64,000 nt of DNA from Zobellia amurskyensis. GTDB taxonomy: Bacteria; Bacteroidota; Bacteroidia; Flavobacteriales; Flavobacteriaceae. The stretch lies in contig NZ_RCNR01000015.1 in NCBI RefSeq assembly GCF_009725985.1, positions 1 through 64,000 on the forward strand. The letters are read 5' to 3'. A program made the position numbers and the translations under genes. The notes under the pieces are model-generated. The model worked only from the letters and a program-made list of their open reading frames with translations. It was not told the DNA's origin and searched no databases. The first letter of the stretch is position 1; each line of letters begins with the position of its first letter. Positions 1-64,000 of the stretch are shown piece by piece.

Positions 1-1071
1 TTACCCAACCGTGTTGTAATGGCACCAATGACGCGTAGTAGGGCAAATAACAATGAAAATGCACCTACAGAAGATTTGCATGTACCTTATTACACCCAAA
101 GAGCTACTGCCGGACTCATAATAACAGAAGGTACCCAAGTGTCTAAAAGGGCGGTTGGTTATATTAATACACCAGGAATTTATTCGCAGCCACAGGTAGA
201 AGGGTGGAAAAAAGTGACACAATCTGTTCGCGAGGCCGGTGGAAGAATTTTTGCTCAACTCTGGCATGTAGGTAGAATTTCACATCCTGATTTTCACAAC
301 GGCGAACTTCCTTGGGCGCCATCCGCAATCAATCCGGAAACAGAAGTGTTTACGCCAGAAGGCAGCAAAAACACGGTTACTCCAAAGGCAATGACCCAGG
401 AGGATATCAAAACCACGAAGAATGAATTCGTTCAAGCGGCCAAAAACGCAGTTGCCGCTGGTTTTGATGGTATTGAAATACATTCATCCAATGGTTATTT
501 GTTTCATCAATTTTTTAATGGAACGAGCAATATTAGAGAAGACGAGTATGGAGGTAGTATTGAAAATAGGGCCCGTTTTTTCTTTGAGGTTTTAGATGCT
601 ATTAAAGAAGTAATTCCTGAAATAAAAATTGGAGTTCGGTTTAACCCCTCGTTACATAACATTTTTGGAATGATAATGGATGAAGAAACCATTCCCACCT
701 TCGATTATATTATTGAGAAGTTGGATAAGGAGTATGATCTGGCCTATATCCATTTATCCGAACCTTTTAATGATGTGTCTGAAGTTGAGTTTGCCGAGCA
801 ACACATAGCTAAACGCTACAGGCCAAAATATGATGGAACCTTGATGATAAACAGTGGTTTTGATCAAGAGAAAGCTAATGCTGTTTTGGAAGAAGGAAAT
901 GCCGATTTGGTAGCATTTGGAAAACTATTTATTTCTAATCCTGATTTGGTAGGTCGCTTTCGGGAAGGCGTAGAAATTTCAGAGTGGGACAAAAGTACTT
1001 TCTATACAACGGGAAAGAAGGGCTATACTGACTATGAAGCAAAAACAAGAGAACTAATCCCCAACCAATAG
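1..1071 (+). CDS. Old Yellow Enzyme family alkene reductase (5' partial)
   Basis: NADH:flavin oxidoreductase of the Old Yellow Enzyme family, an FMN enzyme that reduces activated C=C bonds, resembling N-ethylmaleimide reductase. The frame is open from base 1 and reads LPNRVVMAPMTRSRA, the conserved OYE start region, so the true start lies before the window and the ATG at 19 is internal. Other OYE features are AQLWHVGRISHP, the FDGIEIHSSNGYLFHQFF segment, which keeps the usual H/N pair as HSSN, and the phosphate-binding LVAFGKLFISNPDLVGR near the C terminus. An aldehyde dehydrogenase follows after 36 bases and is probably co-transcribed. The exact substrate is unknown. Confidence 0.93.
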   Translation, partial: LPNRVVMAPMTRSRANNNENAPTEDLHVPYYTQRATAGLIITEGTQVSKRAVGYINTPGIYSQPQVEGWKKVTQSVREAGGRIFAQLWHVGRISHPDFHNGELPWAPSAINPETEVFTPEGSKNTVTPKAMTQEDIKTTKNEFVQAAKNAVAAGFDGIEIHSSNGYLFHQFFNGTSNIREDEYGGSIENRARFFFEVLDAIKEVIPEIKIGVRFNPSLHNIFGMIMDEETIPTFDYIIEKLDKEYDLAYIHLSEPFNDVSEVEFAEQHIAKRYRPKYDGTLMINSGFDQEKANAVLEEGNADLVAFGKLFISNPDLVGRFREGVEISEWDKSTFYTTGKKGYTDYEAKTRELIPNQ

Positions 1072-1107
1072 ACCAGAAAGAGTTTAACCTTAAAATCTAA
1101 ATTGAAA

Positions 1108-2499
1108 ATGGAAACTTTAGTAAACGGATTTTCTACAATAAACCCAACAACGGGAGAGGAAATCAAGGAATATGAATATATGAGCAACGAAGAAGCTCAA
1201 AATGCAGTTGAAAAATGTCATAACGCATTTAAAGAATGGCGCTTAAAATCACTTGCTGAGCGTGCAAAAATAATAAAGGCCATTGGTGAAGAACTGAAAA
1301 AAAATAAAGACAAGTTCGTTAAACTAATGACCCAGGAAATGGGTAAAGTCTTAAAACAAAGTGATCAAGAAATAGATTTGTGCAGTGCTATTTGCGAATA
1401 CACGGCAACCGAAGGTCAAGAGCATCTAAAAGATGAAGAACGAGAATTGCCAAACGGGGGCAAGGGGATAATCTCCTATTCTCCAACCGGGGTAATTTAC
1501 GGGATACAACCATGGAATTTCCCGGCTTACCAAGCCGTACGTTATTCAATTGCCAATTTAATGGCGGGTAACGGGGTTCTTTTAAAACACTCCAGTGGTG
1601 TAACGGGATCAGCATTGCTACTGCAAGAGATTTATGAGAGTGCGGGCTTGCCTAAGAATCTATTTACCGTTCTGCTTATAGAACATGACCAGTCCGATGC
1701 AATTATTGAAAATGAACTTGTTCGTGGTGTAACCCTAACCGGAAGTCCGGACGCAGGTAAAATCATTGCCGAAAAAGCAGGGGCCGCACTAAAAAAGACG
1801 GTACTTGAATTGGGTAGTAATGATGCGTATTTGGTTCTTGATGATGCAGATATTGAATTGGCTGCCAAAACCAGTGTAATGGGTAGAATTTATAATAATG
1901 GGGAAACCTGTGTAGCTGCTAAGCGCTTTGTTGTAGTTGAGAAGGTCTACGATGAATTTCGTGATGCTTTTGTAAAAGCGATGAAAGAAGTTAAATTGGG
2001 AGACCCCACAAAAGAAGATTCGGATTTAGGGCCAATGGCGCGAGAAGATTTACGTGAAACTCTTCATGAGCAAGTTCAGGAGAGTGTCAAAAAAGGCGCA
2101 AAAATTCTTATGGGCGGTGAGATGCCGGACACTGACGGATTCTTTTATCCTGCAACGATTCTAGAAAACCTGGAACCCGGACAGCCGGCTTATGATGACG
2201 AGCTTTTTGGACCGGTCGCTTCACTGATTAAAGCAAAGGACAATGAAGATGCTATGCGTATCGCTAATGATAGTAGATTTGGATTAGGAGGAGGAATTTT
2301 CTCTAAAAATGAAGACAAAGCGTTTGAATTAGCCAAAAAACATTTTGATACGGGAATGGTCTTTATCAATTCATTCGGATTGGCTTCGCCCAATATGCCT
2401 TTTGGAGGAGTAAAAAACTCTGGTTATGGTAGAGAGCACGGTGGGTTCGGAATTCGTGAATTCGTGAATGTTAAAGCCGTAATGAAAGTTAATATGTAA
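1108..2499 (+). CDS. NAD(P)-dependent aldehyde dehydrogenase, succinate-semialdehyde dehydrogenase-like
   Basis: Aldehyde dehydrogenase of 463 residues, the usual length for the superfamily. It has the cofactor-binding GVTLTGSPDAG segment, the catalytic glutamate in LELGSNDAYLVL and the catalytic cysteine in NNGETCVAAKRF. The overall pattern (INPTTGEEIKEYEY at the start, PFGGVKNSGYGREHGGFGIREF near the end) is closest to the Sad/YneI succinate-semialdehyde dehydrogenases; this assignment is from memory of the family. An in-frame TTG lies at 1102, but the ATG at 1108 is the more natural start. It sits directly behind the OYE gene and ends before a strong terminator hairpin. Confidence 0.93.
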   Translation: METLVNGFSTINPTTGEEIKEYEYMSNEEAQNAVEKCHNAFKEWRLKSLAERAKIIKAIGEELKKNKDKFVKLMTQEMGKVLKQSDQEIDLCSAICEYTATEGQEHLKDEERELPNGGKGIISYSPTGVIYGIQPWNFPAYQAVRYSIANLMAGNGVLLKHSSGVTGSALLLQEIYESAGLPKNLFTVLLIEHDQSDAIIENELVRGVTLTGSPDAGKIIAEKAGAALKKTVLELGSNDAYLVLDDADIELAAKTSVMGRIYNNGETCVAAKRFVVVEKVYDEFRDAFVKAMKEVKLGDPTKEDSDLGPMAREDLRETLHEQVQESVKKGAKILMGGEMPDTDGFFYPATILENLEPGQPAYDDELFGPVASLIKAKDNEDAMRIANDSRFGLGGGIFSKNEDKAFELAKKHFDTGMVFINSFGLASPNMPFGGVKNSGYGREHGGFGIREFVNVKAVMKVNM

Positions 2500-2530
2500 G
2501 TTGTTTAAGTGCAACACTGTTTAGAATAAG

Positions 2531-2580
2531 ACAGGGTCAAGGGTATGTGAATTCTTCCATCTCTTGGCCCTGTTTTATTT
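2531..2580 (+). terminator. Rho-independent terminator after the aldehyde dehydrogenase
   Basis: An 11-bp stem, acagggtcaag (2531-2541) pairing with cttggccctgt (2563-2573) with one G-U pair, followed by ttttattt. It closes the OYE/aldehyde dehydrogenase unit. Confidence 0.85.
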
Positions 2581-2739
2581 ATAGTTCTAGTTGATTATCA
2601 CCTTAAACCTAAAGCAAACAAAAATAAAACGGACGGAGAATTCTCTTAAAACATTTACTATATTGTGAGGGGATAGAGCCTCTCCATAATTATAATTTAT
2701 TTTTAGGACATTGGTTGGTTGGCCTAAAAGTATCTGAAC

Positions 2740-3465
2740 ATGAAAATAAACATTGCCTTTTTCCTAGTGTTTTTCACCTTGGGAAACCTTAGCGCTCAAA
2801 CTGATAGTGTAGGGGTGAAACCCAAAAAGAAATTGTTCAAGAAGACTATTTTACCACTTTCCTTAATCACGACAGGAATACTGTTGTCAGATAGTGGTTT
2901 TGAAAGATCACTTCATGAAACGGCTCAAGGCTGGGTCGGTAACGATTTTCGTACCCATTTTGATGATTATACCCGGTATGCTCCGGTAGCTACCATCTTT
3001 ATTGCCAATGTAGCTGGGGTAAAAGCAAGACATCATTGGTTTGATCAGACTAAAAACTTGGCTGTTTCCATGATACTTACAGATGTGTTTACTAGGGCGA
3101 TAAAAAATTCTGTTTATAAAATCAGGCCTGATGGCTCTAATGATAATGCATTCCCATCCGGGCACACATCTATTGCGTTTGCATCTGGTTCAGCAGTTTA
3201 TGAAGAATACAAGGACACCAATGCCTACCTGGCCTACAGTGGTTACGGTTTTGCCGCGCTTACAGGTGGCTTAAGGCTTTTCAATAACAAACATTACATA
3301 TCAGATATACTTGCAGGTGCCGGCATAGGAATACTAGTGACTAAGTTGGTGTATCATTTTGATTATCTTTTCAAGTGGAATCCCTTTATGAAATCTAGGG
3401 ATATTGCACTTATTCCTCGCTATACCAATGGCGCTGTTGGATTGTATTTTTCCAAATCTTTTTAG
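2740..3465 (+). CDS. PAP2 family phosphatase (exported or membrane-associated)
   Basis: Phosphatidic acid phosphatase type 2 protein of 241 residues with an N-terminal signal sequence ending near LSAQ. The three motifs of the family are visible: KNSVYKIRP (motif 1), FPSGHTS (motif 2, phosphate-contacting histidine) and RLFNNKHYISD (motif 3, RxxxxxHxxxD, nucleophilic histidine). Such enzymes act on lipid phosphates or undecaprenyl diphosphate at the outer face of a membrane. The gene stands alone between a terminator and the MarR gene; its real substrate cannot be told from sequence. Confidence 0.9.
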   Translation: MKINIAFFLVFFTLGNLSAQTDSVGVKPKKKLFKKTILPLSLITTGILLSDSGFERSLHETAQGWVGNDFRTHFDDYTRYAPVATIFIANVAGVKARHHWFDQTKNLAVSMILTDVFTRAIKNSVYKIRPDGSNDNAFPSGHTSIAFASGSAVYEEYKDTNAYLAYSGYGFAALTGGLRLFNNKHYISDILAGAGIGILVTKLVYHFDYLFKWNPFMKSRDIALIPRYTNGAVGLYFSKSF

Positions 3466-3559
3466 TAGGTACGAAAATCTTTTGGAGAAGGCAAAATTCA
3501 TAAATTTTATAGATTTAGAAAAATTAGTTGTATGTTGCAATTAATTTAAAATTCTTGTT

Positions 3560-3991
3560 ATTAAGGCTGAACAATACAATTCCTCGTCTCGACTCATAAG
3601 TGCCACAGAACGTGTCTTAACGGCCCATTTGCAACTGGCGTTTCAGGAGAACGGTATAGATATCACCATTGAACAATGGCGTATTTTGTTCTATTTATGG
3701 AAAGAGGACGGTATTAATCAACAAGAATTAGCAAAACGTGCCAAGAAAGAAAAGAGCACGATGACCAGGCAAATAGATACTTTAGAGAAGAAAGGGTTAT
3801 TAATTAGACGTTGCCTGGACGAAGACAAAAGAAACAAACAGATATTTTTGACAAAACAGGGGCAAGCGCTTGAAGAAGAAGCTTTGCAAGTGGCTAACAA
3901 TATAACACAAAAATCAGAAACTGATATTGATCCGTCTGATTTAGCCTTATTTAAAACTGTTTTACAAAAAATCATAGAGAATTTAGAATAG
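3560..3991 (+). CDS. MarR family transcriptional regulator (start codon unclear)
   Basis: Winged-helix MarR regulator. The segment QWRILFYLW, then INQQELAKRAKKEKSTMTRQ as the recognition helix, then the RRCLDEDKRNKQIFLT wing are typical. The first conventional start is TTG at 3629, but that falls inside the first dimerisation helix. The frame stays open upstream to a stop at 3542 and encodes a convincing N-terminus (KAEQYNSSSRLISATERVLTAHL). No ATG, GTG or TTG is available there, so I placed the start at ATT 3560, a rare start codon, with low certainty. Its stop touches the ATG of the next gene, so it probably regulates the downstream run. Confidence 0.8.
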   Translation: MKAEQYNSSSRLISATERVLTAHLQLAFQENGIDITIEQWRILFYLWKEDGINQQELAKRAKKEKSTMTRQIDTLEKKGLLIRRCLDEDKRNKQIFLTKQGQALEEEALQVANNITQKSETDIDPSDLALFKTVLQKIIENLE

Positions 3992-4939
3992 ATGTTTTTA
4001 GACAATGACCAAATAGAATCTTTATTACCCATGTCTGAATGCATTCAGGTGATGAAAGACTTATTTTTATTAGATGCCGAAAAGGATATCATAAACCCAC
4101 TCCGTACTACTATGCCGCTGCAAAATGCTACAAATGGAATTATGGGAATGATGCCGGCTTTCATTCGGCCGTATGAAGTAATGGGAATAAAAATCCTGAG
4201 TATTTTTCCTGACAATTATAAAAAGGGGCTTAGTTCTCACCAAGGTGTTATTCACCTTTATGAAACCGTCACGGGACAATTGATGACTAGCTTAGATGCC
4301 GATGGTATAACGGGAATAAGAACAGCTGCAGTAAGCGGACTGGTTACTAGTCTTTTGGCAATTCCCGAAGCTAAGAATTTATGTATCCTTGGTAGTGGTG
4401 TACAGGCTAGAAAACATATTGAAGCCATGTTGGAAGTTAGGGATATTAAAACAGTTACTCTCTGGAGTTTAAACAGGAGCAGTGCTGAACGACTAGCTAC
4501 TGATATGGAGAAGTATGTAGGTATTGATTTTATAGTTTGTGATACTATACAGGAAGCCGCAAAGGATGCAGATATTATCTGTACCGTTACCGCAGCTACA
4601 GAACCTATATTAGAAAATGATTATTTAAAAAGTCATGTTCACATTAATGCTGTAGGTGCTTGTACGGCTAGCACAAGAGAATTAGCGTCGGCTATTATTA
4701 ATAGTTCAGATGTATATGTTGATAACAGGTTGTCAGCAGCTAATGAGGCGGGGGAATTATTGATTCCTGCTAAAGAAAATGGTCATGATGCTCTAGATTT
4801 TATTAAAGCGGATATTTCAGAAATGTTGAAAGATGCAAACTTATATGATGCATCAAAAAAGACGGTGTTTAAATCTTTGGGTGTGGCTTGCGAAGATATT
4901 GCAGCCGGACTTTATTGTTATACCAAATCAAAGGCGTAA
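3992..4939 (+). CDS. Ornithine cyclodeaminase / mu-crystallin family protein
   Basis: A 315-residue NAD(P)-binding protein of the ornithine cyclodeaminase/mu-crystallin family. The family includes ornithine cyclodeaminase, alanine dehydrogenase and ketimine reductases. Visible hallmarks are the GITGIRTAAVSGLVT substrate-site segment, the Rossmann glycine motif in LCILGSGVQARKH, the CTVTAATEPIL strand and HINAVGACTASTREL. The ATG directly follows the MarR stop codon, so the two are translationally coupled. With a dipeptidase and amidohydrolase downstream it suggests peptide or amino-acid breakdown, but the substrate is open. Confidence 0.88.
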   Translation: MFLDNDQIESLLPMSECIQVMKDLFLLDAEKDIINPLRTTMPLQNATNGIMGMMPAFIRPYEVMGIKILSIFPDNYKKGLSSHQGVIHLYETVTGQLMTSLDADGITGIRTAAVSGLVTSLLAIPEAKNLCILGSGVQARKHIEAMLEVRDIKTVTLWSLNRSSAERLATDMEKYVGIDFIVCDTIQEAAKDADIICTVTAATEPILENDYLKSHVHINAVGACTASTRELASAIINSSDVYVDNRLSAANEAGELLIPAKENGHDALDFIKADISEMLKDANLYDASKKTVFKSLGVACEDIAAGLYCYTKSKA

Positions 4940-4978
4940 TCGTCTTTTAATAAATAGTTGCATTTAACAACTAATAAT

Positions 4979-5533
4979 ATGATTGAAAGCTATCTAAATT
5001 TTGTAAAAGAATATCCACTTCTGTCTAGTGCGGTGCAAATTGGTATTCTGGGTACTATAGGAGAACTTATTGCGGTTCGTATACGGTTGAAAAGATGGTA
5101 TTTTTTTGGTCCAGGTCCCGTTAAGCTATTTTCGAAAATACTGGTGTGGGCCTTTCTAGGTATCACTTTCAAATATGCCTTTACAGGTTTCTTTGCTTAT
5201 ATAGATGCTATAATTGCTAAAGGCTGGTGGTTTAATGTGGCAAAGGGCAGTTTCTTTTATGCGCTATCGGTTTCCTTTTTTGCCAATATAATCTATGGTC
5301 CCGTATTCGTAACCTTTCACAGGTTTACGGATAATAAAATAGAAGGCAAGGAAATGGATTGGAATAGCCTAACCAAAGCATGGTGGTCCCTTGTTTGGTT
5401 TTGGATTCCGGCCATGACAACCGTATTCATCCTACCCAAACATTTACAAATAGGTTTACTGTCCTTATGGAATATTGCCTTAGGTATCATGCTGGGCTAC
5501 TTTGCAGTACAATCTCAAAAGAATAAGGAATGA
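4979..5533 (+). CDS. Four-helix integral membrane protein, possibly Mpv17/PMP22-like
   Basis: A 184-residue hydrophobic protein with about four membrane segments. The C-terminal part (YGPVFVTFHRFTD, then WSLVWFWIPAMTTVFILPKH and a last helix with WN and LGY) resembles eukaryotic Mpv17/PMP22 proteins in the spacing of the GP, the aromatic cluster and the final helix. This similarity is my reading by eye and is tentative. I chose ATG 4979 over an in-frame TTG at 4958. It lies in the operon started by the MarR gene and overlaps the next gene by 4 bases. Confidence 0.8.
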   Translation: MIESYLNFVKEYPLLSSAVQIGILGTIGELIAVRIRLKRWYFFGPGPVKLFSKILVWAFLGITFKYAFTGFFAYIDAIIAKGWWFNVAKGSFFYALSVSFFANIIYGPVFVTFHRFTDNKIEGKEMDWNSLTKAWWSLVWFWIPAMTTVFILPKHLQIGLLSLWNIALGIMLGYFAVQSQKNKE

Positions 5534-6735
5534 CATCAAAAAGAAGAAATTTCATAAAAAAATTGGGGGCTACCGTAGCGGGTATATCGGTTATGCCGCT
5601 CAGTGCTAATCAGGTACCCGATGTACAGAAAAGTAAGAACACGCTAAAGGAAAGAAAAGAGCTAAAGAAGTATTCTGTCAAGGCCAAACAATTGATTAAT
5701 GAAACGGCTTGTATAGATATGCTGAGCACGTTTGGAGATGATTATCATAAAAGAGACGGCAAATCACTTACGGAGCTTTGGGAGACGGTTCCAGGTTCAT
5801 TTACTAAAGAAGATTATGAGTTTGTACGAGACGCTGGAATGAACGTTTTTGGTTGGGGAAATATGATACCTGCTTATGACGATATGCTCAAGTTTATGGC
5901 CGTTCAAAATGGAATAATCGCTTCAAATCCTCAGTATTTTGAGCGTATTGATAGTAAGTCTAAACTTGAAAATTTATCGTCGTCAAAAAAGATAGGCATG
6001 CTAATGACCAATCAGGAAAGCAGCCATTTTAGAACAGTAGATGATGTGAACCTGTTTTACGGTTTAGGACAACGCGTATCCCAATTAACTTATAACGGTA
6101 AAAACAGATTGGGTTGTGGCGCTTTTGAAGATGTGGACAGTGGTATTACCGAATTTGGGAAACAAATAGTTCGTAGAATGAATGACGTAGGTATGGGCGT
6201 AGATGTATCGCATTGTGGTGATATGACCACTCTTGGTGGCATTGAAGCTTGCGAAGGAGTACCCGCACTTATTACCCATGGGGGTTGCCGTACCATAGCC
6301 AAAGGTTTGGCAAGGTCAAAAACGGATGAAGCCATAAAAGCAATGGCAAAAACTGGTGGCGTTATCGGGATTCCTATTTTACGGTTTATGGTAAGTGAAA
6401 AAGAACCTGTTTATATAGAAAATTTCTTAAGCCATATAGATTACGTAGCGCAGTTGGTGGGTATTGACCATGTAGGTATAGGTAGTGATCAAGGGCTATA
6501 TACTGAAGATTATGCCGATTTACAATTGAGAAAAGATACGCTGGAAAATGCACCGGCAAAGTACCAATGCCACACCAATGAAGATTATTTGTTGACCATA
6601 GAAAAACTGAATCACCCATTCAGGGTATACGACATTGCCGAAGGTTTAATCAAAAAAGGCTACAAGGACGAACACATAAAAATGGTGTTGGGAGATAATT
6701 TCAAACGTGCACTCAGTAAAATATTCAAACAGTAA
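5530..6735 (+). CDS. Membrane dipeptidase (peptidase M19) family protein with Tat signal
   Basis: A 401-residue protein of the renal dipeptidase family, which normally uses two zinc ions to cleave dipeptides. The start KRRNFIKKLG followed by a hydrophobic stretch is a twin-arginine export signal, so it acts in the periplasm. Metal-ligand candidates are E163 (TNQESSH), H228 (DVSHCG) and H250 (ITHGGCR), with D320 in GIDHVGIGSD. The first ligand pair, normally HxD in DGHND, is not seen: the matching spot reads CIDMLSTF near residues 61-68. It may bind metal differently or act on another substrate. It overlaps the preceding gene by ATGA. Confidence 0.85.
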   Translation: MTSKRRNFIKKLGATVAGISVMPLSANQVPDVQKSKNTLKERKELKKYSVKAKQLINETACIDMLSTFGDDYHKRDGKSLTELWETVPGSFTKEDYEFVRDAGMNVFGWGNMIPAYDDMLKFMAVQNGIIASNPQYFERIDSKSKLENLSSSKKIGMLMTNQESSHFRTVDDVNLFYGLGQRVSQLTYNGKNRLGCGAFEDVDSGITEFGKQIVRRMNDVGMGVDVSHCGDMTTLGGIEACEGVPALITHGGCRTIAKGLARSKTDEAIKAMAKTGGVIGIPILRFMVSEKEPVYIENFLSHIDYVAQLVGIDHVGIGSDQGLYTEDYADLQLRKDTLENAPAKYQCHTNEDYLLTIEKLNHPFRVYDIAEGLIKKGYKDEHIKMVLGDNFKRALSKIFKQ

Positions 6736-6752
6736 ACTTAACCTCTCTTAAA

Positions 6753-8072
6753 ATGAAAAAAATCACTTTATTATTTGCTGCACTTCTATTATACACCGCC
6801 GCCCATTCACAAGAAGCAGATAAAGCCAGTCCTACCTATGTCGTTTTAAAAAATGCAACTATAATTGATGCGGTTTCTGATACGGGAAAAACGGGAAGTC
6901 TGCTGATAAAGGATGATAGAATAGAAACAATTTCTTATGACGGCGCTACAACATCTCCAGAAGGGGCTATTGTTTATGATTTGAAAGGAAAGTATATCAT
7001 TCCCGGTTTAATTGATGCGCATGTTCATATTACTCATGGTACGTTAAAAGAGGCCCAGAATCAGCTAAACACAGCTTTAAAAGCTGGGGTAACGGGTGTG
7101 CGTGACATGGGAGGTGATGGACGGATGCTTACATTGTTGAAGAAGAATATGAAAATAGGAGAAGACATTGGATCTGATGTTTTCTTTTCGACCATAATTG
7201 CAGGACCTGAATTTTTTGCGAGTGACCCACGCCCACAAGAAGTTGCCAAAGGTGCAAAAGCGGGTGAAGTTTCTTGGCAAAAAGCCATTACCGACACCAC
7301 GGATTTGAGACAAGCCGTAGCAGAAGCCAAAGGCTTAGGGGCGACCGCGATTAAGGTATACCTAAACGTTGATAAAGACTTATTTAAAAAAGTAGCAACA
7401 GAAGCCAAGAGACAAAACTTAAAGGTCTGGGCGCATGGAGTAGTGCCTCCCACAAAACCATTGGATATTACAAACGGAGGTGCAGACGTTATGTCTCATG
7501 CCGGGTCGCTTTTGCAATACCAAATGGCGAAAGGGGAAATAAAGGGAAGACATGATTTTGAGTCTAGAGAAAAAGCTGCTGAATGGAAAGCTAAACTAGA
7601 CGCCATAAAATGGGATAAAAATACGCCAGAAGTAATTCAGCTTTTTGATGCGATGAAAAATAACAACAGCATTTTAGACGCTACGCTGTTCGTGTATTAC
7701 TATTTCAAAGAAGATATTAAAAATATGTCGGATGAAGCCTTGGGTCAAGTTGATGCTTTTAGAGCGGTGACCATTGCTTACGAGCAAGGAGTCAAAATAG
7801 GAGCAGGATCTGATCATATGATTTCCGAAGACGGCACTATAAATCTTCATACAGAACTTAAACTCTTAACCACAGCAGGCTTATCTAATATAGATGCAAT
7901 AAGAGCAGCAACTATTGTTAACGCAGAGGGCTTAGGCCAAGAGAAGAACATTGGAACTATAGAAGAAGGTAAAATAGCAAACTTGGTAATCCTAAATACG
8001 GACCCCTTAGAAAATATCAGTAACACCCTAGACATTAAATATGTTTTTAAGAGAGGTGTGGTAGTACAGTAG
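6753..8072 (+). CDS. Secreted amidohydrolase family protein (imidazolonepropionase-like)
   Basis: A 439-residue metal-dependent amidohydrolase with a signal peptide ending near AHSQ. Features: the composite beta domain (VVLKNATIIDAVSD), the HxH metal ligands in GLIDAHVHITH, a lysine in ATAIKVYLN, histidines in VWAHGVV and DVMSHAGS, and the catalytic aspartate region in IGAGSDHM. The C-terminal GTIEEGKIANLVILNTDPL closes the beta domain. Members hydrolyse peptides such as N-acyl dipeptides or Xaa-Pro, or cyclic amides. It follows the dipeptidase-like gene by 17 bases, which supports peptide-related work in the periplasm. Confidence 0.88.
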   Translation: MKKITLLFAALLLYTAAHSQEADKASPTYVVLKNATIIDAVSDTGKTGSLLIKDDRIETISYDGATTSPEGAIVYDLKGKYIIPGLIDAHVHITHGTLKEAQNQLNTALKAGVTGVRDMGGDGRMLTLLKKNMKIGEDIGSDVFFSTIIAGPEFFASDPRPQEVAKGAKAGEVSWQKAITDTTDLRQAVAEAKGLGATAIKVYLNVDKDLFKKVATEAKRQNLKVWAHGVVPPTKPLDITNGGADVMSHAGSLLQYQMAKGEIKGRHDFESREKAAEWKAKLDAIKWDKNTPEVIQLFDAMKNNNSILDATLFVYYYFKEDIKNMSDEALGQVDAFRAVTIAYEQGVKIGAGSDHMISEDGTINLHTELKLLTTAGLSNIDAIRAATIVNAEGLGQEKNIGTIEEGKIANLVILNTDPLENISNTLDIKYVFKRGVVVQ

Positions 8073-8152
8073 TTCTTAGTTTAAAAATTAGGTTAGGAGC
8101 AGTATCTTTTATAAAGAATACCTCTTCATAAACAACCTACTTAGTAGTCCCC

Positions 8153-8192
8153 AAGAGAAGGTCAGAACACAAGGTTCTATCTTCTCTTTTTT
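8153..8192. terminator. Bidirectional terminator between convergent genes
   Basis: The stem aagagaag (8153-8160) and cttctctt (8181-8188), with an inner agaac/gttct pairing, is flanked by a T-run on the plus strand. It lies between the amidohydrolase (+) and the beta-helix lipoprotein (-). Confidence 0.75.
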
Positions 8193-8197
8193 ATTTG

Positions 8198-9589
8198 CTA
8201 CCAACCATCCAGCACACATTGCATGGTATACGGTTCTGTTTCTGTTAATGGCAAGTCTTGAAGTTCATCACCTAAATAATTTCCTGTAGCGGTACCTGTT
8301 GCATCTTTAAAACGGTAAGACCAGCAGTACCTTAGGTTGGTAAACTCTTCAGAATAAGTGACAAGATTATCTATCATTGTTACGTTTTCAAAATCTGAAA
8401 ACGCCATAAAGTACCCGTAGAACTTATTACGGCGTACATCTGCATCAGAACTTTTGTACATGTACATTCCGCAATTATTACAAACATTATCGTGTACATA
8501 GGTGGCACGGTTATGTCCTTTGTCACCTCCTCCGGAATACTGAATATAGCCCAACCGGCCATTTACGGAACCGGTATCCATAGTAATCGTATTTCTGGCA
8601 ATAACATTATGTGTTTTATGCCAAGAGACTAAAGGTCCATCTATATATGTGTTGCCTTCTCCTTGTTCCAGAATATTATCTAAAATGTAAACATTCTTGC
8701 CGCTGGTGTTTACAATGTCTCCGCCTGTGTTATGGTGAAAATAATTGTTCTGAATCAAGATATCTTCATCTACACGCCCAGCGCCTTCAATATCGATTCC
8801 AAATTGCGGACTCGTACCGTTTATGTGGTGAATCTCATTGTCGGTAATTGTTATGCGTGTGCCGCCTACAACCGAAATTCCTTGCCTTCTGTTGTTGTAA
8901 ATATCGTTATTTGTAAATGTAACATCCGTAGCTTCTAAGACCAAAGAACCATCGCCTGTTGTGTTTCTAATAATCATATTATCTATAAGAACAACATTAC
9001 TATCGTTCCAAACACAAATACCATGACCTTCATCGTGAGAAGTATTTCCATCACTTTCACGGGGCGTAAAAACATGGGTTTCTCTATCACCCTGTATAAT
9101 ACCATCTCTAATAATTATATTATCGCCGTCTAAACTAATTACACAGTAATTCCATTTATCATTAGAATCTATTTCTAAAATGGCTCCTTCACTAAAAATA
9201 AACTCGGTATTGTCATGCACTTCTATTCCGCCTTGGTAAATTTCATTTACATCTTCACCCACTAAATAATTCCCTTCTGGAAGTATCACTTGGCTATATG
9301 CTTCATCATGGGCCCAATCAATTGCAGCCTGTAAATTAGCTGTGGTTTTAATGGCATCGGTTCCGTCATTAGGAATATCCCATTGTACTAAATCTATAGT
9401 ATATTCTTTAATGTTGGTCAGGCTAGGGGCTTGTGCTTTAAATTCCATCTTTGGCAACCCCTGTCCATCTAAATTTTCTTGGTCAGCTTCAAAAGTATCT
9501 TCACCTGAATTTAAATTCAAAACATCCTTTTTACAAGACGTCATAGAGATCATAACAGCAACCAGTAGGTAGAACGATATGCTTTTCAT
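8198..9589 (-). CDS. Right-handed parallel beta-helix lipoprotein
   Basis: A 463-residue lipoprotein: MKSISFYLLVAVMISMTSC carries a lipobox with the cysteine at 19. The ATG at 9589 is preferred to an upstream in-frame TTG at 9628. The body has repeating coils of the pectate-lyase-like fold, such as NVVLIDNMIIRNTTG, DVTFTNNDIYNNRRQG, RITITDNEIHHING and DILIQNNYFHHNTGG. Such proteins bind or cleave acidic polysaccharides, but I see no catalytic signature that fixes a lyase family. An early NLQAAIDWAHDEAYSQVILP segment is typical of this fold. It is divergent from a CotH lipoprotein gene. Confidence 0.88.
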   Translation of the reverse strand: MKSISFYLLVAVMISMTSCKKDVLNLNSGEDTFEADQENLDGQGLPKMEFKAQAPSLTNIKEYTIDLVQWDIPNDGTDAIKTTANLQAAIDWAHDEAYSQVILPEGNYLVGEDVNEIYQGGIEVHDNTEFIFSEGAILEIDSNDKWNYCVISLDGDNIIIRDGIIQGDRETHVFTPRESDGNTSHDEGHGICVWNDSNVVLIDNMIIRNTTGDGSLVLEATDVTFTNNDIYNNRRQGISVVGGTRITITDNEIHHINGTSPQFGIDIEGAGRVDEDILIQNNYFHHNTGGDIVNTSGKNVYILDNILEQGEGNTYIDGPLVSWHKTHNVIARNTITMDTGSVNGRLGYIQYSGGGDKGHNRATYVHDNVCNNCGMYMYKSSDADVRRNKFYGYFMAFSDFENVTMIDNLVTYSEEFTNLRYCWSYRFKDATGTATGNYLGDELQDLPLTETEPYTMQCVLDGW

Positions 9590-9893
9590 TTGAAACGATT
9601 TAAGTTTTGGGTATAAAATCAAACTCAATTTTAAATCGAATAGTATGTGTTATTAGACTTTTTCGACGGACTGCACACACCCAGTAAAATACAGAGGTTG
9701 ACTATGATTACTTGGTGTTAAATAGAAGGAGTAATTAGTGTTATTTATAGCATACTGCGATAATCAAAAATGGTTTACAGATTGTATTTGAACATTCACT
9801 GAAAACAATCAAGGGTTCACAGATTCTGAAAAATCAACATTGTTTTAATCAGCATCTTTGGAGCGAATATAATAACCCATAAATACATTTATA
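9590..9893. promoter_or_regulatory. Divergent intergenic region between beta-helix and CotH genes
   Basis: About 300 bases without a gene that must hold the start signals for both divergent lipoprotein genes. The sequence is AT-rich. I could not single out a confident TTG/TAnnTTTG pair, RNA or repeat. Confidence 0.5.
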
Positions 9894-11360
9894 ATGAAAA
9901 AAGTAAGCCTACTGCTCTTGCTGGCAATGCACTTCACATTCTTGATTTCTTGCTCAGATGACGATGTCATAAGTGCTACGGATGACGAAGTAGAAGCTGT
10001 AGAAGAAACAGATGATGAAACCGAGGACGAAGACGCCTACGTAGAATCTTATGCCGATAGCGACTTTGAAGCTACGGATTGGACAGATGCTACGCACAGT
10101 AAATCTGCCGACCCTAATTTTGATGTAGTTTTTGAAGATAACACGGTAAAACGTCTTGACCTTGTCATTACGGAAGAGCGTTGGCAGAGTATGTTAGATG
10201 ATATGACATCGTTATACGGTGAATTTGGAGGTACTGGCGGAGGACGTGGCCCAGGTGGCGGCGGACTTGTAGAAACTGATGAAGACCAAATCTTTGTACC
10301 TGGTGAGGTTTTCTTTGAAGATAAAGAATGGTACCGCGTTGGTCTACGTTTTAAAGGGAATTCCAGCTTGCAATCTAGCTGGTCCGCAGGAATTTTAAAA
10401 TTATCTTTTAAACTGGATTTTGATGAATTTGAAGATGAATACCCACAAATTGACAATCAACGTTTTTACGGGTTCAAGAAATTAAGCCTTAAAAATAACT
10501 ACAATGACAAGTCTATGCTACGTGAGAAAGTGGCAACGGATTTGTTCAGGGAAGCTGGCTTGGCTAGTTCACATGCATCAATTTATGAGGTGTATGTAGA
10601 CCATGGTGATGGGCCTGAGTATTTTGGTGTGTATACCTTGGTTGAAGAGGTAGATGATACGGTAATAGATACCCAATTTTCGGATAATGATGGTAACTTA
10701 TATAAGCCTGATGGCGATGGTGCAAGCTTTGCGGATGGCTCTTTTTCTGAAGATGTATTCGTTAAGAAAACCAATGAGGATGAAGCTGACTTTTCTGATA
10801 TAGAAAGCCTTTTTGCCGCTTTGCATGCAGATAACCGTACCACTGATCCTGAAGCGTGGCGTACCCAACTAGAAACTGTTTTTGATACGGATACATTCTT
10901 GAATTACTTGGCGGTAAATACAGTCATTCAAAATTGGGATACGTATGGTAGAATGACACATAATTATTTTCTGTATAATAACCCGGATACGGAAAAACTG
11001 TCATGGATTCCTTGGGATAATAACGAAGCACTACAACGGGGCAACCAACAAGGTTCATTAGCTTTGGATTTCTCGGACTTAAATGATACAGAGTGGCCGT
11101 TAATTGGTTACATGTATGAAGATGCCACGTACAAGGCAAAATATGATAGCTATGTACAGGAATTTGCCAATAACGTTTTTACAGTAAGCGGAATGCAAGC
11201 CAAATACGCTGCCTATGCCTCATTGGTGGAATCGTATGCTACGGCGGAAGTTGAGGGCTATACGTTCTTGAATTCCAGTGCAGATTTCCAAGCGGCTATA
11301 AGTGAATTAAATAGTCATGTGTCCGAAAGGGCAACAGCAGTAGATAATTATTTGAATTAG
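9894..11360 (+). CDS. CotH-family kinase-like lipoprotein
   Basis: A 488-residue lipoprotein with the lipobox cysteine at residue 20 (LISC) followed by an acidic linker rich in D and E. The CotH domain is clear: a strand pair ending in GLRFKGNSSLQ, FKKLSLKNNYNDKSMLREK, YFGVYTLVEEVDD, NLYKPDG, then NYLAVNTVIQNWDTYG and WIPWDNNEAL. Spore-coat CotH is a protein kinase; the role of surface CotH proteins in Bacteroidota is not settled. A glycine-rich loop lies near residues 111-123. A terminator follows at 11408. The divergent beta-helix lipoprotein suggests a shared cell-surface function. Confidence 0.9.
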   Translation: MKKVSLLLLLAMHFTFLISCSDDDVISATDDEVEAVEETDDETEDEDAYVESYADSDFEATDWTDATHSKSADPNFDVVFEDNTVKRLDLVITEERWQSMLDDMTSLYGEFGGTGGGRGPGGGGLVETDEDQIFVPGEVFFEDKEWYRVGLRFKGNSSLQSSWSAGILKLSFKLDFDEFEDEYPQIDNQRFYGFKKLSLKNNYNDKSMLREKVATDLFREAGLASSHASIYEVYVDHGDGPEYFGVYTLVEEVDDTVIDTQFSDNDGNLYKPDGDGASFADGSFSEDVFVKKTNEDEADFSDIESLFAALHADNRTTDPEAWRTQLETVFDTDTFLNYLAVNTVIQNWDTYGRMTHNYFLYNNPDTEKLSWIPWDNNEALQRGNQQGSLALDFSDLNDTEWPLIGYMYEDATYKAKYDSYVQEFANNVFTVSGMQAKYAAYASLVESYATAEVEGYTFLNSSADFQAAISELNSHVSERATAVDNYLN

Positions 11361-11407
11361 TGAGTTTTTATGTAGCGTGATGATGTAGGAGTTGTTAAAT
11401 TGGAGAG

Positions 11408-11440
11408 AAAATCCGGTTGCCATTGGTAACCGGATTTTTT
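11408..11440 (+). terminator. Rho-independent terminator after the CotH gene
   Basis: aaaatccggtt (11408-11418) pairs with aaccggatttt (11428-11438), followed by further T residues. It is a strong intrinsic terminator. Confidence 0.88.
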
Positions 11441-11658
11441 ATGCTTTTATTTTAGAACCTAAACTTTAGCTATACAACCTTTTTATATTGAATAAAAAAA
11501 TGCTGCCTTTTTGATAGGTTTGGTTTCTGGTCTAACAGCAAAGATTCCCATCGATAAAAACCGGGGTTTCGTATAGTCAAAAGGGTCAAACTTCTATTCT
11601 CTTTTAATATGTATACCTATAGTTTCACCTTTGAAGTGTTAATTAAAAACACGGATAA

Positions 11659-12990
11659 ATGAAACTATATATAATCCTTGCAAGCTTTTTAGTCGCTCAA
11701 ATTTCTTCCGCTCAAGAGGCGGATTTGAGTACGACAGAAAAAGTATGGTCCTTGGAAGACTGTATTACTTACGCCATAGAAAACAACATAACCGTAAAGG
11801 ATGCAACTTTAAACAAGAATATATCAGAGGTTGACTACAGCAAAGCCAAATCTGCTAGACTACCAGATTTGTTCGGAAGTGCATCACAAGGTTTCTCTAG
11901 TGGAACTACTATTGATCCCATTACTAGCGATTATGTGTCCGATGAAATCCATAATACAAATTTGGGTATCAATAGTTCTATGACGTTGTTCAAAGGGAAT
12001 CAGTTGAGTAATCAAATTAAACAGAACAAATTACTTCTGGAGCAAAGCACTTTACTGGAAGAAGAAGCAAAGAACAGCATTGTTATCAGCATACTAGAAA
12101 CTTATTTGCAAACACTTTATAGCAAAGAGGGTATTGCCATAGCGCAGAACAATCTAGCTGCTTCGGAGAAAGAAATGATTCGCGCTAAATCACGTTTAGA
12201 TGCGGGTTCGTTCGCTTTAAGTGATTATACAGAGGCGCAAAGTCAAGCTGCTACTAATAAGTACAATGTTATTGCCGCTAAAAATGACTATGCCCAGAAC
12301 ATTATCACCCTAAAACAATTATTGGAGTTATCGCCTTTGGAAACATTAGAAATAGAAACCATAGATGAGAATATGGATTTGATAAATCTAGAACTCAATA
12401 AGGAAACTATTTATACCAATGCTTTGGAGTATTTACCGGAAGTAGAGGCAAGCAAGGCTAACATTGCTATTAATGAAAAAGAGCTGGATATAGCAAAAGG
12501 AGGTTACCTGCCTACCTTATCTCTAATTGGTAGTCTAGGCTCTGGGTATACAAGTATAAACGATAACACATTTGGAGATCAGTTGGATGTCAACTTCAAT
12601 CAGAAACTAGGTTTGAGTTTAAGTATCCCCATTTTCAACAGAAACCAAACCAAGGCGGCCGTACAAACAGCGACCATAAATATTGAAAAGGCACAATTAC
12701 AAAAACAAAGTATAGAAAAAGATGTGATTAAAAAGGTAGAAACGGCATATCAAAACGCGGTTTCGTCCCAAGAACAACTTGTTGCGGCAGAAGCGTCTCA
12801 AGACGCAGCGGAGCAATCCTATAATCTAGCACAGAAAAAATATGAATTAGGTGCTTTGAGCACAACGGATTTGGTCATCAGCCAAAATACCTATACCAAT
12901 GCACAACAGAACTATTTACAGGCAAAATACTTAAATATTCTTTACCATCAATTATTACAATTCTATCAAGGAAACGACATTAAACTTTAA
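11659..12990 (+). CDS. TolC family outer-membrane efflux protein
   Basis: A 443-residue outer-membrane channel with a signal peptide (ending near ISSAQ) and two OEP repeats rich in long helices, beginning WSLEDCITYAIENN and ending with a repeat around AQKKYELGALSTTDLVISQN. It should form the trimeric exit duct for the adaptor and ABC transporter encoded just downstream (6-base gap). It is the first gene of a six-gene unit running to 17961. Confidence 0.93.
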   Translation: MKLYIILASFLVAQISSAQEADLSTTEKVWSLEDCITYAIENNITVKDATLNKNISEVDYSKAKSARLPDLFGSASQGFSSGTTIDPITSDYVSDEIHNTNLGINSSMTLFKGNQLSNQIKQNKLLLEQSTLLEEEAKNSIVISILETYLQTLYSKEGIAIAQNNLAASEKEMIRAKSRLDAGSFALSDYTEAQSQAATNKYNVIAAKNDYAQNIITLKQLLELSPLETLEIETIDENMDLINLELNKETIYTNALEYLPEVEASKANIAINEKELDIAKGGYLPTLSLIGSLGSGYTSINDNTFGDQLDVNFNQKLGLSLSIPIFNRNQTKAAVQTATINIEKAQLQKQSIEKDVIKKVETAYQNAVSSQEQLVAAEASQDAAEQSYNLAQKKYELGALSTTDLVISQNTYTNAQQNYLQAKYLNILYHQLLQFYQGNDIKL

Positions 12991-12995
12991 TCAAA

Positions 12996-14216
12996 ATGAA
13001 AAATAAAAGAAATATTATTATTGGAGGTATAGCTATAATTGTCATGGCCATTGTAGCGTACGGTTTTATAAACGGAAGTGACGAAGTTGTAATTGAAGCT
13101 AAGACAATTGCCGCAAAGAAAGGTGATGTAACTACCATGGTTACGGCTACAGGTACTATTGAACCTATTACACAAGTAGAAGTTGGTACCCAGGTTTCCG
13201 GAGTTGTAGAAAAAATATACGTGGATTACAACAGTGAGGTTACCGAAGGACAATTGATAGCGGAGTTGGATAAGACCAATCTTAAAGCATCCAAAACTCA
13301 GGCACAAGCCGCATATGACAATGCGGTTAGTCAAAGGGATTATATGAAAACCATATACGACAGACAGAAAACCCTATTTGATAATCAGGTAATTAGTAAG
13401 TCGGATTTTGATGATGCACTGTACAATTATCAAACTGCTAAAGGAACGGTAACGCAGCGTTTGTCCGATTTACAGGAAGCAAAAACAAATTTGGAATACG
13501 CCAATATTTATTCGCCAATAGACGGTGTTGTGCTTTCAAGGGCCATTGATGAGGGACAGACCGTTGCGGCCAGTTATAGCACACCAACTCTGTTTACAAT
13601 CGCTCAAGATTTAAAAGAAATGCAGGTTGAGGCTGATGTGGATGAGGCAGATATTGGTGAAGTAAAAGAAGGGCAGCGTGTAAGTTTTACGGTAGATGCG
13701 TATCAAGGAAATGTGTTTGAAGGGATGGTTACTCAGGTACGGTTAGACCCAACGGTAACTTCAAATGTAGTAACCTATACGGTTGTAATTAAAGCAGATA
13801 ACCCTGATTTGAAACTGAAGCCAGGTCTTACGGCAACCATTTCTATTTATACTTTAGAATTGAAAGACGTATTGTCTGTTGAGGCCAAGGCAATCAACTT
13901 TAAACCAACTCCACCGGAGATGATGGCGTATAACGAGCAACAAGAGTTATCTGTTGACCCATCAAAAAGAAAACCAAGGGAGAGCGAAGAAGAAAAAACT
14001 AAAGTTTGGGTGTACGAAGCTAACGGAGCTATAGTTCCACAAGAGGTCACATTAGGTGCAAGTGATGGTGTAAACGTTCAGATTTTAAGTGGAATCAATG
14101 AAGGTGACAAACTGGTATACAGTTTGAAATCCGCATCTACTAAAGCAACTGTTGCTGAAAGAGGCACAGAGGAGAGTCCGTTTATGCCACAACGCCCAGG
14201 AGGTAAAAAGAAATAA
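12996..14216 (+). CDS. Periplasmic adaptor subunit, MacA/HlyD-type
   Basis: A 406-residue membrane-fusion protein: one N-terminal membrane helix (about residues 5-24), a lipoyl-like domain beginning VTATGTIEPITQVEVGTQVSG, a helical hairpin around residues 90-165, the second lipoyl half (YANIYSPIDGVVLSRAIDEGQTV) and beta-barrel and membrane-proximal domains to the end. It links the MacB-like transporter to the TolC-type duct. The stop is followed after two bases by the ATPase gene. Confidence 0.93.
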   Translation: MKNKRNIIIGGIAIIVMAIVAYGFINGSDEVVIEAKTIAAKKGDVTTMVTATGTIEPITQVEVGTQVSGVVEKIYVDYNSEVTEGQLIAELDKTNLKASKTQAQAAYDNAVSQRDYMKTIYDRQKTLFDNQVISKSDFDDALYNYQTAKGTVTQRLSDLQEAKTNLEYANIYSPIDGVVLSRAIDEGQTVAASYSTPTLFTIAQDLKEMQVEADVDEADIGEVKEGQRVSFTVDAYQGNVFEGMVTQVRLDPTVTSNVVTYTVVIKADNPDLKLKPGLTATISIYTLELKDVLSVEAKAINFKPTPPEMMAYNEQQELSVDPSKRKPRESEEEKTKVWVYEANGAIVPQEVTLGASDGVNVQILSGINEGDKLVYSLKSASTKATVAERGTEESPFMPQRPGGKKK

Positions 14217-14218
14217 CC

Positions 14219-14962
14219 ATGAGTAAAAAAATCATAAAAATAGAGGCCTTAAAACGTGAGTTTACCATGGGAACCGAAACGGTTCACGCGCTAAGAGGTA
14301 TTTCGTTTGATATTAAAGAAGGCGAGTTTGTTACCATCATGGGATCTAGTGGTTCGGGAAAAAGTACCCTTTTAAATATTTTAGGGTGTCTGGATCAACC
14401 TACAGCTGGGAATTATGAAATAGATGGTGTAAAGGTTAAAAACCTCAGCAGAAACGAATTAGCGACTATACGGAACGAGAAAATCGGGTTTATTTTTCAG
14501 TCGTATAATCTGTTGGTCAGAACTTCTGCAATTGAGAATGTAGAGTTACCACTCCTGTACAACAGCAGTGTATCTACTGAGGAACGCCGCGAACGGGCTA
14601 TAAAAGCATTAGAAATGGTGGGTTTAGGTGAAAGGTTACATCATACGCCTTCCCAGCTTTCCGGTGGCCAGCAACAGCGTGTGGCCATTGCAAGGTCTTT
14701 GGTGAACAATCCAGTCATGATATTGGCGGATGAGGCTACGGGAAACCTGGATACGCGCACTTCTTATGAGATCATGTCTCTATTCCAGGAGTTGAACAAA
14801 AAAGGAATTACCATCACATTTGTAACGCACGAGCCGGATATTGCCACATTTAGTAATCGAACGATTGTGCTAAAGGATGGAGGTATTATGCAAGATTATA
14901 ATAATCATGATATACAATCTGCAGCAGAAGAATTAGCAAAATTACCTAAACAAGACGATTAA
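14219..14962 (+). CDS. ABC transporter ATPase, MacB/LolD-type
   Basis: A 247-residue ATPase with Walker [10 protein letters not shown] (42-50), Q-loop region [11 protein letters not shown], signature LSGGQQQR, Walker [13 protein letters not shown] and a switch histidine in FVTHEPD. It belongs to the lipoprotein/macrolide exporter group. In this locus ATPase and permease are separate genes, whereas proteobacterial MacB is a fusion. It lies 2 bases after the adaptor gene and 2 bases before the permease gene. Confidence 0.94.
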
Positions 14963-14964
14963 TT

Positions 14965-16185
14965 ATGAGACTATTAAATCTATTTAAAATCGCTTTTAAA
15001 GCCATCGTTCTTAACAAAACAAGAACGCTGCTAACCATGTTAGGTATTATCATTGGTGTAGCCTCTGTAATTGCTATGTTGGCTATTGGTGAGGGTTCTA
15101 AAGAAAGTATTCGGTCTACTATTTCAAGTATGGGTTCCAATATGATTACCATAAAAGCAGGGTCGGATACACGGGGTGGTGTTAGGCAAGAAGCAAGTAT
15201 AATGGAATCTCTAACCTTAGATGATTACGAAGCTATAAAAGAACAAGCCACCTTGTTGAGTTATAGTACGCCAATGGTAAATGGTAGTGGTCAGGTCATT
15301 AATGGTTCAAATAACTGGCCGTCTACTATTTATGGTGTCAATCCGGATTATTTGAATATTAAGGTTGTTGATTTACAAAGCGGTAGCATGTTTACGGATG
15401 CTGAAGTAAAGTCGGCCTCCAAGGTAGCATTAATCGGTCAAACCGTTGTTGATAATATATTTCCTGATGGACAAGAACCGGTAGGGCAGATGATTCGTTT
15501 TAATAATATTCCGTTTAAGGTGATTGGAGTATTAGAAGAAAAAGGTGAAAATACCTTTGGTCAAGATCAAGATGATGTGGTAATAGCCCCCTACACCACA
15601 GTGCAGAAACGTATTTTGGCCATTGATCACTTAAATCAGGTAATGGCATCGGCTATTAGTGAAGAAGATGCACCACAAGCGGTTATTGAGGTTTCTGAAA
15701 TTTTACGTACACAACATAAACTAACAGCAACTGAAGAAGACGATTTTCATGTACGGTCTATGGAAGAATTAATTTCTACCTTTAGCTCTACTAGCGAAAT
15801 GCTTACCATACTGTTAGTGGCAGTTGCTGGTATTTCTCTATTGATTGGAGGAATAGGGATTATGAATATTATGTATGTCTCGGTAAAGGAACGTACCAAG
15901 GAAATTGGTTTGCGAATGGCTGTTGGTGGTAAAGGTTCCGATATTTTAATGCAGTTTCTTATTGAGGCTATTTTAATAAGTATTACGGGTGGTGTTTTAG
16001 GAGTAATCTTAGGGTTGGGCGCAACGGTCTTTATTGAGAAGTTCTTACATTGGCCCACTAGTGTGGCACTATATTCCATAATCATATCGTTTGTGGTATG
16101 CGCTGTCACGGGAATATTTTTCGGATGGTATCCTGCAAGAAAAGCATCGTCTTTAGACCCGATCACGGCATTACGCTATGAATAA
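14965..16185 (+). CDS. ABC transporter permease, MacB/FtsX-type
   Basis: A 406-residue permease with the MacB topology: a first membrane helix (residues about 20-42), a long periplasmic MacB_PCD domain, and a C-terminal FtsX domain with three helices. The segment IGGIGIMNIMYVSVKERTKE and the ending YPARKASSLDPITALRYE are hallmarks. With the ATPase it forms a mechanotransmission-type pump that pushes substrates through TolC. The substrate (peptide, antibiotic or lipid) is unknown. Confidence 0.94.
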   Translation: MRLLNLFKIAFKAIVLNKTRTLLTMLGIIIGVASVIAMLAIGEGSKESIRSTISSMGSNMITIKAGSDTRGGVRQEASIMESLTLDDYEAIKEQATLLSYSTPMVNGSGQVINGSNNWPSTIYGVNPDYLNIKVVDLQSGSMFTDAEVKSASKVALIGQTVVDNIFPDGQEPVGQMIRFNNIPFKVIGVLEEKGENTFGQDQDDVVIAPYTTVQKRILAIDHLNQVMASAISEEDAPQAVIEVSEILRTQHKLTATEEDDFHVRSMEELISTFSSTSEMLTILLVAVAGISLLIGGIGIMNIMYVSVKERTKEIGLRMAVGGKGSDILMQFLIEAILISITGGVLGVILGLGATVFIEKFLHWPTSVALYSIIISFVVCAVTGIFFGWYPARKASSLDPITALRYE

Positions 16186-16191
16186 GTAGGT

Positions 16192-17226
16192 ATGTATAAA
16201 AACAAAAAAATAATATTCTTTCAGCATTTGTTGATATGGCTTGTCCTGTTCACAATGCCTTATGTATTGTCTTATGGGCAAGAGCAAGACTTGAACCGTT
16301 TGGTAGCGCATTATTTAATACCAATGGTATTTTATGCGATAATTTTCTATCTAAATTTCTATATCTTAATAGACAAGTTCTTGTTTCCCAAGAAGACCAT
16401 TCAGTTTTTTGTTATCAACCTTGTGGTCATTGCTTTATTCATGTTGTTAAAAGAACAGATAGAAGATGCTTTTTTTGAAGGAATAACAAGACGACCGGCC
16501 GGTACTGTTGAAAAAGCAGGACCTCCAATTAAGTTATTCATTTATATACAGATGATTACTTATGCGGCACCTTTACTTTTTTCAATAGCTATTAAGACTA
16601 CAAAAAGATGGGTAAAAACAGAAGCAGAAAAAAAGGAAGCCGATAATTTTAAATTGCAAACGGAATTGCAGCATTTACGGTATCAACTGCAACCGCACTT
16701 CTTTTTTAATTCGTTGAATAACATATATTCTCTAGTTGATATTTCTCCAGATAAGGCAAAGTCTACCATTCATAGCTTAGGGAAGCTCATGCGTTACCTT
16801 TTGTATGAAACCAATACGGAGTTCGTACCACTGTCTAAGGAAATTGAGTTCATGCGCAAGTATATAGATTTAATGAAACTCCGCCTGACGGATAAAACAG
16901 AAATAGAATCCAGTTTTTCCGTTAGTGAAAGTCAAATTCAAATTGCGCCCTTATTGTTTATATCATTGATTGAAAATGCTTTTAAACACGGGGTTTCTGC
17001 AAACAAGAATAGCATCATTTCTATTGATATGACTACTACGGGAAATGTAGTGGATTTCACAATTGAAAACCATAACTTCCCTAAACAGGACAATGATAAA
17101 AGTGGTTCTGGTATTGGGCTGGCTAATCTTGAAAAGCGCTTACAGTTATTATATCCAAATAAACACACTTTTGAAAAGGAACTTAAAGCTGGTGTTTACA
17201 GGGTAAATTTAAAATTAGAGACTTAA
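16192..17226 (+). CDS. LytS-type sensor histidine kinase
   Basis: A 344-residue membrane kinase with four predicted membrane helices in the first 140 residues and a short cytoplasmic linker. The His_kinase box is LRYQLQPHFFFNSLNN with H169 as the likely phosphoacceptor, and the ATPase end contains LFISLIENAFKHG (N-box) and SGIGLANLEKRL (G-box). It pairs with the LytTR regulator whose ATG directly follows the stop codon. Its place in the efflux operon suggests it senses membrane or antimicrobial stress and controls the pump; this is inferred. Confidence 0.93.
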   Translation: MYKNKKIIFFQHLLIWLVLFTMPYVLSYGQEQDLNRLVAHYLIPMVFYAIIFYLNFYILIDKFLFPKKTIQFFVINLVVIALFMLLKEQIEDAFFEGITRRPAGTVEKAGPPIKLFIYIQMITYAAPLLFSIAIKTTKRWVKTEAEKKEADNFKLQTELQHLRYQLQPHFFFNSLNNIYSLVDISPDKAKSTIHSLGKLMRYLLYETNTEFVPLSKEIEFMRKYIDLMKLRLTDKTEIESSFSVSESQIQIAPLLFISLIENAFKHGVSANKNSIISIDMTTTGNVVDFTIENHNFPKQDNDKSGSGIGLANLEKRLQLLYPNKHTFEKELKAGVYRVNLKLET

Positions 17227-17961
17227 ATGGAAGCTATACAACTCTCATGTATGATTGTGGATGATGAACCCATGGCGCTCAACTTGGTAGAAAGCTATGT
17301 GGAGAAAACGCCTTTCCTAAAGCTGAAAAAGAAATGTAGCAGTGCTATTGATGCGCTTCAGTATATAAAAACGGAAACGGTAGATGTGCTGTTTTTGGAC
17401 ATTCAAATGCCGGACCTTACCGGTCTTGAGTTTTCTAAAATGCTGCCCAAACATACACGGGTTATTTTTACCACTGCTTTTGACGAATACGCTTTGGAAG
17501 GTTTTAAAGTTGAGGCACTGGATTATTTATTGAAACCTTTTGATTATGCCGAGTTTTTGTCTGCGGCAAATAAGGCTTTGGAATGGTTTACGTTGGTGAA
17601 AGGAAATAGTCAAACATCCGTTTCTGATAAAAAGGAGTTTCTTTTTGTAAAATCGGAATACAAACAGGTGCGCATTAAACTGTCTGATGTATTGTATTTT
17701 GAGGGATTAAAGGATTACATAAAAATATGGTTGAAGGATAACCCCAAAGCTATTTTAACGCTTATGAGTTTAAAGTCTTTGGAAGAAGAACTTCCGCAGA
17801 CGGAATTTATGCGTGTTCACCGTTCCTTTATTGTGTCCTTAAAAAATATTGAGGTCATTGAGCGCAGTCAGATTATCATCAATAAACAACGTATTACGGT
17901 TTCCGAGCAATATAGAACCAAGTTTTTGGAATATATAAACAGTAATTCATTGAATTCTTAA
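17227..17961 (+). CDS. LytTR response regulator
   Basis: A 244-residue two-domain regulator. The receiver domain has the acidic pocket IVDDE, the phosphorylation site D58 in LFLDIQMPD, the T in FTTAF and the lysine in LLKPFDY. The C-terminal LytTR DNA-binding domain (about 135-240) contains YFEGLKDYIKIW, FMRVHRSFIVSLKNI and VSEQYRTKF. It starts one base after the sensor kinase stop codon and is the last gene of the efflux unit. Confidence 0.95.
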   Translation: MEAIQLSCMIVDDEPMALNLVESYVEKTPFLKLKKKCSSAIDALQYIKTETVDVLFLDIQMPDLTGLEFSKMLPKHTRVIFTTAFDEYALEGFKVEALDYLLKPFDYAEFLSAANKALEWFTLVKGNSQTSVSDKKEFLFVKSEYKQVRIKLSDVLYFEGLKDYIKIWLKDNPKAILTLMSLKSLEEELPQTEFMRVHRSFIVSLKNIEVIERSQIIINKQRITVSEQYRTKFLEYINSNSLNS

Positions 17962-18101
17962 ATTGTAGGTTTACTTTCCATCCATTTATCGATCCATCAC
18001 ATTACAATTGTAATCCATCTTGCTTTATTGCGACAAAGATGTGTTGAATATCATTAATTATAAATAGTGATTTCCACTAAATTATTTTTAAAATTATTTA
18101 G

Positions 18102-18608
18102 ATGAGCAGAGGATTTGTAAAAGAAGAAGATCAGGAAGAAATACCAATGGTTCCACCAAGGGCTGATTTGCCAATAGGAGCAACTAATTATGTAACAGAA
18201 AACGGGTTACTGAAGCTTCTAAACGAAAGAGAAAAATTGATAGGTGATAAGGAATTATCTCATCAGGACAACGAAAAAGAACAACGCATTGCCATCAACC
18301 TAATAAATTCTAAACTTCAATTATTAAGTGAGCGAATAACATCTGCCAAGGTAATACATCTAGAAGACCAGCCCAAAAATGAGGTACGTTTTGGAGCTCA
18401 AGTTTCATTGTTGATTGGTAATGCAAAATCGCCACAAGAGTTTCAGATTGTTGGTGTGGATGAGGCAAATATTTCTGAGAATAAAATCTCGTTTCTTTCT
18501 CCGATCGCTAGGGCCTTAATTTCAAAAAAAGTTAATGATGTGGCTACACTCCAAATAGGAAAAGAAGACCGTTTATTTAAAATCGTAGGTGTACGTTATG
18601 ATAAATAG
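18102..18608 (+). CDS. GreA/GreB family elongation-factor-like protein
   Basis: A 168-residue protein with the GreB-like opening MSRGFVKEEDQEEIP and PPRADLPIGATNYVT, a helical middle and a C-terminal Gre FKBP-like domain (residues about 95-168, SLLIGNAKSPQEFQIVGVDEA to FLSPIARALISKKVND). Gre factors stimulate transcript cleavage in stalled RNA polymerase. The N-terminal coiled coil is shorter and the acidic tip is less obvious than in GreB, so it may be a polymerase-binding relative rather than a cleavage factor. Single gene. Confidence 0.85.
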   Translation: MSRGFVKEEDQEEIPMVPPRADLPIGATNYVTENGLLKLLNEREKLIGDKELSHQDNEKEQRIAINLINSKLQLLSERITSAKVIHLEDQPKNEVRFGAQVSLLIGNAKSPQEFQIVGVDEANISENKISFLSPIARALISKKVNDVATLQIGKEDRLFKIVGVRYDK

Positions 18609-18775
18609 GGTAACATTCCACGAAATTAATTCTGTTTTCCAATCCATTTTATGAATTAAAATACCGTTTAAAGCCTCTTATTATCAGGTTAATATCACCT
18701 ATAGCAAAAAACGCAAAATTTAACCTAAGTGGTTAAAAATAAAGACGTAGCTTCGCCGCTTCAAAAATTGGGTCT

Positions 18776-19225
18776 ATGAAACGCATTAGTCAGTACAAGA
18801 AGTTGTTTGGAATTGAAAAAGAGATTGAACTTAAGGCACTTAAGTCAACCTACCGTAATTTGGTAAAAGAATGGCATCCAGATAAGTTTCAAGAGGGAGA
18901 TGCTAAACGCGAAGAGGCCGAAGTTAAGAGTCGTGCTATTATTGATGGTTACCATTTTTTAGTGAGCATAGCTCCTGAAACTATTGCGGCTAATTTAGAT
19001 GCATATAATGAAACCATTAACAATGCGGGTATTGCTGATTATGTGCATAAAGGCATGTTATTGGAAATTACTTTCTTGGACGGTACTACCTATGAGTATT
19101 TTGGGGTTACCAAAGCTATTTACATTAAAATGGTGAATTCAAACAAATTGAACCGTTTTGCTAAACGTAGCATCTATCCAAACTATATATACAGAAAATC
19201 TAAACGTACGCTTCAAGAAGCATAA
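18776..19225 (+). CDS. DnaJ-domain protein with KTSC domain
   Basis: A 149-residue cytoplasmic protein. Residues about 5-65 form a J-domain with the HPD tripeptide in KEWHPDKFQ, needed to activate Hsp70. Residues about 82-140 (LEITFLDGTTYEYFGV, then YIKMVNSN and NRFAKRSIYPNYIY) match the KTSC domain, a short module of unknown function often tied to RNA or translation proteins. The combination would recruit DnaK to the KTSC partner. It stands alone, upstream of two RNA helicases. Confidence 0.85.
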   Translation: MKRISQYKKLFGIEKEIELKALKSTYRNLVKEWHPDKFQEGDAKREEAEVKSRAIIDGYHFLVSIAPETIAANLDAYNETINNAGIADYVHKGMLLEITFLDGTTYEYFGVTKAIYIKMVNSNKLNRFAKRSIYPNYIYRKSKRTLQEA

Positions 19226-19306
19226 ACGTTACTTTTTATAGGATTACGATATAAGGGCTTGTTTTCAGAGCCCTTTTTCAGTTAATTAGAACATCACTTT
19301 ACCCTG

Positions 19307-19333
19307 TTTTCATACTACGTGTGATTATCTTTG
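19307..19333 (+). promoter_or_regulatory. Bacteroidota-type promoter for the first DEAD-box helicase
   Basis: TATCTTTG at 19326-19333 fits the TAnnTTTG -7 element, with a T-rich -33-like patch near 19307-19310. It lies 14 bases before the ATG, implying a very short leader. Confidence 0.5.
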
Positions 19334-19347
19334 CTTAAAATTATATT

Positions 19348-20679
19348 ATGTCTAAATCATTTTCCGCTTTAGGAATCAACGAACAAGTACTCCAAAGTTT
19401 AGCAGAATTAAAGATTTCCGTTCCTACGGATATTCAAAAGAAAACCATTCCTATTTTATTGAAGCAAAAGGAGGATGTAGTGGCCTTGGCTAAAACGGGT
19501 ACGGGAAAAACTGCAGCTTTTGGTTTGCCATTACTTCAGTTGATAAAAACGGAAAATACAGATGTACAAGCGGTAATACTATCGCCAACACGGGAATTGG
19601 GGCAGCAGATTTATGAGAACCTTGTTTCTTTTGCTGCGCATAGTCCGGCTATTTCTATTGCTTCCGTTTGTGGTGGTATCCCTATAAAACCTCAAATAGA
19701 ACGTCTAAAGGAGCCTACGCATATCATTGTAGCCACACCCGGAAGATTGATAGATTTAATTCAGCGTAAGGCGGTAAGCATTAAAAAACTGAAGTTTTTG
19801 GTGTTGGATGAAGCTGATGAAATGGTAACCGCATTAAAAACGGACTTGGATACTTTAGCCGATGAGATGCCAAAATCTAGGCGTACGCTATTGTTTACCG
19901 CTACTATGCCGGGAACGGTAAAGCAATTGGTGCAAAACTATATGTCCAAACATGTGGTTCACTTAGAAGCGGATATGGCACAAATGGGCCACCAAGGTAT
20001 TGATCATAAATATATTGTTGTTGAGCCTATTGAAAAGCTAGAAGTATTGCTTCACTTTTTGAATACGAAAGAAGGCGAACGTGGAATTATTTTCTGTAAG
20101 ACCAAAGCAGCGGTAAATAAACTAGCTAAGAAATTGGCTATCAATAAATTTTCTTCAGGTTCTATTCATGGTAGTCTTTCGCAAGGTATCCGTGATCGGA
20201 TAATGGGTCAGTTTAGAGAAGGTTTTATAGATATTCTGGTGGCTACGGATCTAGCCGCTCGTGGTATTGACGTAAAGGAGATTTCGTATGTGGTCAATTA
20301 CCACCTTCCGGACACGTACGAAGCTTATGTGCACCGTAGTGGCCGTACAGCCAGGGCAGGGGCAAAGGGACTTTCATTAAGTATCATCCAAGAAGAGGAA
20401 CGTGCTGATATTCCTGAATTTGAAAAAGAACTCGGACTCGTTTTTAATGAGCTGAAAAAGCAAGATGCCCAAGATAGGGAAGAAACCAATTTAGTGCTTT
20501 GGGCCAAGAAAATATTCAAGACCAAGCCTAACCGAACGGTTCCGGTAGAAACCAAAGAAAAAATTAAGACTATTTTCCATCATTTAACAAAAGAAGAATT
20601 GATAGAAAAAGTACTGGCCGATCATTTAATGCAACACACGGTTGCTAGTCCAAAAATGGAGGTTCCACAAAAGAAATAA
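19348..20679 (+). CDS. DEAD-box ATP-dependent RNA helicase
   Basis: A 443-residue DEAD-box helicase with all core motifs: Q-motif with FSALGINEQVLQSL and PTDIQ, Walker A AKTGTGKT, PTRELGQQ, VLDEADEM, FTATMP (motif III with T in place of S), FCKTKAA, VATDLAARGIDV and HRSGRTARAG. The C-terminal extension (about residues 370-443) is lysine-rich. It unwinds RNA duplexes in ribosome assembly or mRNA decay. The next helicase gene starts 5 bases after its stop. Confidence 0.95.
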   Translation: MSKSFSALGINEQVLQSLAELKISVPTDIQKKTIPILLKQKEDVVALAKTGTGKTAAFGLPLLQLIKTENTDVQAVILSPTRELGQQIYENLVSFAAHSPAISIASVCGGIPIKPQIERLKEPTHIIVATPGRLIDLIQRKAVSIKKLKFLVLDEADEMVTALKTDLDTLADEMPKSRRTLLFTATMPGTVKQLVQNYMSKHVVHLEADMAQMGHQGIDHKYIVVEPIEKLEVLLHFLNTKEGERGIIFCKTKAAVNKLAKKLAINKFSSGSIHGSLSQGIRDRIMGQFREGFIDILVATDLAARGIDVKEISYVVNYHLPDTYEAYVHRSGRTARAGAKGLSLSIIQEEERADIPEFEKELGLVFNELKKQDAQDREETNLVLWAKKIFKTKPNRTVPVETKEKIKTIFHHLTKEELIEKVLADHLMQHTVASPKMEVPQKK

Positions 20680-20684
20680 CAACC

Positions 20685-21998
20685 ATGGCCAATAGTATTA
20701 GAGAACAACAGGATATTTTAGAGAAATTAAAGATTTTTGCACTGAACCCTATGCAGGAGGAAGCGCTCGAGGTTATTGGCAAAACCACCAACACGGTTTT
20801 ACTTTCGCCAACAGGTACTGGCAAAACACTGGCTTTTCTTTTACCGCTTATAGATACTCTTGATCCTGAATGTCCTGAAGTACAGGCGTTAATTTTAGTG
20901 CCTTCTCGTGAATTGGCCATACAGATAGAACAAGTAGTCCGTAATATGGGTTCTGGTTTTAAGGTGAATGCGGTCTATGGCGGCAGACCTATGTCCAAAG
21001 ATAAAATTGAATTAAAGCACACACCTGCTATTCTAATTGGTACGCCAGGCAGGATAGCGGACCATTTTAGCAGTGACCGTTTTTCAAGGGCGAACATCAA
21101 GACGTTGGTTTTGGACGAGTTTGATAAGTCTTTGGAAACAGGTTTTGAGGGCGAAATGAGTGCTATTATACAGCTCCTTCCAAATCTTAATAAACGTATT
21201 TTAACCTCCGCTACACAGGGCGTTTCAATTCCAGGTTTTGTACGGTTGGATAAGCCAACGATTATCAACTACCTAGAGACACAGAAGGAATCCAAACTCG
21301 CCATTAAAACGGTAATATCACCGGATAAGGACAAGTTACAGACCTTGGTAGATTTGTTACGGCATATTGGTAGTCAACCGGGAATTATCTTTTGTAATTA
21401 CAAGGATAGTATTGAGCAAGTGAGTGCTTATTTGGATAAAAGCCGAATTAAATATGCTTGTTTTTCGGGTGGAATGGAACAAAGAGATAGAGAACGCTCT
21501 TTGATTAAATTCAGGAACGGTACTTGCCAAGTGTTGGTTGCAACGGATTTAGCGGCAAGGGGAATTGATATTCCCGAAATGAAATACATCATACACTATG
21601 AGCTTCCTAGGGCTGTAGAGGAGTTCACGCACCGTAATGGTAGAACGGCTCGTGTCAATTCAAAAGGAACAGCTTATGTGTTGCAGTGGAAACAAGAATA
21701 CGTACCCGAGTTTATTAAAGGGGCCGCAAAAGCGGATATTTCTCAGAAAGCACCGTTTAAATCCCAGTTTTGGGAAACCTTGTTTATCTCAGGAGGTAGA
21801 AAGGATAAAATTTCAAAAGGGGACATTGCCGGTCTTTTCTTTAAACAAGGTGGCATCAATAAAGACCAATTAGGCGTTATTGAGTTAAAGCAAGATTGTG
21901 CGTTTGTTGCTGTTCCTTTGTCCATTTCGGGTCAATTGGTTCAAAAACTTAATAACTCCAGATTGAAGAATAAAAAGGTTAGGGTGACGGTTTTATAA
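20685..21998 (+). CDS. DEAD-box RNA helicase with DbpA-like RNA-binding domain
   Basis: A 437-residue helicase with Walker A SPTGTGKT, VPSRELAIQ, motif II VLDEFDKS (DEFD instead of DEAD), TSATQG, CNYKDS, VATDLAARGIDI and HRNGRTARV. The C-terminal 70 residues (ISGGRKDKISKGDIAGLFFK to RLKNKKVRVTVL) match the DbpA RNA-binding domain, which in E. coli DbpA targets 23S rRNA hairpin 92. A role in large-subunit ribosome assembly is likely. Co-transcribed with the preceding helicase. Confidence 0.93.
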   Translation: MANSIREQQDILEKLKIFALNPMQEEALEVIGKTTNTVLLSPTGTGKTLAFLLPLIDTLDPECPEVQALILVPSRELAIQIEQVVRNMGSGFKVNAVYGGRPMSKDKIELKHTPAILIGTPGRIADHFSSDRFSRANIKTLVLDEFDKSLETGFEGEMSAIIQLLPNLNKRILTSATQGVSIPGFVRLDKPTIINYLETQKESKLAIKTVISPDKDKLQTLVDLLRHIGSQPGIIFCNYKDSIEQVSAYLDKSRIKYACFSGGMEQRDRERSLIKFRNGTCQVLVATDLAARGIDIPEMKYIIHYELPRAVEEFTHRNGRTARVNSKGTAYVLQWKQEYVPEFIKGAAKADISQKAPFKSQFWETLFISGGRKDKISKGDIAGLFFKQGGINKDQLGVIELKQDCAFVAVPLSISGQLVQKLNNSRLKNKKVRVTVL

Positions 21999-22199
21999 GA
22001 ATTAAGGTTGATAAAGCACATCTTATCGAATAAAAAAAAGAAATTTCATTTTACAGATTTCTCCTATAAAACCTCGTTTACTAGATAATAACGCATCAAA
22101 ATAGCATGAAACACATGGTATTTAGCTGAATGTGTTCTAAATTAAGCGAATACTTGAAAGTTTGACTTGTAAGAAGTTGAAAATAAGTGAATTAAAATG

Positions 22200-22229
22200 T
22201 TGAATGTCAAAAAAATGGTAGCATCTTTG
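22200..22229 (+). promoter_or_regulatory. Promoter of the cold-shock gene
   Basis: TTG at 22200-22202, a 19-base spacer, then CATCTTTG at 22222-22229, one base off the Bacteroidota TAnnTTTG -7 element. The start codon lies about 38 bases further on. Confidence 0.65.
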
Positions 22230-22266
22230 CGGCATAATAAGTACTATAAATTTTAATTACATTACA

Positions 22267-22458
22267 ATGAGTAAAGGAACAGTAAAATTTTTCAATGATA
22301 CTAAAGGTTTTGGTTTTATCACTGAAGAAGGCGTAGAAAAGGATCACTTTGTACACGTATCAGGTTTAGTAGACGAAATTCGTGAAGGCGATGAAGTTGA
22401 ATTTGATCTACAAGAAGGTAACAAAGGATTGAACGCAGTGAACGTAAAAGTTATCTAA
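22267..22458 (+). CDS. cspA: Cold-shock domain protein
   Basis: A 63-residue single cold-shock domain with both nucleic-acid-binding motifs: KGFGFITEEG (RNP1) and DHFVHVSGL (RNP2, with V in place of the usual second F). It binds single-stranded RNA or DNA and melts RNA structure, in line with the helicases around it. A Bacteroidota promoter precedes it and a strong terminator follows, so it is a monocistronic unit. Confidence 0.96.
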   Translation: MSKGTVKFFNDTKGFGFITEEGVEKDHFVHVSGLVDEIREGDEVEFDLQEGNKGLNAVNVKVI

Positions 22459-22478
22459 TACATATACTTTAAGTTTTA

Positions 22479-22509
22479 AAAAAGCCCATCTTAATTGATG
22501 GGCTTTTTT
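22479..22509 (+). terminator. Rho-independent terminator after cspA
   Basis: aagcccatc (22482-22490) pairs with gatgggctt (22497-22505), followed by a run of T residues. The remaining bases to 22829 hold no gene I can support; they must include the start signals of the next gene. Confidence 0.9.
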
Positions 22510-22829
22510 TTGTGCCCAAAAGTTGTATCCGTAGCGCTTGTCAAACTATATGCAACTGCGGCATTAATAACCCAGGTTCTAAACTTAACCGTTCTACAAG
22601 CCGGTATGGTTATCAGGTGATTTCTCTTCGTATGCGCCTTTTATTATGCCATAATTTGAAAATACCATGGTTTTTTACGTCTATAAAATCTCCCAATTCA
22701 TAGATTGAAAACCTCTGCTCGTCTAGTTTGCAATGAAAAAAGGGCTAGGAAATTAAACCAAGATTAAAAATTTGCATCAAAGTAGTGATCGTTAAAATCA
22801 AAGTTTAATTTTTTTAAATCCTACTAATT

Positions 22830-23417
22830 ATGAAAGCAAATATTAAAACATACGTATTGTCCTCGGTTTTGTTAGTCGCATTTGTGGTATCTACTAATGC
22901 TCAAACACGTAAGCGTACTACAACTACCACTAGAACAACTACCACGATAGCTAAAAGTGTCCCCAATAGAGTTTCCAGTAGAAGGGTGGAATACAAAACC
23001 CCAAAGAAGAAAGTGGTTTCCGTAAGATCAGTGCCTAATAAAACGGTAATCAGGCACCAAGGGCAGAGTTATTATTACTCAAACAATAAATTCTATACTT
23101 CGTCTAGAGGTCGTTATATCGTAATTGCTCCTAAAATTGGTTTTAGAATAAAGACGTTACCTTCAAATTATTCTAGAGTTCGCTTTAACAACCAGGTATA
23201 TTACAATGTAAGCGGTACATTCTATACACTCAACAATACGGAGTATGAAGTGGTAGAACCAGAAATAGGCACCTTAGTTTATGAGTTGCCGGACGGTCAC
23301 GAAAAAGTAACCATAGATGGACAAACCTATTATGAGTATGCCAATATTCTTTATGAAAAAGTTCAAGTACAGGGTACAAGGGCTTATGAGGTTGTAGGTA
23401 TTGTAGAAATGGAATAA
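22830..23417 (+). CDS. DUF6515-like secreted repeat protein
   Basis: A 195-residue exported protein: signal peptide ending at TNAQ, a basic Thr-rich linker (residues about 26-65), then repeated units of the type QSYYYSNNKFYTS, QVYYNVSGTFYTL and QTYYEYANILYEK, each followed by a strand with P/xIG and LP. This repeat arrangement matches DUF6515 proteins of Bacteroidota as I recall them. Function unknown; probably a periplasmic or envelope beta-rich protein. A terminator follows. Confidence 0.75.
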   Translation: MKANIKTYVLSSVLLVAFVVSTNAQTRKRTTTTTRTTTTIAKSVPNRVSSRRVEYKTPKKKVVSVRSVPNKTVIRHQGQSYYYSNNKFYTSSRGRYIVIAPKIGFRIKTLPSNYSRVRFNNQVYYNVSGTFYTLNNTEYEVVEPEIGTLVYELPDGHEKVTIDGQTYYEYANILYEKVQVQGTRAYEVVGIVEME

Positions 23418-23444
23418 GTATTTGTTATTCCCCCGTTTTATGTA

Positions 23445-23480
23445 AAGAGCGCTTACAGTTGGTACTGTGGGCGCTCTTTT
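23445..23480 (+). terminator. Rho-independent terminator
   Basis: aagagcgc (23445-23452) pairs with gcgctctt (23471-23478), with an inner acag/ctgt helix, followed by T residues. Confidence 0.85.
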
Positions 23481-23655
23481 GTTATTTGGTCTTAGATGAA
23501 ATTGTGTAAGTTATTCGGTGATTAAAGAATGATTGAGGGCTATTCGGTACAAAATAAATAGATGTATTTGCATAAAGCACAGCGAATAAAGATGTAATTT
23601 CGCGCGGCGTAAAATAGACATTCAATAGGTCGATTATACAGATAAAATAGGTGGA

Positions 23656-25206
23656 ATGATGAGTGAAGAATTGGATGATTCTCAAGAGGTTTCTTTAGAC
23701 GAAGTAAAACAAGCGATTGCCGTTCTAGAGCGATTGGTAGCGGATACCAATCAGATATTTGAAATTCCTAAAGCCCAACGTACTGCTTTGATAAAGGCCT
23801 CAGGGCAATTATCGCGTCCAAGTCGCGAAGAGTTCTCCCGTAGAAAAAAAGATGCCAAAAAAGCGGCCAAGCGCAAGCAGGCGGCCAAGGATAAAAATGC
23901 TCGTAACCAAACGGGAATTAGGTATGCACGTGAAGCTTCGGTTTTTGTAGCGCCTAAATTATTGGCTGCTGCGGATCTTGCTCAGAAAGAGATACCTGAT
24001 TTGGAATCACCTCGCGATTGCTACGTCTGTAAGACCAAATTCACGAAACTCCATCACTTTTATGATACCATGTGTACGGAGTGTGGAGACCTTAATTATG
24101 CCAAACGTTTCCAAACGGCCGATGTAAAAGGACAGGTAGCGGTTATTACCGGATCACGTCTTAAAATTGGCTATCATATTTCCCTAATGTTGTTACGTGG
24201 TGGTGCTACCGTAATTGCTACCACACGTTTTCCAGTAGATTCCGCTTTACGTTTTTCTAAGGAGGAAGATTTTACGGAATGGGGCCACCGACTTAAAATA
24301 CACGGACTGGATCTAAGACACATTCCCAGTGTGGAGATTTTCTGTAACTACATTGAGCAGAATTATGAGAAATTAGATATTCTCATTAATAACGCTGCAC
24401 AAACGGTACGCCGTCCTGCAGGTTTTTATTCGCATTTAATGCAGAATGAAGAAAGACCTTTTGAGAGCCTTCCTAAATTTGCACGAGGTGTATTGGCGGA
24501 CCATATGGCGTGTTTGGACGAATTGAATACCTTAACGACCACCGCTTCATCCAATAAAAATATGCCAGTTTCATGGCACGGCCCAGAACCTGGTATTGGG
24601 TTAAGGTCTTCTGCTAAGTTATCTCAGATTCCCTATAGTTTTGATGCAACCTTAGTTGCTAAGGAAGTATTTCCGGAAAGTCAACTGGATGCGGATTTAC
24701 AACAAGTAGATTTACGTAAGACCAACAGCTGGCGACTAAAACTGGGCGAAATAGAAACTACCGAAATGGTAGAGGTGCAATTGGTGAATTCCGTAGCGCC
24801 GTTTGTACTGTGCAACCGACTTTCCGAAATCATGAAAAAGGAAAATACGGGTCAGAAGCACATTATAAATGTAACGGCAATGGAAGGTAAGTTTCATCGG
24901 TTTTTTAAGGAATCGCGTCACCCACATACCAATATGGCCAAGGCCGCTTTAAATATGTTAACGCATACCGCTTCCGGCGATTTGGCAAAATATGGCATTT
25001 ATATGAATGCCGTAGATACCGGTTGGGTTACGGACGAAGATCCTGCGGAACTGGCCAAAAAGAAACAGGAAGTCCACGATTTTCAGCCACCGTTAGATAT
25101 AGTTGATGGTGCCGCTAGGGTAGTAGACCCACTTTTTGATGGTATCAATACCGGAAAACATTGGTGTGGAAAGTTCCTGAAGGATTACTTCCCTATTTCT
25201 TGGTAA
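23656..25206 (+). CDS. SDR-family Rossmann protein with N-terminal zinc ribbon
   Basis: A 516-residue protein. Residues 1-90 are helical and very basic ([14 protein letters not shown]). C122, C125, C140 and C143 form a CxxC...CxxC zinc ribbon. From about residue 158 an SDR domain follows: [12 protein letters not shown] (cofactor loop), DILINNAA, then MNAVDTGWV. The YxxxK catalytic site is altered: the segment reads HTNMAK, so the usual tyrosine is threonine and the preceding serine region is NVTAMEG. It may bind NAD(P) without classic dehydrogenase activity. The basic tail and zinc ribbon suggest nucleic acid or ribosome binding (inferred). Confidence 0.85.
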
Positions 25207-25218
25207 TATAGTTGTTGC

Positions 25219-25830
25219 TTAAGCCTTTACGGTTCTAGAATGCTCCATAAAGTGGTTCTCTAGACGCTCCAATTGCGGATGCGGTTTTTCGGCATAGATG
25301 ACAAACTGACTTTTCTTGATACTTGCTGCCATGGCGATCAGGCCGGTAGATTCTTTTTTGTTGGAAAGGAATTCGGCATCGTCCACACTCACTATTTTAA
25401 GCTCGGAAATACTAACGCCATTGGTCAAAAACAGGTTGTGCAATGTTTTTGGGGTGGTAATCAGAATATCTATACCCAAGTATATCTCGGACTTTTGCAC
25501 GTCTATATGCAGCTGCTCATAACTAGCGTATACTCGTAACGAACTGTATTTGGTGTATTCAATAAAGCTCTGATACAATTCTAGTACCTTCTCTTTGTTT
25601 TCTACCATAACCACCGCTCTTGGCGCATCTCCCACAGCCTCACATTTTAGCTTTTGCAAGGTGGTCAGGATTAAAGTTGTTGTTTTTCCGCTGCCTTTTT
25701 TAGCAAAAGCAAAGACATTGATGCCACTTTTTATTACGGGAATGCTACTTTTTTGAAAGGGTGTTGGCGTTTCTATTTCCAAACGCTCTAAATTCTCCAA
25801 TAAGTGCGGGTGTAATTTTTTAAATGGCAT
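25219..25830 (-). CDS. Stand-alone N-terminal RecA domain of a DEAD-box-like helicase
   Basis: A 203-residue protein equal to only the first RecA domain of a DEAD-box helicase: opening PFQKSSIPVI (Q-motif region), Walker A AKKGSGKTT, TTPKTLHN (Ib) and VDDAEFL in the motif II position instead of DEAD. Motif III and the whole second RecA domain are missing, and it ends cleanly at a stop. It is convergent with the SDR gene (12-base gap). Either a truncated helicase kept as a regulator or a decaying copy; the intact frame favours a functional product. Confidence 0.8.
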   Translation of the reverse strand: MPFKKLHPHLLENLERLEIETPTPFQKSSIPVIKSGINVFAFAKKGSGKTTTLILTTLQKLKCEAVGDAPRAVVMVENKEKVLELYQSFIEYTKYSSLRVYASYEQLHIDVQKSEIYLGIDILITTPKTLHNLFLTNGVSISELKIVSVDDAEFLSNKKESTGLIAMAASIKKSQFVIYAEKPHPQLERLENHFMEHSRTVKA

Positions 25831-26244
25831 ACGCTTTATCTACTAAAATTGTGGTTCTAAATCCAATGGGTTATAAAATGCAAAGATAGGCACAACCATT
25901 GGGTAAAGTGAAATCTGGGTGCTAACTTATTTTGAAAGCCCTTCTAAGTACATTCAATCCATAAAACTAGGAAGGCTGAATTTATTTATGTTAGGGTTTA
26001 TAATTTAAATTTATATATTTATCACCTGTTTTACTAGTACTACATATAAATTCGGGTCTTAACTAAAGACTATGCTCCAGTAGAGGGCTGCATTGAAGTG
26101 TCTAAACTTTAGTGTGCGGATATGTTCTTTCGAGATATATAATCACAAAATTTTAATTCGTAAGTCAACTGGAAAAAAACCAATTGATATTGCCTATACC
26201 TTGACTTCATCGTTTAAGGTAGGCGTAAATACTAGTGTGCTAAA
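25831..26244. other. Intergenic region between divergent genes
   Basis: About 410 bases, AT-rich. I see one imperfect hairpin just before the methyltransferase gene, gcctatacctt (26191-26201) with aaggtaggc (26216-26224), and no gene or RNA I can name. Confidence 0.5.
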
Positions 26245-27066
26245 ATGTATGACAAATCATTAATAAGCAGGGATATAGAGCTTTTCTACACCAATGCATC
26301 CGAAGAAACCAGACTGGAAAAAGGAATGGGGGTGTTTGAGTTTGAACGCATAAAATCGCTAATTGAAAAGTATATTGAAAACCCAGAATCCACGATAATA
26401 GATGTGGGCGGCGGTACTGGAAAGTATTCGGAATGGCTGGCAAGAAAAGGGCACCGTGTGCACATGATAGACCCGGTTCTCAAGCATATAGCATTGGCGG
26501 AAAATAGGTCGCATAAATTAAAGAACAAGTTTTCCGTTCATTTAGGCGAAGCTAGAAAACTGGACTTTCCGGATACATATGCGGATGTCATTATTTTGCA
26601 CGGTCCGCTGTACCATCTTCAAGAAAAGAAAGATAGGGAGGCGGCCATTCGTGAAGCTAAAAGAGTCCTGAAAAAGGATGGTGTAATCCTGGGCTTCGCC
26701 ATAAATTATTCGGCAACAACGCTGGTGGGGCTTTTAAACGGACTCATTCATAAGCCTAGTTTTTTTAATATGTGCAAAGAAGAGCTGCAAACAGGAATCC
26801 ATAACCCACCGCTTGATTTTCCTTGGCTCCTTGCGGAAGCCTATTATCACAAGCCAGATGAATTAAAGGCCGAATTTACGGAACAAGGATTTACGTATGT
26901 AAACACCCATGCCGTGGAAGGCATGGTTTGGCTGGATAAGGACTTCTTTGGCAGTATGACCAATGAAAAAAGGAAAAACAATTTACTGGAACTTATCAAT
27001 CTTACGGAAAACGATAGCAACCTTCTACCGTTCAGTCCGCATATGATGATAGCGGTTAAAAAATAA
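26245..27066 (+). CDS. Class I SAM-dependent methyltransferase
   Basis: A 273-residue soluble methyltransferase with motif I TIIDVGGGTGKYSEWLA, an acidic residue ending strand 2 (HMIDPV), LDFPDTYADVIILHGPLYHL (motifs II/III) and ALRVL-like AKRVLKKDG. The rest is a helical cap that sets the substrate. Nothing identifies the substrate (small molecule more likely than nucleic acid). A small gene follows 4 bases downstream. Confidence 0.88.
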   Translation: MYDKSLISRDIELFYTNASEETRLEKGMGVFEFERIKSLIEKYIENPESTIIDVGGGTGKYSEWLARKGHRVHMIDPVLKHIALAENRSHKLKNKFSVHLGEARKLDFPDTYADVIILHGPLYHLQEKKDREAAIREAKRVLKKDGVILGFAINYSATTLVGLLNGLIHKPSFFNMCKEELQTGIHNPPLDFPWLLAEAYYHKPDELKAEFTEQGFTYVNTHAVEGMVWLDKDFFGSMTNEKRKNNLLELINLTENDSNLLPFSPHMMIAVKK

Positions 27067-27070
27067 ATTG

Positions 27071-27292
27071 ATGGAAAATAAAGAAAGCTATTACTTGGCA
27101 TTAAGTGAAAATAAAGGGCGTTTTAATGAACTGGACCTTGGGGAGCAATTGGGTTTTACGGATGAATTGACCACAGAGATAATTACGCAACTCCTGTCCG
27201 AACATAAAATTGAATACTATGAAAATGGACACTGTAATTACAGAACCATGAAAGGGTTTAGAGGAAAGAATCGTAGAGTGTATTTGTATTAG
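27071..27292 (+). CDS. Small conserved-looking hypothetical protein, winged-helix-like
   Basis: A 73-residue basic protein starting at ATG 27071 (an in-frame TTG sits at 27068). The segment YYLALSENKGRFNELDLGEQ then LTTEIITQLLSEHKIEYYE reads like a short helix-turn-helix with a wing. I do not recognise a family. It lies 4 bases after the methyltransferase and is probably co-transcribed. Confidence 0.65.
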   Translation: MENKESYYLALSENKGRFNELDLGEQLGFTDELTTEIITQLLSEHKIEYYENGHCNYRTMKGFRGKNRRVYLY

Positions 27293-27350
27293 ACTACGAT
27301 GAAACCATTCTAATGCTTCGGTGTTTTCTTTGGCGCTGTATTTTAATTCC

Positions 27351-28250
27351 CTACGAATACAAAATCAAGAAAACACCAATCATAATCCCGGCCAGCGGCA
27401 CCAGTTTCTTACGTTTGTTCTGTTCCTTAAAAATGAGTCCGCCTACTACCACGGCAATGATAATCTGACTCCGTTTTATGGCCGAAAGCAACATAATCAA
27501 TGCATCGGGGTCTTGTAGGGCTTTAAAGTAGAAGTAATCCGCTATTTGTAACAGGATACCCACTAACGGAATAGACCAACGCCATTTGAACGCTTTGCGC
27601 TTCTCCGCATGCGGAAACCAAGTGATACTCAGAATGACCAAGAGAATAAGAATGGTATAAAAACAAAACCAGAATTGTAGGGTCTGCGGATTCAAAGTGA
27701 GACTCTGAATGAGAAACTTATCGTACAGTCCGCTGGAAGCCCCTAAAAAGGTAGCGCCTATAATAGCGAATATCCATTTGTTACTTTTAAAATGAATGCC
27801 CTCTTTCTTGCCGATTCTAGAATATAGCAATACCGAAAATATAATCAGAAAGAAACCGATCCATTGCCAGCCATTGGGTTTTTCGTGGTATATGGTAATG
27901 GCGCCGATAAAAGTAAAAAACGGACCTGCAGACCGTATGGGCGTTACAATGGTAATGGGCAAATGCTTTAACGCTTGGTACGCCAATAGCCATGAAGCGG
28001 CCATGATAGCGGACTTTATAAAGATAAATCCATGGGTTTCTAAAGGAATATCCGTGACGTACAATTGCAAATCCAGCATTTTGGTGGGAAACCAAATGGA
28101 ACCCAAATAGCACGGAAGCAACAATAAAAAGCCCGAAGATATGGTGCCCAAAAGCACCGGAAAAACCTCGTTGCCCTGAACGGCATGTTTTTTAAGCAGG
28201 TTATGAAACCCTAAGAATAAAGCGGCCAGAAGCCCAAGATACATCCACAT
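27351..28250 (-). CDS. EamA/DMT-family membrane transporter
   Basis: A 299-residue protein with ten hydrophobic segments arranged as two EamA repeats of five helices, each repeat ending with a charged loop (about residues 138-155 and 270-285). The segments PIRSAGPFFTFIGAITIYHEKPNGWQ... style (residues about 101-130) and FKEQNKRKKLVPLAGIMIG near the end are typical of the drug/metabolite transporter superfamily. It likely exports or imports a small metabolite; the substrate is unknown. It is convergent with the small gene at 27071. Confidence 0.88.
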   Translation of the reverse strand: MWMYLGLLAALFLGFHNLLKKHAVQGNEVFPVLLGTISSGFLLLLPCYLGSIWFPTKMLDLQLYVTDIPLETHGFIFIKSAIMAASWLLAYQALKHLPITIVTPIRSAGPFFTFIGAITIYHEKPNGWQWIGFFLIIFSVLLYSRIGKKEGIHFKSNKWIFAIIGATFLGASSGLYDKFLIQSLTLNPQTLQFWFCFYTILILLVILSITWFPHAEKRKAFKWRWSIPLVGILLQIADYFYFKALQDPDALIMLLSAIKRSQIIIAVVVGGLIFKEQNKRKKLVPLAGIMIGVFLILYS

Positions 28251-28473
28251 AGCGGGCGCGAAGATATTAGTTTTTTAGGGTTTGTTCCGCATGTAATAAG
28301 ACCGATTTCAAAAAAGTGAACGGCAAATATTTCCAAACCCAAAGTTCCTTTGTAGTGAAATATGTACGTACGCCAATTCTTGTTTTCTATTACGTCTTTC
28401 CGTAATCGTTTACGTATTAAATTTTATATATTTATTCACTACAAAGCAGTATTTCCTAGAACCTACTATTAGC

Positions 28474-29688
28474 ATGTATAAAATTTTATCGTTAGACGGC
28501 GGCGGCAGTTGGGCCATCATTCAATTGCTCACGCTTAGGGACCGCTACGGAAATATGAACGGTCATGAGGTCCTTCGGAAATTTGATTTGGTCATTGCCA
28601 ATTCCGGCGGAAGTATTGTTTTGGCTGCCCTGGCCGAGAATTATTCCATAGATAAGGCCATTACCTTGTTCAAGGATAAAGAAAACCGGGAACGTATTTT
28701 TCATAAGAATTCCTTTCGGGAACGCTTTTTTCCGGTGGACTATTTACGGGCGTTTGGTATTGGGTTTGGACCCAAATACAGCGCTACCAAAAAGAAGGAA
28801 GCTTTTGAGTATTTGTTTCCGGAGGTAGATAAAGTGCAGATGAACGAGCTGCCTAAAATTATAGGCAAGGCATCCCTAAAAATCGTGGTCTGTACGTATG
28901 ACGCGTTAAACAACCGGGCCAAGTTTTTTAAGTCCTACGCTTTAACTCCCGCACGCTATGACTCGGTAAAGCTCACACAGGCCATTAACGGTTCTTCCAA
29001 TGCTCCCGTGCAGTATTTTGATTTCCCCGCACGGTTTAAAGCACAAGAGAGTGGTGTGTTTTTTGAACTTTGGGATGGCGCCCTTGGTGGTTTCAATAAT
29101 CCTATTCTTTCGGGTATTATTGAGGCCTATAAACTGAAAGTGGACTTAAAGGACATACAAATTGTTTCCCTTGGTACCAGTAACTCGTTAATGTCTTCGG
29201 ATAGTAAAGAGACGTTTTGGAATTGGAAGCTAGACACCCAGCAACACCGAAGAAAGAAATGGGCTTTTCATAAATTCAAACCTCAGGTAAGCTTCTTTAT
29301 GGAAACCGTTTTTAACCAAGCCAAGACCATTTTATACCAACCGCCGGACACTGCCAATTATATGGCCATGATGTTCTTTAAGGCCACAACGGGCAAAGAT
29401 TTGAACGAAAGCATCATACGGTTATCGCCACTTATTCATTTTGATGATAAGCTGTCTACGGAAGCCGTACCGCTCATAAAACAACTGTATGCATTAGATA
29501 TGGACTTGACCAAAGACGCGCAAGTGGACTTGCTCCTACAGTGTTTTGAAGCTTGGAAAGCCGGAAAAATTTACAACCAACCTGTTGAATTTGAGGTGGA
29601 AAGAAACAATGATTTGTTATTTCTTTCTGGTGATAGATGGTATCAGGATGGGATGGATCGGTGGAGGGAGTGGGAGGTTGGAAGATAA
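28474..29688 (+). CDS. Patatin-like phospholipase family protein
   Basis: A 404-residue patatin-fold protein. It has the glycine-rich oxyanion loop DGGGSW (8-13), the nucleophile elbow as ANSGG (42-46, S44 the likely nucleophile; the first glycine of GxSxG is alanine) and the dyad aspartate D201 in LWDGALGG. Patatins hydrolyse acyl esters of phospholipids or galactolipids. No signal peptide. It is followed by the AT-rich two-gene unit at 29829, but 140 bases and a sharp change in base composition separate them, so I do not assume they act together. Confidence 0.85.
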   Translation: MYKILSLDGGGSWAIIQLLTLRDRYGNMNGHEVLRKFDLVIANSGGSIVLAALAENYSIDKAITLFKDKENRERIFHKNSFRERFFPVDYLRAFGIGFGPKYSATKKKEAFEYLFPEVDKVQMNELPKIIGKASLKIVVCTYDALNNRAKFFKSYALTPARYDSVKLTQAINGSSNAPVQYFDFPARFKAQESGVFFELWDGALGGFNNPILSGIIEAYKLKVDLKDIQIVSLGTSNSLMSSDSKETFWNWKLDTQQHRRKKWAFHKFKPQVSFFMETVFNQAKTILYQPPDTANYMAMMFFKATTGKDLNESIIRLSPLIHFDDKLSTEAVPLIKQLYALDMDLTKDAQVDLLLQCFEAWKAGKIYNQPVEFEVERNNDLLFLSGDRWYQDGMDRWREWEVGR

Positions 29689-29828
29689 TTCAGGCTGAAT
29701 TTTGAACGAAAATTTCAATTATATTTTGATAAACACTATTTGAAGAAAATATTTGCAGCGAAGTAAATTTATATGTTCTATTTCTAGATGGTTAATAGAA
29801 CTAACTGTTAACAATTAAATTTTTTAAT

Positions 29829-31409
29829 TTGGACTTGTTTGAATTACTCTTAGAAGGAAAGAAAATAAATGACTTTTGGGAAAGGTATAATGATTTCTGC
29901 GAAAATCCTGTAATAAAAAATATCAACTCATTTTATAAAGCTCTTCCGATCCTAGTTGAAAGATTGGAAGGTGATTTTTCCTCATCGAAACTATCAGGGA
30001 TAATTAAGAGTTTATCAATAAAAGATTTTGATTTTGGTAAAGAATTATACTTCAAGATTATAAATGAAGAATGTCTAACTCTCTACCCACAAATTAAATA
30101 TCTGCTTTCTGGACTTTATGAATCGAATAGTGGTTTTGTCACTTCACAGATAACTCAGTTAATCACAGGGAATGACAATCAACTTAGGGAAGTTGGTATA
30201 GATTCTGCATCAGAGATTGACATAAGCCGGAATAATATTTCTGAAGAATTTAAGGATTGTCTAAATAATAGTTTGCTGATTTTAGCCAAAGATAAAAATG
30301 AAAGAAAATTATGGCCTGCCGTTTTTAGAATTAGCAGAAATCAATTAAAAACAATTGACAATGCCTACTCTATTATAGATATTTTGGTATCAAAGAGAGA
30401 TATTGATATTCAAAAGGAGATAATAAATTTGTTGCTATATAACTTGGATATTGAAACGGATTTGAAATTGATTAAGAAATATCTCCAACATCTCATTCGT
30501 CTAGATTTAAAACATAAAGGGGAATACCATAGTCTTTCATATTTTCTCAAATCTTTAGTGGAAAAGAATCTAGAAGTAGTTATCAAATTTATTAACTGTT
30601 GGGTAGTTGACAATGTAGCTAATTCTAGGAACATAGCTTATTTTTCACAAACATTAAATTCTATTTACGATGTCAATTTTGTTGCATTTCAAAAACTTTA
30701 CACATCGTGGATGAATCATGACAAAGTGAATTTTCAGATTGCACTTCATAACATGAACAATGGCCATGAGTTTAGAGATTATTCAGATTTAGAATTTTCT
30801 TTAGAATTATTGATGAGTTATACGAAGTACGATATCGAATTCATAAGTTATAAAACCTTGGGATATATTTATGATAGAGAATTAACCCAATCTTTATTGT
30901 ATTCAATATTAGTTAGTAAATATAAAGACTGCGAACTCACTAATTTTATTAGTGAGTTATTTATTGATTGTATAATTTTTAATTATTATTCAGCAATTGA
31001 TTTTCTAAAAAAAAATAAAGAAAAGACATCTTCCGTTAAATTGAAAAAAATAATTGATAGTATTATAAAAAAAGGCGAAGAAATGTATTCGGCCTATTCT
31101 GATTTAGAAGTTTTCAAGGAATTCTCTCCATCTGAACGCAGATTGAACTATTATAATAAATTGCAAAGTAAAAAAATTAGTAAATCATATGAAGAATCGG
31201 GGGGACAAAGCAGCTTTCAAAATTTGTTCAAAACGTTACATTTCCGAACAGGAGAATCATCATTTGCAAAAGTTAATGGAGAATATTCTCAAGAATTAAC
31301 TCCGGCTACAATTTCGCATAGTACTGAAATGCCTAGGGGAGAATTTATTGACCCTATAGGTCAGGCTAAACTTAGATTATTATGGCAAAATTTTACTAGA
31401 ACAAAATGA
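29829..31409 (+). CDS. AT-rich helical protein of unknown function (first gene of two-gene unit)
   Basis: A 526-residue soluble protein I do not recognise. It is almost entirely helix-forming, rich in Leu, Ile, Asn, Lys and Ser, without signal peptide, membrane span or nucleotide-binding motif; the pattern suggests an alpha-solenoid scaffold. The last 70 residues (SYEESGGQSSFQNLFK to RLLWQNFTRTK) look like a separate flexible tail. The start is TTG at 29829; no in-frame ATG lies nearby. Codon use and AT content differ sharply from flanking genes, a sign of horizontal gain. It overlaps the next gene by 4 bases (ATGA), so the two products probably work together. Confidence 0.8.
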   Translation: MDLFELLLEGKKINDFWERYNDFCENPVIKNINSFYKALPILVERLEGDFSSSKLSGIIKSLSIKDFDFGKELYFKIINEECLTLYPQIKYLLSGLYESNSGFVTSQITQLITGNDNQLREVGIDSASEIDISRNNISEEFKDCLNNSLLILAKDKNERKLWPAVFRISRNQLKTIDNAYSIIDILVSKRDIDIQKEIINLLLYNLDIETDLKLIKKYLQHLIRLDLKHKGEYHSLSYFLKSLVEKNLEVVIKFINCWVVDNVANSRNIAYFSQTLNSIYDVNFVAFQKLYTSWMNHDKVNFQIALHNMNNGHEFRDYSDLEFSLELLMSYTKYDIEFISYKTLGYIYDRELTQSLLYSILVSKYKDCELTNFISELFIDCIIFNYYSAIDFLKKNKEKTSSVKLKKIIDSIIKKGEEMYSAYSDLEVFKEFSPSERRLNYYNKLQSKKISKSYEESGGQSSFQNLFKTLHFRTGESSFAKVNGEYSQELTPATISHSTEMPRGEFIDPIGQAKLRLLWQNFTRTK

Positions 31410-33094
31410 GATTTTTATTAAGTGAATATGTTAACCTATTAAAAGAAGATGGAGAATTAGACACTTTAATTACCGATCTTCTTGTAGCTATGAAATGTGT
31501 CACAATTTCTAAACCACAGAGGGGAAGGCAATATGGAGTAGATATTGCAGCAGAAGGAATTGATGTTGTTGATTCAAAAAAGAAAATTTTTCTATTTGCT
31601 GTGAAGCAAGGAAATCTAACGCGTAGTACTTGGGATGGCAATATTAATGCAGTACGATCATCATTAAATCAAATTAGAGATTCTTATATTCCTATATCTC
31701 TTCCTAAAACAAAATCTAATTTACCTATCAAAATTGTTGTTGCAACAAATGGTGTAATTAATCAAAATGTTTTAGTTGACTGGGCTCAATATATAAATCA
31801 AAATTCCACAGATGATATTGAGTATGACTTTTGGGGAACTGGAGAACTTAGTGCAATGCTTGATGAATATTTAATATCAGAAAAATTATTTCCAACGGAA
31901 TATCAATCGTTATTACGAAAAACTCTTGCATTTTTAGATTTACCCGATTATAATTTATCTCACTTCTTTGATCTATTAGATTTGATTTTTTCTAAACAAT
32001 TTAAGCAGAAAAGGCAAATTCAAAAGAAATTGAGGTTAGCAAGATTGTGTTTAAATATATTGTATAAATGGAGCCATGATATCAATAATTTAAAACCTGC
32101 CATTTATGGAAGTGAAAGAACAGTATTACGGTCGTGGCATTTTTTACAATCAGGGAATCATTTAGATAAAAAATTTGTTAGTAAAGAGTTCTATCAAATT
32201 TACCTTCTTAAAAGAGCTATTGGAATTAACTATTTCAACAAAGTACATAAGCATTATCAAACTGAGCACAGTTTATACCGATATAGCAGAAATAGTCTGG
32301 AATATGGTCTTAATTTATGGCATGAAATAGGCATTATCTCAGAAATTGGTTTGAGTGAAATACAACAATTCAAAATTTATTTTAGAGAAGAAAAAAAGGA
32401 AGATAGTTTGGTTTTTTATAATAGTGCAACTTCAATAGCAAATGCGTTATGTATGTTTATTGCAAACAATCCACCAGCAAAATATCCTAATTATGATGAA
32501 CATGGAATTGAAATCGCTTTGGCTCTTCAATTACTTTGTTTAACTAACAATACGGAGACGGCTAAAATTTGGATTAGAAATTTAATTGTAGGTTACAAAG
32601 AAACATATCATATACAGAAGACCATCCCTTTGTTTATAGCTGATTATGATAGGTTAGTTGATATAATTAACGGTGATGAAAAGTGTAATATTGATTCATC
32701 AATGATAATTCCAATTCTAGCAGAGCATGCTATTATTCTAGAAGATGCTGATTTATATGAATTAATAAGAAAAGTTGTTGAAGATGATGTATTTAAAGAT
32801 TTAAACCTTCAAATTTGGTTTCCCACGAGGAAAATGGAAGAGAGTATATTCAAGAATAATTACAGTAAAGTTGAGGGAAAATTAAAACACTCCGTTACAC
32901 TTTACAAAAATTTAGAGGAGTATAGGACAGAAATTATATCTGAAGTTGAACTATACAGTGTCGAGAAAGAGTTTAAAGTGGTAGAGAATGGTTTCGACAA
33001 TATTTTGTTTACTGCAAGTAGGCATTATCGTGGCCAACCATTTCCTTATACGTGGAGAAAATTTATTAAACTAAATACAAAGGCTAATCACTAA
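31406..33094 (+). CDS. Probable PD-(D/E)xK nuclease-domain protein (second gene of two-gene unit)
   Basis: A 562-residue AT-rich gene. The N-terminal 160 residues resemble a restriction-endonuclease (Mrr/PD-(D/E)xK) fold: a helix (ELDTLITDLLVAMK), a glycine/arginine loop, D46 in QYGVDIAAEG, then the strand IFLFAVKQGN with K67, in which the usual E or Q before xK is A65. LTRSTWDGNINAVRSSLNQI forms the next helix and IKIVVATNG and YDFWGTGELSAMLDE follow. The rest is helical with no known motif. Coupling to the upstream scaffold-like gene and foreign base composition suggest a defence or mobile function; this is inference. No methyltransferase or ATPase is nearby. Confidence 0.78.
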   Translation: MRFLLSEYVNLLKEDGELDTLITDLLVAMKCVTISKPQRGRQYGVDIAAEGIDVVDSKKKIFLFAVKQGNLTRSTWDGNINAVRSSLNQIRDSYIPISLPKTKSNLPIKIVVATNGVINQNVLVDWAQYINQNSTDDIEYDFWGTGELSAMLDEYLISEKLFPTEYQSLLRKTLAFLDLPDYNLSHFFDLLDLIFSKQFKQKRQIQKKLRLARLCLNILYKWSHDINNLKPAIYGSERTVLRSWHFLQSGNHLDKKFVSKEFYQIYLLKRAIGINYFNKVHKHYQTEHSLYRYSRNSLEYGLNLWHEIGIISEIGLSEIQQFKIYFREEKKEDSLVFYNSATSIANALCMFIANNPPAKYPNYDEHGIEIALALQLLCLTNNTETAKIWIRNLIVGYKETYHIQKTIPLFIADYDRLVDIINGDEKCNIDSSMIIPILAEHAIILEDADLYELIRKVVEDDVFKDLNLQIWFPTRKMEESIFKNNYSKVEGKLKHSVTLYKNLEEYRTEIISEVELYSVEKEFKVVENGFDNILFTASRHYRGQPFPYTWRKFIKLNTKANH

Positions 33095-33313
33095 ACAGGG
33101 AAAACGCTCAGAGGACAAAATACTTGGAATTGATGAACCTATATATAGCTTGGATACTACACTACAAATAATAATTTGGGAATATTAAATAGTACTTTTA
33201 AAAGGTTTGCAAAAGTGAATATTCAGATAATTAAAAGATAACAAGAAAGATATATTCATATAAAATGCCCAAACTGCGGCACATCAATATTTTTAGAATC
33301 CTGTGTTAATGTT

Positions 33314-34006
33314 CTACTCATAAAACTCCGCCACCTCATCTAAAGGCTTCCGTGCAATATCCGGCACATATGTGGGCGATTTTGGATAGCCTACTGGCAA
33401 CAATAGAAATGCACGTTCATTACTGGGGCGGTTCAATAACTTGGCCAGAAAATTCATAGGGCTAGGGGTGTGGGTCAAGGTTACCAAACCTGCGTTGTGT
33501 ATGGCGGTAATCAACATGCCACAGGCAATACCCACAGATTCGTTTACGTAGTAATTGTTTATTTTTTCGCCTTCATCACCAAGGTCATGTACCTTTTTAA
33601 AAACAATAATAAGCCAAGGGGCTATTTCTAAAAAGGGCTTGTGCATATCCGTACCCAGCGGTTCTAAATCTTTTTTCCAACGGTCGCTCATTCTACTTTC
33701 GTAGCTTTCTTTTTCTTCGGCTTCCGCGGCTTCTTTAATTTTAGTTTTAAGTGCAGGGTTGGAGACGGCACAGAACGTCCACGGTTGTTTATGCGCACCA
33801 GATGGAGCTGTAGAGGCTGTTTTGATCAGCGCTTCTATAACTTCTTTGGGAACGGGCGTATCTGCATATTCCCTAACGGACCTACGCTGGTCCAGAAACG
33901 AGTAAAAAGCTTCACTTTGTTTCAAAAGCTCTTCTTGCGAAAGGGCGTTTTCTTGGTAGATCACATGTGGGTGACCATTAACGGAAATATGAGATGTAGA
34001 TGACAT
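33314..34006 (-). CDS. Iodotyrosine deiodinase-like nitroreductase-fold flavoprotein
   Basis: A 230-residue FMN enzyme of the nitroreductase fold that closely follows iodotyrosine deiodinase: RRSVREY (41-47, FMN contact), APSGAHKQPWT (67-77), the active-site lid with E98, Y102 and K123 at the positions of the mammalian substrate-binding Glu/Tyr/Lys triad, SVGIACGMLITAIHNAGL, TLTHTP and LLPVGYPKSPTYVPDIARKPLDEV. The mammalian enzyme is membrane-anchored; this form lacks the anchor, like known bacterial homologues. Likely reaction: reductive dehalogenation of halotyrosine or halophenol. Single gene. Confidence 0.88.
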   Translation of the reverse strand: MSSTSHISVNGHPHVIYQENALSQEELLKQSEAFYSFLDQRRSVREYADTPVPKEVIEALIKTASTAPSGAHKQPWTFCAVSNPALKTKIKEAAEAEEKESYESRMSDRWKKDLEPLGTDMHKPFLEIAPWLIIVFKKVHDLGDEGEKINNYYVNESVGIACGMLITAIHNAGLVTLTHTPSPMNFLAKLLNRPSNERAFLLLPVGYPKSPTYVPDIARKPLDEVAEFYE

Positions 34007-34403
34007 GGCTTTGTGCTGTTATTTAGTACGCGTATCAATCACAAAGTTATCGATTTTTTAGTGTTCCTAAATGCCACCTAGGGTTGGGCTCTTAAAGGAT
34101 CAGTTTTATTGTACTCAACTAAAAGGTTCGTATCATTTGGTCATACGCCTGCAAATACTTCAAAATTAAAAATTGAATTATGATTTTTTCGTAGAGGAGA
34201 AATGTTATCGACTTAAAAACAGACTCTTAAATGCCTATTCATCTAATAGTTTTTCTAAAAATAACCCCCTGAACCACACCTCATAAATTTAGGGCGCAAT
34301 TATACTTGGTTCCACTTTTACCATTCTTAGGATCATTTTAATTAGCTGACTACGCTGCTACCGCAATAGTTTTGCAGTGTTGAACATTTAAAAAAATAAA
34401 ATA
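34007..34403. promoter_or_regulatory. Divergent intergenic region with promoter-like element
   Basis: About 400 bases between the deiodinase-like gene and the MBL lipoprotein gene. TAGTTTTG at 34367-34374 matches the TAnnTTTG -7 consensus and lies 29 bases before the ATG at 34404; no clear -33 TTG is seen. Nothing else stands out. Confidence 0.4.
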
Positions 34404-35369
34404 ATGAAGTATTCTAAATTTAAAATTTGGGCCTTAGCCTTTTTTGTAGCTACCCTATTCGTAGCCTGTAGTGATGACGATGATTCCACTCCTGCAGAAA
34501 CAGAAGTTGTTGATTTTGGAGCGGCACCTGCAAGCACGCTTATAACTACCGGTTCCGTGAATGTTATTACGGAAAACACGGTAAGGTACCACACGATTGA
34601 TTTTGGTACGGCGCCCTATACCGTAACCATAGTGGAAACAGCCGATAATGTGGTTTTAATTGATTTGGGTCCTTCACCAGATTTTGCTGATGAACTAGAG
34701 GTGTACGTAGATGCCATTGATAAACCCGGAGCTGTTATTATTACGCACAACCACGGTGACCATTACGGTGGTGCCGGTAACTTTACGGAACTTCCTTTTT
34801 ATGCGGAAAGCACCGTAGCGGAGCAATTGAACAACACGGAAGATTTCATCAATCTATATACTAACGAGGTAATTGGCGTAAGTGGGTCACAATCCATAGC
34901 GGGTCTGGATTTTACTTTTGATAAAGTATCTCATGCCGAAACTGGTGAAAACGGATATGTTACGATTGAATCGTTAAAAACCCTCTTCTCTGGAGACCTT
35001 GTTTACAACCTGTCTCACCTGTATTTAAGAGAGTATACGCCAAAGGATGGTGAAGATGAAATAGACAACTGGATAGCTGGCTTAAATGTATTAAAGACGA
35101 ACTTTTCCAATTATGACCATTTGTTTGTAGGACACAACGGTTCACGTACCGATGTAGGTGCTGCAATTGATGAAAACATTGCCTACCTACAAAAAGCACA
35201 GGGTCTTATAAAAGGAACGGAAACGTTAACAAATGGTGAGACCGCTACTACAGCACAAGAGGTGGTAGATGAGCTTCAATCGCTTTACCCAACTTATAAA
35301 GATGGTGGACTTTTCTTTTCACTTCCCGAGTCCTTTTTTCCTGGAGATCCTGGAGCAGATTGGTTTTAA
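34404..35369 (+). CDS. MBL-fold metallohydrolase lipoprotein
   Basis: A 321-residue lipoprotein with the lipobox LFVAC (C22) and an acidic start. The metal-binding motif HNHGDH (115-120) is intact, with further ligand candidates in KVSHAETG, LFSGDLVY and the C-terminal LFVGH. It is an exported member of the metallo-beta-lactamase fold, a family covering beta-lactamases, lactonases, thioesterases and other hydrolases; the activity here is open. The next gene starts 24 bases downstream. Confidence 0.88.
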   Translation: MKYSKFKIWALAFFVATLFVACSDDDDSTPAETEVVDFGAAPASTLITTGSVNVITENTVRYHTIDFGTAPYTVTIVETADNVVLIDLGPSPDFADELEVYVDAIDKPGAVIITHNHGDHYGGAGNFTELPFYAESTVAEQLNNTEDFINLYTNEVIGVSGSQSIAGLDFTFDKVSHAETGENGYVTIESLKTLFSGDLVYNLSHLYLREYTPKDGEDEIDNWIAGLNVLKTNFSNYDHLFVGHNGSRTDVGAAIDENIAYLQKAQGLIKGTETLTNGETATTAQEVVDELQSLYPTYKDGGLFFSLPESFFPGDPGADWF

Positions 35370-35393
35370 TAATCAAATTAAAATATACACATT

Positions 35394-36080
35394 ATGAAAA
35401 TTAAATTAGCAGTACTAAGTTTTTTCACCGTGGTTATTACAAGTGCCAATAGTGCCCCTAAAAAGGTTGAAACGATATTGGAAGTAACGAGTTTTAATCT
35501 AAAGCCAACGGCAGATGCATCTGAATTCAATGCCCTAGATGCAGAAATAGAAGAGACGTTTACGAGTAAACAACCAGGGTATATTAGACGCCAAAGTGGT
35601 GTAGATGACAAAGGTAGATATGTAGTTGTGGTCTATTGGGAAACACTTGCAGACGCCAAAGCTTCTATGGATAAATTTATGGGAGACGCTTCAGTAGCAA
35701 CCTATGCCAACATGATCGACGGTTCTAGCATGAAAATGTCCCGCTTTACCATTACCGATGCGTTTACGGCAACCAACAGCACATTTACAGAGGTAATGAC
35801 CTTTAAGACCAAGGAAGGCACCAATGCAAAAGCTTTTGATAAAGTGAATAAAAAAGTGGGAACAGGATTTAGTAATAAACAGAAAGGCTTTTTACAGCGT
35901 ATAACCGGAGCCAATGAAGCTGGCGAGCAAGTTGTATTGGCATACTGGGATACTAAAGCAAATTCCGATGCCGTGATCAACGATTTTATGAGCAACCCTA
36001 TTGCCAAAAAATTCATGGGAATGATGGATCAGTCTACTATAGATATGATTCGCTACCAATCTTTAACTTCTCTTAAATAA
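35394..36080 (+). CDS. Exported tandem dimeric alpha-beta barrel (ABM-like) protein
   Basis: A 228-residue protein with a signal peptide (ending near ANSA) and two repeats of a ferredoxin-like module: the first from ILEVTSFNLK to ARFTITDAF, the second from FTEVMTFKTKEG to IRYQS. Each has a GYIRRQSGVDDKGRYVVVVYW or GFLQRITGANEAGEQVVLAYW strand-helix unit, as in antibiotic-biosynthesis monooxygenase-like folds. I infer a small-molecule-binding or oxygenase role with low confidence. Probably co-transcribed with the MBL lipoprotein. Confidence 0.78.
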   Translation: MKIKLAVLSFFTVVITSANSAPKKVETILEVTSFNLKPTADASEFNALDAEIEETFTSKQPGYIRRQSGVDDKGRYVVVVYWETLADAKASMDKFMGDASVATYANMIDGSSMKMSRFTITDAFTATNSTFTEVMTFKTKEGTNAKAFDKVNKKVGTGFSNKQKGFLQRITGANEAGEQVVLAYWDTKANSDAVINDFMSNPIAKKFMGMMDQSTIDMIRYQSLTSLK

Positions 36081-36106
36081 TACCCTCTTTAAGACTAGAT
36101 AAAACT

Positions 36107-36133
36107 AAAGCCGACTCTTTTGGAGTCGGCTTT
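36107..36133. terminator. Bidirectional terminator
   Basis: aaagccgactc (36107-36117) pairs perfectly with gagtcggcttt (36123-36133). It sits between a plus-strand gene and the 3' end of the minus-strand sigma factor gene and can serve both. Confidence 0.88.
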
Positions 36134-36160
36134 AATATTACATCTATAGGTTGTGTGGGC

Positions 36161-37021
36161 TTACAAATAAGCTTTCAACATTTCATTCTGTGATTTGTTC
36201 CGTAGAATTCGGATTGCTTTTTCCCTGATCTGACGTACACGCTCTCTGGTAATATCAAAGAGTTCGCCAATCTCGCTTAAGCTTTTTGGGTTGCGTTCTC
36301 CAATCCCGTAATAGAGCTTTACAATTTCACTTTCTCTACTCGGAAGTGTTTTTAAAGCTTGATTGATATCCATTCTAAGGGAATCGATCATCATATTGGC
36401 ATCCGGACTGGTCGCATCTTGAGACTTTACAACATCGTACAAATTAGAAGACTCTCCCTCTTGAAAAGGCGCATCCATTGATAAATGTTTACCTGAATTT
36501 TTCATCGCCATTTTAACCTGAGAAGCACTCATATCTAGCTCTCTAGCAATTTCAACTGCACTAGGAGGGCGCTGATGGGACTGTTCCAAAGACGAGTAAA
36601 CCTTTTTGATTTTACCTATTTCACCAATTTTATTCAACGGCAACCGCACCATACGTGCTTGTTCCGATATAGCGGACAGTATAGCTTGTCTGATCCACCA
36701 CACGGCATAAGAGATAAATTTAAAACCTCTAGTTTCGTCAAAACGTTTGGCAGCTTTCACTAACCCAATATTTCCTTCATTGATTAAATCGGAAAGTCGC
36801 AAACCACTTCCTTGGTATTGTTTTGCGGTAGATACTACAAAACGTAAATTGGCATTTACTAATGTATTTAGGGCAATCTGATCTCCTTCACGTATTCTTC
36901 TGGTCAGTTCTACTTCTTCCTCTGCGGTAATCAAATCTATTTTTGATATTTCTTGAAAGTACTTTTCTAAGGATTTAGTATCTCTGTTTGTAATTTGTTT
37001 AGTGATCTTTAGTTGCCTCAT
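36161..37021 (-). CDS. Sigma-70 family RNA polymerase sigma factor, RpoD-like
   Basis: A 286-residue sigma factor with the architecture of the short Bacteroidota RpoD: N-terminal MRQLKITKQITNRDTKSLEKY, region 1.2 with DLITAEEEVELTRRI, region 2 with NLRFVVSTAKQYQ and RGFKFISYAVWWIRQAI, region 3 with RLPLNKIGEIGKI and PPSAVEIAREL, the SNLYDV box and region 4.2 FDITRERVRQIREKAIRIL. Compared with the housekeeping RpoD of the phylum as I remember it, many less constrained positions differ, so this could be a second paralogue. Monocistronic. Confidence 0.93.
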   Translation of the reverse strand: MRQLKITKQITNRDTKSLEKYFQEISKIDLITAEEEVELTRRIREGDQIALNTLVNANLRFVVSTAKQYQGSGLRLSDLINEGNIGLVKAAKRFDETRGFKFISYAVWWIRQAILSAISEQARMVRLPLNKIGEIGKIKKVYSSLEQSHQRPPSAVEIARELDMSASQVKMAMKNSGKHLSMDAPFQEGESSNLYDVVKSQDATSPDANMMIDSLRMDINQALKTLPSRESEIVKLYYGIGERNPKSLSEIGELFDITRERVRQIREKAIRILRNKSQNEMLKAYL

Positions 37022-37288
37022 AAATTTATCTTATTTTTAGTTTATATCTATAATTTAGCAATTTTTTGCAGAAAACCTAATGATTTTCCATTTTTATTAA
37101 TTTTTATTCAAAGAATTTTACTGATTTACACTTAGTGATATCGTTCTAGGGAAAATTCAGACCTTTTTGGTGCTCATTGTATTTTTTGGGTAGTATTTTT
37201 ATTTAAAAGGGTCCTCTTTCTTAATTTGTTTAACTTGTGCTTTTCTTCCCCTTAAGAAACTAGTATATAAATAAATACAGGTCCTTAC

Positions 37289-39247
37289 ATGTCCAAAGCT
37301 AAACAGGAGGGTTCGTTGCACAAAACATTGGCCAACGCACTTGAGGCAGAAATTGAGTCCAATTTGAACAATGATCAATTTGGGGTTGATAGCCTTGCCC
37401 AATCTATGGGGATGAGTAGGTCTAATCTGCATAGGAAGCTACAAAAGGCCCTTGGGGTATCTACAAGTCAGTTTATTAGGGAGTATCGGTTAAAAAGAGC
37501 TTTGGAGATTTTAAAGCAAGAAGAGATAACGGCCTCGGAAGTTGCATATCGCGTGGGCTTTAGTAGTGCCACGTATTTTAGTACTTCCTTTCAAAAGTTC
37601 TATGGGTATACACCAGGGGATGCTAAACATAAGGCTGAGGATGAAGTTGAAAGTCCCATTCTAGAGATAAATACTTCTGCCAGAAGAAAAATCAACTACA
37701 AAAAATTAATTCAATTCGCTCTCCTTGGGGTGGTAATTCTAACCGTAGGATTGTATTACTACACTTCACACCAAAAAGAAAAAAGCGATACAAAGAGGAT
37801 TGATGCTATTGTGACAGATAAGTCCATTGCCGTATTGCCCCTTAAGAACTGGACGGGTAATCCAGATTTAGAATATGTTAGTGATGGCATGACCGATGCC
37901 GTAATATCTAGGCTTACCCATATTCATAGCATAGATAGGGTAGTGCCGTTCACTTCTATTTTGACTTATAAAGAGACCAATAAAACCATTCAGGAGATAT
38001 CGTCAGAATTAGGAGTGGAGAAAGTTTTACAAGGAAATCTCCAGATGGCCGGTAATCAGATTAAAATCAATCTACAAATGATAGACGGTGCTTCTAACGA
38101 TCACCTATGGTCAGAGGAATATGTGCGAACCTGGAAAACTGACGAGATTTTTAAAATGCAAAGGGAAGTAGTGGAAAGCATTGCCACAAACATGGCAGCT
38201 GTTATTACGGAAGATGAATTGGCCTACCTTCAAAAAATACCCACAAAAAATAAACAGGCCTATTCGTATTACCTACAAGCCGAATTTCAAAAAAACAAAG
38301 CCAATGAATTGTCGTACTCCAATGCCATTGATTTGTACCAAAAAGCTATTGCTATAGATTCAAATTTTGTAGATTCTTACCTGAGCATGGCCAATATATG
38401 GAACTTGGGTGGCGGTGTTTGGGGTTTTTATGAAGAGCGTGAAGCGTGGAGCAATGCCAAGGCGCTATTACAAAGCGTACTGGAAATAGAACCTGATAAT
38501 AGGCAAGCCGAGGAAGAATTGATTACCGGAAGTTTTTTCTATGATTGGAATTTTGAACTTGTTGAAGCCTACTATAAAGATCATTTAATGACCCCGTTCT
38601 ATGATAAATCCCCTGTTATTTCCTTGGACTATGCCATTAAAACAGGAAGACCTTTGGGAGCATTGAAGGCCAGTGAGAGTCATATGGTAATTGATCCCGC
38701 CAATGTCTTTTTTCCTTTTTTTAAGGCCGAAGCATTGATGTATCTAGGTTCCGAGGAAGATGCTGTAGAAATGCTGGCAAGTGTAGACCCTTTATATAAC
38801 GATAACTGGTTTTATTTAAGAGAGTCGGCAAAACTCTACTATTACTTAGGGAAATATAAAAGCTCTAAAAAACACCTTCATAAATTACTCACCCAATTTT
38901 CAGATTACCCGCCCATTCTCATGTGGTTGAACGCTGTTTACGCTCAAATGGAGGGCAGCTCTAAAGACACGAACGCCTATTTGGGGGAATTGTTCAATGA
39001 ATACAACAAAGGTTCTTCAGGTAGCCCTGCATGGTTTTTGGCCTTATTTTATTGCACACAGGAAAATGATGAGAAAACTTTTGAGTGGCTTCAAAAATCA
39101 TATGACCGGCATGAGGTAGAAATGACCTGGTTAAGAGAAGAACCTCTTCTTGCTCCATTAAGAACAGACCCACGTTATAAAGACCTCTATGATAAGGTGG
39201 GGTTTTCTGCCATTGGGTTACCTATTAAAACTTCTTCTGAAAAGTAA
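37289..39247 (+). CDS. Membrane-spanning AraC-HTH regulator with FlgO-like and TPR domains
   Basis: A 652-residue protein of unusual order: an AraC-type DNA-binding domain at the N terminus (about residues 12-115, with MGMSRSNLHRKLQKALG and VAYRVGFSSATYFSTSFQK), one membrane helix (about 138-154), then a TolB/FlgO-like domain (AVLPLKNWTGNPDLEYVSDG to WSEEYVRTW) and a TPR region to the end. The DNA-binding part would be cytoplasmic and the TPR part periplasmic, allowing direct signal transfer across the membrane. It is a single gene; its targets are unknown. Confidence 0.88.
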   Translation: MSKAKQEGSLHKTLANALEAEIESNLNNDQFGVDSLAQSMGMSRSNLHRKLQKALGVSTSQFIREYRLKRALEILKQEEITASEVAYRVGFSSATYFSTSFQKFYGYTPGDAKHKAEDEVESPILEINTSARRKINYKKLIQFALLGVVILTVGLYYYTSHQKEKSDTKRIDAIVTDKSIAVLPLKNWTGNPDLEYVSDGMTDAVISRLTHIHSIDRVVPFTSILTYKETNKTIQEISSELGVEKVLQGNLQMAGNQIKINLQMIDGASNDHLWSEEYVRTWKTDEIFKMQREVVESIATNMAAVITEDELAYLQKIPTKNKQAYSYYLQAEFQKNKANELSYSNAIDLYQKAIAIDSNFVDSYLSMANIWNLGGGVWGFYEEREAWSNAKALLQSVLEIEPDNRQAEEELITGSFFYDWNFELVEAYYKDHLMTPFYDKSPVISLDYAIKTGRPLGALKASESHMVIDPANVFFPFFKAEALMYLGSEEDAVEMLASVDPLYNDNWFYLRESAKLYYYLGKYKSSKKHLHKLLTQFSDYPPILMWLNAVYAQMEGSSKDTNAYLGELFNEYNKGSSGSPAWFLALFYCTQENDEKTFEWLQKSYDRHEVEMTWLREEPLLAPLRTDPRYKDLYDKVGFSAIGLPIKTSSEK

Positions 39248-39460
39248 TTCTTCTAGTACGCGTTCAACATTAGTTAAAGCTTCTGCATCATAATTTGAAT
39301 AGGGCAATGAAAGCTTAATAAGCTTGCAACATTGCTGCTATGCCCTGCATTAGGGGGCTTTCCATCTTTGTAATCATCAATTAGTAATTGACTGAAAAAC
39401 TGTTGGGTAGGTAATGCTACTCATCTAATAATCATCTTTTAACCAATTAAACACACTATT

Positions 39461-39963
39461 ATGAAAACAGGAATGAAGCTAGCCCTAATGGGCATTTTAT
39501 TATTCGGAATGATAAGTTGCGAGGGTCAAAATTCTAAAGTAGAGGAAAGTAAACTTGACCTTATTACCACAGAATTTCCAGAAGAGAAGCAGGAGGTTAT
39601 GGAAACTTTTGGGGAATAGCACAAAGTATTAGAGATGGTGATATGGATAAACTCACTTCCTTTCATGCCTATGGTCCAAAGTTCACCGAATTTAAGAATG
39701 GGGAGCCCCGTAATGGGTCCGCAGCAAATGAAGCCCACGAACGTAGTGTTTTTGGTGCTGTGACCGAGGTGGTGAAATTTGATGCGAAGGATTTGCGGAT
39801 TGCCGTGTATGGAAACGTAGCCAATTTAACCTTTCACTCAGACTTCCATCTTAAATTTGGAGAGGACCTTGTTGTGGTAAACGACCAAATAACCTTATTG
39901 TTCGTAAAGACCAGTGCCGGTTGGAAAATGGTGCACGAGCATCATTCGCCTTTAAAAAATTAG
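39461..39963 (+). pseudogene. SnoaL/NTF2-like lipoprotein gene with a frameshift
   Basis: The first frame (39461-39619, 52 codons) encodes a lipoprotein signal (MKTGMKLALMGILLFGMISC) and the start of an NTF2-like domain, then stops at TAG 39617. The -1 frame continues it from about 39606: FWGIAQSIRDGDMDKLTSFHAYGPKFTEF to the natural end at 39963 (GWKMVHEHHSPLKN). Joined, they give a typical SnoaL-like protein of about 167 residues. The break lies in acttttgggga, two adjacent homopolymers. It may be a real mutation or a base-count error. No good slippery heptamer is seen. Confidence 0.8.
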
Positions 39964-39991
39964 ATTTAGATATTACCACTTATGTCTTTAA

Positions 39992-40030
39992 AAACAAAGG
40001 GCTGCCCAATAGTTAGACAGCCCTTTGTTT
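39992..40030. terminator. Bidirectional terminator
   Basis: aaacaaagggctg (39992-40004) pairs with cagccctttgttt (40018-40030), between the SnoaL-like gene and the convergent DUF4494 gene. Confidence 0.88.
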
Positions 40031-40049
40031 TATGTGTTTATAGAATGTA

Positions 40050-40610
40050 TTACTCCTCTTCAGAAGCAAGAACATCGGCCATTTCCAACTCTTCGTCCAT
40101 TTCTAAATTTACTGGCACGGAATCTTTAAGGGCCGTAAACTTCTTAATCCGTTCCATATCATCTTCTTCACCGGAAAAATAAGGGAAAACGTCCATAATA
40201 GGAGATTCTGATATAGCGGGTACGGTGTACTCTCCCATGGTATCTTTCATTACACCAATAGTATTGTCATAGGCTTCCTTAACATCGTTGGCCTGTACCA
40301 AGAGGTACATATTGGTTTTACGTTCTTTACCGCTTTCTTCATCAAAGGCGATTAAGGATACCCGAGATTTAAACCATCTATCGGAATTCTCAAAAGGATG
40401 TATTTCGGCATAATTGGCCACCTTAATATTGGTAATCTTTATTTCGTCGGTATCACTTAAATAGGCAGACATTTCTTCGGTAATTCTACTTTCGGCCTCC
40501 GTGTAGGAAATGGCATCTACTAAAAAAGGTTCTGTCTTTACCTTTTGTATACCAGACGTTTCATCAAGTTTTCTATATTTTACCTTACATTCATACCACG
40601 TTGCACTCAT
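40050..40610 (-). CDS. DUF4494 domain protein
   Basis: A 186-residue acidic cytoplasmic protein starting MSATWYECKVKYRKLDETSG. The ATG at 40610 is preferred over an in-frame TTG at 40634. The opening, KVKTEPFLVDAISYTEAESRI and MYLLVQANDVKEAYDN match DUF4494, a Bacteroidota-specific family of unknown function. The acidic tail (EEELEMADVLASEEE-like) is typical. No link to neighbours is seen. Confidence 0.88.
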   Translation of the reverse strand: MSATWYECKVKYRKLDETSGIQKVKTEPFLVDAISYTEAESRITEEMSAYLSDTDEIKITNIKVANYAEIHPFENSDRWFKSRVSLIAFDEESGKERKTNMYLLVQANDVKEAYDNTIGVMKDTMGEYTVPAISESPIMDVFPYFSGEEDDMERIKKFTALKDSVPVNLEMDEELEMADVLASEEE

Positions 40611-40821
40611 ATCTTTTTGCTTTAGGGGAACCAAATATAAGGCTTAGCTTTAGGTGAAAAAGTCAAAAACTAGAATAGATATTCACAATTACATGATGGA
40701 TTTTCATACCTCTTTTAGCATGAGGAAGTTATAATTTCTTACAAGTGGATTTAATAAAGTAAAAAATTCAGATATGGTTGAAAGACCCCTTTGTAAAATG
40801 GTAATAAAAGTCGAAATTAAT

Positions 40822-40854
40822 TTGATATACCTGGGGGAGTTTGCTATATCTTTA
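40822..40854 (+). promoter_or_regulatory. Promoter-like element
   Basis: TTG at 40822-40824, a 22-base spacer, then TATCTTTA at 40847-40854, close to the Bacteroidota TAnnTTTG -7 element. It precedes the small disrupted frame at 40888. Apart from these, the 40611-41033 interval holds nothing I can name. Confidence 0.5.
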
Positions 40855-40887
40855 CACGTTAAAAATAATACGGAAGTTGAATTAAGA

Positions 40888-41029
40888 ATGAAAGTTTCTG
40901 TCGCTAATTTTAGCGGTCATAGTCCTAGTGTATTTGGGCTATAGAAATAGAAACCGATCAGACGCTAATGTAGACTTTTATGAATACAATTTGGATTGCC
41001 AGCGCTTAAATAAAATAGTGCTAACTTAG
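40888..41029 (+). pseudogene. Small single-span membrane protein with broken start
   Basis: ATG 40888 opens a frame that ends after 18 codons. The next frame, from 40892 to the stop at 41027, reads KFLSLILAVIVLVYLGYRNR followed by NRSDANVDFYEYNLDCQRLNK and five more residues: a clear membrane helix with a positively charged edge and a short polar tail. A missing base just after the ATG would restore a 46-47 residue peptide. The promoter-like element before it and its position directly upstream of the 41034 gene support a once-real gene. Confidence 0.5.
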
Positions 41030-41033
41030 GTAG

Positions 41034-41453
41034 ATGCGTATTTTGTCACCTACGGATATAATCCAATTGACACCAATGTATACTATGGAAAAAACAGAAT
41101 TTCTTGAAAAAAATATCTTCCAGAACTTAAAGAACCTAAACGATGGTTTTGATTCTGATGCAATACATTACTTCTCCGAGTCGGATTTTGAATCGGTCTT
41201 AGAGCGAATTGAGCAGTTTGGAATTGGGATTTATGAAATGAAACCGCGTCAGGAAGAGGATTTCTTGGATGTAAAAGTAAATGAAGACTATAGAAAAAAA
41301 GCCACTGACCCTAAATGGTACAAAAAGGCTTTTTCTGATTTTAAAAAGCAACAAGCCAATATGAAGTATTCCGCTAGCTATAAAGTTTCGGATAAGCTAT
41401 TGAGTAGACATAGTGAAGTTGCGGACGAAGATCTAAGCGAAAACGAAGATTAG
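41034..41453 (+). CDS. Conserved-looking hypothetical protein
   Basis: A charged, soluble protein of up to 139 residues that I do not recognise. It is helix-rich, with KTEFLEKNIFQNLKNLNDGF, VLERIEQFGIGIYEMKP and DPKWYKKAFSDFKKQQANMK. The start is uncertain: ATG 41034, 41076 or 41085 are all in frame, and the later ones give a better N-terminus (MYTMEKTEF). It sits just 11 bases upstream of a tRNA-Cys gene. Function unknown. Confidence 0.7.
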   Translation: MRILSPTDIIQLTPMYTMEKTEFLEKNIFQNLKNLNDGFDSDAIHYFSESDFESVLERIEQFGIGIYEMKPRQEEDFLDVKVNEDYRKKATDPKWYKKAFSDFKKQQANMKYSASYKVSDKLLSRHSEVADEDLSENED

Positions 41454-41464
41454 TATAACGTTAC

Positions 41465-41535
41465 GGCATTGTGGCTGAATGGCTAGGCAAGACTCCGCAA
41501 GAGTCTTTATAATGGTTCGAATCCATTCGATGCCT
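41465..41535 (+). tRNA. tRNA-Cys (anticodon GCA), with unusual C33
   Basis: A full cloverleaf folds by hand: acceptor GGCATTG/CGATGCC (one G-U), D-arm GCT/GGC with GG in the loop, anticodon stem AGACT/AGTCT with loop CCGCAAG, T-arm AATGG/CCATT with loop TTCGAAT, and discriminator T, as expected for tRNA-Cys. The anticodon GCA is at 41497-41499. Position 33, nearly always U, is C here, and position 38 is G, so 32 and 38 could pair and shrink the loop. CCA is not encoded. It may be functional, a weakened copy, or carry sequence errors. Confidence 0.85.
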
Positions 41536-41589
41536 CAAATGATATTTTAATACAAGAGTAACTAACATAAACAGTTAACAACTACACGA

Positions 41590-41691
41590 ATGGCAAAAAG
41601 TCAAGATTCCAAGAAGAATGTCAAAAAAGCACCCGCTAAAACGGCAAAGGAAAAGAAGGAAGAAAAGCGATTGAAAAAGTCAAAAAAATAA
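41590..41691 (+). CDS. Lysine-rich 33-residue peptide
   Basis: A very short frame encoding MAKSQDSKKNVKKAPAKTAK and then EKKEEKRLKKSKK. The composition (about 45% Lys) recalls small basic proteins seen near tRNA or stress genes in Flavobacteriia, possibly nucleic-acid- or ribosome-binding (inferred). It lies between the tRNA-Cys and a strong terminator, so it is likely transcribed with the tRNA or alone. Confidence 0.65.
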   Translation: MAKSQDSKKNVKKAPAKTAKEKKEEKRLKKSKK

Positions 41692-41764
41692 GTACTTCTG
41701 TGCTGTAAGTCCTAATCCATTTAGGTAAAGCGTACTCAAGGCATTCTATAAAATTATATTACTA

Positions 41765-41805
41765 CCCTTTACAAATCTACATTTTTGTAAAGGGTTGTTC
41801 TTTTT
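41765..41805 (+). terminator. Rho-independent terminator
   Basis: ccctttacaaa (41765-41775) pairs with tttgtaaaggg (41784-41794), followed by ttgttcttttt. It ends the tRNA/Lys-rich peptide unit. Confidence 0.88.
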
Positions 41806-41885
41806 AAAAGGTTTGTGTTTGCTTCATTTGGAAATTGGTTAAGCAAAGGTAAAAACACCCATTAAGCATATCTAGCTAGATACAG

Positions 41886-43016
41886 CTATTGAATATCCTT
41901 GTTAAGAAGAATAACATCTTTGTCTACAAACTCCTTAAAAGAGTTTTCAGAAGGATGCCCCAAATAGGGAACATAAAAATGAGATTTAACGGCATTGCGC
42001 CAGACCATAGCGTAGGTTATGCCGCTGCTTCTTATGGCTTTATACAAGTTTTCTGTATACCAATCATGTTGCGGCAAGTTTTCCAGGCCGGTTTCGGTAA
42101 GCGCAAAAAGCATGTTCTTTTCCATGGCTATACGCTCAACGATCTTTAAATTGTGGAGTGCCTTCTGTAAAAAACCACCGTTGCTAAAATCATAAATATC
42201 AATTCCCAAGAGGTCTATATAGGTGTCACCGGGATAGTTCCGTAAATATTCTTCCCTGTGAGAAAATGAATTTGGAGCATATAGGTACAGTAAATTATGA
42301 ACGTTAAAGTCTTCCGTTAGAATAGTAACCGTATCCCTGAACAATTGTTTGAACTCCTCCGTGGATCTAAGGCCTTCACCCCAAAAGAAAAAATTGCCGT
42401 TCATTTCATGCCACGGTCTAAATAGAATAGGAATAGGATTACCGTTGGAATCCTTTAAATCATTGAAAAACAGAGCTAAGCGTTCCAAATGCTGAAGAAA
42501 CACTTTACGATGCGAACCATTTTCCAACATTTGAGACACGGCAGAAACCCTATCAAACGAGTTTTTCCCTGTTATGGGGTTGCTTGCATGCCAAGAGATG
42601 GTGATGATACTTCCGTTTTCATGAGCGTCAACAATCAATTCCTTTTTATAATCCCTGATAGAAGGGTCCGGATTTAATGGGTCGTTTAGTTCTAAACCCT
42701 CTAAATCAAATCCAATAATGGCGGGAAAATCTTGGGCTATATCACTAAAATCACTTTCCAGGCTATTGGGGGCAAACGTTTCAATGCTACCACCAATGGC
42801 CTCTTGCTGACCAAAAGCAATGCCCTGTTGTGTTATGGAACGTAACCGTGTGTGTAGGTCCTTTGCTTCTTGGACCAAATTAGGATCGGCAAATGAAATC
42901 TCACCAACCACTTCGGCCGGAACACGTATGGCATTGGGGTCAAATAAATTATCATCGGTAGTACAGCTGAAACAAAGAAATACACTGAAAACCACGACCA
43001 CCAAACCCTTATTCAT
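41886..43016 (-). CDS. GH26 family glycoside hydrolase lipoprotein (beta-mannanase-like)
   Basis: A 376-residue lipoprotein (lipobox LCFSC, C18; ATG 43016 preferred to TTG 43019). The GH26 TIM barrel shows GFDLEG, ISWHASNP, the acid/base in FRPWHEMNG (E204) and the nucleophile in FALTETG (E308). The family includes endo-beta-mannanases and some beta-glucanases; substrate residues cannot be read safely here. It is exported and anchored, either facing the periplasm or the cell surface. It has no SusC/SusD partners in this window; a frameshifted AraC regulator lies just upstream on the same strand. Confidence 0.9.
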   Translation of the reverse strand: MNKGLVVVVFSVFLCFSCTTDDNLFDPNAIRVPAEVVGEISFADPNLVQEAKDLHTRLRSITQQGIAFGQQEAIGGSIETFAPNSLESDFSDIAQDFPAIIGFDLEGLELNDPLNPDPSIRDYKKELIVDAHENGSIITISWHASNPITGKNSFDRVSAVSQMLENGSHRKVFLQHLERLALFFNDLKDSNGNPIPILFRPWHEMNGNFFFWGEGLRSTEEFKQLFRDTVTILTEDFNVHNLLYLYAPNSFSHREEYLRNYPGDTYIDLLGIDIYDFSNGGFLQKALHNLKIVERIAMEKNMLFALTETGLENLPQHDWYTENLYKAIRSSGITYAMVWRNAVKSHFYVPYLGHPSENSFKEFVDKDVILLNKDIQ

Positions 43017-43074
43017 CAATGCTTTTTTTGACTGTGTCGTGAAAAGAAATCTAAACTAACGGGAAAGGTCACTA

Positions 43075-43990
43075 TTAATTTAACGTAGCCCTAAATTCTT
43101 TAGGAGAATGACCAACCTTTTGTTTGAACAGGCGACTAAAATGCTGTGGATATTTAAATCCCAATTCATAAGCTATTTCACTTACTGATTTAGTGGGGTC
43201 AAAGACTTTCTCTTTTGCCACATCAATAAGTTTTATCTGAATATATTCTTGTGCAGATTTACCGGTTTCCTTTTTAACCAGATCACCAAAATAATTGGAA
43301 GATAAATGCAGCTCATCTGCAAAATAACCTACTGACGGCAATCCATTGGTTTTTGGTTTATCCGAAGAAAAATAGCTACTTAGAAGGTTGTCAAACTTTT
43401 CTAAGGTTCCTTTGTTCACCACTTCTCGTGTAATGAATTGACGATCATAAAAACGAAGGCAGTAATCTAAAAACAATTCAATATTGGTAACGATCAGTTT
43501 CTTGCTATGCTTATCAATAGGCTGTTCTAGTTCAAATTGGATTTTATCCAATAAACTCAAAATTACTTTTCGCTCTTTTGCCGATAAATGCAAGGCTTCG
43601 TTACTGGAGTAGGCAAAGAAATTAAATTCATGTATTTTTTTTAGCCAAGTCCGTACCCAATAAAAGGTCCGGGTGAAATAACAAGGCATAACCTTTTGGC
43701 ACATAACCCGGTTCATACCCCCCAAATTCTATAGTCTGGTTGGGCGCCATGAAAACCAAGGTACCCTCATCATAATCATATGAACTACCGCCGTACTTTA
43801 ATTTACAGCCTACTGCATCTTTCAAAAAAATAGCATAACAGCTATAATGAAATCCGTCATAGGATTTATTGGTATATCCGCTTTCATCTACCTTAACAAA
43901 GTCTACAATACCCACCAACGGGTGAAGTACCTCGTAATTTCTTAGTTTAAAGTAATCTGCAATGGTTTTGATTTCCAATATATTTTTCAC
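43075..43990 (-). pseudogene. AraC-family regulator gene interrupted at an A8 tract
   Basis: The start (43990) encodes a cupin-like sensory domain (MKNILEIKTIADYFK to FHPDLLLGTDLAK) that stops after LAKKNT. The rest (KIHEFNFFAYSSNEALHLS to PKEFRATLN), with an AraC HTH pair (LSSNYFGDLVKKETG, IAYELGFKYPQHFSRLFKQKV), is in another frame. The frames meet at eight A residues (minus strand, 43633-43640); seven would fuse them into AKKIHEF and one protein of about 304 residues. Transcript slippage on A8 could still give active protein. It probably governs the GH26 gene 59 bases downstream. Confidence 0.82.
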
Positions 43991-44139
43991 AACCGGTTGA
44001 TTTTAAAATAAAGATAACCTATTGATAGACAAACCATCAAGTGTAATGATAATATCAGTAATAATGGTATAAACATCAGTTATTCGGGTAGTATAGTACC
44101 TGTTTTCTTAGCCTAATTTTGGCAATGTAATCACGTTAA

Positions 44140-44904
44140 ATGAAGAAGATAGGAACTTTTTTGCTATTGCTATTATGCATGACCTCTTATACGCAGGAAA
44201 ATGAACAAGAGAAAAACAACATGTTTTTAGATGATTTTAGAGGTACTGCCAGTATTACCCATAATGGCGTATCATTGGTTCCTTCTTTTTCTTTAGGTGA
44301 TCCTGCTTTGTTGTTCGATTTAAAGTTTATTAAAAAGAAATTCAGTTTTGAACCAGATATGCGCTTTTCACTAGAAGGCAAACCATGGACCATGTTGTTT
44401 TGGTTTCGTTATAAGGCAATTGAAAAAGAAAAGTTCTCGCTTAGAGTAGGCACACACCCTGGACTCAATTTTAGAACGGTCAATGTAATCCGCAATGGGC
44501 AGAATGAGGAACTGTTAGAATCAAGAAGGTATATTGGCGCAGAAGTAGTACCCAATTATAAAATAACAGAGCGGTTTAGCGTAGGCATATACTATTTATA
44601 TGGGCGTGGTCTAGATGAAGGGGTAAAGGAGACTAATTTCTTGGTAGTAAATGCTTCCTTTACACGAATACCCCTTTCAAAAACTGTATTCATGAATTTT
44701 ACGCCACAAGTTTACTATCTTACTTCAGACAAATTAACTGGCTATTATACTTCTGCATTTTTGACCTTGGCAAAAAGGAATTGTCCCTTTTCTTTAACAG
44801 GGGTGGTAAACAAAGGAATCAGCACACAAATCTTGCCCGATGATGATTTTACATGGAGTATTCTTTTAAACTATAGTTTTCCATCAAAAAAAAGAAAGAT
44901 TTAA
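44140..44904 (+). CDS. Hypothetical outer-membrane beta-barrel-like protein
   Basis: A 254-residue protein with a signal peptide (ending near SYTQ). The mature part alternates hydrophobic and polar residues in amphipathic strands with many aromatic residues at ends (SFEPDMRFSLEGKPWTMLFW, FSVGIYYLYGRG, FMNFTPQVYYL), ending with a final strand WSILLNYSF. This fits a small outer-membrane beta-barrel. No family recognised. The alpha/beta hydrolase gene follows after 47 bases, so it may be part of the same unit. Confidence 0.75.
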   Translation: MKKIGTFLLLLLCMTSYTQENEQEKNNMFLDDFRGTASITHNGVSLVPSFSLGDPALLFDLKFIKKKFSFEPDMRFSLEGKPWTMLFWFRYKAIEKEKFSLRVGTHPGLNFRTVNVIRNGQNEELLESRRYIGAEVVPNYKITERFSVGIYYLYGRGLDEGVKETNFLVVNASFTRIPLSKTVFMNFTPQVYYLTSDKLTGYYTSAFLTLAKRNCPFSLTGVVNKGISTQILPDDDFTWSILLNYSFPSKKRKI

Positions 44905-44951
44905 GAAAAGGTATACCCCTTATTAAAATGACTACTTAAACAAAGTAATAC

Positions 44952-46067
44952 ATGATAAAGCTAAAATATACATTAGTACTTGCAAGCATACTTTTATTTA
45001 CTAGTTGTAATGAACAAAACAAGCAAATAGCAGATACGTCTGTTGAAACAAATGATATTATTTCTATTAAAAAACAAGGGACTTTTGCCGTTGGTGGTTC
45101 GGTTAAGAAAAGCCCTGGAACTTTTGACCCCATTGCCCATGGTGCTTTTAACCCTTCAAATCAAAGTACCCAAGGGCAGACCTTGCATGGTGACCATGCG
45201 TCGGTATTCTATCAAATTCCTATAAAACCCCGTAAGCTTCCGCTAGTATTTTGGCACGGTTACGGTCAGTCCATGCGAACTTGGCAAAGCACTCCAGATG
45301 GCAGGGAAGGGTTTCAAAGTATATTCCTTAAAAAAAGGTATCCTATCTATTTATTAGATCAACCCAGAAGGGGATTGGCAGGACAAAGCTTAGAACCAAA
45401 AACATTGGAATCAAGAACTGAAGACCAACTATGGTTCGGTATATTTAGATTGGGCGAGGGTACAAGTTTTTATCCAAACGTTCAATTTTCTAAGGCCCCT
45501 GAAGCTTTAGATCAATTTTTCCGACGTAGTACTCCAGATACGGGACCTTTAAACATCAATCTTAATATTGAAGCGGTTTCTCAATTATTCGGAAAAATTG
45601 GTGACGGAATCCTCGTTACTCATTCCCATAGTGGCGGACAAGGTTGGAGTGCAGCTCTAAAGACCGATCGCATTAAAGCTATAGTAGCGTATGAACCTGG
45701 TAGTAATTTTGTATTTCCAGAAGATAACATTCCTGAGCCAATTTCTTATGTGGGCGGAACATTGCGTGCTAGTGGTGTAGCTATGGAAGAGTTTCAAAAA
45801 CTGACCAAAATTCCTATATTAATTTATTATGGGGATTATATCCCTGAAACTGAGGTTGAAAACCCTGGTCAAGACCAATGGCGTGCCGCTCTTTCCATGG
45901 CGCGTAAATGGACAAAAACACTAAACGATGCTGGTGGTGATGTTACTTTAGTAGTCTTACCAGAAATAGGAATAAAGGGAAATACACACTTCCCTATGTC
46001 CGATTTAAATAATCAAGAAATAGCCGATCTGATGTACAATTGGCTAGAAGAAAAGAAATTAAACTAA
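44952..46067 (+). CDS. Alpha/beta-hydrolase lipoprotein
   Basis: A 371-residue lipoprotein with lipobox LLFTSC. The alpha/beta hydrolase core is visible: PLVFWHGYGQS (HG oxyanion segment), the nucleophile elbow in VTHSHSGGQGW (Ser in SHSGG), IPILIYYGDYIPE as the strand with the acidic residue, and a histidine in GNTHFPMSD. It probably hydrolyses an ester or lactone in the periplasm. It is followed directly by a cupin, a carboxymuconolactone decarboxylase-like protein and a second cupin, all exported. Confidence 0.85.
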   Translation: MIKLKYTLVLASILLFTSCNEQNKQIADTSVETNDIISIKKQGTFAVGGSVKKSPGTFDPIAHGAFNPSNQSTQGQTLHGDHASVFYQIPIKPRKLPLVFWHGYGQSMRTWQSTPDGREGFQSIFLKKRYPIYLLDQPRRGLAGQSLEPKTLESRTEDQLWFGIFRLGEGTSFYPNVQFSKAPEALDQFFRRSTPDTGPLNINLNIEAVSQLFGKIGDGILVTHSHSGGQGWSAALKTDRIKAIVAYEPGSNFVFPEDNIPEPISYVGGTLRASGVAMEEFQKLTKIPILIYYGDYIPETEVENPGQDQWRAALSMARKWTKTLNDAGGDVTLVVLPEIGIKGNTHFPMSDLNNQEIADLMYNWLEEKKLN

Positions 46068-46078
46068 AAAATAAGGAA

Positions 46079-46552
46079 ATGAAAAATCTAATTACAACAG
46101 TACTGTTTATCCTTCCCATTTGCATTTTTGCCCAAAATACGGACTACAAAGTATCTTCATACAAAGACGAAGGCTTCAAGGCACCAAATACGCATTATAT
46201 TGGTGAAGCATGGTTGAACGGTGTATTACAGGCTGATGATGAAACTGACTTTAATATTACCAAAGCCACTTTTAAGGCAAATTCTACATTAGATTGGCAC
46301 AAACATTCAACTTCTCAAATTCTTATTTACGTTGACGGTGAAGGTTATTATCAAGAAAGAGGAAAAGACCCTGTGATACTTAAAGCAGGCGATGTGATTA
46401 AATGTGATAAAGAAACAGAACACTGGCACGCTTCAACCAAGGATAGTGATGTCACTTATTTAGCAATTTATGGAGGAGGACAACCCACCACATGGACCGA
46501 AGTGGTATCGCAAGAATATTATGATAGCGTTGCCGATCAACTGAAAGACTAA
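46079..46552 (+). CDS. Exported cupin-domain protein
   Basis: A 157-residue cupin with a signal peptide (CIFAQ). ATG 46079 is preferred over an in-frame ATG at 46040 inside the upstream gene. Metal-site candidates are the two histidines in DWHKHSTSQIL, a glutamate in VDGEGYYQERG and the second-motif histidines in TEHWHAS. It could be a dioxygenase, isomerase or a binding protein. It is closely similar in pattern to the second cupin at 47347, separated from it by one gene. Confidence 0.88.
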   Translation: MKNLITTVLFILPICIFAQNTDYKVSSYKDEGFKAPNTHYIGEAWLNGVLQADDETDFNITKATFKANSTLDWHKHSTSQILIYVDGEGYYQERGKDPVILKAGDVIKCDKETEHWHASTKDSDVTYLAIYGGGQPTTWTEVVSQEYYDSVADQLKD

Positions 46553-46562
46553 TATAACCCTT

Positions 46563-47333
46563 ATGAAATTAAAGTTATTGAGTACTAAACCTATCATACG
46601 TTTAAGAAATATCCTTGACACAGCAACAGTATTGTTTTGGGTGTTATTATTTATCGGTTTTCAATCTAACGCGCAAGAATTAACATTAAACAATGCTTTA
46701 TCTCATAAAGAGAACAGCATAATCAAAATTGCAAGCTATACTGCGCAAGGTGATTTAGAGAACTTAAAGATTGCCCTCCATGATGGGCTGGATAATAAAC
46801 TCACCGTTAACCAAATTAAGGAGGTGTTGGTACATCTGTACGCCTATGCCGGATTCCCTAGAAGTATTCGAGGTTTACAGACTTTTTTACAGGTATTGGA
46901 GGACCGGAAAAATACTGAAATTTTGGACGAAAGGGGAGTGGAAGCATCCCCCATTACCGATTCACGGGATAAATATGACCGTGGAAAGGAAATTTTGGAA
47001 ACCTTAGTAGGCCGATCGTTGGATGGTCCAAAACCTGCCTATCAAGAATTTTCACCGGAGATGGATCGTTTCTTAAAAGAACATTTATTTGCCGATATTT
47101 TTGAGCGCGATGTGCTTACCCACAAACAACGAGAATTGGTTACCATCTCGGTCATTGCAAGTTTGGGAACCTTAGAGCCCATGTTAAAAAGCCATTTAAA
47201 TCTTTCGTTAAACGTAGGATGGCAGCCCGAGCAATTGCGGGAGTTCACCAAAGTACTAGATGGAACTACGACGACCGAGAACGCAAAGGCAGCAAAATTG
47301 ATTCTTAAAGAAGTACCTGATAATCGAAAATAA
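46563..47333 (+). CDS. Exported carboxymuconolactone decarboxylase family protein
   Basis: A 256-residue protein with a signal sequence (to SNAQ) and two CMD-like repeats: KIASYTAQGDLENLKIALHD plus VLVHLYAYAGFPRSIRGL, and FADIFERDVLTHKQRELVTI plus LKSHLNLSLNVGW. No CxxC of AhpD-type peroxidase relatives is present. The gene is sandwiched between two cupins with gaps of 10 and 13 bases. Family members include gamma-carboxymuconolactone decarboxylase; an exported version suggests degradation or modification of an extracellular compound. Confidence 0.87.
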   Translation: MKLKLLSTKPIIRLRNILDTATVLFWVLLFIGFQSNAQELTLNNALSHKENSIIKIASYTAQGDLENLKIALHDGLDNKLTVNQIKEVLVHLYAYAGFPRSIRGLQTFLQVLEDRKNTEILDERGVEASPITDSRDKYDRGKEILETLVGRSLDGPKPAYQEFSPEMDRFLKEHLFADIFERDVLTHKQRELVTISVIASLGTLEPMLKSHLNLSLNVGWQPEQLREFTKVLDGTTTTENAKAAKLILKEVPDNRK

Positions 47334-47346
47334 TAATAGTAGAGAA

Positions 47347-47811
47347 ATGAAAATTAACCCCATATATAGCACATTTTTGATTTTAACCCTGTTGATTGGA
47401 TGCAATGAAGCAACAGAAATTCATAAGGATGCTGCTTTGTTTTCTAAAGGAGAAAGGATTACCAATGAAAATTTTAAAGGAACAGCGTGGCTAAATATGT
47501 TGGCTACACCAGATAGTTTAAACACCATGTATGCTGGCTTGGTCACCTTTGAACCCGGGGCACGTACCAATTGGCATTCGCATCCCGCTGGGCAAATTCT
47601 TATCGTTACCAAAGGAGAGGGATATTACCAAGAAGAAGGAAAAGACAAGCGAACTATGCTTCAAGGAGAAACCATAAAATGCCTGCCCAACATAAAACAT
47701 TGGCATGGGGCTAGCCAAAATTCGGAATTTGCTCATATAGCAATTTCAAGTCGGGATAAAGGACCCGCACAGTGGTTTAAACCCGTTACGGATGATGAAT
47801 ATTTAAAATAA
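47347..47811 (+). CDS. Cupin-domain lipoprotein
   Basis: A 154-residue lipoprotein (lipobox LLIGC) with a cupin domain: NWHSHPAGQIL (two His), GEGYYQEEGKD (Glu) and KHWHGAS (second motif His). It resembles the cupin at 46079 strongly, pointing to a duplication on either side of the carboxymuconolactone decarboxylase gene. Last gene of the unit. Confidence 0.88.
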   Translation: MKINPIYSTFLILTLLIGCNEATEIHKDAALFSKGERITNENFKGTAWLNMLATPDSLNTMYAGLVTFEPGARTNWHSHPAGQILIVTKGEGYYQEEGKDKRTMLQGETIKCLPNIKHWHGASQNSEFAHIAISSRDKGPAQWFKPVTDDEYLK

Positions 47812-47837
47812 ATGAGTTCAGGTTTACTTCATAAAAA

Positions 47838-47868
47838 TAGGACCGAAAAAAATTCCGGCCCTATCATT
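47838..47868. terminator. Probable bidirectional terminator
   Basis: An imperfect stem of ataggaccgaa with ttccggccctat between convergent genes; T-rich on the far side. The mismatches make this weaker than the other terminators in the window. Confidence 0.45.
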
Positions 47869-49208
47869 TATAATTTCTTTAGGTTTAAGCCTCCTAGAAC
47901 CCCTATGACAAGGGTTATTAAAAAGGTGGGCAGTATTAGTTTTAGCCAGCTAAAACTCCGATTGGCCTCATGGAATTTAATGTTATAGTTTTTCCAATCT
48001 ACGGATTCAGCCGGTTGGTTTTTAAAGATTTTGGGATAAAAATCCAAGCGTAGCTTTTCATGAAACTCGGTAAGGTGCTTTAAGAACCCTAAGTGACTGA
48101 TCATATCCGTTCCGGCCAAATGATTAAAACTAAGCTGCGCATGCATGGTAGGAACAAAAAGTGCCACTGTTTCGCTCACCGTGTTACGTAACATTATCTT
48201 TTCGGTCATTTCCGTACTGGTTTCGTTAGCTTCCAAATCGCCCATATGCTGCATGCCATAATACCAAAGCCAAGAAAATTCGTCTTCGGGAACGGGGTAT
48301 TTTGCAAATTGTGGGTACGCTTCCAAAAATCCATCCATAGTAGCGCTTTTTTCCAAATCCCATTTTTCATGGTAGCCATCACGCTGTTCTACCATGGCAT
48401 CCAAAGCCTCCGGTACTTGATATGCGTTTAAGACATAATTATTCACTATTGCAGGCAGCAAAATGGTCAGAACCACCCAAATAGAAACCAAAGCCAAGGC
48501 ATTAAAACTAGAACTTTTTAAGAGTGAGACCATCCAAAAACATAATGTACTCCAGAATAAAAGATACAGTAGGCTTTGTAGAAAAATGCCCCAATAATTT
48601 GCATTCATGGGTATTTGTAAAATTACACTGGATAAAAACAAAAGCAGTACCAGAATTGCGAATACAAAAAGTACTCTGACCAAGAGTTTTTTAAACAAAA
48701 ATGCCGCCTTTCCAGAGGTCTGAGAAGCTAAAATACGCCAAATACCCCATTCCTTTTCTTCTGAATACAGGTTAAAGGTCATGGCTATTAACACCAAAGG
48801 GAACAGATAGATGATTACAAAACCAAGGTCTAAGTTACCTGACATCAATAAGGACGGGTTTTCAAAATCGGCATCATATTTTTGCCCCTCCAGACCACGT
48901 ATGGTCACCGCTTGTAATAGGGGATTTACATCGCTCTGTCCAATTGAAAGTGCATTAATATTGGCAGGTTTCTTTGCCAATGTAAAGCGGAGGTAGTACA
49001 ATAGCAATCCAAGGTCTTCATTATGATAGGCTCTATTTTTCTCTATACTTTCCTGTTGAAATTTTTGGGCTGCAACAATCGTATTTTCCTGCTTTATCAA
49101 GTATTGTTTCCCAATTAAAATACTGATGAGTCCTACGGTTACTAACAAAACCAGGCTTACCATGAATATTTTGGTTCTAAAAAATGATTTAAATAATAAA
49201 CTGTACAT
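47868..49208 (-). CDS. ABC transporter permease, DUF3526 type (second copy)
   Basis: A 446-residue membrane protein: one N-terminal helix (about residues 15-33), a large outside domain (about 40-125), then five helices and a second large soluble segment before the last helix. The pattern FNLYSEEKEWGIWRILASQT following a helix is the coupling region of ABC-2-type permeases with DUF3526. Its start is 1 base from the preceding permease stop, so both probably pair with the ATPase at 53162. Confidence 0.85.
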   Translation of the reverse strand: MYSLLFKSFFRTKIFMVSLVLLVTVGLISILIGKQYLIKQENTIVAAQKFQQESIEKNRAYHNEDLGLLLYYLRFTLAKKPANINALSIGQSDVNPLLQAVTIRGLEGQKYDADFENPSLLMSGNLDLGFVIIYLFPLVLIAMTFNLYSEEKEWGIWRILASQTSGKAAFLFKKLLVRVLFVFAILVLLLFLSSVILQIPMNANYWGIFLQSLLYLLFWSTLCFWMVSLLKSSSFNALALVSIWVVLTILLPAIVNNYVLNAYQVPEALDAMVEQRDGYHEKWDLEKSATMDGFLEAYPQFAKYPVPEDEFSWLWYYGMQHMGDLEANETSTEMTEKIMLRNTVSETVALFVPTMHAQLSFNHLAGTDMISHLGFLKHLTEFHEKLRLDFYPKIFKNQPAESVDWKNYNIKFHEANRSFSWLKLILPTFLITLVIGVLGGLNLKKL

Positions 49209-49209
49209 C

Positions 49210-50646
49210 TTATATGGCTTTTAGGTTGGTAGATAAACTTAGTAATCCATAAATGGCCAAAGCCCCCCATAAAATCAGCGCTAGGATGGAAATGAGCTCA
49301 TTTCTGAAAAGTTCCGTAATACTTAGAAATTTGTAATGGAACGGGGGAAAATTTTTCCAGTAATCGCTGGAAATAGCATCTGGCCCCGCTTTACCCTTGT
49401 TAGGTATCAAATCCATTTGTAACTGGTTCATTTCCTGTGCCAAATCATAACGGTACGTTTCTGCCTGATCCTTAAAATGTAGAAAAGATTGGAAATCGGT
49501 TCCCGAGAATGCCATGGACAGGTTTTTAATGGCCGTATACGGGTTAATAAAAGCGGAATACCGTTCTAGATTGTTCTGTTTTTCGTAGACTTCATACAGT
49601 TGACTTTGATGTTTATGATACACCGCAGCACTTAAGGCCTCGCCTTTTGCCATTACAAACCCTCCATAGTTAAAGGGAAGGTCTGCCACATCAGCAACAT
49701 TGTTAGCCGCTAGTACGGAATCCTTTAATGCCTTAAAATGAGGGTCGTCCGGATTATGACTGTCCCCAAGTTGAACCAAGTCATGTTCTACTGCCGTCTC
49801 CATTTCTATCTTTGAGGGTGTAGGGTAGAGGTAATAGCCCATAGCCTGTAATGATTTTGGAACGATAATGATGAACAACAACCAAATGCCCAAAAGCTTC
49901 ACTAATGCCCCCTTTGCAGTTTTACTAAAGGCCGATACAAAAACGGTAATAGCGCCCAGAATGGCAAAAAACAGGAGATAGGAAACCAAAAGCACCAGAT
50001 ACCTGAACAACCCATCGGCATGTACGTCATGCCTTTCCAATACCATAAAAAATAGGAGCGCAAGAAAGACAGAAAAGAGAAAGATCAAGGACAAACTCCA
50101 TAGTCCCAACCATTTTCCAAAAACAATTTCCTTTCTGGTAATACCTTGGCCTATCAGTAGTTTTAAGGTGCCATTTTCCCGTTCTTGAGCTATGGTATTG
50201 AAACCCAAATAAAAAATTAAAAGGGGTACGATGACCTTTAATAACATGGCCAGGCTAACTTCTCCAAATCTTAGTAAACCGGTAGACATGCTTGCTTCCG
50301 AAAAATTGACGGTATTCTGTTTGTGCGCCTCCAAAAACATGGCATTGCCCACAAAATTTTCCATCCCTAGGTCGAAGACACTTAGTACATGTTTAATTCT
50401 AAAGGCAAAAGAACCGTAGTGAGCCATTCTATGCGGATGCTTGTCCGGATTGTTTTCCCAACTTTCTTGAACCTCATGTTGAATTTCATGACGGGTATGA
50501 TTTTGGTCATTATAATTCTGCCAACCACTATAGGCCGAAAATAGTAACAGACCGCCCATTAGCACCGAAGCAATTAAGAGCACTTTAGATCTAAAGGCGT
50601 CTTTCCATAATTGGCGTGCCAGTAGATAGATTACATTTTTTCTCAT
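49210..50646 (-). CDS. ABC transporter permease, DUF3526 type (first copy)
   Basis: A 478-residue permease related to the following one: an N-terminal helix, an outside domain, IAQERENGTLKLLIGQGITR as the cytoplasmic coupling helix, further helices and a large extracytoplasmic loop. It lies two bases after the TonB receptor stop codon. Together with the ATPase and the second permease it forms an ABC system whose direction and cargo are not known. Confidence 0.86.
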   Translation of the reverse strand: MRKNVIYLLARQLWKDAFRSKVLLIASVLMGGLLLFSAYSGWQNYNDQNHTRHEIQHEVQESWENNPDKHPHRMAHYGSFAFRIKHVLSVFDLGMENFVGNAMFLEAHKQNTVNFSEASMSTGLLRFGEVSLAMLLKVIVPLLIFYLGFNTIAQERENGTLKLLIGQGITRKEIVFGKWLGLWSLSLIFLFSVFLALLFFMVLERHDVHADGLFRYLVLLVSYLLFFAILGAITVFVSAFSKTAKGALVKLLGIWLLFIIIVPKSLQAMGYYLYPTPSKIEMETAVEHDLVQLGDSHNPDDPHFKALKDSVLAANNVADVADLPFNYGGFVMAKGEALSAAVYHKHQSQLYEVYEKQNNLERYSAFINPYTAIKNLSMAFSGTDFQSFLHFKDQAETYRYDLAQEMNQLQMDLIPNKGKAGPDAISSDYWKNFPPFHYKFLSITELFRNELISILALILWGALAIYGLLSLSTNLKAI

Positions 50647-50648
50647 AC

Positions 50649-53156
50649 TTAAAATTTATAGGTTGCCGATAAGGTGAAATTTCTTGGTGCTCCAGGGAAC
50701 AACCTTAAATAGGTCTGTGCGCCCAGCCAATAAGTCTTATCAAAAATATTACCTGCATTTAAGGCAATCTGTAGATTACTGGCTGCGGGGGTGTAATAAA
50801 AGGCCGCATCAAAAATGGTGAACCCGGGTACTTCAAAAGCTCTGGTAAACCATGGTACTTTACTGCCTTGGGACTGTATGCCAAAACCAATGCCCCAATC
50901 ATTTAGCAGGGTACCTTGTTCAAAGTTGTAACGTGTCCATAAATTGGCGCTGTTTCTTGGGGTGTTTTCTTTTCGCTCTCCAATTAGCGCTTCATTGGCA
51001 TCACTGACAATTTCCGCATCTATATAGCTATACGAAGCATTGATTTGCCAATTGGGTAAAAGATATCCGGCAATGTCCATTTCAAATCCTCGGCTACGAT
51101 CGGCACCACGTTGGGTAAGTAAGTCTGGGTTTTCAGGGTCGTTGGCGCTCATTAAAACATTCCGTTGGTTGATTTCATACACCGCCATATTCAACTTAAT
51201 ATGTTTTTTAAACAAGTCCGCTTTTATACCAAATTCAGTTAAATCAGAAACTAACGGGTCAAATTGCGAAGCGGATTCGTCAGCCCAAAAGAACTGTCCC
51301 GTACTGGGTAGTAGCGTAACCGTATTGGATTGCGGTTGAAACCCTTCCAAATAGGTGCCGTACACATTAATATTGTCGTTTACTTCGTAGGTAAGCCCAA
51401 TTCTAGGAATAAGTCTATTATTTGTGAAAGACAGCTCGTTTGTGGTGTTATAGTTGGTAATGTCCTCGAACCACTCGTTTCGCAATCCTAAAATCAAACT
51501 TATTTTTTTCCATTTTAGCTGCTCCTGAATATAAACCGCGTTGCTTGTTGTCAATGCGGGAGGAATGGCAAATTGGGAATTGAAGGTATACTCCTCGGGG
51601 ATTTTTATGGAATAATCAGGGTTTTCCAAATTAAAATGAGCTACGTTAGGTTTGGGCAACGTTACCCCGTTATAGGTAATGGTTTGGTAGGCATCGGCAT
51701 TGGTTACATCAAAAGAATTGGTAATCGTACCGTCATTCAAGAGGTAGCCCCTTGCAGAATTTTGTCCACCGCCCACTTGCTTTTTCCAGTAATGTAAATC
51801 GTATCCCACCAGCAGTTTATGGGACAGGTCGCCTGTTTTAAAATCAAAATTGAAATAAGCGTTCAAATTATCGACCATCCAGTCCTGTTTTCGTTGAACA
51901 AACCGCATTGCCGCCAAACTGGGAATAGTATTGTTATCAATATCAACTGCAAAAGCGGAAATTGTACGGTGTTCCTCTAAATCTTCCTTCCATGTTTGTT
52001 TCATGTAGGAGGTATTAAAACTAATGGCCTCTGAAAATTTATGGGATAAACTTCCGGTAAGAATCAATTCTTTTGAATTGAAAAAATCATTTGTAGCACC
52101 AAGGTTTAGGCTAATAGGTGTGCTAGTTAAGGAGGTAACACCATCAATAGCACCAAAAATTGGCTGGCCACGGTCTAAAAAACCGTTCATGTCATTGTAG
52201 ATCATCTCTACATTAATGGCGGTTTTATCATTGGGCAAATAGCTGAAAGAAGGTGAAATTAAGATGGATTTGTTCTTTACCAAATCCCTGTAAGAACCGG
52301 CCTCTTCATAAGCTGCGTTAAAACGGTAGAGCAATGTCTTGTCTTCATTTAATGGCCCTGTAAAATCCAATGCTCCACGAAGGGTGCTAAAGCTACTAAC
52401 GGCAAAAGACACCTCTTTTTTGTTTTCCTTTAAAGGTTTTTTAGTCACCATATTAATGCTTCCACCTGGGTCCACACTTGCAAAACTGGCACTTGCGGGT
52501 CCTTTTATGACCTCTACCTTTTCAATATTTGAAGTCAATGGTTGCAAAAAATAGAACTGCCGAGTACGGAGTCCGTTAATAATCTGGCCTTCTTCATTTT
52601 GGCTAATTCCCCTAATGTTGTATTGGTTGTAAATACTTGAGGGTGTCACACCACTTACCACTTTTACTGCATCTGCCAACTTAAAAGCCTGCCTGTCGGC
52701 AATAAGTTCCTTGGTTACTGTAGAAATAGCCTGGGGTAAATCCTTGTTTAGAATAGCAATTTTCGTAGCGGAAAAGGAATAGTCGCTCGTATAATCCGTT
52801 CTGGCCCTTCCTACAATTTCAACGGATTGTAGCTGTTCTACATTTTCCTGCAGTTTCAGTACACCTAAATCATATGATTTTACCTGATTAAACGGTTTTT
52901 GAAAGGAGAGCGATTTCAGGCCAATGTAACTCACCTTAATCAGATAGTTACCCGTTTCGGATAGTTCAAAATTGAAATTTCCATTTTCTTGGGTAATGGA
53001 GCCACCCATATTTTTTGAGGTGGAATTGGAATATGAAATAGTGGCCCCAAAAACTGGAGTTCCGTAGGAATCGGTTATTTTACCGGTAACGGATATTTGG
53101 GCAAATGTTGCATTACTTAGCAGTAAAGCAAGAATAATTTGTATACAGTTGTTCAT
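50649..53156 (-). CDS. TonB-dependent siderophore-type receptor with CarboxypepD_reg domain
   Basis: An 835-residue outer-membrane receptor: signal peptide (SNATFAQ), a carboxypeptidase-regulatory-like beta domain (about 22-105), the plug (AVKVVSGVTPSSIYNQYNIR to GSINMVTKKPL), and a 22-strand barrel ending in FTLSATYKF. The plug and barrel resemble siderophore/ferrichrome receptors. It sits between the ATPase and two permease genes in one transcription unit, so receptor and ABC parts likely serve the same metal complex or ligand. No Fur box recognised. Confidence 0.92.
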   Translation of the reverse strand: MNNCIQIILALLLSNATFAQISVTGKITDSYGTPVFGATISYSNSTSKNMGGSITQENGNFNFELSETGNYLIKVSYIGLKSLSFQKPFNQVKSYDLGVLKLQENVEQLQSVEIVGRARTDYTSDYSFSATKIAILNKDLPQAISTVTKELIADRQAFKLADAVKVVSGVTPSSIYNQYNIRGISQNEEGQIINGLRTRQFYFLQPLTSNIEKVEVIKGPASASFASVDPGGSINMVTKKPLKENKKEVSFAVSSFSTLRGALDFTGPLNEDKTLLYRFNAAYEEAGSYRDLVKNKSILISPSFSYLPNDKTAINVEMIYNDMNGFLDRGQPIFGAIDGVTSLTSTPISLNLGATNDFFNSKELILTGSLSHKFSEAISFNTSYMKQTWKEDLEEHRTISAFAVDIDNNTIPSLAAMRFVQRKQDWMVDNLNAYFNFDFKTGDLSHKLLVGYDLHYWKKQVGGGQNSARGYLLNDGTITNSFDVTNADAYQTITYNGVTLPKPNVAHFNLENPDYSIKIPEEYTFNSQFAIPPALTTSNAVYIQEQLKWKKISLILGLRNEWFEDITNYNTTNELSFTNNRLIPRIGLTYEVNDNINVYGTYLEGFQPQSNTVTLLPSTGQFFWADESASQFDPLVSDLTEFGIKADLFKKHIKLNMAVYEINQRNVLMSANDPENPDLLTQRGADRSRGFEMDIAGYLLPNWQINASYSYIDAEIVSDANEALIGERKENTPRNSANLWTRYNFEQGTLLNDWGIGFGIQSQGSKVPWFTRAFEVPGFTIFDAAFYYTPAASNLQIALNAGNIFDKTYWLGAQTYLRLFPGAPRNFTLSATYKF

Positions 53157-53161
53157 CTTTT

Positions 53162-53851
53162 CTAAATGGTTTCTAAGTACAGTTGGTTCAGTTCTCCTGC
53201 ATTAATCTCACTTGCTTTAATTTGTTGCACTAAAATGCCCTCTTTCATGATACCAATGGTCGTAGCCAATTCTACGGCATTAAAAATATCGTGCGTAGCC
53301 ATAAAAATTACCTTGCCCATTTTAGCCAGTTCTTTACATATTTTAGTAAATTCTGCTGTAGCCTTTGGGTCTAGGCCAGAGGTTGGTTCATCCATAAAAA
53401 TGACTTCCGCATTTTTGGCCAATGCTACGGCAATGCCCACTTTTTGACGCATTCCCTTTGAGTAGGAGGAGAGCCTTTTGTGCTGTGCATCCAATTGCAG
53501 TCCCGTTTTTGTAAGAAAAGCTTCCAGCTCTTCTGTGGTGTACGTGAACCCTGCCAAACGGCTAAAGAAATCCAAGTTTTCTACACCGCTAAGGTTCCCG
53601 TAGAGTTGTACTGTTTCGGGAATATATGCGGTAAGTTTATTGGTATCGTCCTTTCCAACTTCTTTATCGGCTATAAAGGCCTGGCCGCCATCTTTTGATA
53701 TAAAGCCTAAAAAAATATTGATTGTAGTGGTTTTTCCTGCGCCGTTCTGACCCAAAAGACAAAATATTTCGCCTTTGGAAACTTCAAACGAAACGTCTTT
53801 TAAAGCCGTCTTTCCTTGATAAGACTTGCTTATGTTCGTTGCTTTCAACAT
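53162..53851 (-). CDS. ABC transporter ATP-binding protein
   Basis: A 229-residue ATPase with Walker A LLGQNGAGKTT, signature LSSYSKGMRQK (SYSKG instead of LSGGQ, typical of ABC-2 ATPases), Walker B VIFMDEPTSGLDP and switch histidine MATHDI. It belongs to the group that works with ABC-2/DUF3526 permeases. The TonB receptor gene lies 5 bases downstream; the two permeases follow that. Confidence 0.94.
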   Translation of the reverse strand: MLKATNISKSYQGKTALKDVSFEVSKGEIFCLLGQNGAGKTTTINIFLGFISKDGGQAFIADKEVGKDDTNKLTAYIPETVQLYGNLSGVENLDFFSRLAGFTYTTEELEAFLTKTGLQLDAQHKRLSSYSKGMRQKVGIAVALAKNAEVIFMDEPTSGLDPKATAEFTKICKELAKMGKVIFMATHDIFNAVELATTIGIMKEGILVQQIKASEINAGELNQLYLETI

Positions 53852-54111
53852 AATGGTATAACTAAATTAAGAGTATAGATAAATCGTGTAACATCCATAT
53901 AAACCGCAATTTGCGGTAATAGGATATAAATGATAAAGAAGATGTCCTTACGAAAAAGACAGGTCCATATGTATATTCAACATGTAGCTTTCAACATACC
54001 GTATTTGGGTACGCTACACATCAAAAGAAGTGTGCCAAAGAAAGAATATGACGAGTGAAAAGGGCATACCAGTCCTATTAAAATTGATGGTACTACATAC
54101 AAAATGGACTA

Positions 54112-54414
54112 TTACACTTGTGGAGGAGGCCGGGTAAACCGGTTATTGGCTAAAAATCGGTTCTCAAAGACAAGCTGTGGTGTGTTGTTAGAGAACTTTT
54201 GTTCAAAAAGATAAAATTCCGTTTGTGGTAGAACCGGAGATTCCGTTTTTAAAAGCGGAGTAAAATTAACCGCTGTGGTAATATGACAAACCTCGCAATG
54301 TTGCGCATCGGAATCGTCAATATGATGGGTAAGCGCATGTAGCCCTGCCACTTTGAATAACAAAAACAAAGCGACAAAAAACATAGAAACTAAATTCTTG
54401 CTGCTTTTCATCAT
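54112..54414 (-). CDS. Small exported protein with His/Cys cluster
   Basis: A 100-residue protein (ATG 54414; an in-frame TTG lies at 54423) with an N-terminal hydrophobic segment. The cluster HALTHHIDDSDAQHCEVCH, with CxxC and flanking histidines, looks suited to binding a metal. It precedes the ABC/TonB operon on the same strand, 260 bases upstream, and may act in the same metal uptake route (inferred). No family recognised. Confidence 0.7.
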   Translation of the reverse strand: MMKSSKNLVSMFFVALFLLFKVAGLHALTHHIDDSDAQHCEVCHITTAVNFTPLLKTESPVLPQTEFYLFEQKFSNNTPQLVFENRFLANNRFTRPPPQV

Positions 54415-54783
54415 AAGCGACAAATGTAAATAATACTTTAAATTATTAATGAGGTTTGAACAAAAATTACTTCAATATAAATTTAACCGAAGTTTAAAAA
54501 CACAGTTGTCAACCTTTATAGAAACCTTACTAACACCTTCTACTAAAACAAGTTAAAGACTATTACATTCATCTTATAATTAAATACTATTTTTAAATAT
54601 GACTTTGACTTGTGAATAGATAGATGTTATCTTGGTATCTACTGTGCGTAAAGAATTTTGGCCGGATGCTCTCCTATAGGTGTTTTTACTTCTGATGCGA
54701 ATGTAATTACGGATGAATCCCCATTAATCTATGGTCCAGAAACACAGCTCCTAAAGTGATTCTTTTGCCATTTTGATCTACTT
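54415..54783. other. Intergenic region upstream of the His/Cys protein gene
   Basis: About 370 AT-rich bases between the His/Cys gene and the end of the FAD oxidoreductase gene. It should hold the promoter of the ABC/TonB unit, but I recognise no clear motif, RNA or repeat. Confidence 0.45.
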
Positions 54784-56442
54784 CTATTTCTTTAAAATTT
54801 GTCCTTTTTTTTCTAAAGTATTTTTAAGTATGCTATAGTCCACATCTTGTACAGCCACATTATTATCTATTGCCAATATAGCTGCCGCTGCTGCAGATTG
54901 GCCCAAGATCATGAAAACGGGTTCCATGCGAATGGATCCAAAAGCAATATGGCTAGATGATACACAAACAGGAACCAGTAGGTTAGTGCATTCTTCTTTT
55001 TTTGGTAGCAATGAACCATAAGAAATTGCGTAAGAACCTTTTGTATCAACACCGATATCCCCCTCATTTTGAACAAAACCATCAGCTTTAATATAACGTT
55101 GCGCGTTGTGCGAATCCATTTTATAAGATCCCATTCCAACTGAATTTGGTGTCGGACGTTTTTTTAATAATTCATTTTCGGTCATCACATGTTGTCCGAT
55201 CATTCTTCGTGCTTCTCTAACATATATTTGATGCGGCCAATTTCCGTTATCGGTAAACTCGTCCTTTGCCAAACCCCATTTTTGCATTTCAGTTTGAATA
55301 TCTTTTGGGATTCTTGGGTCATTTGCTACAAACCAGTAAAATCCTTTTTGATAGTCTTCATGTTCTTTAATGATTTCTTTTCTTCGCTCATATGAGGCTT
55401 CTGGATAGTCATAATTCATTCCAATATTATCGCTACTTAAAGGACCGTGGTTATTGGTGTCTGTTTTGTAGTTGGGAATGCCATCAAATTTTTCGAAAAA
55501 ATCTTTCCGTCCTGTCGCTAATGATCGTGCTAATAACTCATATTGCAAAGGATCATAATTATCAGGTTTTGGAAAGGGCAGTCTATTTTCTTCATGGTTG
55601 GTCATGCACGTTCTAAAGCAATAGGCCTGAATCTTATTATCGCCACTGTGTTTTTCTCCCGGAGACTCGGTAGAAATCCTTGGCAATACTCCACTAGATG
55701 GGTCACCCGGAATTACATAGGGTGAAATATCCGATTGAAACCAATGTTTGTGATGTAAAACCCCTGTTTGTACACCGTTCCACTCCTCATCATAAACACT
55801 GCTAGCTTCTCTACCCACGTGGTAACTAATGCCTGCTGCAGCCATTAAATCGCCTTCGTATGTGGCATCTAAGAACATTTTTCCTGTATAGGTTTTTCCG
55901 CTTAAGGTTGTAATTGAAACAATCTTCCCGTCTTTAAGTATTACCCCATTTTCACGATTAAGCCATTCATCCCTATCAACTTGAATTTTATATTCTTCAA
56001 CAAAATCTTCAAAAATACGCTCTGCAACGCTAGGTTCAAATATCCACATCGTACGACTTTCGCCGTCCATTGCTCTTGTACCTTGTCCCTTGTTGCCATA
56101 AGCCTCTTTTGGCTGCCACTTCCAGGCCTCTATGGAGTTGTAGTGCATAAAAACTCTATGGTAAAATTCTCTAGATAAACCGCCAATTACACTTTTGTCA
56201 CCGGTATCAGTCCATCCTAAACCTCCTGAAGTTAGACCTCCTAGATGTATATCTGGGGAAACTACAAGTACAGATTTCCCAGATTTTTTAGCTTCTACGG
56301 CAGCAATAATAGCTGCTGAAGTCCCTCCATAAATTATAATATCAGCGGAGGACGTAGCCGCCTTTTTTTGACTATTTAAGATGTGAGGAAAGGTTAGTAA
56401 GAGAGTTAATACTATGATGTATATGGACGTTATATTTTTCAT
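54784..56442 (-). CDS. FAD-dependent oxidoreductase (exported)
   Basis: A 552-residue protein with a signal sequence and an FAD-binding Rossmann motif: DIIIYGGTSAAIIAAVEA (34-51), then GGLTSGGLGWTD and LDATYEGDLMAAAG, all hallmarks of the FAD-dependent oxidoreductase family common in polysaccharide-utilization settings. The usual GxGxxG is GGTSAA. The C-terminal half includes SRMGSYKMDSHN-like and QSAAAAAILA segments (FAD-contact). It oxidises an unknown substrate outside the cytoplasm. It is a single gene here. Confidence 0.87.
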   Translation of the reverse strand: MKNITSIYIIVLTLLLTFPHILNSQKKAATSSADIIIYGGTSAAIIAAVEAKKSGKSVLVVSPDIHLGGLTSGGLGWTDTGDKSVIGGLSREFYHRVFMHYNSIEAWKWQPKEAYGNKGQGTRAMDGESRTMWIFEPSVAERIFEDFVEEYKIQVDRDEWLNRENGVILKDGKIVSITTLSGKTYTGKMFLDATYEGDLMAAAGISYHVGREASSVYDEEWNGVQTGVLHHKHWFQSDISPYVIPGDPSSGVLPRISTESPGEKHSGDNKIQAYCFRTCMTNHEENRLPFPKPDNYDPLQYELLARSLATGRKDFFEKFDGIPNYKTDTNNHGPLSSDNIGMNYDYPEASYERRKEIIKEHEDYQKGFYWFVANDPRIPKDIQTEMQKWGLAKDEFTDNGNWPHQIYVREARRMIGQHVMTENELLKKRPTPNSVGMGSYKMDSHNAQRYIKADGFVQNEGDIGVDTKGSYAISYGSLLPKKEECTNLLVPVCVSSSHIAFGSIRMEPVFMILGQSAAAAAILAIDNNVAVQDVDYSILKNTLEKKGQILKK

Positions 56443-56665
56443 AGTCTAAACTTACTAAATTTGTAGAACATGTGTTTGCATAGCATAAAATAGAGAAATT
56501 CTTTATTTTTTTGAGTGAACTATTGAGTGGAGTAACTTCTTCTTTTTCTGAATTTTCATTTTCCTAAAACGTGTTTTACCCAATGCTATTTCTATAGGTT
56601 GAGGGGGTAAACAGAAAACGTTTTAATGAATACCTTTTGATGGATGAAGTTGTTGCTTAACAAGC

Positions 56666-57967
56666 CTAACGAACTCGCAAAGGTTTAAAATTTATGAATA
56701 CTATGGTGTAGATGAAGAGCAGCAGTAAATACCACGTATTGGAAACCAAATCTATATAGTCGATTTTTCCGTTTGAAAAGCTTAAAATCATTAAAACCTG
56801 AGCTCCATAGGGCAGTAGACCTTGAAAAATACAAGCGAAAATATCTAAAATTGAAGCGGTCTTTTTATTGTCCAATCCATACTCATCATTAATGGTTTTA
56901 GCAATGGGGCCGGCAATGATGATAGAAACCGTGTTATTGGCGATGGCCATATTAATAGTACTCACTAAAGAGGCAATGCCTAGTTGTGCCGTTTTTTTGT
57001 TTTTGATAAGCTTTTTTATTTTGACCAATATAAACTCAATACCTCCGTTTCGTTCTACCAAAGCTGCCAATCCACCTGTTAATAGTGATAGCAAGAAAAT
57101 CTCTGTCATGTTTGTAAAGCCCGTATAGGCAATTGTAGTCGATTCTATAAGGGTGAAATCACCATAAATAATCCCTAAAAGCCCCGCAAATAGCGAACCT
57201 AAAAGCAAGGTCACAAAAACGTTCACTCCTACAATAGATAGGATAATTACCAATAGGTAGGGTATTATTTTGATGACCGAATAGCTATAAACTACAGCCT
57301 CTGTTTGACCGGACCGTAATCCTAAACCTTGAAAAACTAAAATTGCGATAGTAAATAGGGCAGCAGGTACAGCAATTTTAATGTTCTGTTTAAACTTATC
57401 GCTCATTTTACAACCTAAGGATTGTGTAGCGGCAATGGTAGTATCCGAAATCACCGATAAGTTATCCCCAAACATACTACCCCCTAATAATGCGCCACAT
57501 AAAATGGCTAAATCCGCACCGCTCTTATCGGCAAATCCCACAACAATTGGTGCTAAAGCAACAATGGCACCCACCGAAGTTCCCGTAGAAACCGATAAAA
57601 ACCCCGCAATGATAAAAATGCCCACATAGATATATTGAATGGCAATAAAATCTAATCCCATGTTCACGATGGCATCAACACTACCGGTTTCGTTAGTAAT
57701 TGCAGCGAATGCACCCGCTAACAAATAGATCAAACACATGGTTAGTATTTTATCATCTCCGCAGCCTTTTAAAAGGGTTTTTATTTTGGAATTTATGGAT
57801 TGTCTAAACAGCAAGAAGGCGGCAATTATCCCAACGATTACTGCAATGGGAGCAGGTAACGCATAGAAATCGTTTTGGTATATGCCCACACCTAAAAACG
57901 TAAATACGAATACAAATAAGGGGATAAGCGCTAAAAATTTGGGAGATCTTTCTTTTGTGTTTGCCAT
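56666..57967 (-). CDS. NhaC-family transporter, possible methionine permease
   Basis: A 433-residue membrane protein with about 11-12 helices and NhaC family signatures: GTSVGAIVALAPIVVGFA, CGALLGGSMFGDNLSVISDTTIAA and IANNTVSIIIAGPIA. Family members are Na+/H+ antiporters, and some relatives under S-box control (MetT) have been proposed as methionine transporters. An S-box-like RNA lies 75 bases upstream on the same strand, supporting the methionine link. Specificity is not certain. Confidence 0.9.
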   Translation of the reverse strand: MANTKERSPKFLALIPLFVFVFTFLGVGIYQNDFYALPAPIAVIVGIIAAFLLFRQSINSKIKTLLKGCGDDKILTMCLIYLLAGAFAAITNETGSVDAIVNMGLDFIAIQYIYVGIFIIAGFLSVSTGTSVGAIVALAPIVVGFADKSGADLAILCGALLGGSMFGDNLSVISDTTIAATQSLGCKMSDKFKQNIKIAVPAALFTIAILVFQGLGLRSGQTEAVVYSYSVIKIIPYLLVIILSIVGVNVFVTLLLGSLFAGLLGIIYGDFTLIESTTIAYTGFTNMTEIFLLSLLTGGLAALVERNGGIEFILVKIKKLIKNKKTAQLGIASLVSTINMAIANNTVSIIIAGPIAKTINDEYGLDNKKTASILDIFACIFQGLLPYGAQVLMILSFSNGKIDYIDLVSNTWYLLLLFIYTIVFINFKPLRVR

Positions 57968-58041
57968 TTCTTACTTCATTCTAAAAGGAAATAGCGGCAA
58001 ATAAGTAGAAATATGAGTTAACATTTGTTCCAACTAATTGG

Positions 58042-58108
58042 CTTATCTCTTTAGCACCTTGCTCGTTATTGCAGGTTGCTATCTCCTTTTTTTAGAGATT
58101 CTTGATAA
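58042..58108 (-). promoter_or_regulatory. Compact S-box-like (SAM riboswitch-like) RNA upstream of the NhaC gene
   Basis: Read on the minus strand, the element starts TTATCAAGAA, has a small hairpin atctc...gagat, then agcaacctgc paired with gcaaggtgct, followed by aa and GATAAG closing P1. The TTATCAAGA, AGCAACC and GGTGCTAA pieces match the conserved S-box core. The large P2 with its pseudoknot loop is reduced to a short hairpin and P4 is missing. The rest of 57968-58473 has nothing else I can support. Confidence 0.6.
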
Positions 58109-58473
58109 TTATTTAAGGCGGCAAAAATAAGATATAAGAACTATCTACTACTCTTAAAAAGAGTTAATTTACTTAGATGGGTCCAATGTCTAAAATAACT
58201 CTATTCTATCCATTGAAATCAGCAAAAGCCCAATCGACTGAATGTTCATGTTATGTGTATAAGAAAAATTGATTTGGACGCCACAGTAGGGTAGAGGGCT
58301 ATCAAATTTTTACTGTTACTTTTCGTCAGATAAACTCAGTTTAAAGTTTCATCCCTATAATATTATTACAGTGTCCTACAATAATGCCATTAATGCATTA
58401 AATTTCAATTCTAGCTTAGATTATGATTTAATTTATTGAAGGAATCTACCTGTAACTCGAAAGACAATATAAA

Positions 58474-58851
58474 TTATGCGGTCATTCTCCCCCCATATAT
58501 TCTATTATAAACAAAATCTATAGAATTATGGAGTTCACCTTTTGTAAAGGGCTTGCTTATAAAATCTACACAGCCAAGTTCCCTGGCTACCACTTCAAAT
58601 TCCTGTTTGGTAGAACTTGATATAAATGGCATGCGATTACCGAACATTTCAAGAAATGAAAATCCGTTCATACCTGGCATTTCTATATCGGCCATGACTA
58701 CCTGTGGTTTCGCTAATTGTATATGTACCCAAGCATCATAAGAATCTTCAAAGGTAAGTACACTACGGACTAATGGATGTGATTTGGCAAGCTTTTCTGC
58801 TAATGACAGCCATAAAGGGGAGTCATCAACAATAATTAATTCAAGTTTCAT
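58474..58851 (-). CDS. Stand-alone receiver-domain response regulator
   Basis: A 125-residue single CheY-like receiver domain: acidic pair IVDDS, phosphorylation site D in VVMADIEMPGMNG, S in FISSSTK and lysine in FISKPFTKGEL. It has no output domain, so it signals by protein-protein contact, perhaps with a histidine kinase elsewhere such as the one at 62774 (inferred). Its neighbours do not suggest a target. Confidence 0.9.
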   Translation of the reverse strand: MKLELIIVDDSPLWLSLAEKLAKSHPLVRSVLTFEDSYDAWVHIQLAKPQVVMADIEMPGMNGFSFLEMFGNRMPFISSSTKQEFEVVARELGCVDFISKPFTKGELHNSIDFVYNRIYGGRMTA

Positions 58852-59149
58852 AACTAATAAATTAGAGTTTTCAGATTTGAGGTTTGAGAGACGAAAATTA
58901 CCGCTAAGCTTAATTCCGAGAAATATATTCGGATAAAAGACTAAAAATTTGCTTGAAATGTTAAAAGATACCTTTCAACGCCTTAAAAACATGAAGAACT
59001 TAAATTTTACGTTTCAGGCTAACTGCTGATTTAATCGATTATAATACCCTAATCAATCTATCACCTAACAGTATTCCAAATGTGCTAACTCCATTTACCA
59101 AAATCTATAAAACTATTTAACTAAATGTGGCGCATGAATAGCTATTGAT

Positions 59150-59203
59150 TTATATAAAAAAAGATTCTTTGTACCCAACAATATTTAGATACTAAGAATC
59201 TTT
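59150..59203 (-). terminator. Terminator after the pyruvate oxidase operon
   Basis: aaagattctt (59160-59169) pairs with aagaatcttt (59194-59203). On the minus strand the hairpin is followed by a T-run, ending the operon that starts at 62212. The rest of 58852-59252 is AT-rich with no gene that I can support. Confidence 0.75.
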
Positions 59204-59252
59204 AGAAGATAGGTAATACCACATACGATATACTACCTCAATAAACTAACCA

Positions 59253-60998
59253 TTAGTCAAAATACGACTGTAGTTCCTTTTTCAAGTTCCCCCATTGTTT
59301 TTTATCGCCACTAATTACCTGTCCGACTTCTTTTAATTTGGAAGTTCCGAAACCAATAGCTTCTTTTATTCCAATATGAGGAGGCAAGGATAAAGCGCCA
59401 CTACTAACTACGGCATCTATTATAAAAGGTTTTTTACTATTCTTAGCCTGTAGTATGGCGGCATCAATATCTTTGGCATGTTCTACCCGTACACCTTCGC
59501 CACCACATAATCTAGCGTACTCGGCAAAGTTAACATTGGTTTCATGCAATGCATCTAGACTAGCTGCTAAACCAACTTGTTCCATTTCTAGTTTTACAAA
59601 GCTTAATTCAGAATTATTAAAGATGAGCACTTTTATAGGCAACTCATATTTAACAGCGGTTATAAAATCTTGCATCGCCATATTAAAAGCCCCGTCACCG
59701 CTTAAACACCAAATTTCTTTTTTAGGATTAGCCATTTGCGCCCCAATTGCAGAAGGTAAGCCCACTGCCATAGAACCATGATTAAAAGATCCTATTAAAC
59801 GTCTTTGACTGTGAAAAGAGATATGATGAGCCGCCCAAATTGCCGAAGTTCCTGTTTCTACCGTAAAAATGGCATCATTAGAAGCATGTTCGTTTACCAA
59901 ATCTGCAAATATCTGCGGGTGTAAGGGTTCATTCTCGCGAGTAGGGGAAGCCTGTTCCTTCATGTTGTCTCGCCAATCCTCAAAATTCTTTCTTAGTTTA
60001 TCAATAAAAGTGGTATCCTCTTTTTGTTCAACTTTAGGATTAAGGATTCTCAAAAAGGAAGAAATATCGCTCCAAACTCCTAAAGAGACAGCGGTTCTGT
60101 TGCCTATATTTTCTTGGCGAATATCTACTTGAATCGTTTTTGTTTCATGCGGAAGAAAATCGATATATGGAAAATCCGTTCCCAGCATCAATAGCAAATC
60201 GCACTTCATTACCGCATTATATCCTGATGGATTTCCTATCAACCCGGTTAACCCAACTACATTATCCGTGTCATGGTCAAAAATATCACTAGCTCGAAGG
60301 CTGTGGGTGATGGGTGCATTCAGTTTTTTTGATAATTCAATTACTGCAGCTCTGCTTTCGCGACAACCATCACCAGCTAAAATACCTACTGTTTTCGCAC
60401 TGTTCAGAAGCATAGCAGCTTCCATAACTGTAGATTCATCTGGAACCAAACGGGATACATATTTTTTGATTGGATGAACAAATTGCTCATTCTCGGCTTT
60501 CATTTCCGCTACATTTGCCGGTAATTCAATTCTGCACACCGCATTATTTGCCATTGCAATTTTAATGGCACGTTGTATGACCATTGGGGCTTGCTCTGGA
60601 GTTTCAATAATTGCCTGATAATCGCAAACATCATCAAATACCTTTTTCAAATCAACCTCTTGAAAAAAACTTGTTCCTTGTTGTTTCTGATTGATTTGTC
60701 CCGTAATGGCAATCACCGGAGTTCGTTCTTTTTTCGCATTATAAAGTCCGTTTATTAAATGCAGTGCTCCAGGACCAACCGTACCCGCGCAGACGGCTAA
60801 ATTTTCTGTGGTTTGGCTATGTCCAAAGGCGGCAAAAGAGGCATTTCCTTCATGTTTCATACCTATCCAATCCACACCATCACGTTCTTCAATGGCCTTT
60901 ACAAAAAAGTTAAGGGCATCACCCGTAACTCCATATACTTTTTCTACGCCAACACCTTGTAAAATATCCAGTAATTGTTCTGATACATTTTTACTCAT
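59253..60998 (-). CDS. poxB: Pyruvate oxidase / ubiquinone-dependent pyruvate dehydrogenase-like ThDP enzyme
   Basis: A 581-residue ThDP-dependent enzyme with the PoxB layout: PYR domain with catalytic E50 (MKHEGNA), a middle FAD-binding-type domain (VGILAGDGCRES, LMLGTDFPY) and the PP domain with the ThDP motif in LSGDGAFNMAMQDFITAV...FNN. This group decarboxylates pyruvate to acetate with quinone or oxygen as acceptor. It is the last gene of a three-gene minus-strand unit with a flavodoxin-like and a membrane protein. Confidence 0.92.
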   Translation of the reverse strand: MSKNVSEQLLDILQGVGVEKVYGVTGDALNFFVKAIEERDGVDWIGMKHEGNASFAAFGHSQTTENLAVCAGTVGPGALHLINGLYNAKKERTPVIAITGQINQKQQGTSFFQEVDLKKVFDDVCDYQAIIETPEQAPMVIQRAIKIAMANNAVCRIELPANVAEMKAENEQFVHPIKKYVSRLVPDESTVMEAAMLLNSAKTVGILAGDGCRESRAAVIELSKKLNAPITHSLRASDIFDHDTDNVVGLTGLIGNPSGYNAVMKCDLLLMLGTDFPYIDFLPHETKTIQVDIRQENIGNRTAVSLGVWSDISSFLRILNPKVEQKEDTTFIDKLRKNFEDWRDNMKEQASPTRENEPLHPQIFADLVNEHASNDAIFTVETGTSAIWAAHHISFHSQRRLIGSFNHGSMAVGLPSAIGAQMANPKKEIWCLSGDGAFNMAMQDFITAVKYELPIKVLIFNNSELSFVKLEMEQVGLAASLDALHETNVNFAEYARLCGGEGVRVEHAKDIDAAILQAKNSKKPFIIDAVVSSGALSLPPHIGIKEAIGFGTSKLKEVGQVISGDKKQWGNLKKELQSYFD

Positions 60999-61046
60999 AA
61001 TAGTTCTCTTTTTATTTTAAAATTGGATGATCAGTACATCCGTTAT

Positions 61047-61781
61047 TTATCTGTATTCAGGATTTTCAAAATTCCAACGTGTACCGTCATCCCATTCTTT
61101 TCTGGAGTTTCCGTATGATGGATAGCCATCGTTATCTTTCAACATTTTGGCTAGGTGCATTAAGTTGTAGCTCATAAAAGTGGTGTTCCGGTTAGTGAAT
61201 TCTGAATCAAAACCTACTGGCGGGTCAATACTTTCTCCTTTCCATTCCGTGTCACCATAACTAGGTCCTGGACCAACTTTTCCGATCCAACCGGCATCTG
61301 CTTGCGGCGGAATACTATATCCTAAATGTTGTAGCGCATATAACATGCCCATAGAGCAATGCTTTACTCCATCTTCGTTCCCGGTAACAATACATCCACC
61401 AGCTTTACCGTAGTACACATATTGTCCTTTATCACTCTGGTAACCGCTCATGGCATATAAGCGCTCAATGAGTTTTGATGCTATTGAGGAACGCTCGCCC
61501 AGCCAAATTGGAGTTCCTATAACAAGAATATCTGCAGCTTTTATCTTATGATATATTCCGGGCCACTCATCTTTGTCATAACCCTCTTTGGTCATATCTG
61601 GTTGTACACCAACCGGAATATCATAATCCGCCAAGCGTAAAACCTCAACAACTACACCTTCAGATTCCAGAATTTTAATGGATACGTCCATTAGGTTTTG
61701 GGTGTGACTTTTTACAGGCGATTTTTTTAAGGTACAGTTTACAAACACTGCTTTTAACGAACTGAAGTCTATTTTTTTCAT
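61047..61781 (-). CDS. Flavodoxin-family NAD(P)H-dependent oxidoreductase
   Basis: A 244-residue flavodoxin-like-fold protein: VNCTLKKSPVKSHTQ (FMN phosphate loop), ADILVIGTPIWLGERSS (second loop) and AGGCIVTGNEDG. It probably binds FMN and reduces quinones or other small acceptors. It starts 14 bases after the membrane-protein gene stop and precedes the pyruvate oxidase gene by 48 bases; the three may form a redox unit (inferred). Confidence 0.88.
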   Translation of the reverse strand: MKKIDFSSLKAVFVNCTLKKSPVKSHTQNLMDVSIKILESEGVVVEVLRLADYDIPVGVQPDMTKEGYDKDEWPGIYHKIKAADILVIGTPIWLGERSSIASKLIERLYAMSGYQSDKGQYVYYGKAGGCIVTGNEDGVKHCSMGMLYALQHLGYSIPPQADAGWIGKVGPGPSYGDTEWKGESIDPPVGFDSEFTNRNTTFMSYNLMHLAKMLKDNDGYPSYGNSRKEWDDGTRWNFENPEYR

Positions 61782-61795
61782 ATGTATTTTTGCTA

Positions 61796-62212
61796 TTATT
61801 TTCCTATTGTTTTAACCGTGACCACACCAAATACAATGTGACCTATAAGCATGGCTACTAACCGCATTGGTAAAGAACCATCCATTGGTGGCATTTCTAA
61901 CATCATGCCCATAACTTTCATTCCTAATTGTGCTACGATAACTGCCGCGACACCAAAAACGATGCCCTTAAACCAAAGGTTTTCAATACTTACATTTGGT
62001 ACAAAAATATATCCGTAGCCCAATGCAAAGAGAATGCCCATCATAAAGTGCATTATCCACCCTACAATCAGCGGTACGCCCATGGTGCCAGCTAATAATT
62101 TCCAAGGAGCCATTTCGGGCATGCCCATGTGCGGGGCAATCATCATAATAATGGTCATTACCACTGTTCCTAAAATTCCTGCTAGTACATACTTTGTTAA
62201 TTGATTGTCCAT
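61796..62212 (-). CDS. Four-helix membrane protein, DUF6789-like
   Basis: A 138-residue membrane protein with about four helices (GILGTVVMTIIMMIAP, VPLIVGWIMHFMMGILFAL, GIVFGVAAVIVAQLG, MLIGHIVFGVVTV). The GTxxMT start and WxxHFxxG pattern recall DUF6789-type proteins; this is tentative. First gene of the operon containing the flavodoxin-like and pyruvate oxidase genes. Confidence 0.7.
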   Translation of the reverse strand: MDNQLTKYVLAGILGTVVMTIIMMIAPHMGMPEMAPWKLLAGTMGVPLIVGWIMHFMMGILFALGYGYIFVPNVSIENLWFKGIVFGVAAVIVAQLGMKVMGMMLEMPPMDGSLPMRLVAMLIGHIVFGVVTVKTIGK

Positions 62213-62773
62213 TTTAGTTTGGTTTAAAAATTAAATTTCACTTTCAAATAGTTCTGTCGTGCAATTATTGACGCCAATCGAATTAAGGAAACTTCACATG
62301 AAACGCGTATCTAACTATGTAAAGCGTGTTTCAATTGGCATGATATCTATTAGTCATGATAGTGCAGAGAAACAGATGTGTACAATGCAATAGGTAGGTA
62401 TTTGATAGAAGGCTTCCAAAATCTATCAACAAGGCAATTGAAAAATGTTCTTATTTGTTGGGCAAGGTATAAGATATGCCCTCCGCCTCTTGACCCAATC
62501 AGTCTTATGATTGACGCAGATTTTTTGATTCAGTATTTTAAGAAAACAATTCTCTGGCCATAAGCCCCCTTTATAATGTCTCTTCTGTCATGTGAATAAG
62601 GAAGGATATAACCATATACAATAAAGTGGGTTGTGTTATTTTTAAATAAATATGTAGTATAAATCTTATGATTATAGTCCGTCAAGTAACGTAATACATA
62701 TTTTTTTGCTTAGTTTGTAACTGCTAACCAAGGGGTAAAGGAGTTTCTTTTATCTTATATTTTGAAAAGTCGA
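62213..62773. other. Divergent intergenic region
   Basis: About 560 bases between divergent genes. I see a hairpin gaaacgcg...cgtgtttc near 62298-62332 without a T-run and no gene that I can support; a small frame at 62378-62563 has no recognisable features and is left out. Promoters of the pyruvate oxidase operon and of the histidine kinase must lie here. Confidence 0.45.
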
Positions 62774-64000
62774 ATGAAAAAAAAGGACTTACACGCTGAA
62801 AATCAACTTTCAACAACCAATGAAGGTGATACGAATACAAATTTCAGTCAGCTGGAAAAAGATAAAATCATTGAAAGGCAACTACGTTTTCAGGACTTGC
62901 TAATTAGTATTTCTACAAAACATATTAATTCGGATTTATCGGATATTGATAAACTGATTAGAGCATCCCTAAAGCAAATTGGCGAATTCGTAGAATCGGA
63001 CAGAAGCTATATTTTTTCTTATGATTTTGTAAATAACACCACGTCAAACACCTATGAATGGTGTTCTGAAGGTATAGAACCGGAAATAGAGAACTTACAG
63101 AATGTGCCTATAGACTTTATTCCGCAGTGGATAGAAGCACACAAAAAGGGAGAACCGTTCTTTGTGGAAGATGTAAGTGCATTACCAGAGGACGGGGAAC
63201 ATGGTTTACGTGCCGTTTTAGAACCACAAGGGATACAGAGTTTAATTACCATCCCAAAAATTAAGAACAACGAGTTGATCGGTTTTATTGGTTTTGATTC
63301 GGTTAAAAAAATCAATAAGTATGATGATAATGAAAAGGATATCCTTTTTGTTTATGCCAACATGTTGGTCAATGTTATACAGCGAAAAGAGAGCGAAGAA
63401 CGTATAAAAGCGCAAGAGAAGAAGAAGGAAGAACTATTAAAGAATCTATCGCTTCAAAATGAAGAATTAAGTGAATATGCCCATGTGGTATCTCACGATT
63501 TAAAAGCCCCTCTCATCAACATTCACACTTTAGTGAGTTGGTTTATTGATGACAATAAGGAGGCTTTGGGCGAAGACACTATACAACCTTTACATCAGGC
63601 CTTGTTCAATGTTGAAAAAATGAACTTTTTAATAAAGGGAATTCTGGATTACTCAACAATTGATAAAATTGAATCTGAAGACAAACAAGTAGATTTTAAT
63701 GTACTCGTTGAGGAGGTTTTAGAAACTATTTTAGTCCCTAGTCACATAAAAATATCGGTTCAAGAGAACTTACCAAGTCTATATGGGAACACCTGGAGAT
63801 TCAAGCAGGTTTTTCAAAATCTAATTCAAAATGCCATAAACTATGGCAAGGAGGAGCAGGGAACCGTAGAAGTAGGCTATACGGATAAAGGTGACCATTA
63901 TGAGTTTTTTGTAAAGGATAATGGTATTGGTATTAAAGCCGCTTATTTTGAACGGATATTTAAAATCTTTACCAAATTGGAAAGCACCGGTTCTTCTTCC
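62774..64000 (+). CDS. GAF-domain sensor histidine kinase (3' partial)
   Basis: A soluble histidine kinase that runs off the window end (409 codons seen). Residues about 45-200 form a GAF domain (DKLIRASLKQIGEFVESDRSY to LIGFIGFDSVKK), followed by a coiled linker rich in K and E. The dimerisation box is YAHVVSHDLKAPL with the phosphoacceptor His, and the ATPase part contains FQNLIQNAINYG (N-box) and VKDNGIGI (G1). No membrane segment is seen, so the signal is probably cytoplasmic. ATG 62774 follows a spacer with no clear SD. Confidence 0.93.
   Translation, partial: MKKKDLHAENQLSTTNEGDTNTNFSQLEKDKIIERQLRFQDLLISISTKHINSDLSDIDKLIRASLKQIGEFVESDRSYIFSYDFVNNTTSNTYEWCSEGIEPEIENLQNVPIDFIPQWIEAHKKGEPFFVEDVSALPEDGEHGLRAVLEPQGIQSLITIPKIKNNELIGFIGFDSVKKINKYDDNEKDILFVYANMLVNVIQRKESEERIKAQEKKKEELLKNLSLQNEELSEYAHVVSHDLKAPLINIHTLVSWFIDDNKEALGEDTIQPLHQALFNVEKMNFLIKGILDYSTIDKIESEDKQVDFNVLVEEVLETILVPSHIKISVQENLPSLYGNTWRFKQVFQNLIQNAINYGKEEQGTVEVGYTDKGDHYEFFVKDNGIGIKAAYFERIFKIFTKLESTGSSS

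Follow-up and report, generated by a model that had tools for sequence, protein, structure and literature searches.

Two overlapping genes in the analysed window, a stretch of 64,000 nucleotides from a contig of Zobellia amurskyensis, form an oloA-oloB operon that, judged by profile matches, is a member of Olokun, an anti-phage defence system which already carries a name. The pair occupies a chromosomal slot whose content varies within the genus, and its relatives occur in mobile settings. With moderate confidence we consider it an anti-phage system in a variable defence slot, in which OloA would act as a sensor or regulator that gates a nuclease, OloB.

An overlapping gene pair assigned to Olokun

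In the ORF list of the window oloA (29829..31409, forward strand; 526 aa from a TTG start) directly precedes oloB (31406..33094, forward strand; 562 aa). Both genes share the four bases ATGA at 31406..31409 on the forward strand, as an earlier note on this DNA had read from the letters. The TTG start is plausible because it aligns with the ATG starts of three relatives (L075-L077). The foreign base composition described in the earlier note is also borne out: the GC content amounts to 0.288 for oloA and 0.297 for oloB. The 45 other window genes average 0.394 (sd 0.022), which corresponds to z-scores of -4.74 and -4.35 for the pair (of the 56 ORFs that reach 120 aa, 47 were compared, pair included, and nine overlapping or short ones were omitted on visual inspection). 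Third codon positions are GC-poor as well, with GC3 at z -2.27 for oloA and -3.03 for oloB. Codon usage, which the note had proposed to check together with GC, sets apart oloB only, with a distance of z 2.99 relative to the 23 other genes longer than 1 kb, against 1.00 for oloA.

The slot is bordered on the left by a patatin-like gene (28474..29688, forward strand) and on the right by a nitroreductase gene (33314..34006, reverse strand), both of which lie outside Olokun. Between these flanks oloA and oloB are the only ORFs of at least 100 aa. Neither the ORF list nor Pfam yields a methyltransferase, ATPase or integrase there, in agreement with the earlier note. Pfam reports nothing above cut-off on OloA or OloB, and no NTPase domain of the STAND or NACHT type exceeds the cut-off in either protein using PADLOC and Pfam. 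An ordinary restriction-modification system is ruled out by the lack of a methylase between the flanks.

PADLOC profiles assign both genes: OloA matches PDLC03925 at E 5e-54 (profile positions 77-594 of 596) and OloB matches PDLC03926 at E 2.8e-144 (positions 1-555 of 556). We take these profiles, which carry no description in the PADLOC table, to represent the proteins of Olokun. The matches rule out the undescribed system that the earlier note had supposed, as Olokun is in print as a defence system, attributed in the excerpt available to Millman et al. 2022 (PMC10121019). Relative to the OloA profile, the window protein lacks approximately 76 N-terminal positions. A truncated oloA is nevertheless unlikely, since close relatives begin at the same place and most strong OloAs of the family start between profile positions 59 and 80; two of them (L020 and L021) reach back to positions 10 and 22.

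Strong OloB matches are found in 14 of 397 Flavobacteriaceae genomes, with a single OloB in the source genome, and strong OloA matches in exactly the same 14. In each of these the two genes are adjacent, in the same order and in overlapping ORFs. The co-occurrence check suggested earlier thus turns out positive and, together with the low GC content and the Olokun profile matches, sustains the idea of a coupled, foreign-looking and probably anti-phage unit. The overlap measures 4 to 20 bases in 12 of the 14 pairs, and 44 and 74 bases in the remaining two, where the ORF finder used the longest start. Including weaker hits, the OloB profile matches 17 of the 397 genomes. Excluded from the pair count were G027 and G349, which carry an OloB-like domain on long proteins (with NACHT in the case of G027), and G045, with a short C-terminal match. 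The OloA profile matches 39 genomes, 14 of them strongly; the 25 genomes with weak OloA matches alone (E 1.7e-12 or worse) were not counted. The three weak matches inspected, L035, L044 and, in the genome that contains the window, L094, are all HEAT-repeat proteins. As a control both profiles were run on 14 well-known genomes: OloA matches two (Synechococcus elongatus and Methanosarcina acetivorans) and OloB none.

In a wider search OloB matches 9 of 395 phylum genomes, several of them partially or weakly, and 34 of 72,556 plasmid records (the best among the matches listed is 32.7% identical to the window OloB). No match is obtained in 50,697 phage records. Viral scans return three contigs (L095-L097), with the same OloB encoded by L095 and L097; L113, from the same scans, is the contig of L096 again. 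A Klebsiella query gives no match in the viral scan. With the Klebsiella DNA, 5 of 5426 E. coli genomes are matched, of which two are covered over 75% and three over a short stretch. Pairs matching both profiles outside the family are L095, L096 and L108-L112, and in L096, L108, L109 and L110 the genes are adjacent with 4-base overlaps. An exception to the pairing is a Tolypothrix plasmid (L107), on which two transposase ORFs separate oloA (E 1e-106) from oloB.

In the excerpts available of other papers, the mechanism of Olokun is given as unknown (PMC12926258), the system is described as not thoroughly characterised (PMC12592470), one table places it under nuclease activity (PMC10855318), and it is present in a Pseudomonas island hotspot (PMC12629846). 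Among the papers listed by our literature search, with most subscription papers and preprints outside its coverage, there is no mechanistic study of Olokun, and those listed for the slot beside the patatin gene are three unrelated papers. Unlike Olokun itself, the link to NACHT fusions, the OloB residue pattern, the OloA conservation gradient and the genus-wide slot are absent from the literature found.

A variable slot and the mobile settings of relatives

Nine genomes of the genus were searched with the DNA of the window region. The patatin flank is present in eight and the nitroreductase flank in all nine, whereas Olokun DNA is found only in the window's own genome (OloB absence in the congeners is based on a protein search for G001, G236 and G388, and on the DNA search plus reading of the slot for the other five). 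The congeners hold a KAP NTPase (L086), a C5-methylase with an HpaII-type enzyme (L088, and L093, in which patatin is absent), SIR2 with HerA (L089), HNH with a partial HpaII-type enzyme (L090), two DUF488 proteins (PADLOC candidates PDC-M45B/C) with DuOB (L091), a 790-aa protein with weak matches only (L092), or nothing but 157 bases between the neighbours (L087). Over the nine genomes the slot thus has seven distinct fillings and is empty once; among the eight congeners, four slots contain clear defence-type genes, two contain candidates, one is unclear and one is empty. Slot genes of the congeners have a GC content of 0.29-0.36 versus 0.40-0.44 for the patatin genes. Two PADLOC matches were read with caution and not counted as defence: those of patatin to phospholipase effector profiles (E 1.8e-27) and a weak one of DUF2130 to ZorA (E 1.8e-5).

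The DUF2130 gene is found in five of the eight congeners (L086-L090; Pfam on that of L086). At the right edge of the slot the window retains a remnant that matches its 5' end (33229..33289, forward strand); the rest of the gene is absent from the window. No integrase match was obtained among the slot proteins scanned, so that slot contents may possibly be exchanged through recombination in the flanks. In 249 genomes, the patatin gene is found outside the genus in four further genera, with matches of 69-74%. According to the ORF list no low-GC gene lies beside it in L120, L121 and L123, and in L122 its neighbour is an HD-CE/HATPase gene. Given these neighbourhoods the variable slot looks mainly genus-specific, and the position beside the patatin gene is a place to seek further defence genes.

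Relatives of Olokun occur near conjugation genes, integrases and phage genes and on plasmids. TraG and coupling-protein genes lie near L079 and L080 (Pfam); for L081-L083 conjugation-type neighbours were judged from similar-looking ORF starts alone. A tyrosine integrase is located at L075, a terminase at L095 and a phage-repressor-like S24/HTH gene at L096. Among conjugative plasmids with oloA-oloB, one from Phaeobacter carries T4SS genes and one from Agrobacterium a NACHT gene. In L084 an N6-methylase with a specificity domain is situated approximately 1.7 kb from oloA. Separately, L073-L076 share a 367-aa gene 3' of oloB, which in L073 is a DUF4238 protein with no PADLOC match.

Predicted folds: a nuclease-like domain in OloB and a helical OloA

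OloB is modelled to start with a PD-(D/E)xK-like domain (residues 1-157; 31406..31876, forward strand), a prediction drawn from the model and the alignment. The AlphaFold2 model was built from five sequences, two of them identical, and has a mean pLDDT of 72.5. Residues 2-156 are predicted as helix, helix, three strands, helix, strand, helix, strand, helix, which contains the PD-(D/E)xK core order (helix, three strands, helix, strand) at a block pLDDT of 60-85. In the model D46 is found just before the second strand, K67 ends the third strand, E17 opens the second helix and D92 is on the next helix. The earlier note had named such a domain with D46, A65 and K67; these residues are in place and fall within an alpha/beta, nuclease-like region with the appropriate topology. 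The C-terminal 400 residues are mostly helical in the model and have no Pfam match. Foldseek gives MspJI as the best PDB match (E 0.025, TM 0.18 by query length), with none reaching E 0.001, and the next-ranked matches are helical-repeat proteins. Compared to the sequences of solved structures OloB has no match (best E 0.39 or worse in one search).

Fifteen N-terminal domains were aligned, including the NACHT-fused relatives and two near-identical sequences (4 differences in 163). E17, G40, G44, D46 and K67 are invariant in all 15. Residue 65 is A in three domains (among which the window OloB), T in four, S in three, V in three, I in one and E in one; hence the acid two positions before K67 is absent in 14 of 15 and present only in L084. 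Another alignment, of 14 sequences, has E at this position in two. Residue 92 is D in nine domains, E in five and N in one (L111).

A stretch matching the OloB N-terminal domain also opens a 795-aa protein (L015, identical to L139), at E 5.7e-6 in a search with whole OloB and E 4e-9 with BLASTP. This protein continues as a NACHT/nSTAND NTPase (NACHT 31.9 bits, cut-off 26.7). Using a profile that included L015, we found L138 (803 aa, E 3.4e-16), for which NACHT scores 24.4 bits, just below the cut-off. Over the N-terminal stretch L015 and L138 show weak Mrr_cat matches (E 0.0059 and 0.0038, below cut-off). The kinship with OloB is distant, because the PADLOC OloB profile at E 0.01 reports neither of the two. 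L015 is a PADLOC candidate (PDC-S60), with a match that falls outside the OloB-like domain. NACHT/STAND-type proteins usually carry their effector as the N-terminal domain. That the OloB domain heads such proteins supports a role of OloB as effector.

The model of OloA (four sequences, mean pLDDT 73.2) is all-helical up to approximately residue 447; this agrees with the earlier description of a 526-residue, all-helical product, and Pfam adds no known motif above cut-off. The predicted solenoid (residues 1-445 approximately; 29829..31163, forward strand) resembles armadillo and importin-type folds, with importin-alpha and designed armadillo repeats as best Foldseek matches (E 7e-4, TM approximately 0.2). 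Because of this TM score only the general fold type is credible. Among the sequences of solved structures, those that OloA matches all belong to designed repeat constructs, with a best E of 7e-4, which we attribute to composition. The C-terminal tail (residues 446-526 approximately; 31164..31406, forward strand) is modelled below pLDDT 50 for residues 446-512 and contains the best conserved stretch. Averaged over 13 relatives, identity is 0.17-0.28 in the first 200 residues, compared to 0.56 at residues 481-520, around the stretch EMPRGEFIDPIGQ. Relative to the closest relatives OloA is 43% identical and OloB 64-65%, so OloA diverges faster. Two OloAs from Klebsiella plasmids are 300 aa long and match only the C-terminal part of the profile (positions 360-589 and 313-589). 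The conservation pattern and these short proteins fit an OloA in which one part varies and would do the sensing, and another is conserved and would work with OloB. The term scaffold-like, used for OloA in the earlier note, was a guess; a helical-repeat sensor or regulator, likewise conjectural, would fit better.

Proposed mechanism, rival readings and known systems

We propose that oloA-oloB has been acquired into the variable defence slot. OloA would be a helical-repeat sensor or regulator: its N-terminal solenoid, which changes fast, would encounter a signal of infection, and its conserved tail would contact OloB. Once triggered, OloB would cut nucleic acid through its N-terminal PD-(D/E)xK-type domain, using a putative non-canonical site of E17, D46 and K67, perhaps with D/E92 replacing the missing acid. 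As no host-protecting methylase accompanies the pair, OloB would have to be inactive until triggered, or recognise something that only the phage has. Tentatively, and as a reading less likely than not, Olokun might further be seen as a split, NTPase-free counterpart of NACHT/STAND immune proteins: it would share their N-terminal effector nuclease, of a class whose E...D...xxK site is without the usual acid, a separate HEAT/ARM-like OloA sensor would replace the NTPase switch, the variable N-terminal solenoid would read the phage and the conserved flexible tail would gate OloB.

The loss of the (D/E)xK acid in 14 of the 15 domains, with N replacing D/E92 in L111, raises the question whether OloB is perhaps a dead nuclease fold. 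The domain would then bind DNA or a phage protein, and the harm would come from OloA or from the C-terminal part of OloB, where the model is mostly helical and Pfam finds nothing. However, strict retention of E17, D46 and K67 would not be expected of a dead site, and active enzymes with a swapped acid exist (PMC6344858, as excerpted), which makes this reading rather unlikely. The tight overlap and co-occurrence of both genes and the lack of a methylase between the flanks would suit a toxin-antitoxin-like pair, with OloB as a toxic nuclease and OloA as a bound antitoxin, its conserved flexible tail possibly acting as inhibitory peptide, and OloB being freed when infection disturbs OloA. Yet the size of OloA and the rapid evolution of its N-terminal part would be more typical of a sensor, and on the Tolypothrix plasmid transposase ORFs split the genes; we regard such a pair as distinctly unlikely.

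Modification-dependent (type IV-like) restriction, where OloB would cut modified phage DNA that is read or presented by OloA, finds some backing in the best Foldseek match being a restriction enzyme, MspJI (E 0.025), in the missing methylase partner and in the weak Mrr_cat matches of the NACHT-fused relatives. The fold match is not significant though, Pfam finds no domain for reading modified bases and OloA looks like a solenoid, so that this option is highly improbable. To a housekeeping or selfish pair that is merely carried by mobile elements we give scarcely any credence: the distribution is patchy (14 of 397 family genomes), congeners use the slot for defence-type genes and the pair matches a named defence family. 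Specific mechanistic tests for Olokun follow from the invariant residues of OloB, from the fusion of its N-terminal domain to NACHT-type proteins and from the conserved tail of OloA.

Compared to known systems, the window pair shares with Olokun both proteins, the gene order, the size class and the defence-type setting. It differs from restriction-modification in that a DNA methyltransferase partner is absent between its flanks. With PD-(D/E)xK nucleases OloB has the conserved D and K in common (D46 and K67), but where D, E or Q is usual two positions before K it has A65. In this it resembles the CCGG family of restriction endonucleases, which, in the excerpt available, follow the pattern PD...K...D/E and obtain the missing acid from elsewhere, with a glutamate on an N-terminal helix (PMC6344858); OloB likewise lacks the (D/E)xK acid and has a glutamate on an N-terminal helix. 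There is no sequence match between the two, so the likeness is an analogy of active-site layout rather than kinship, with a putative replacing acid in OloB. MspJI is the best Foldseek PDB match of the OloB model, but at an E of 0.025 and a TM of 0.18 by query length, and Pfam finds no modified-base-reading domain in the window pair. The NACHT/nSTAND-type proteins (L138, L139, which is L015, and L016) retain E17, G40, G44, D46 and K67 at the corresponding positions of their N-terminal domain and differ from OloB at D19 and Q42. These proteins contain the NTPase within the same chain, whereas Olokun is without an NTPase and pairs OloB with OloA.

Slot beside the patatin gene

The Olokun pair, oloA and oloB, lies in a variable slot between patatin-like and nitroreductase genes (window 29689-33313), which we compared with the equivalent place in eight congeners (loci L086-L093). 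The slot adjoins the patatin gene and its defence-type content varies: in the congeners it holds R-M (two genomes), SIR2-HerA, HNH with a partial HpaII-type enzyme, a KAP NTPase, a DUF488 unit or a 790-aa gene, or it is empty. The 790-aa protein is encoded by an AT-rich stretch (L092:3214-5586) and shows weak Nuc_deoxyrib_tr and ORC-CDC6-like matches; its gene is a candidate unclassified defence gene.

The patatin protein itself (window 28474-29688) hits phospholipase effector profiles in PADLOC, the best at E 1.8e-27. Its gene is in place in eight of the nine genus genomes and is therefore probably resident. In another genus, a patatin homologue is adjoined by a 904-aa gene (L122:5419-8133; GC 0.30) with HD-CE and HATPase domains.

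Towards the other end of the slot, 61 bases (window 33229-33289) correspond to the 5' end of a DUF2130 gene, which five of the eight congeners carry intact. Elsewhere in the window, an ORF for a DEAD-box helicase (25219-25830) spans just 203 aa and may represent a short or broken gene.

Gene order in relatives of oloA and oloB

A DUF4238 gene comes after oloB in one relative from the same family (L073:9998-11101), and similar ORFs occupy the same position in three others (L074-L076), the Pfam assignment being based on the L073 gene alone. Possibly this gene is a third part of the system, or else a separate gene.

Two Klebsiella plasmid loci, L111 and L112, carry oloA-like genes of only 300 aa (L111:1296-2198 and L112:1296-2198), whose products align with the C-terminal portion of that protein's profile; in both cases a near-full-length oloB comes after. 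On a Tolypothrix plasmid (L107:2724-7740) two transposase ORFs stand between oloA and oloB. In a further relative the oloB frame breaks off after 508 aa (L082:8615-10141), and the last part of the match falls in a separate open frame.

OloB-like domain on NACHT/nSTAND-type proteins

An OloB-like domain also opens NACHT/nSTAND-type proteins, at L138:4504-6915 and L139:1392-3779.
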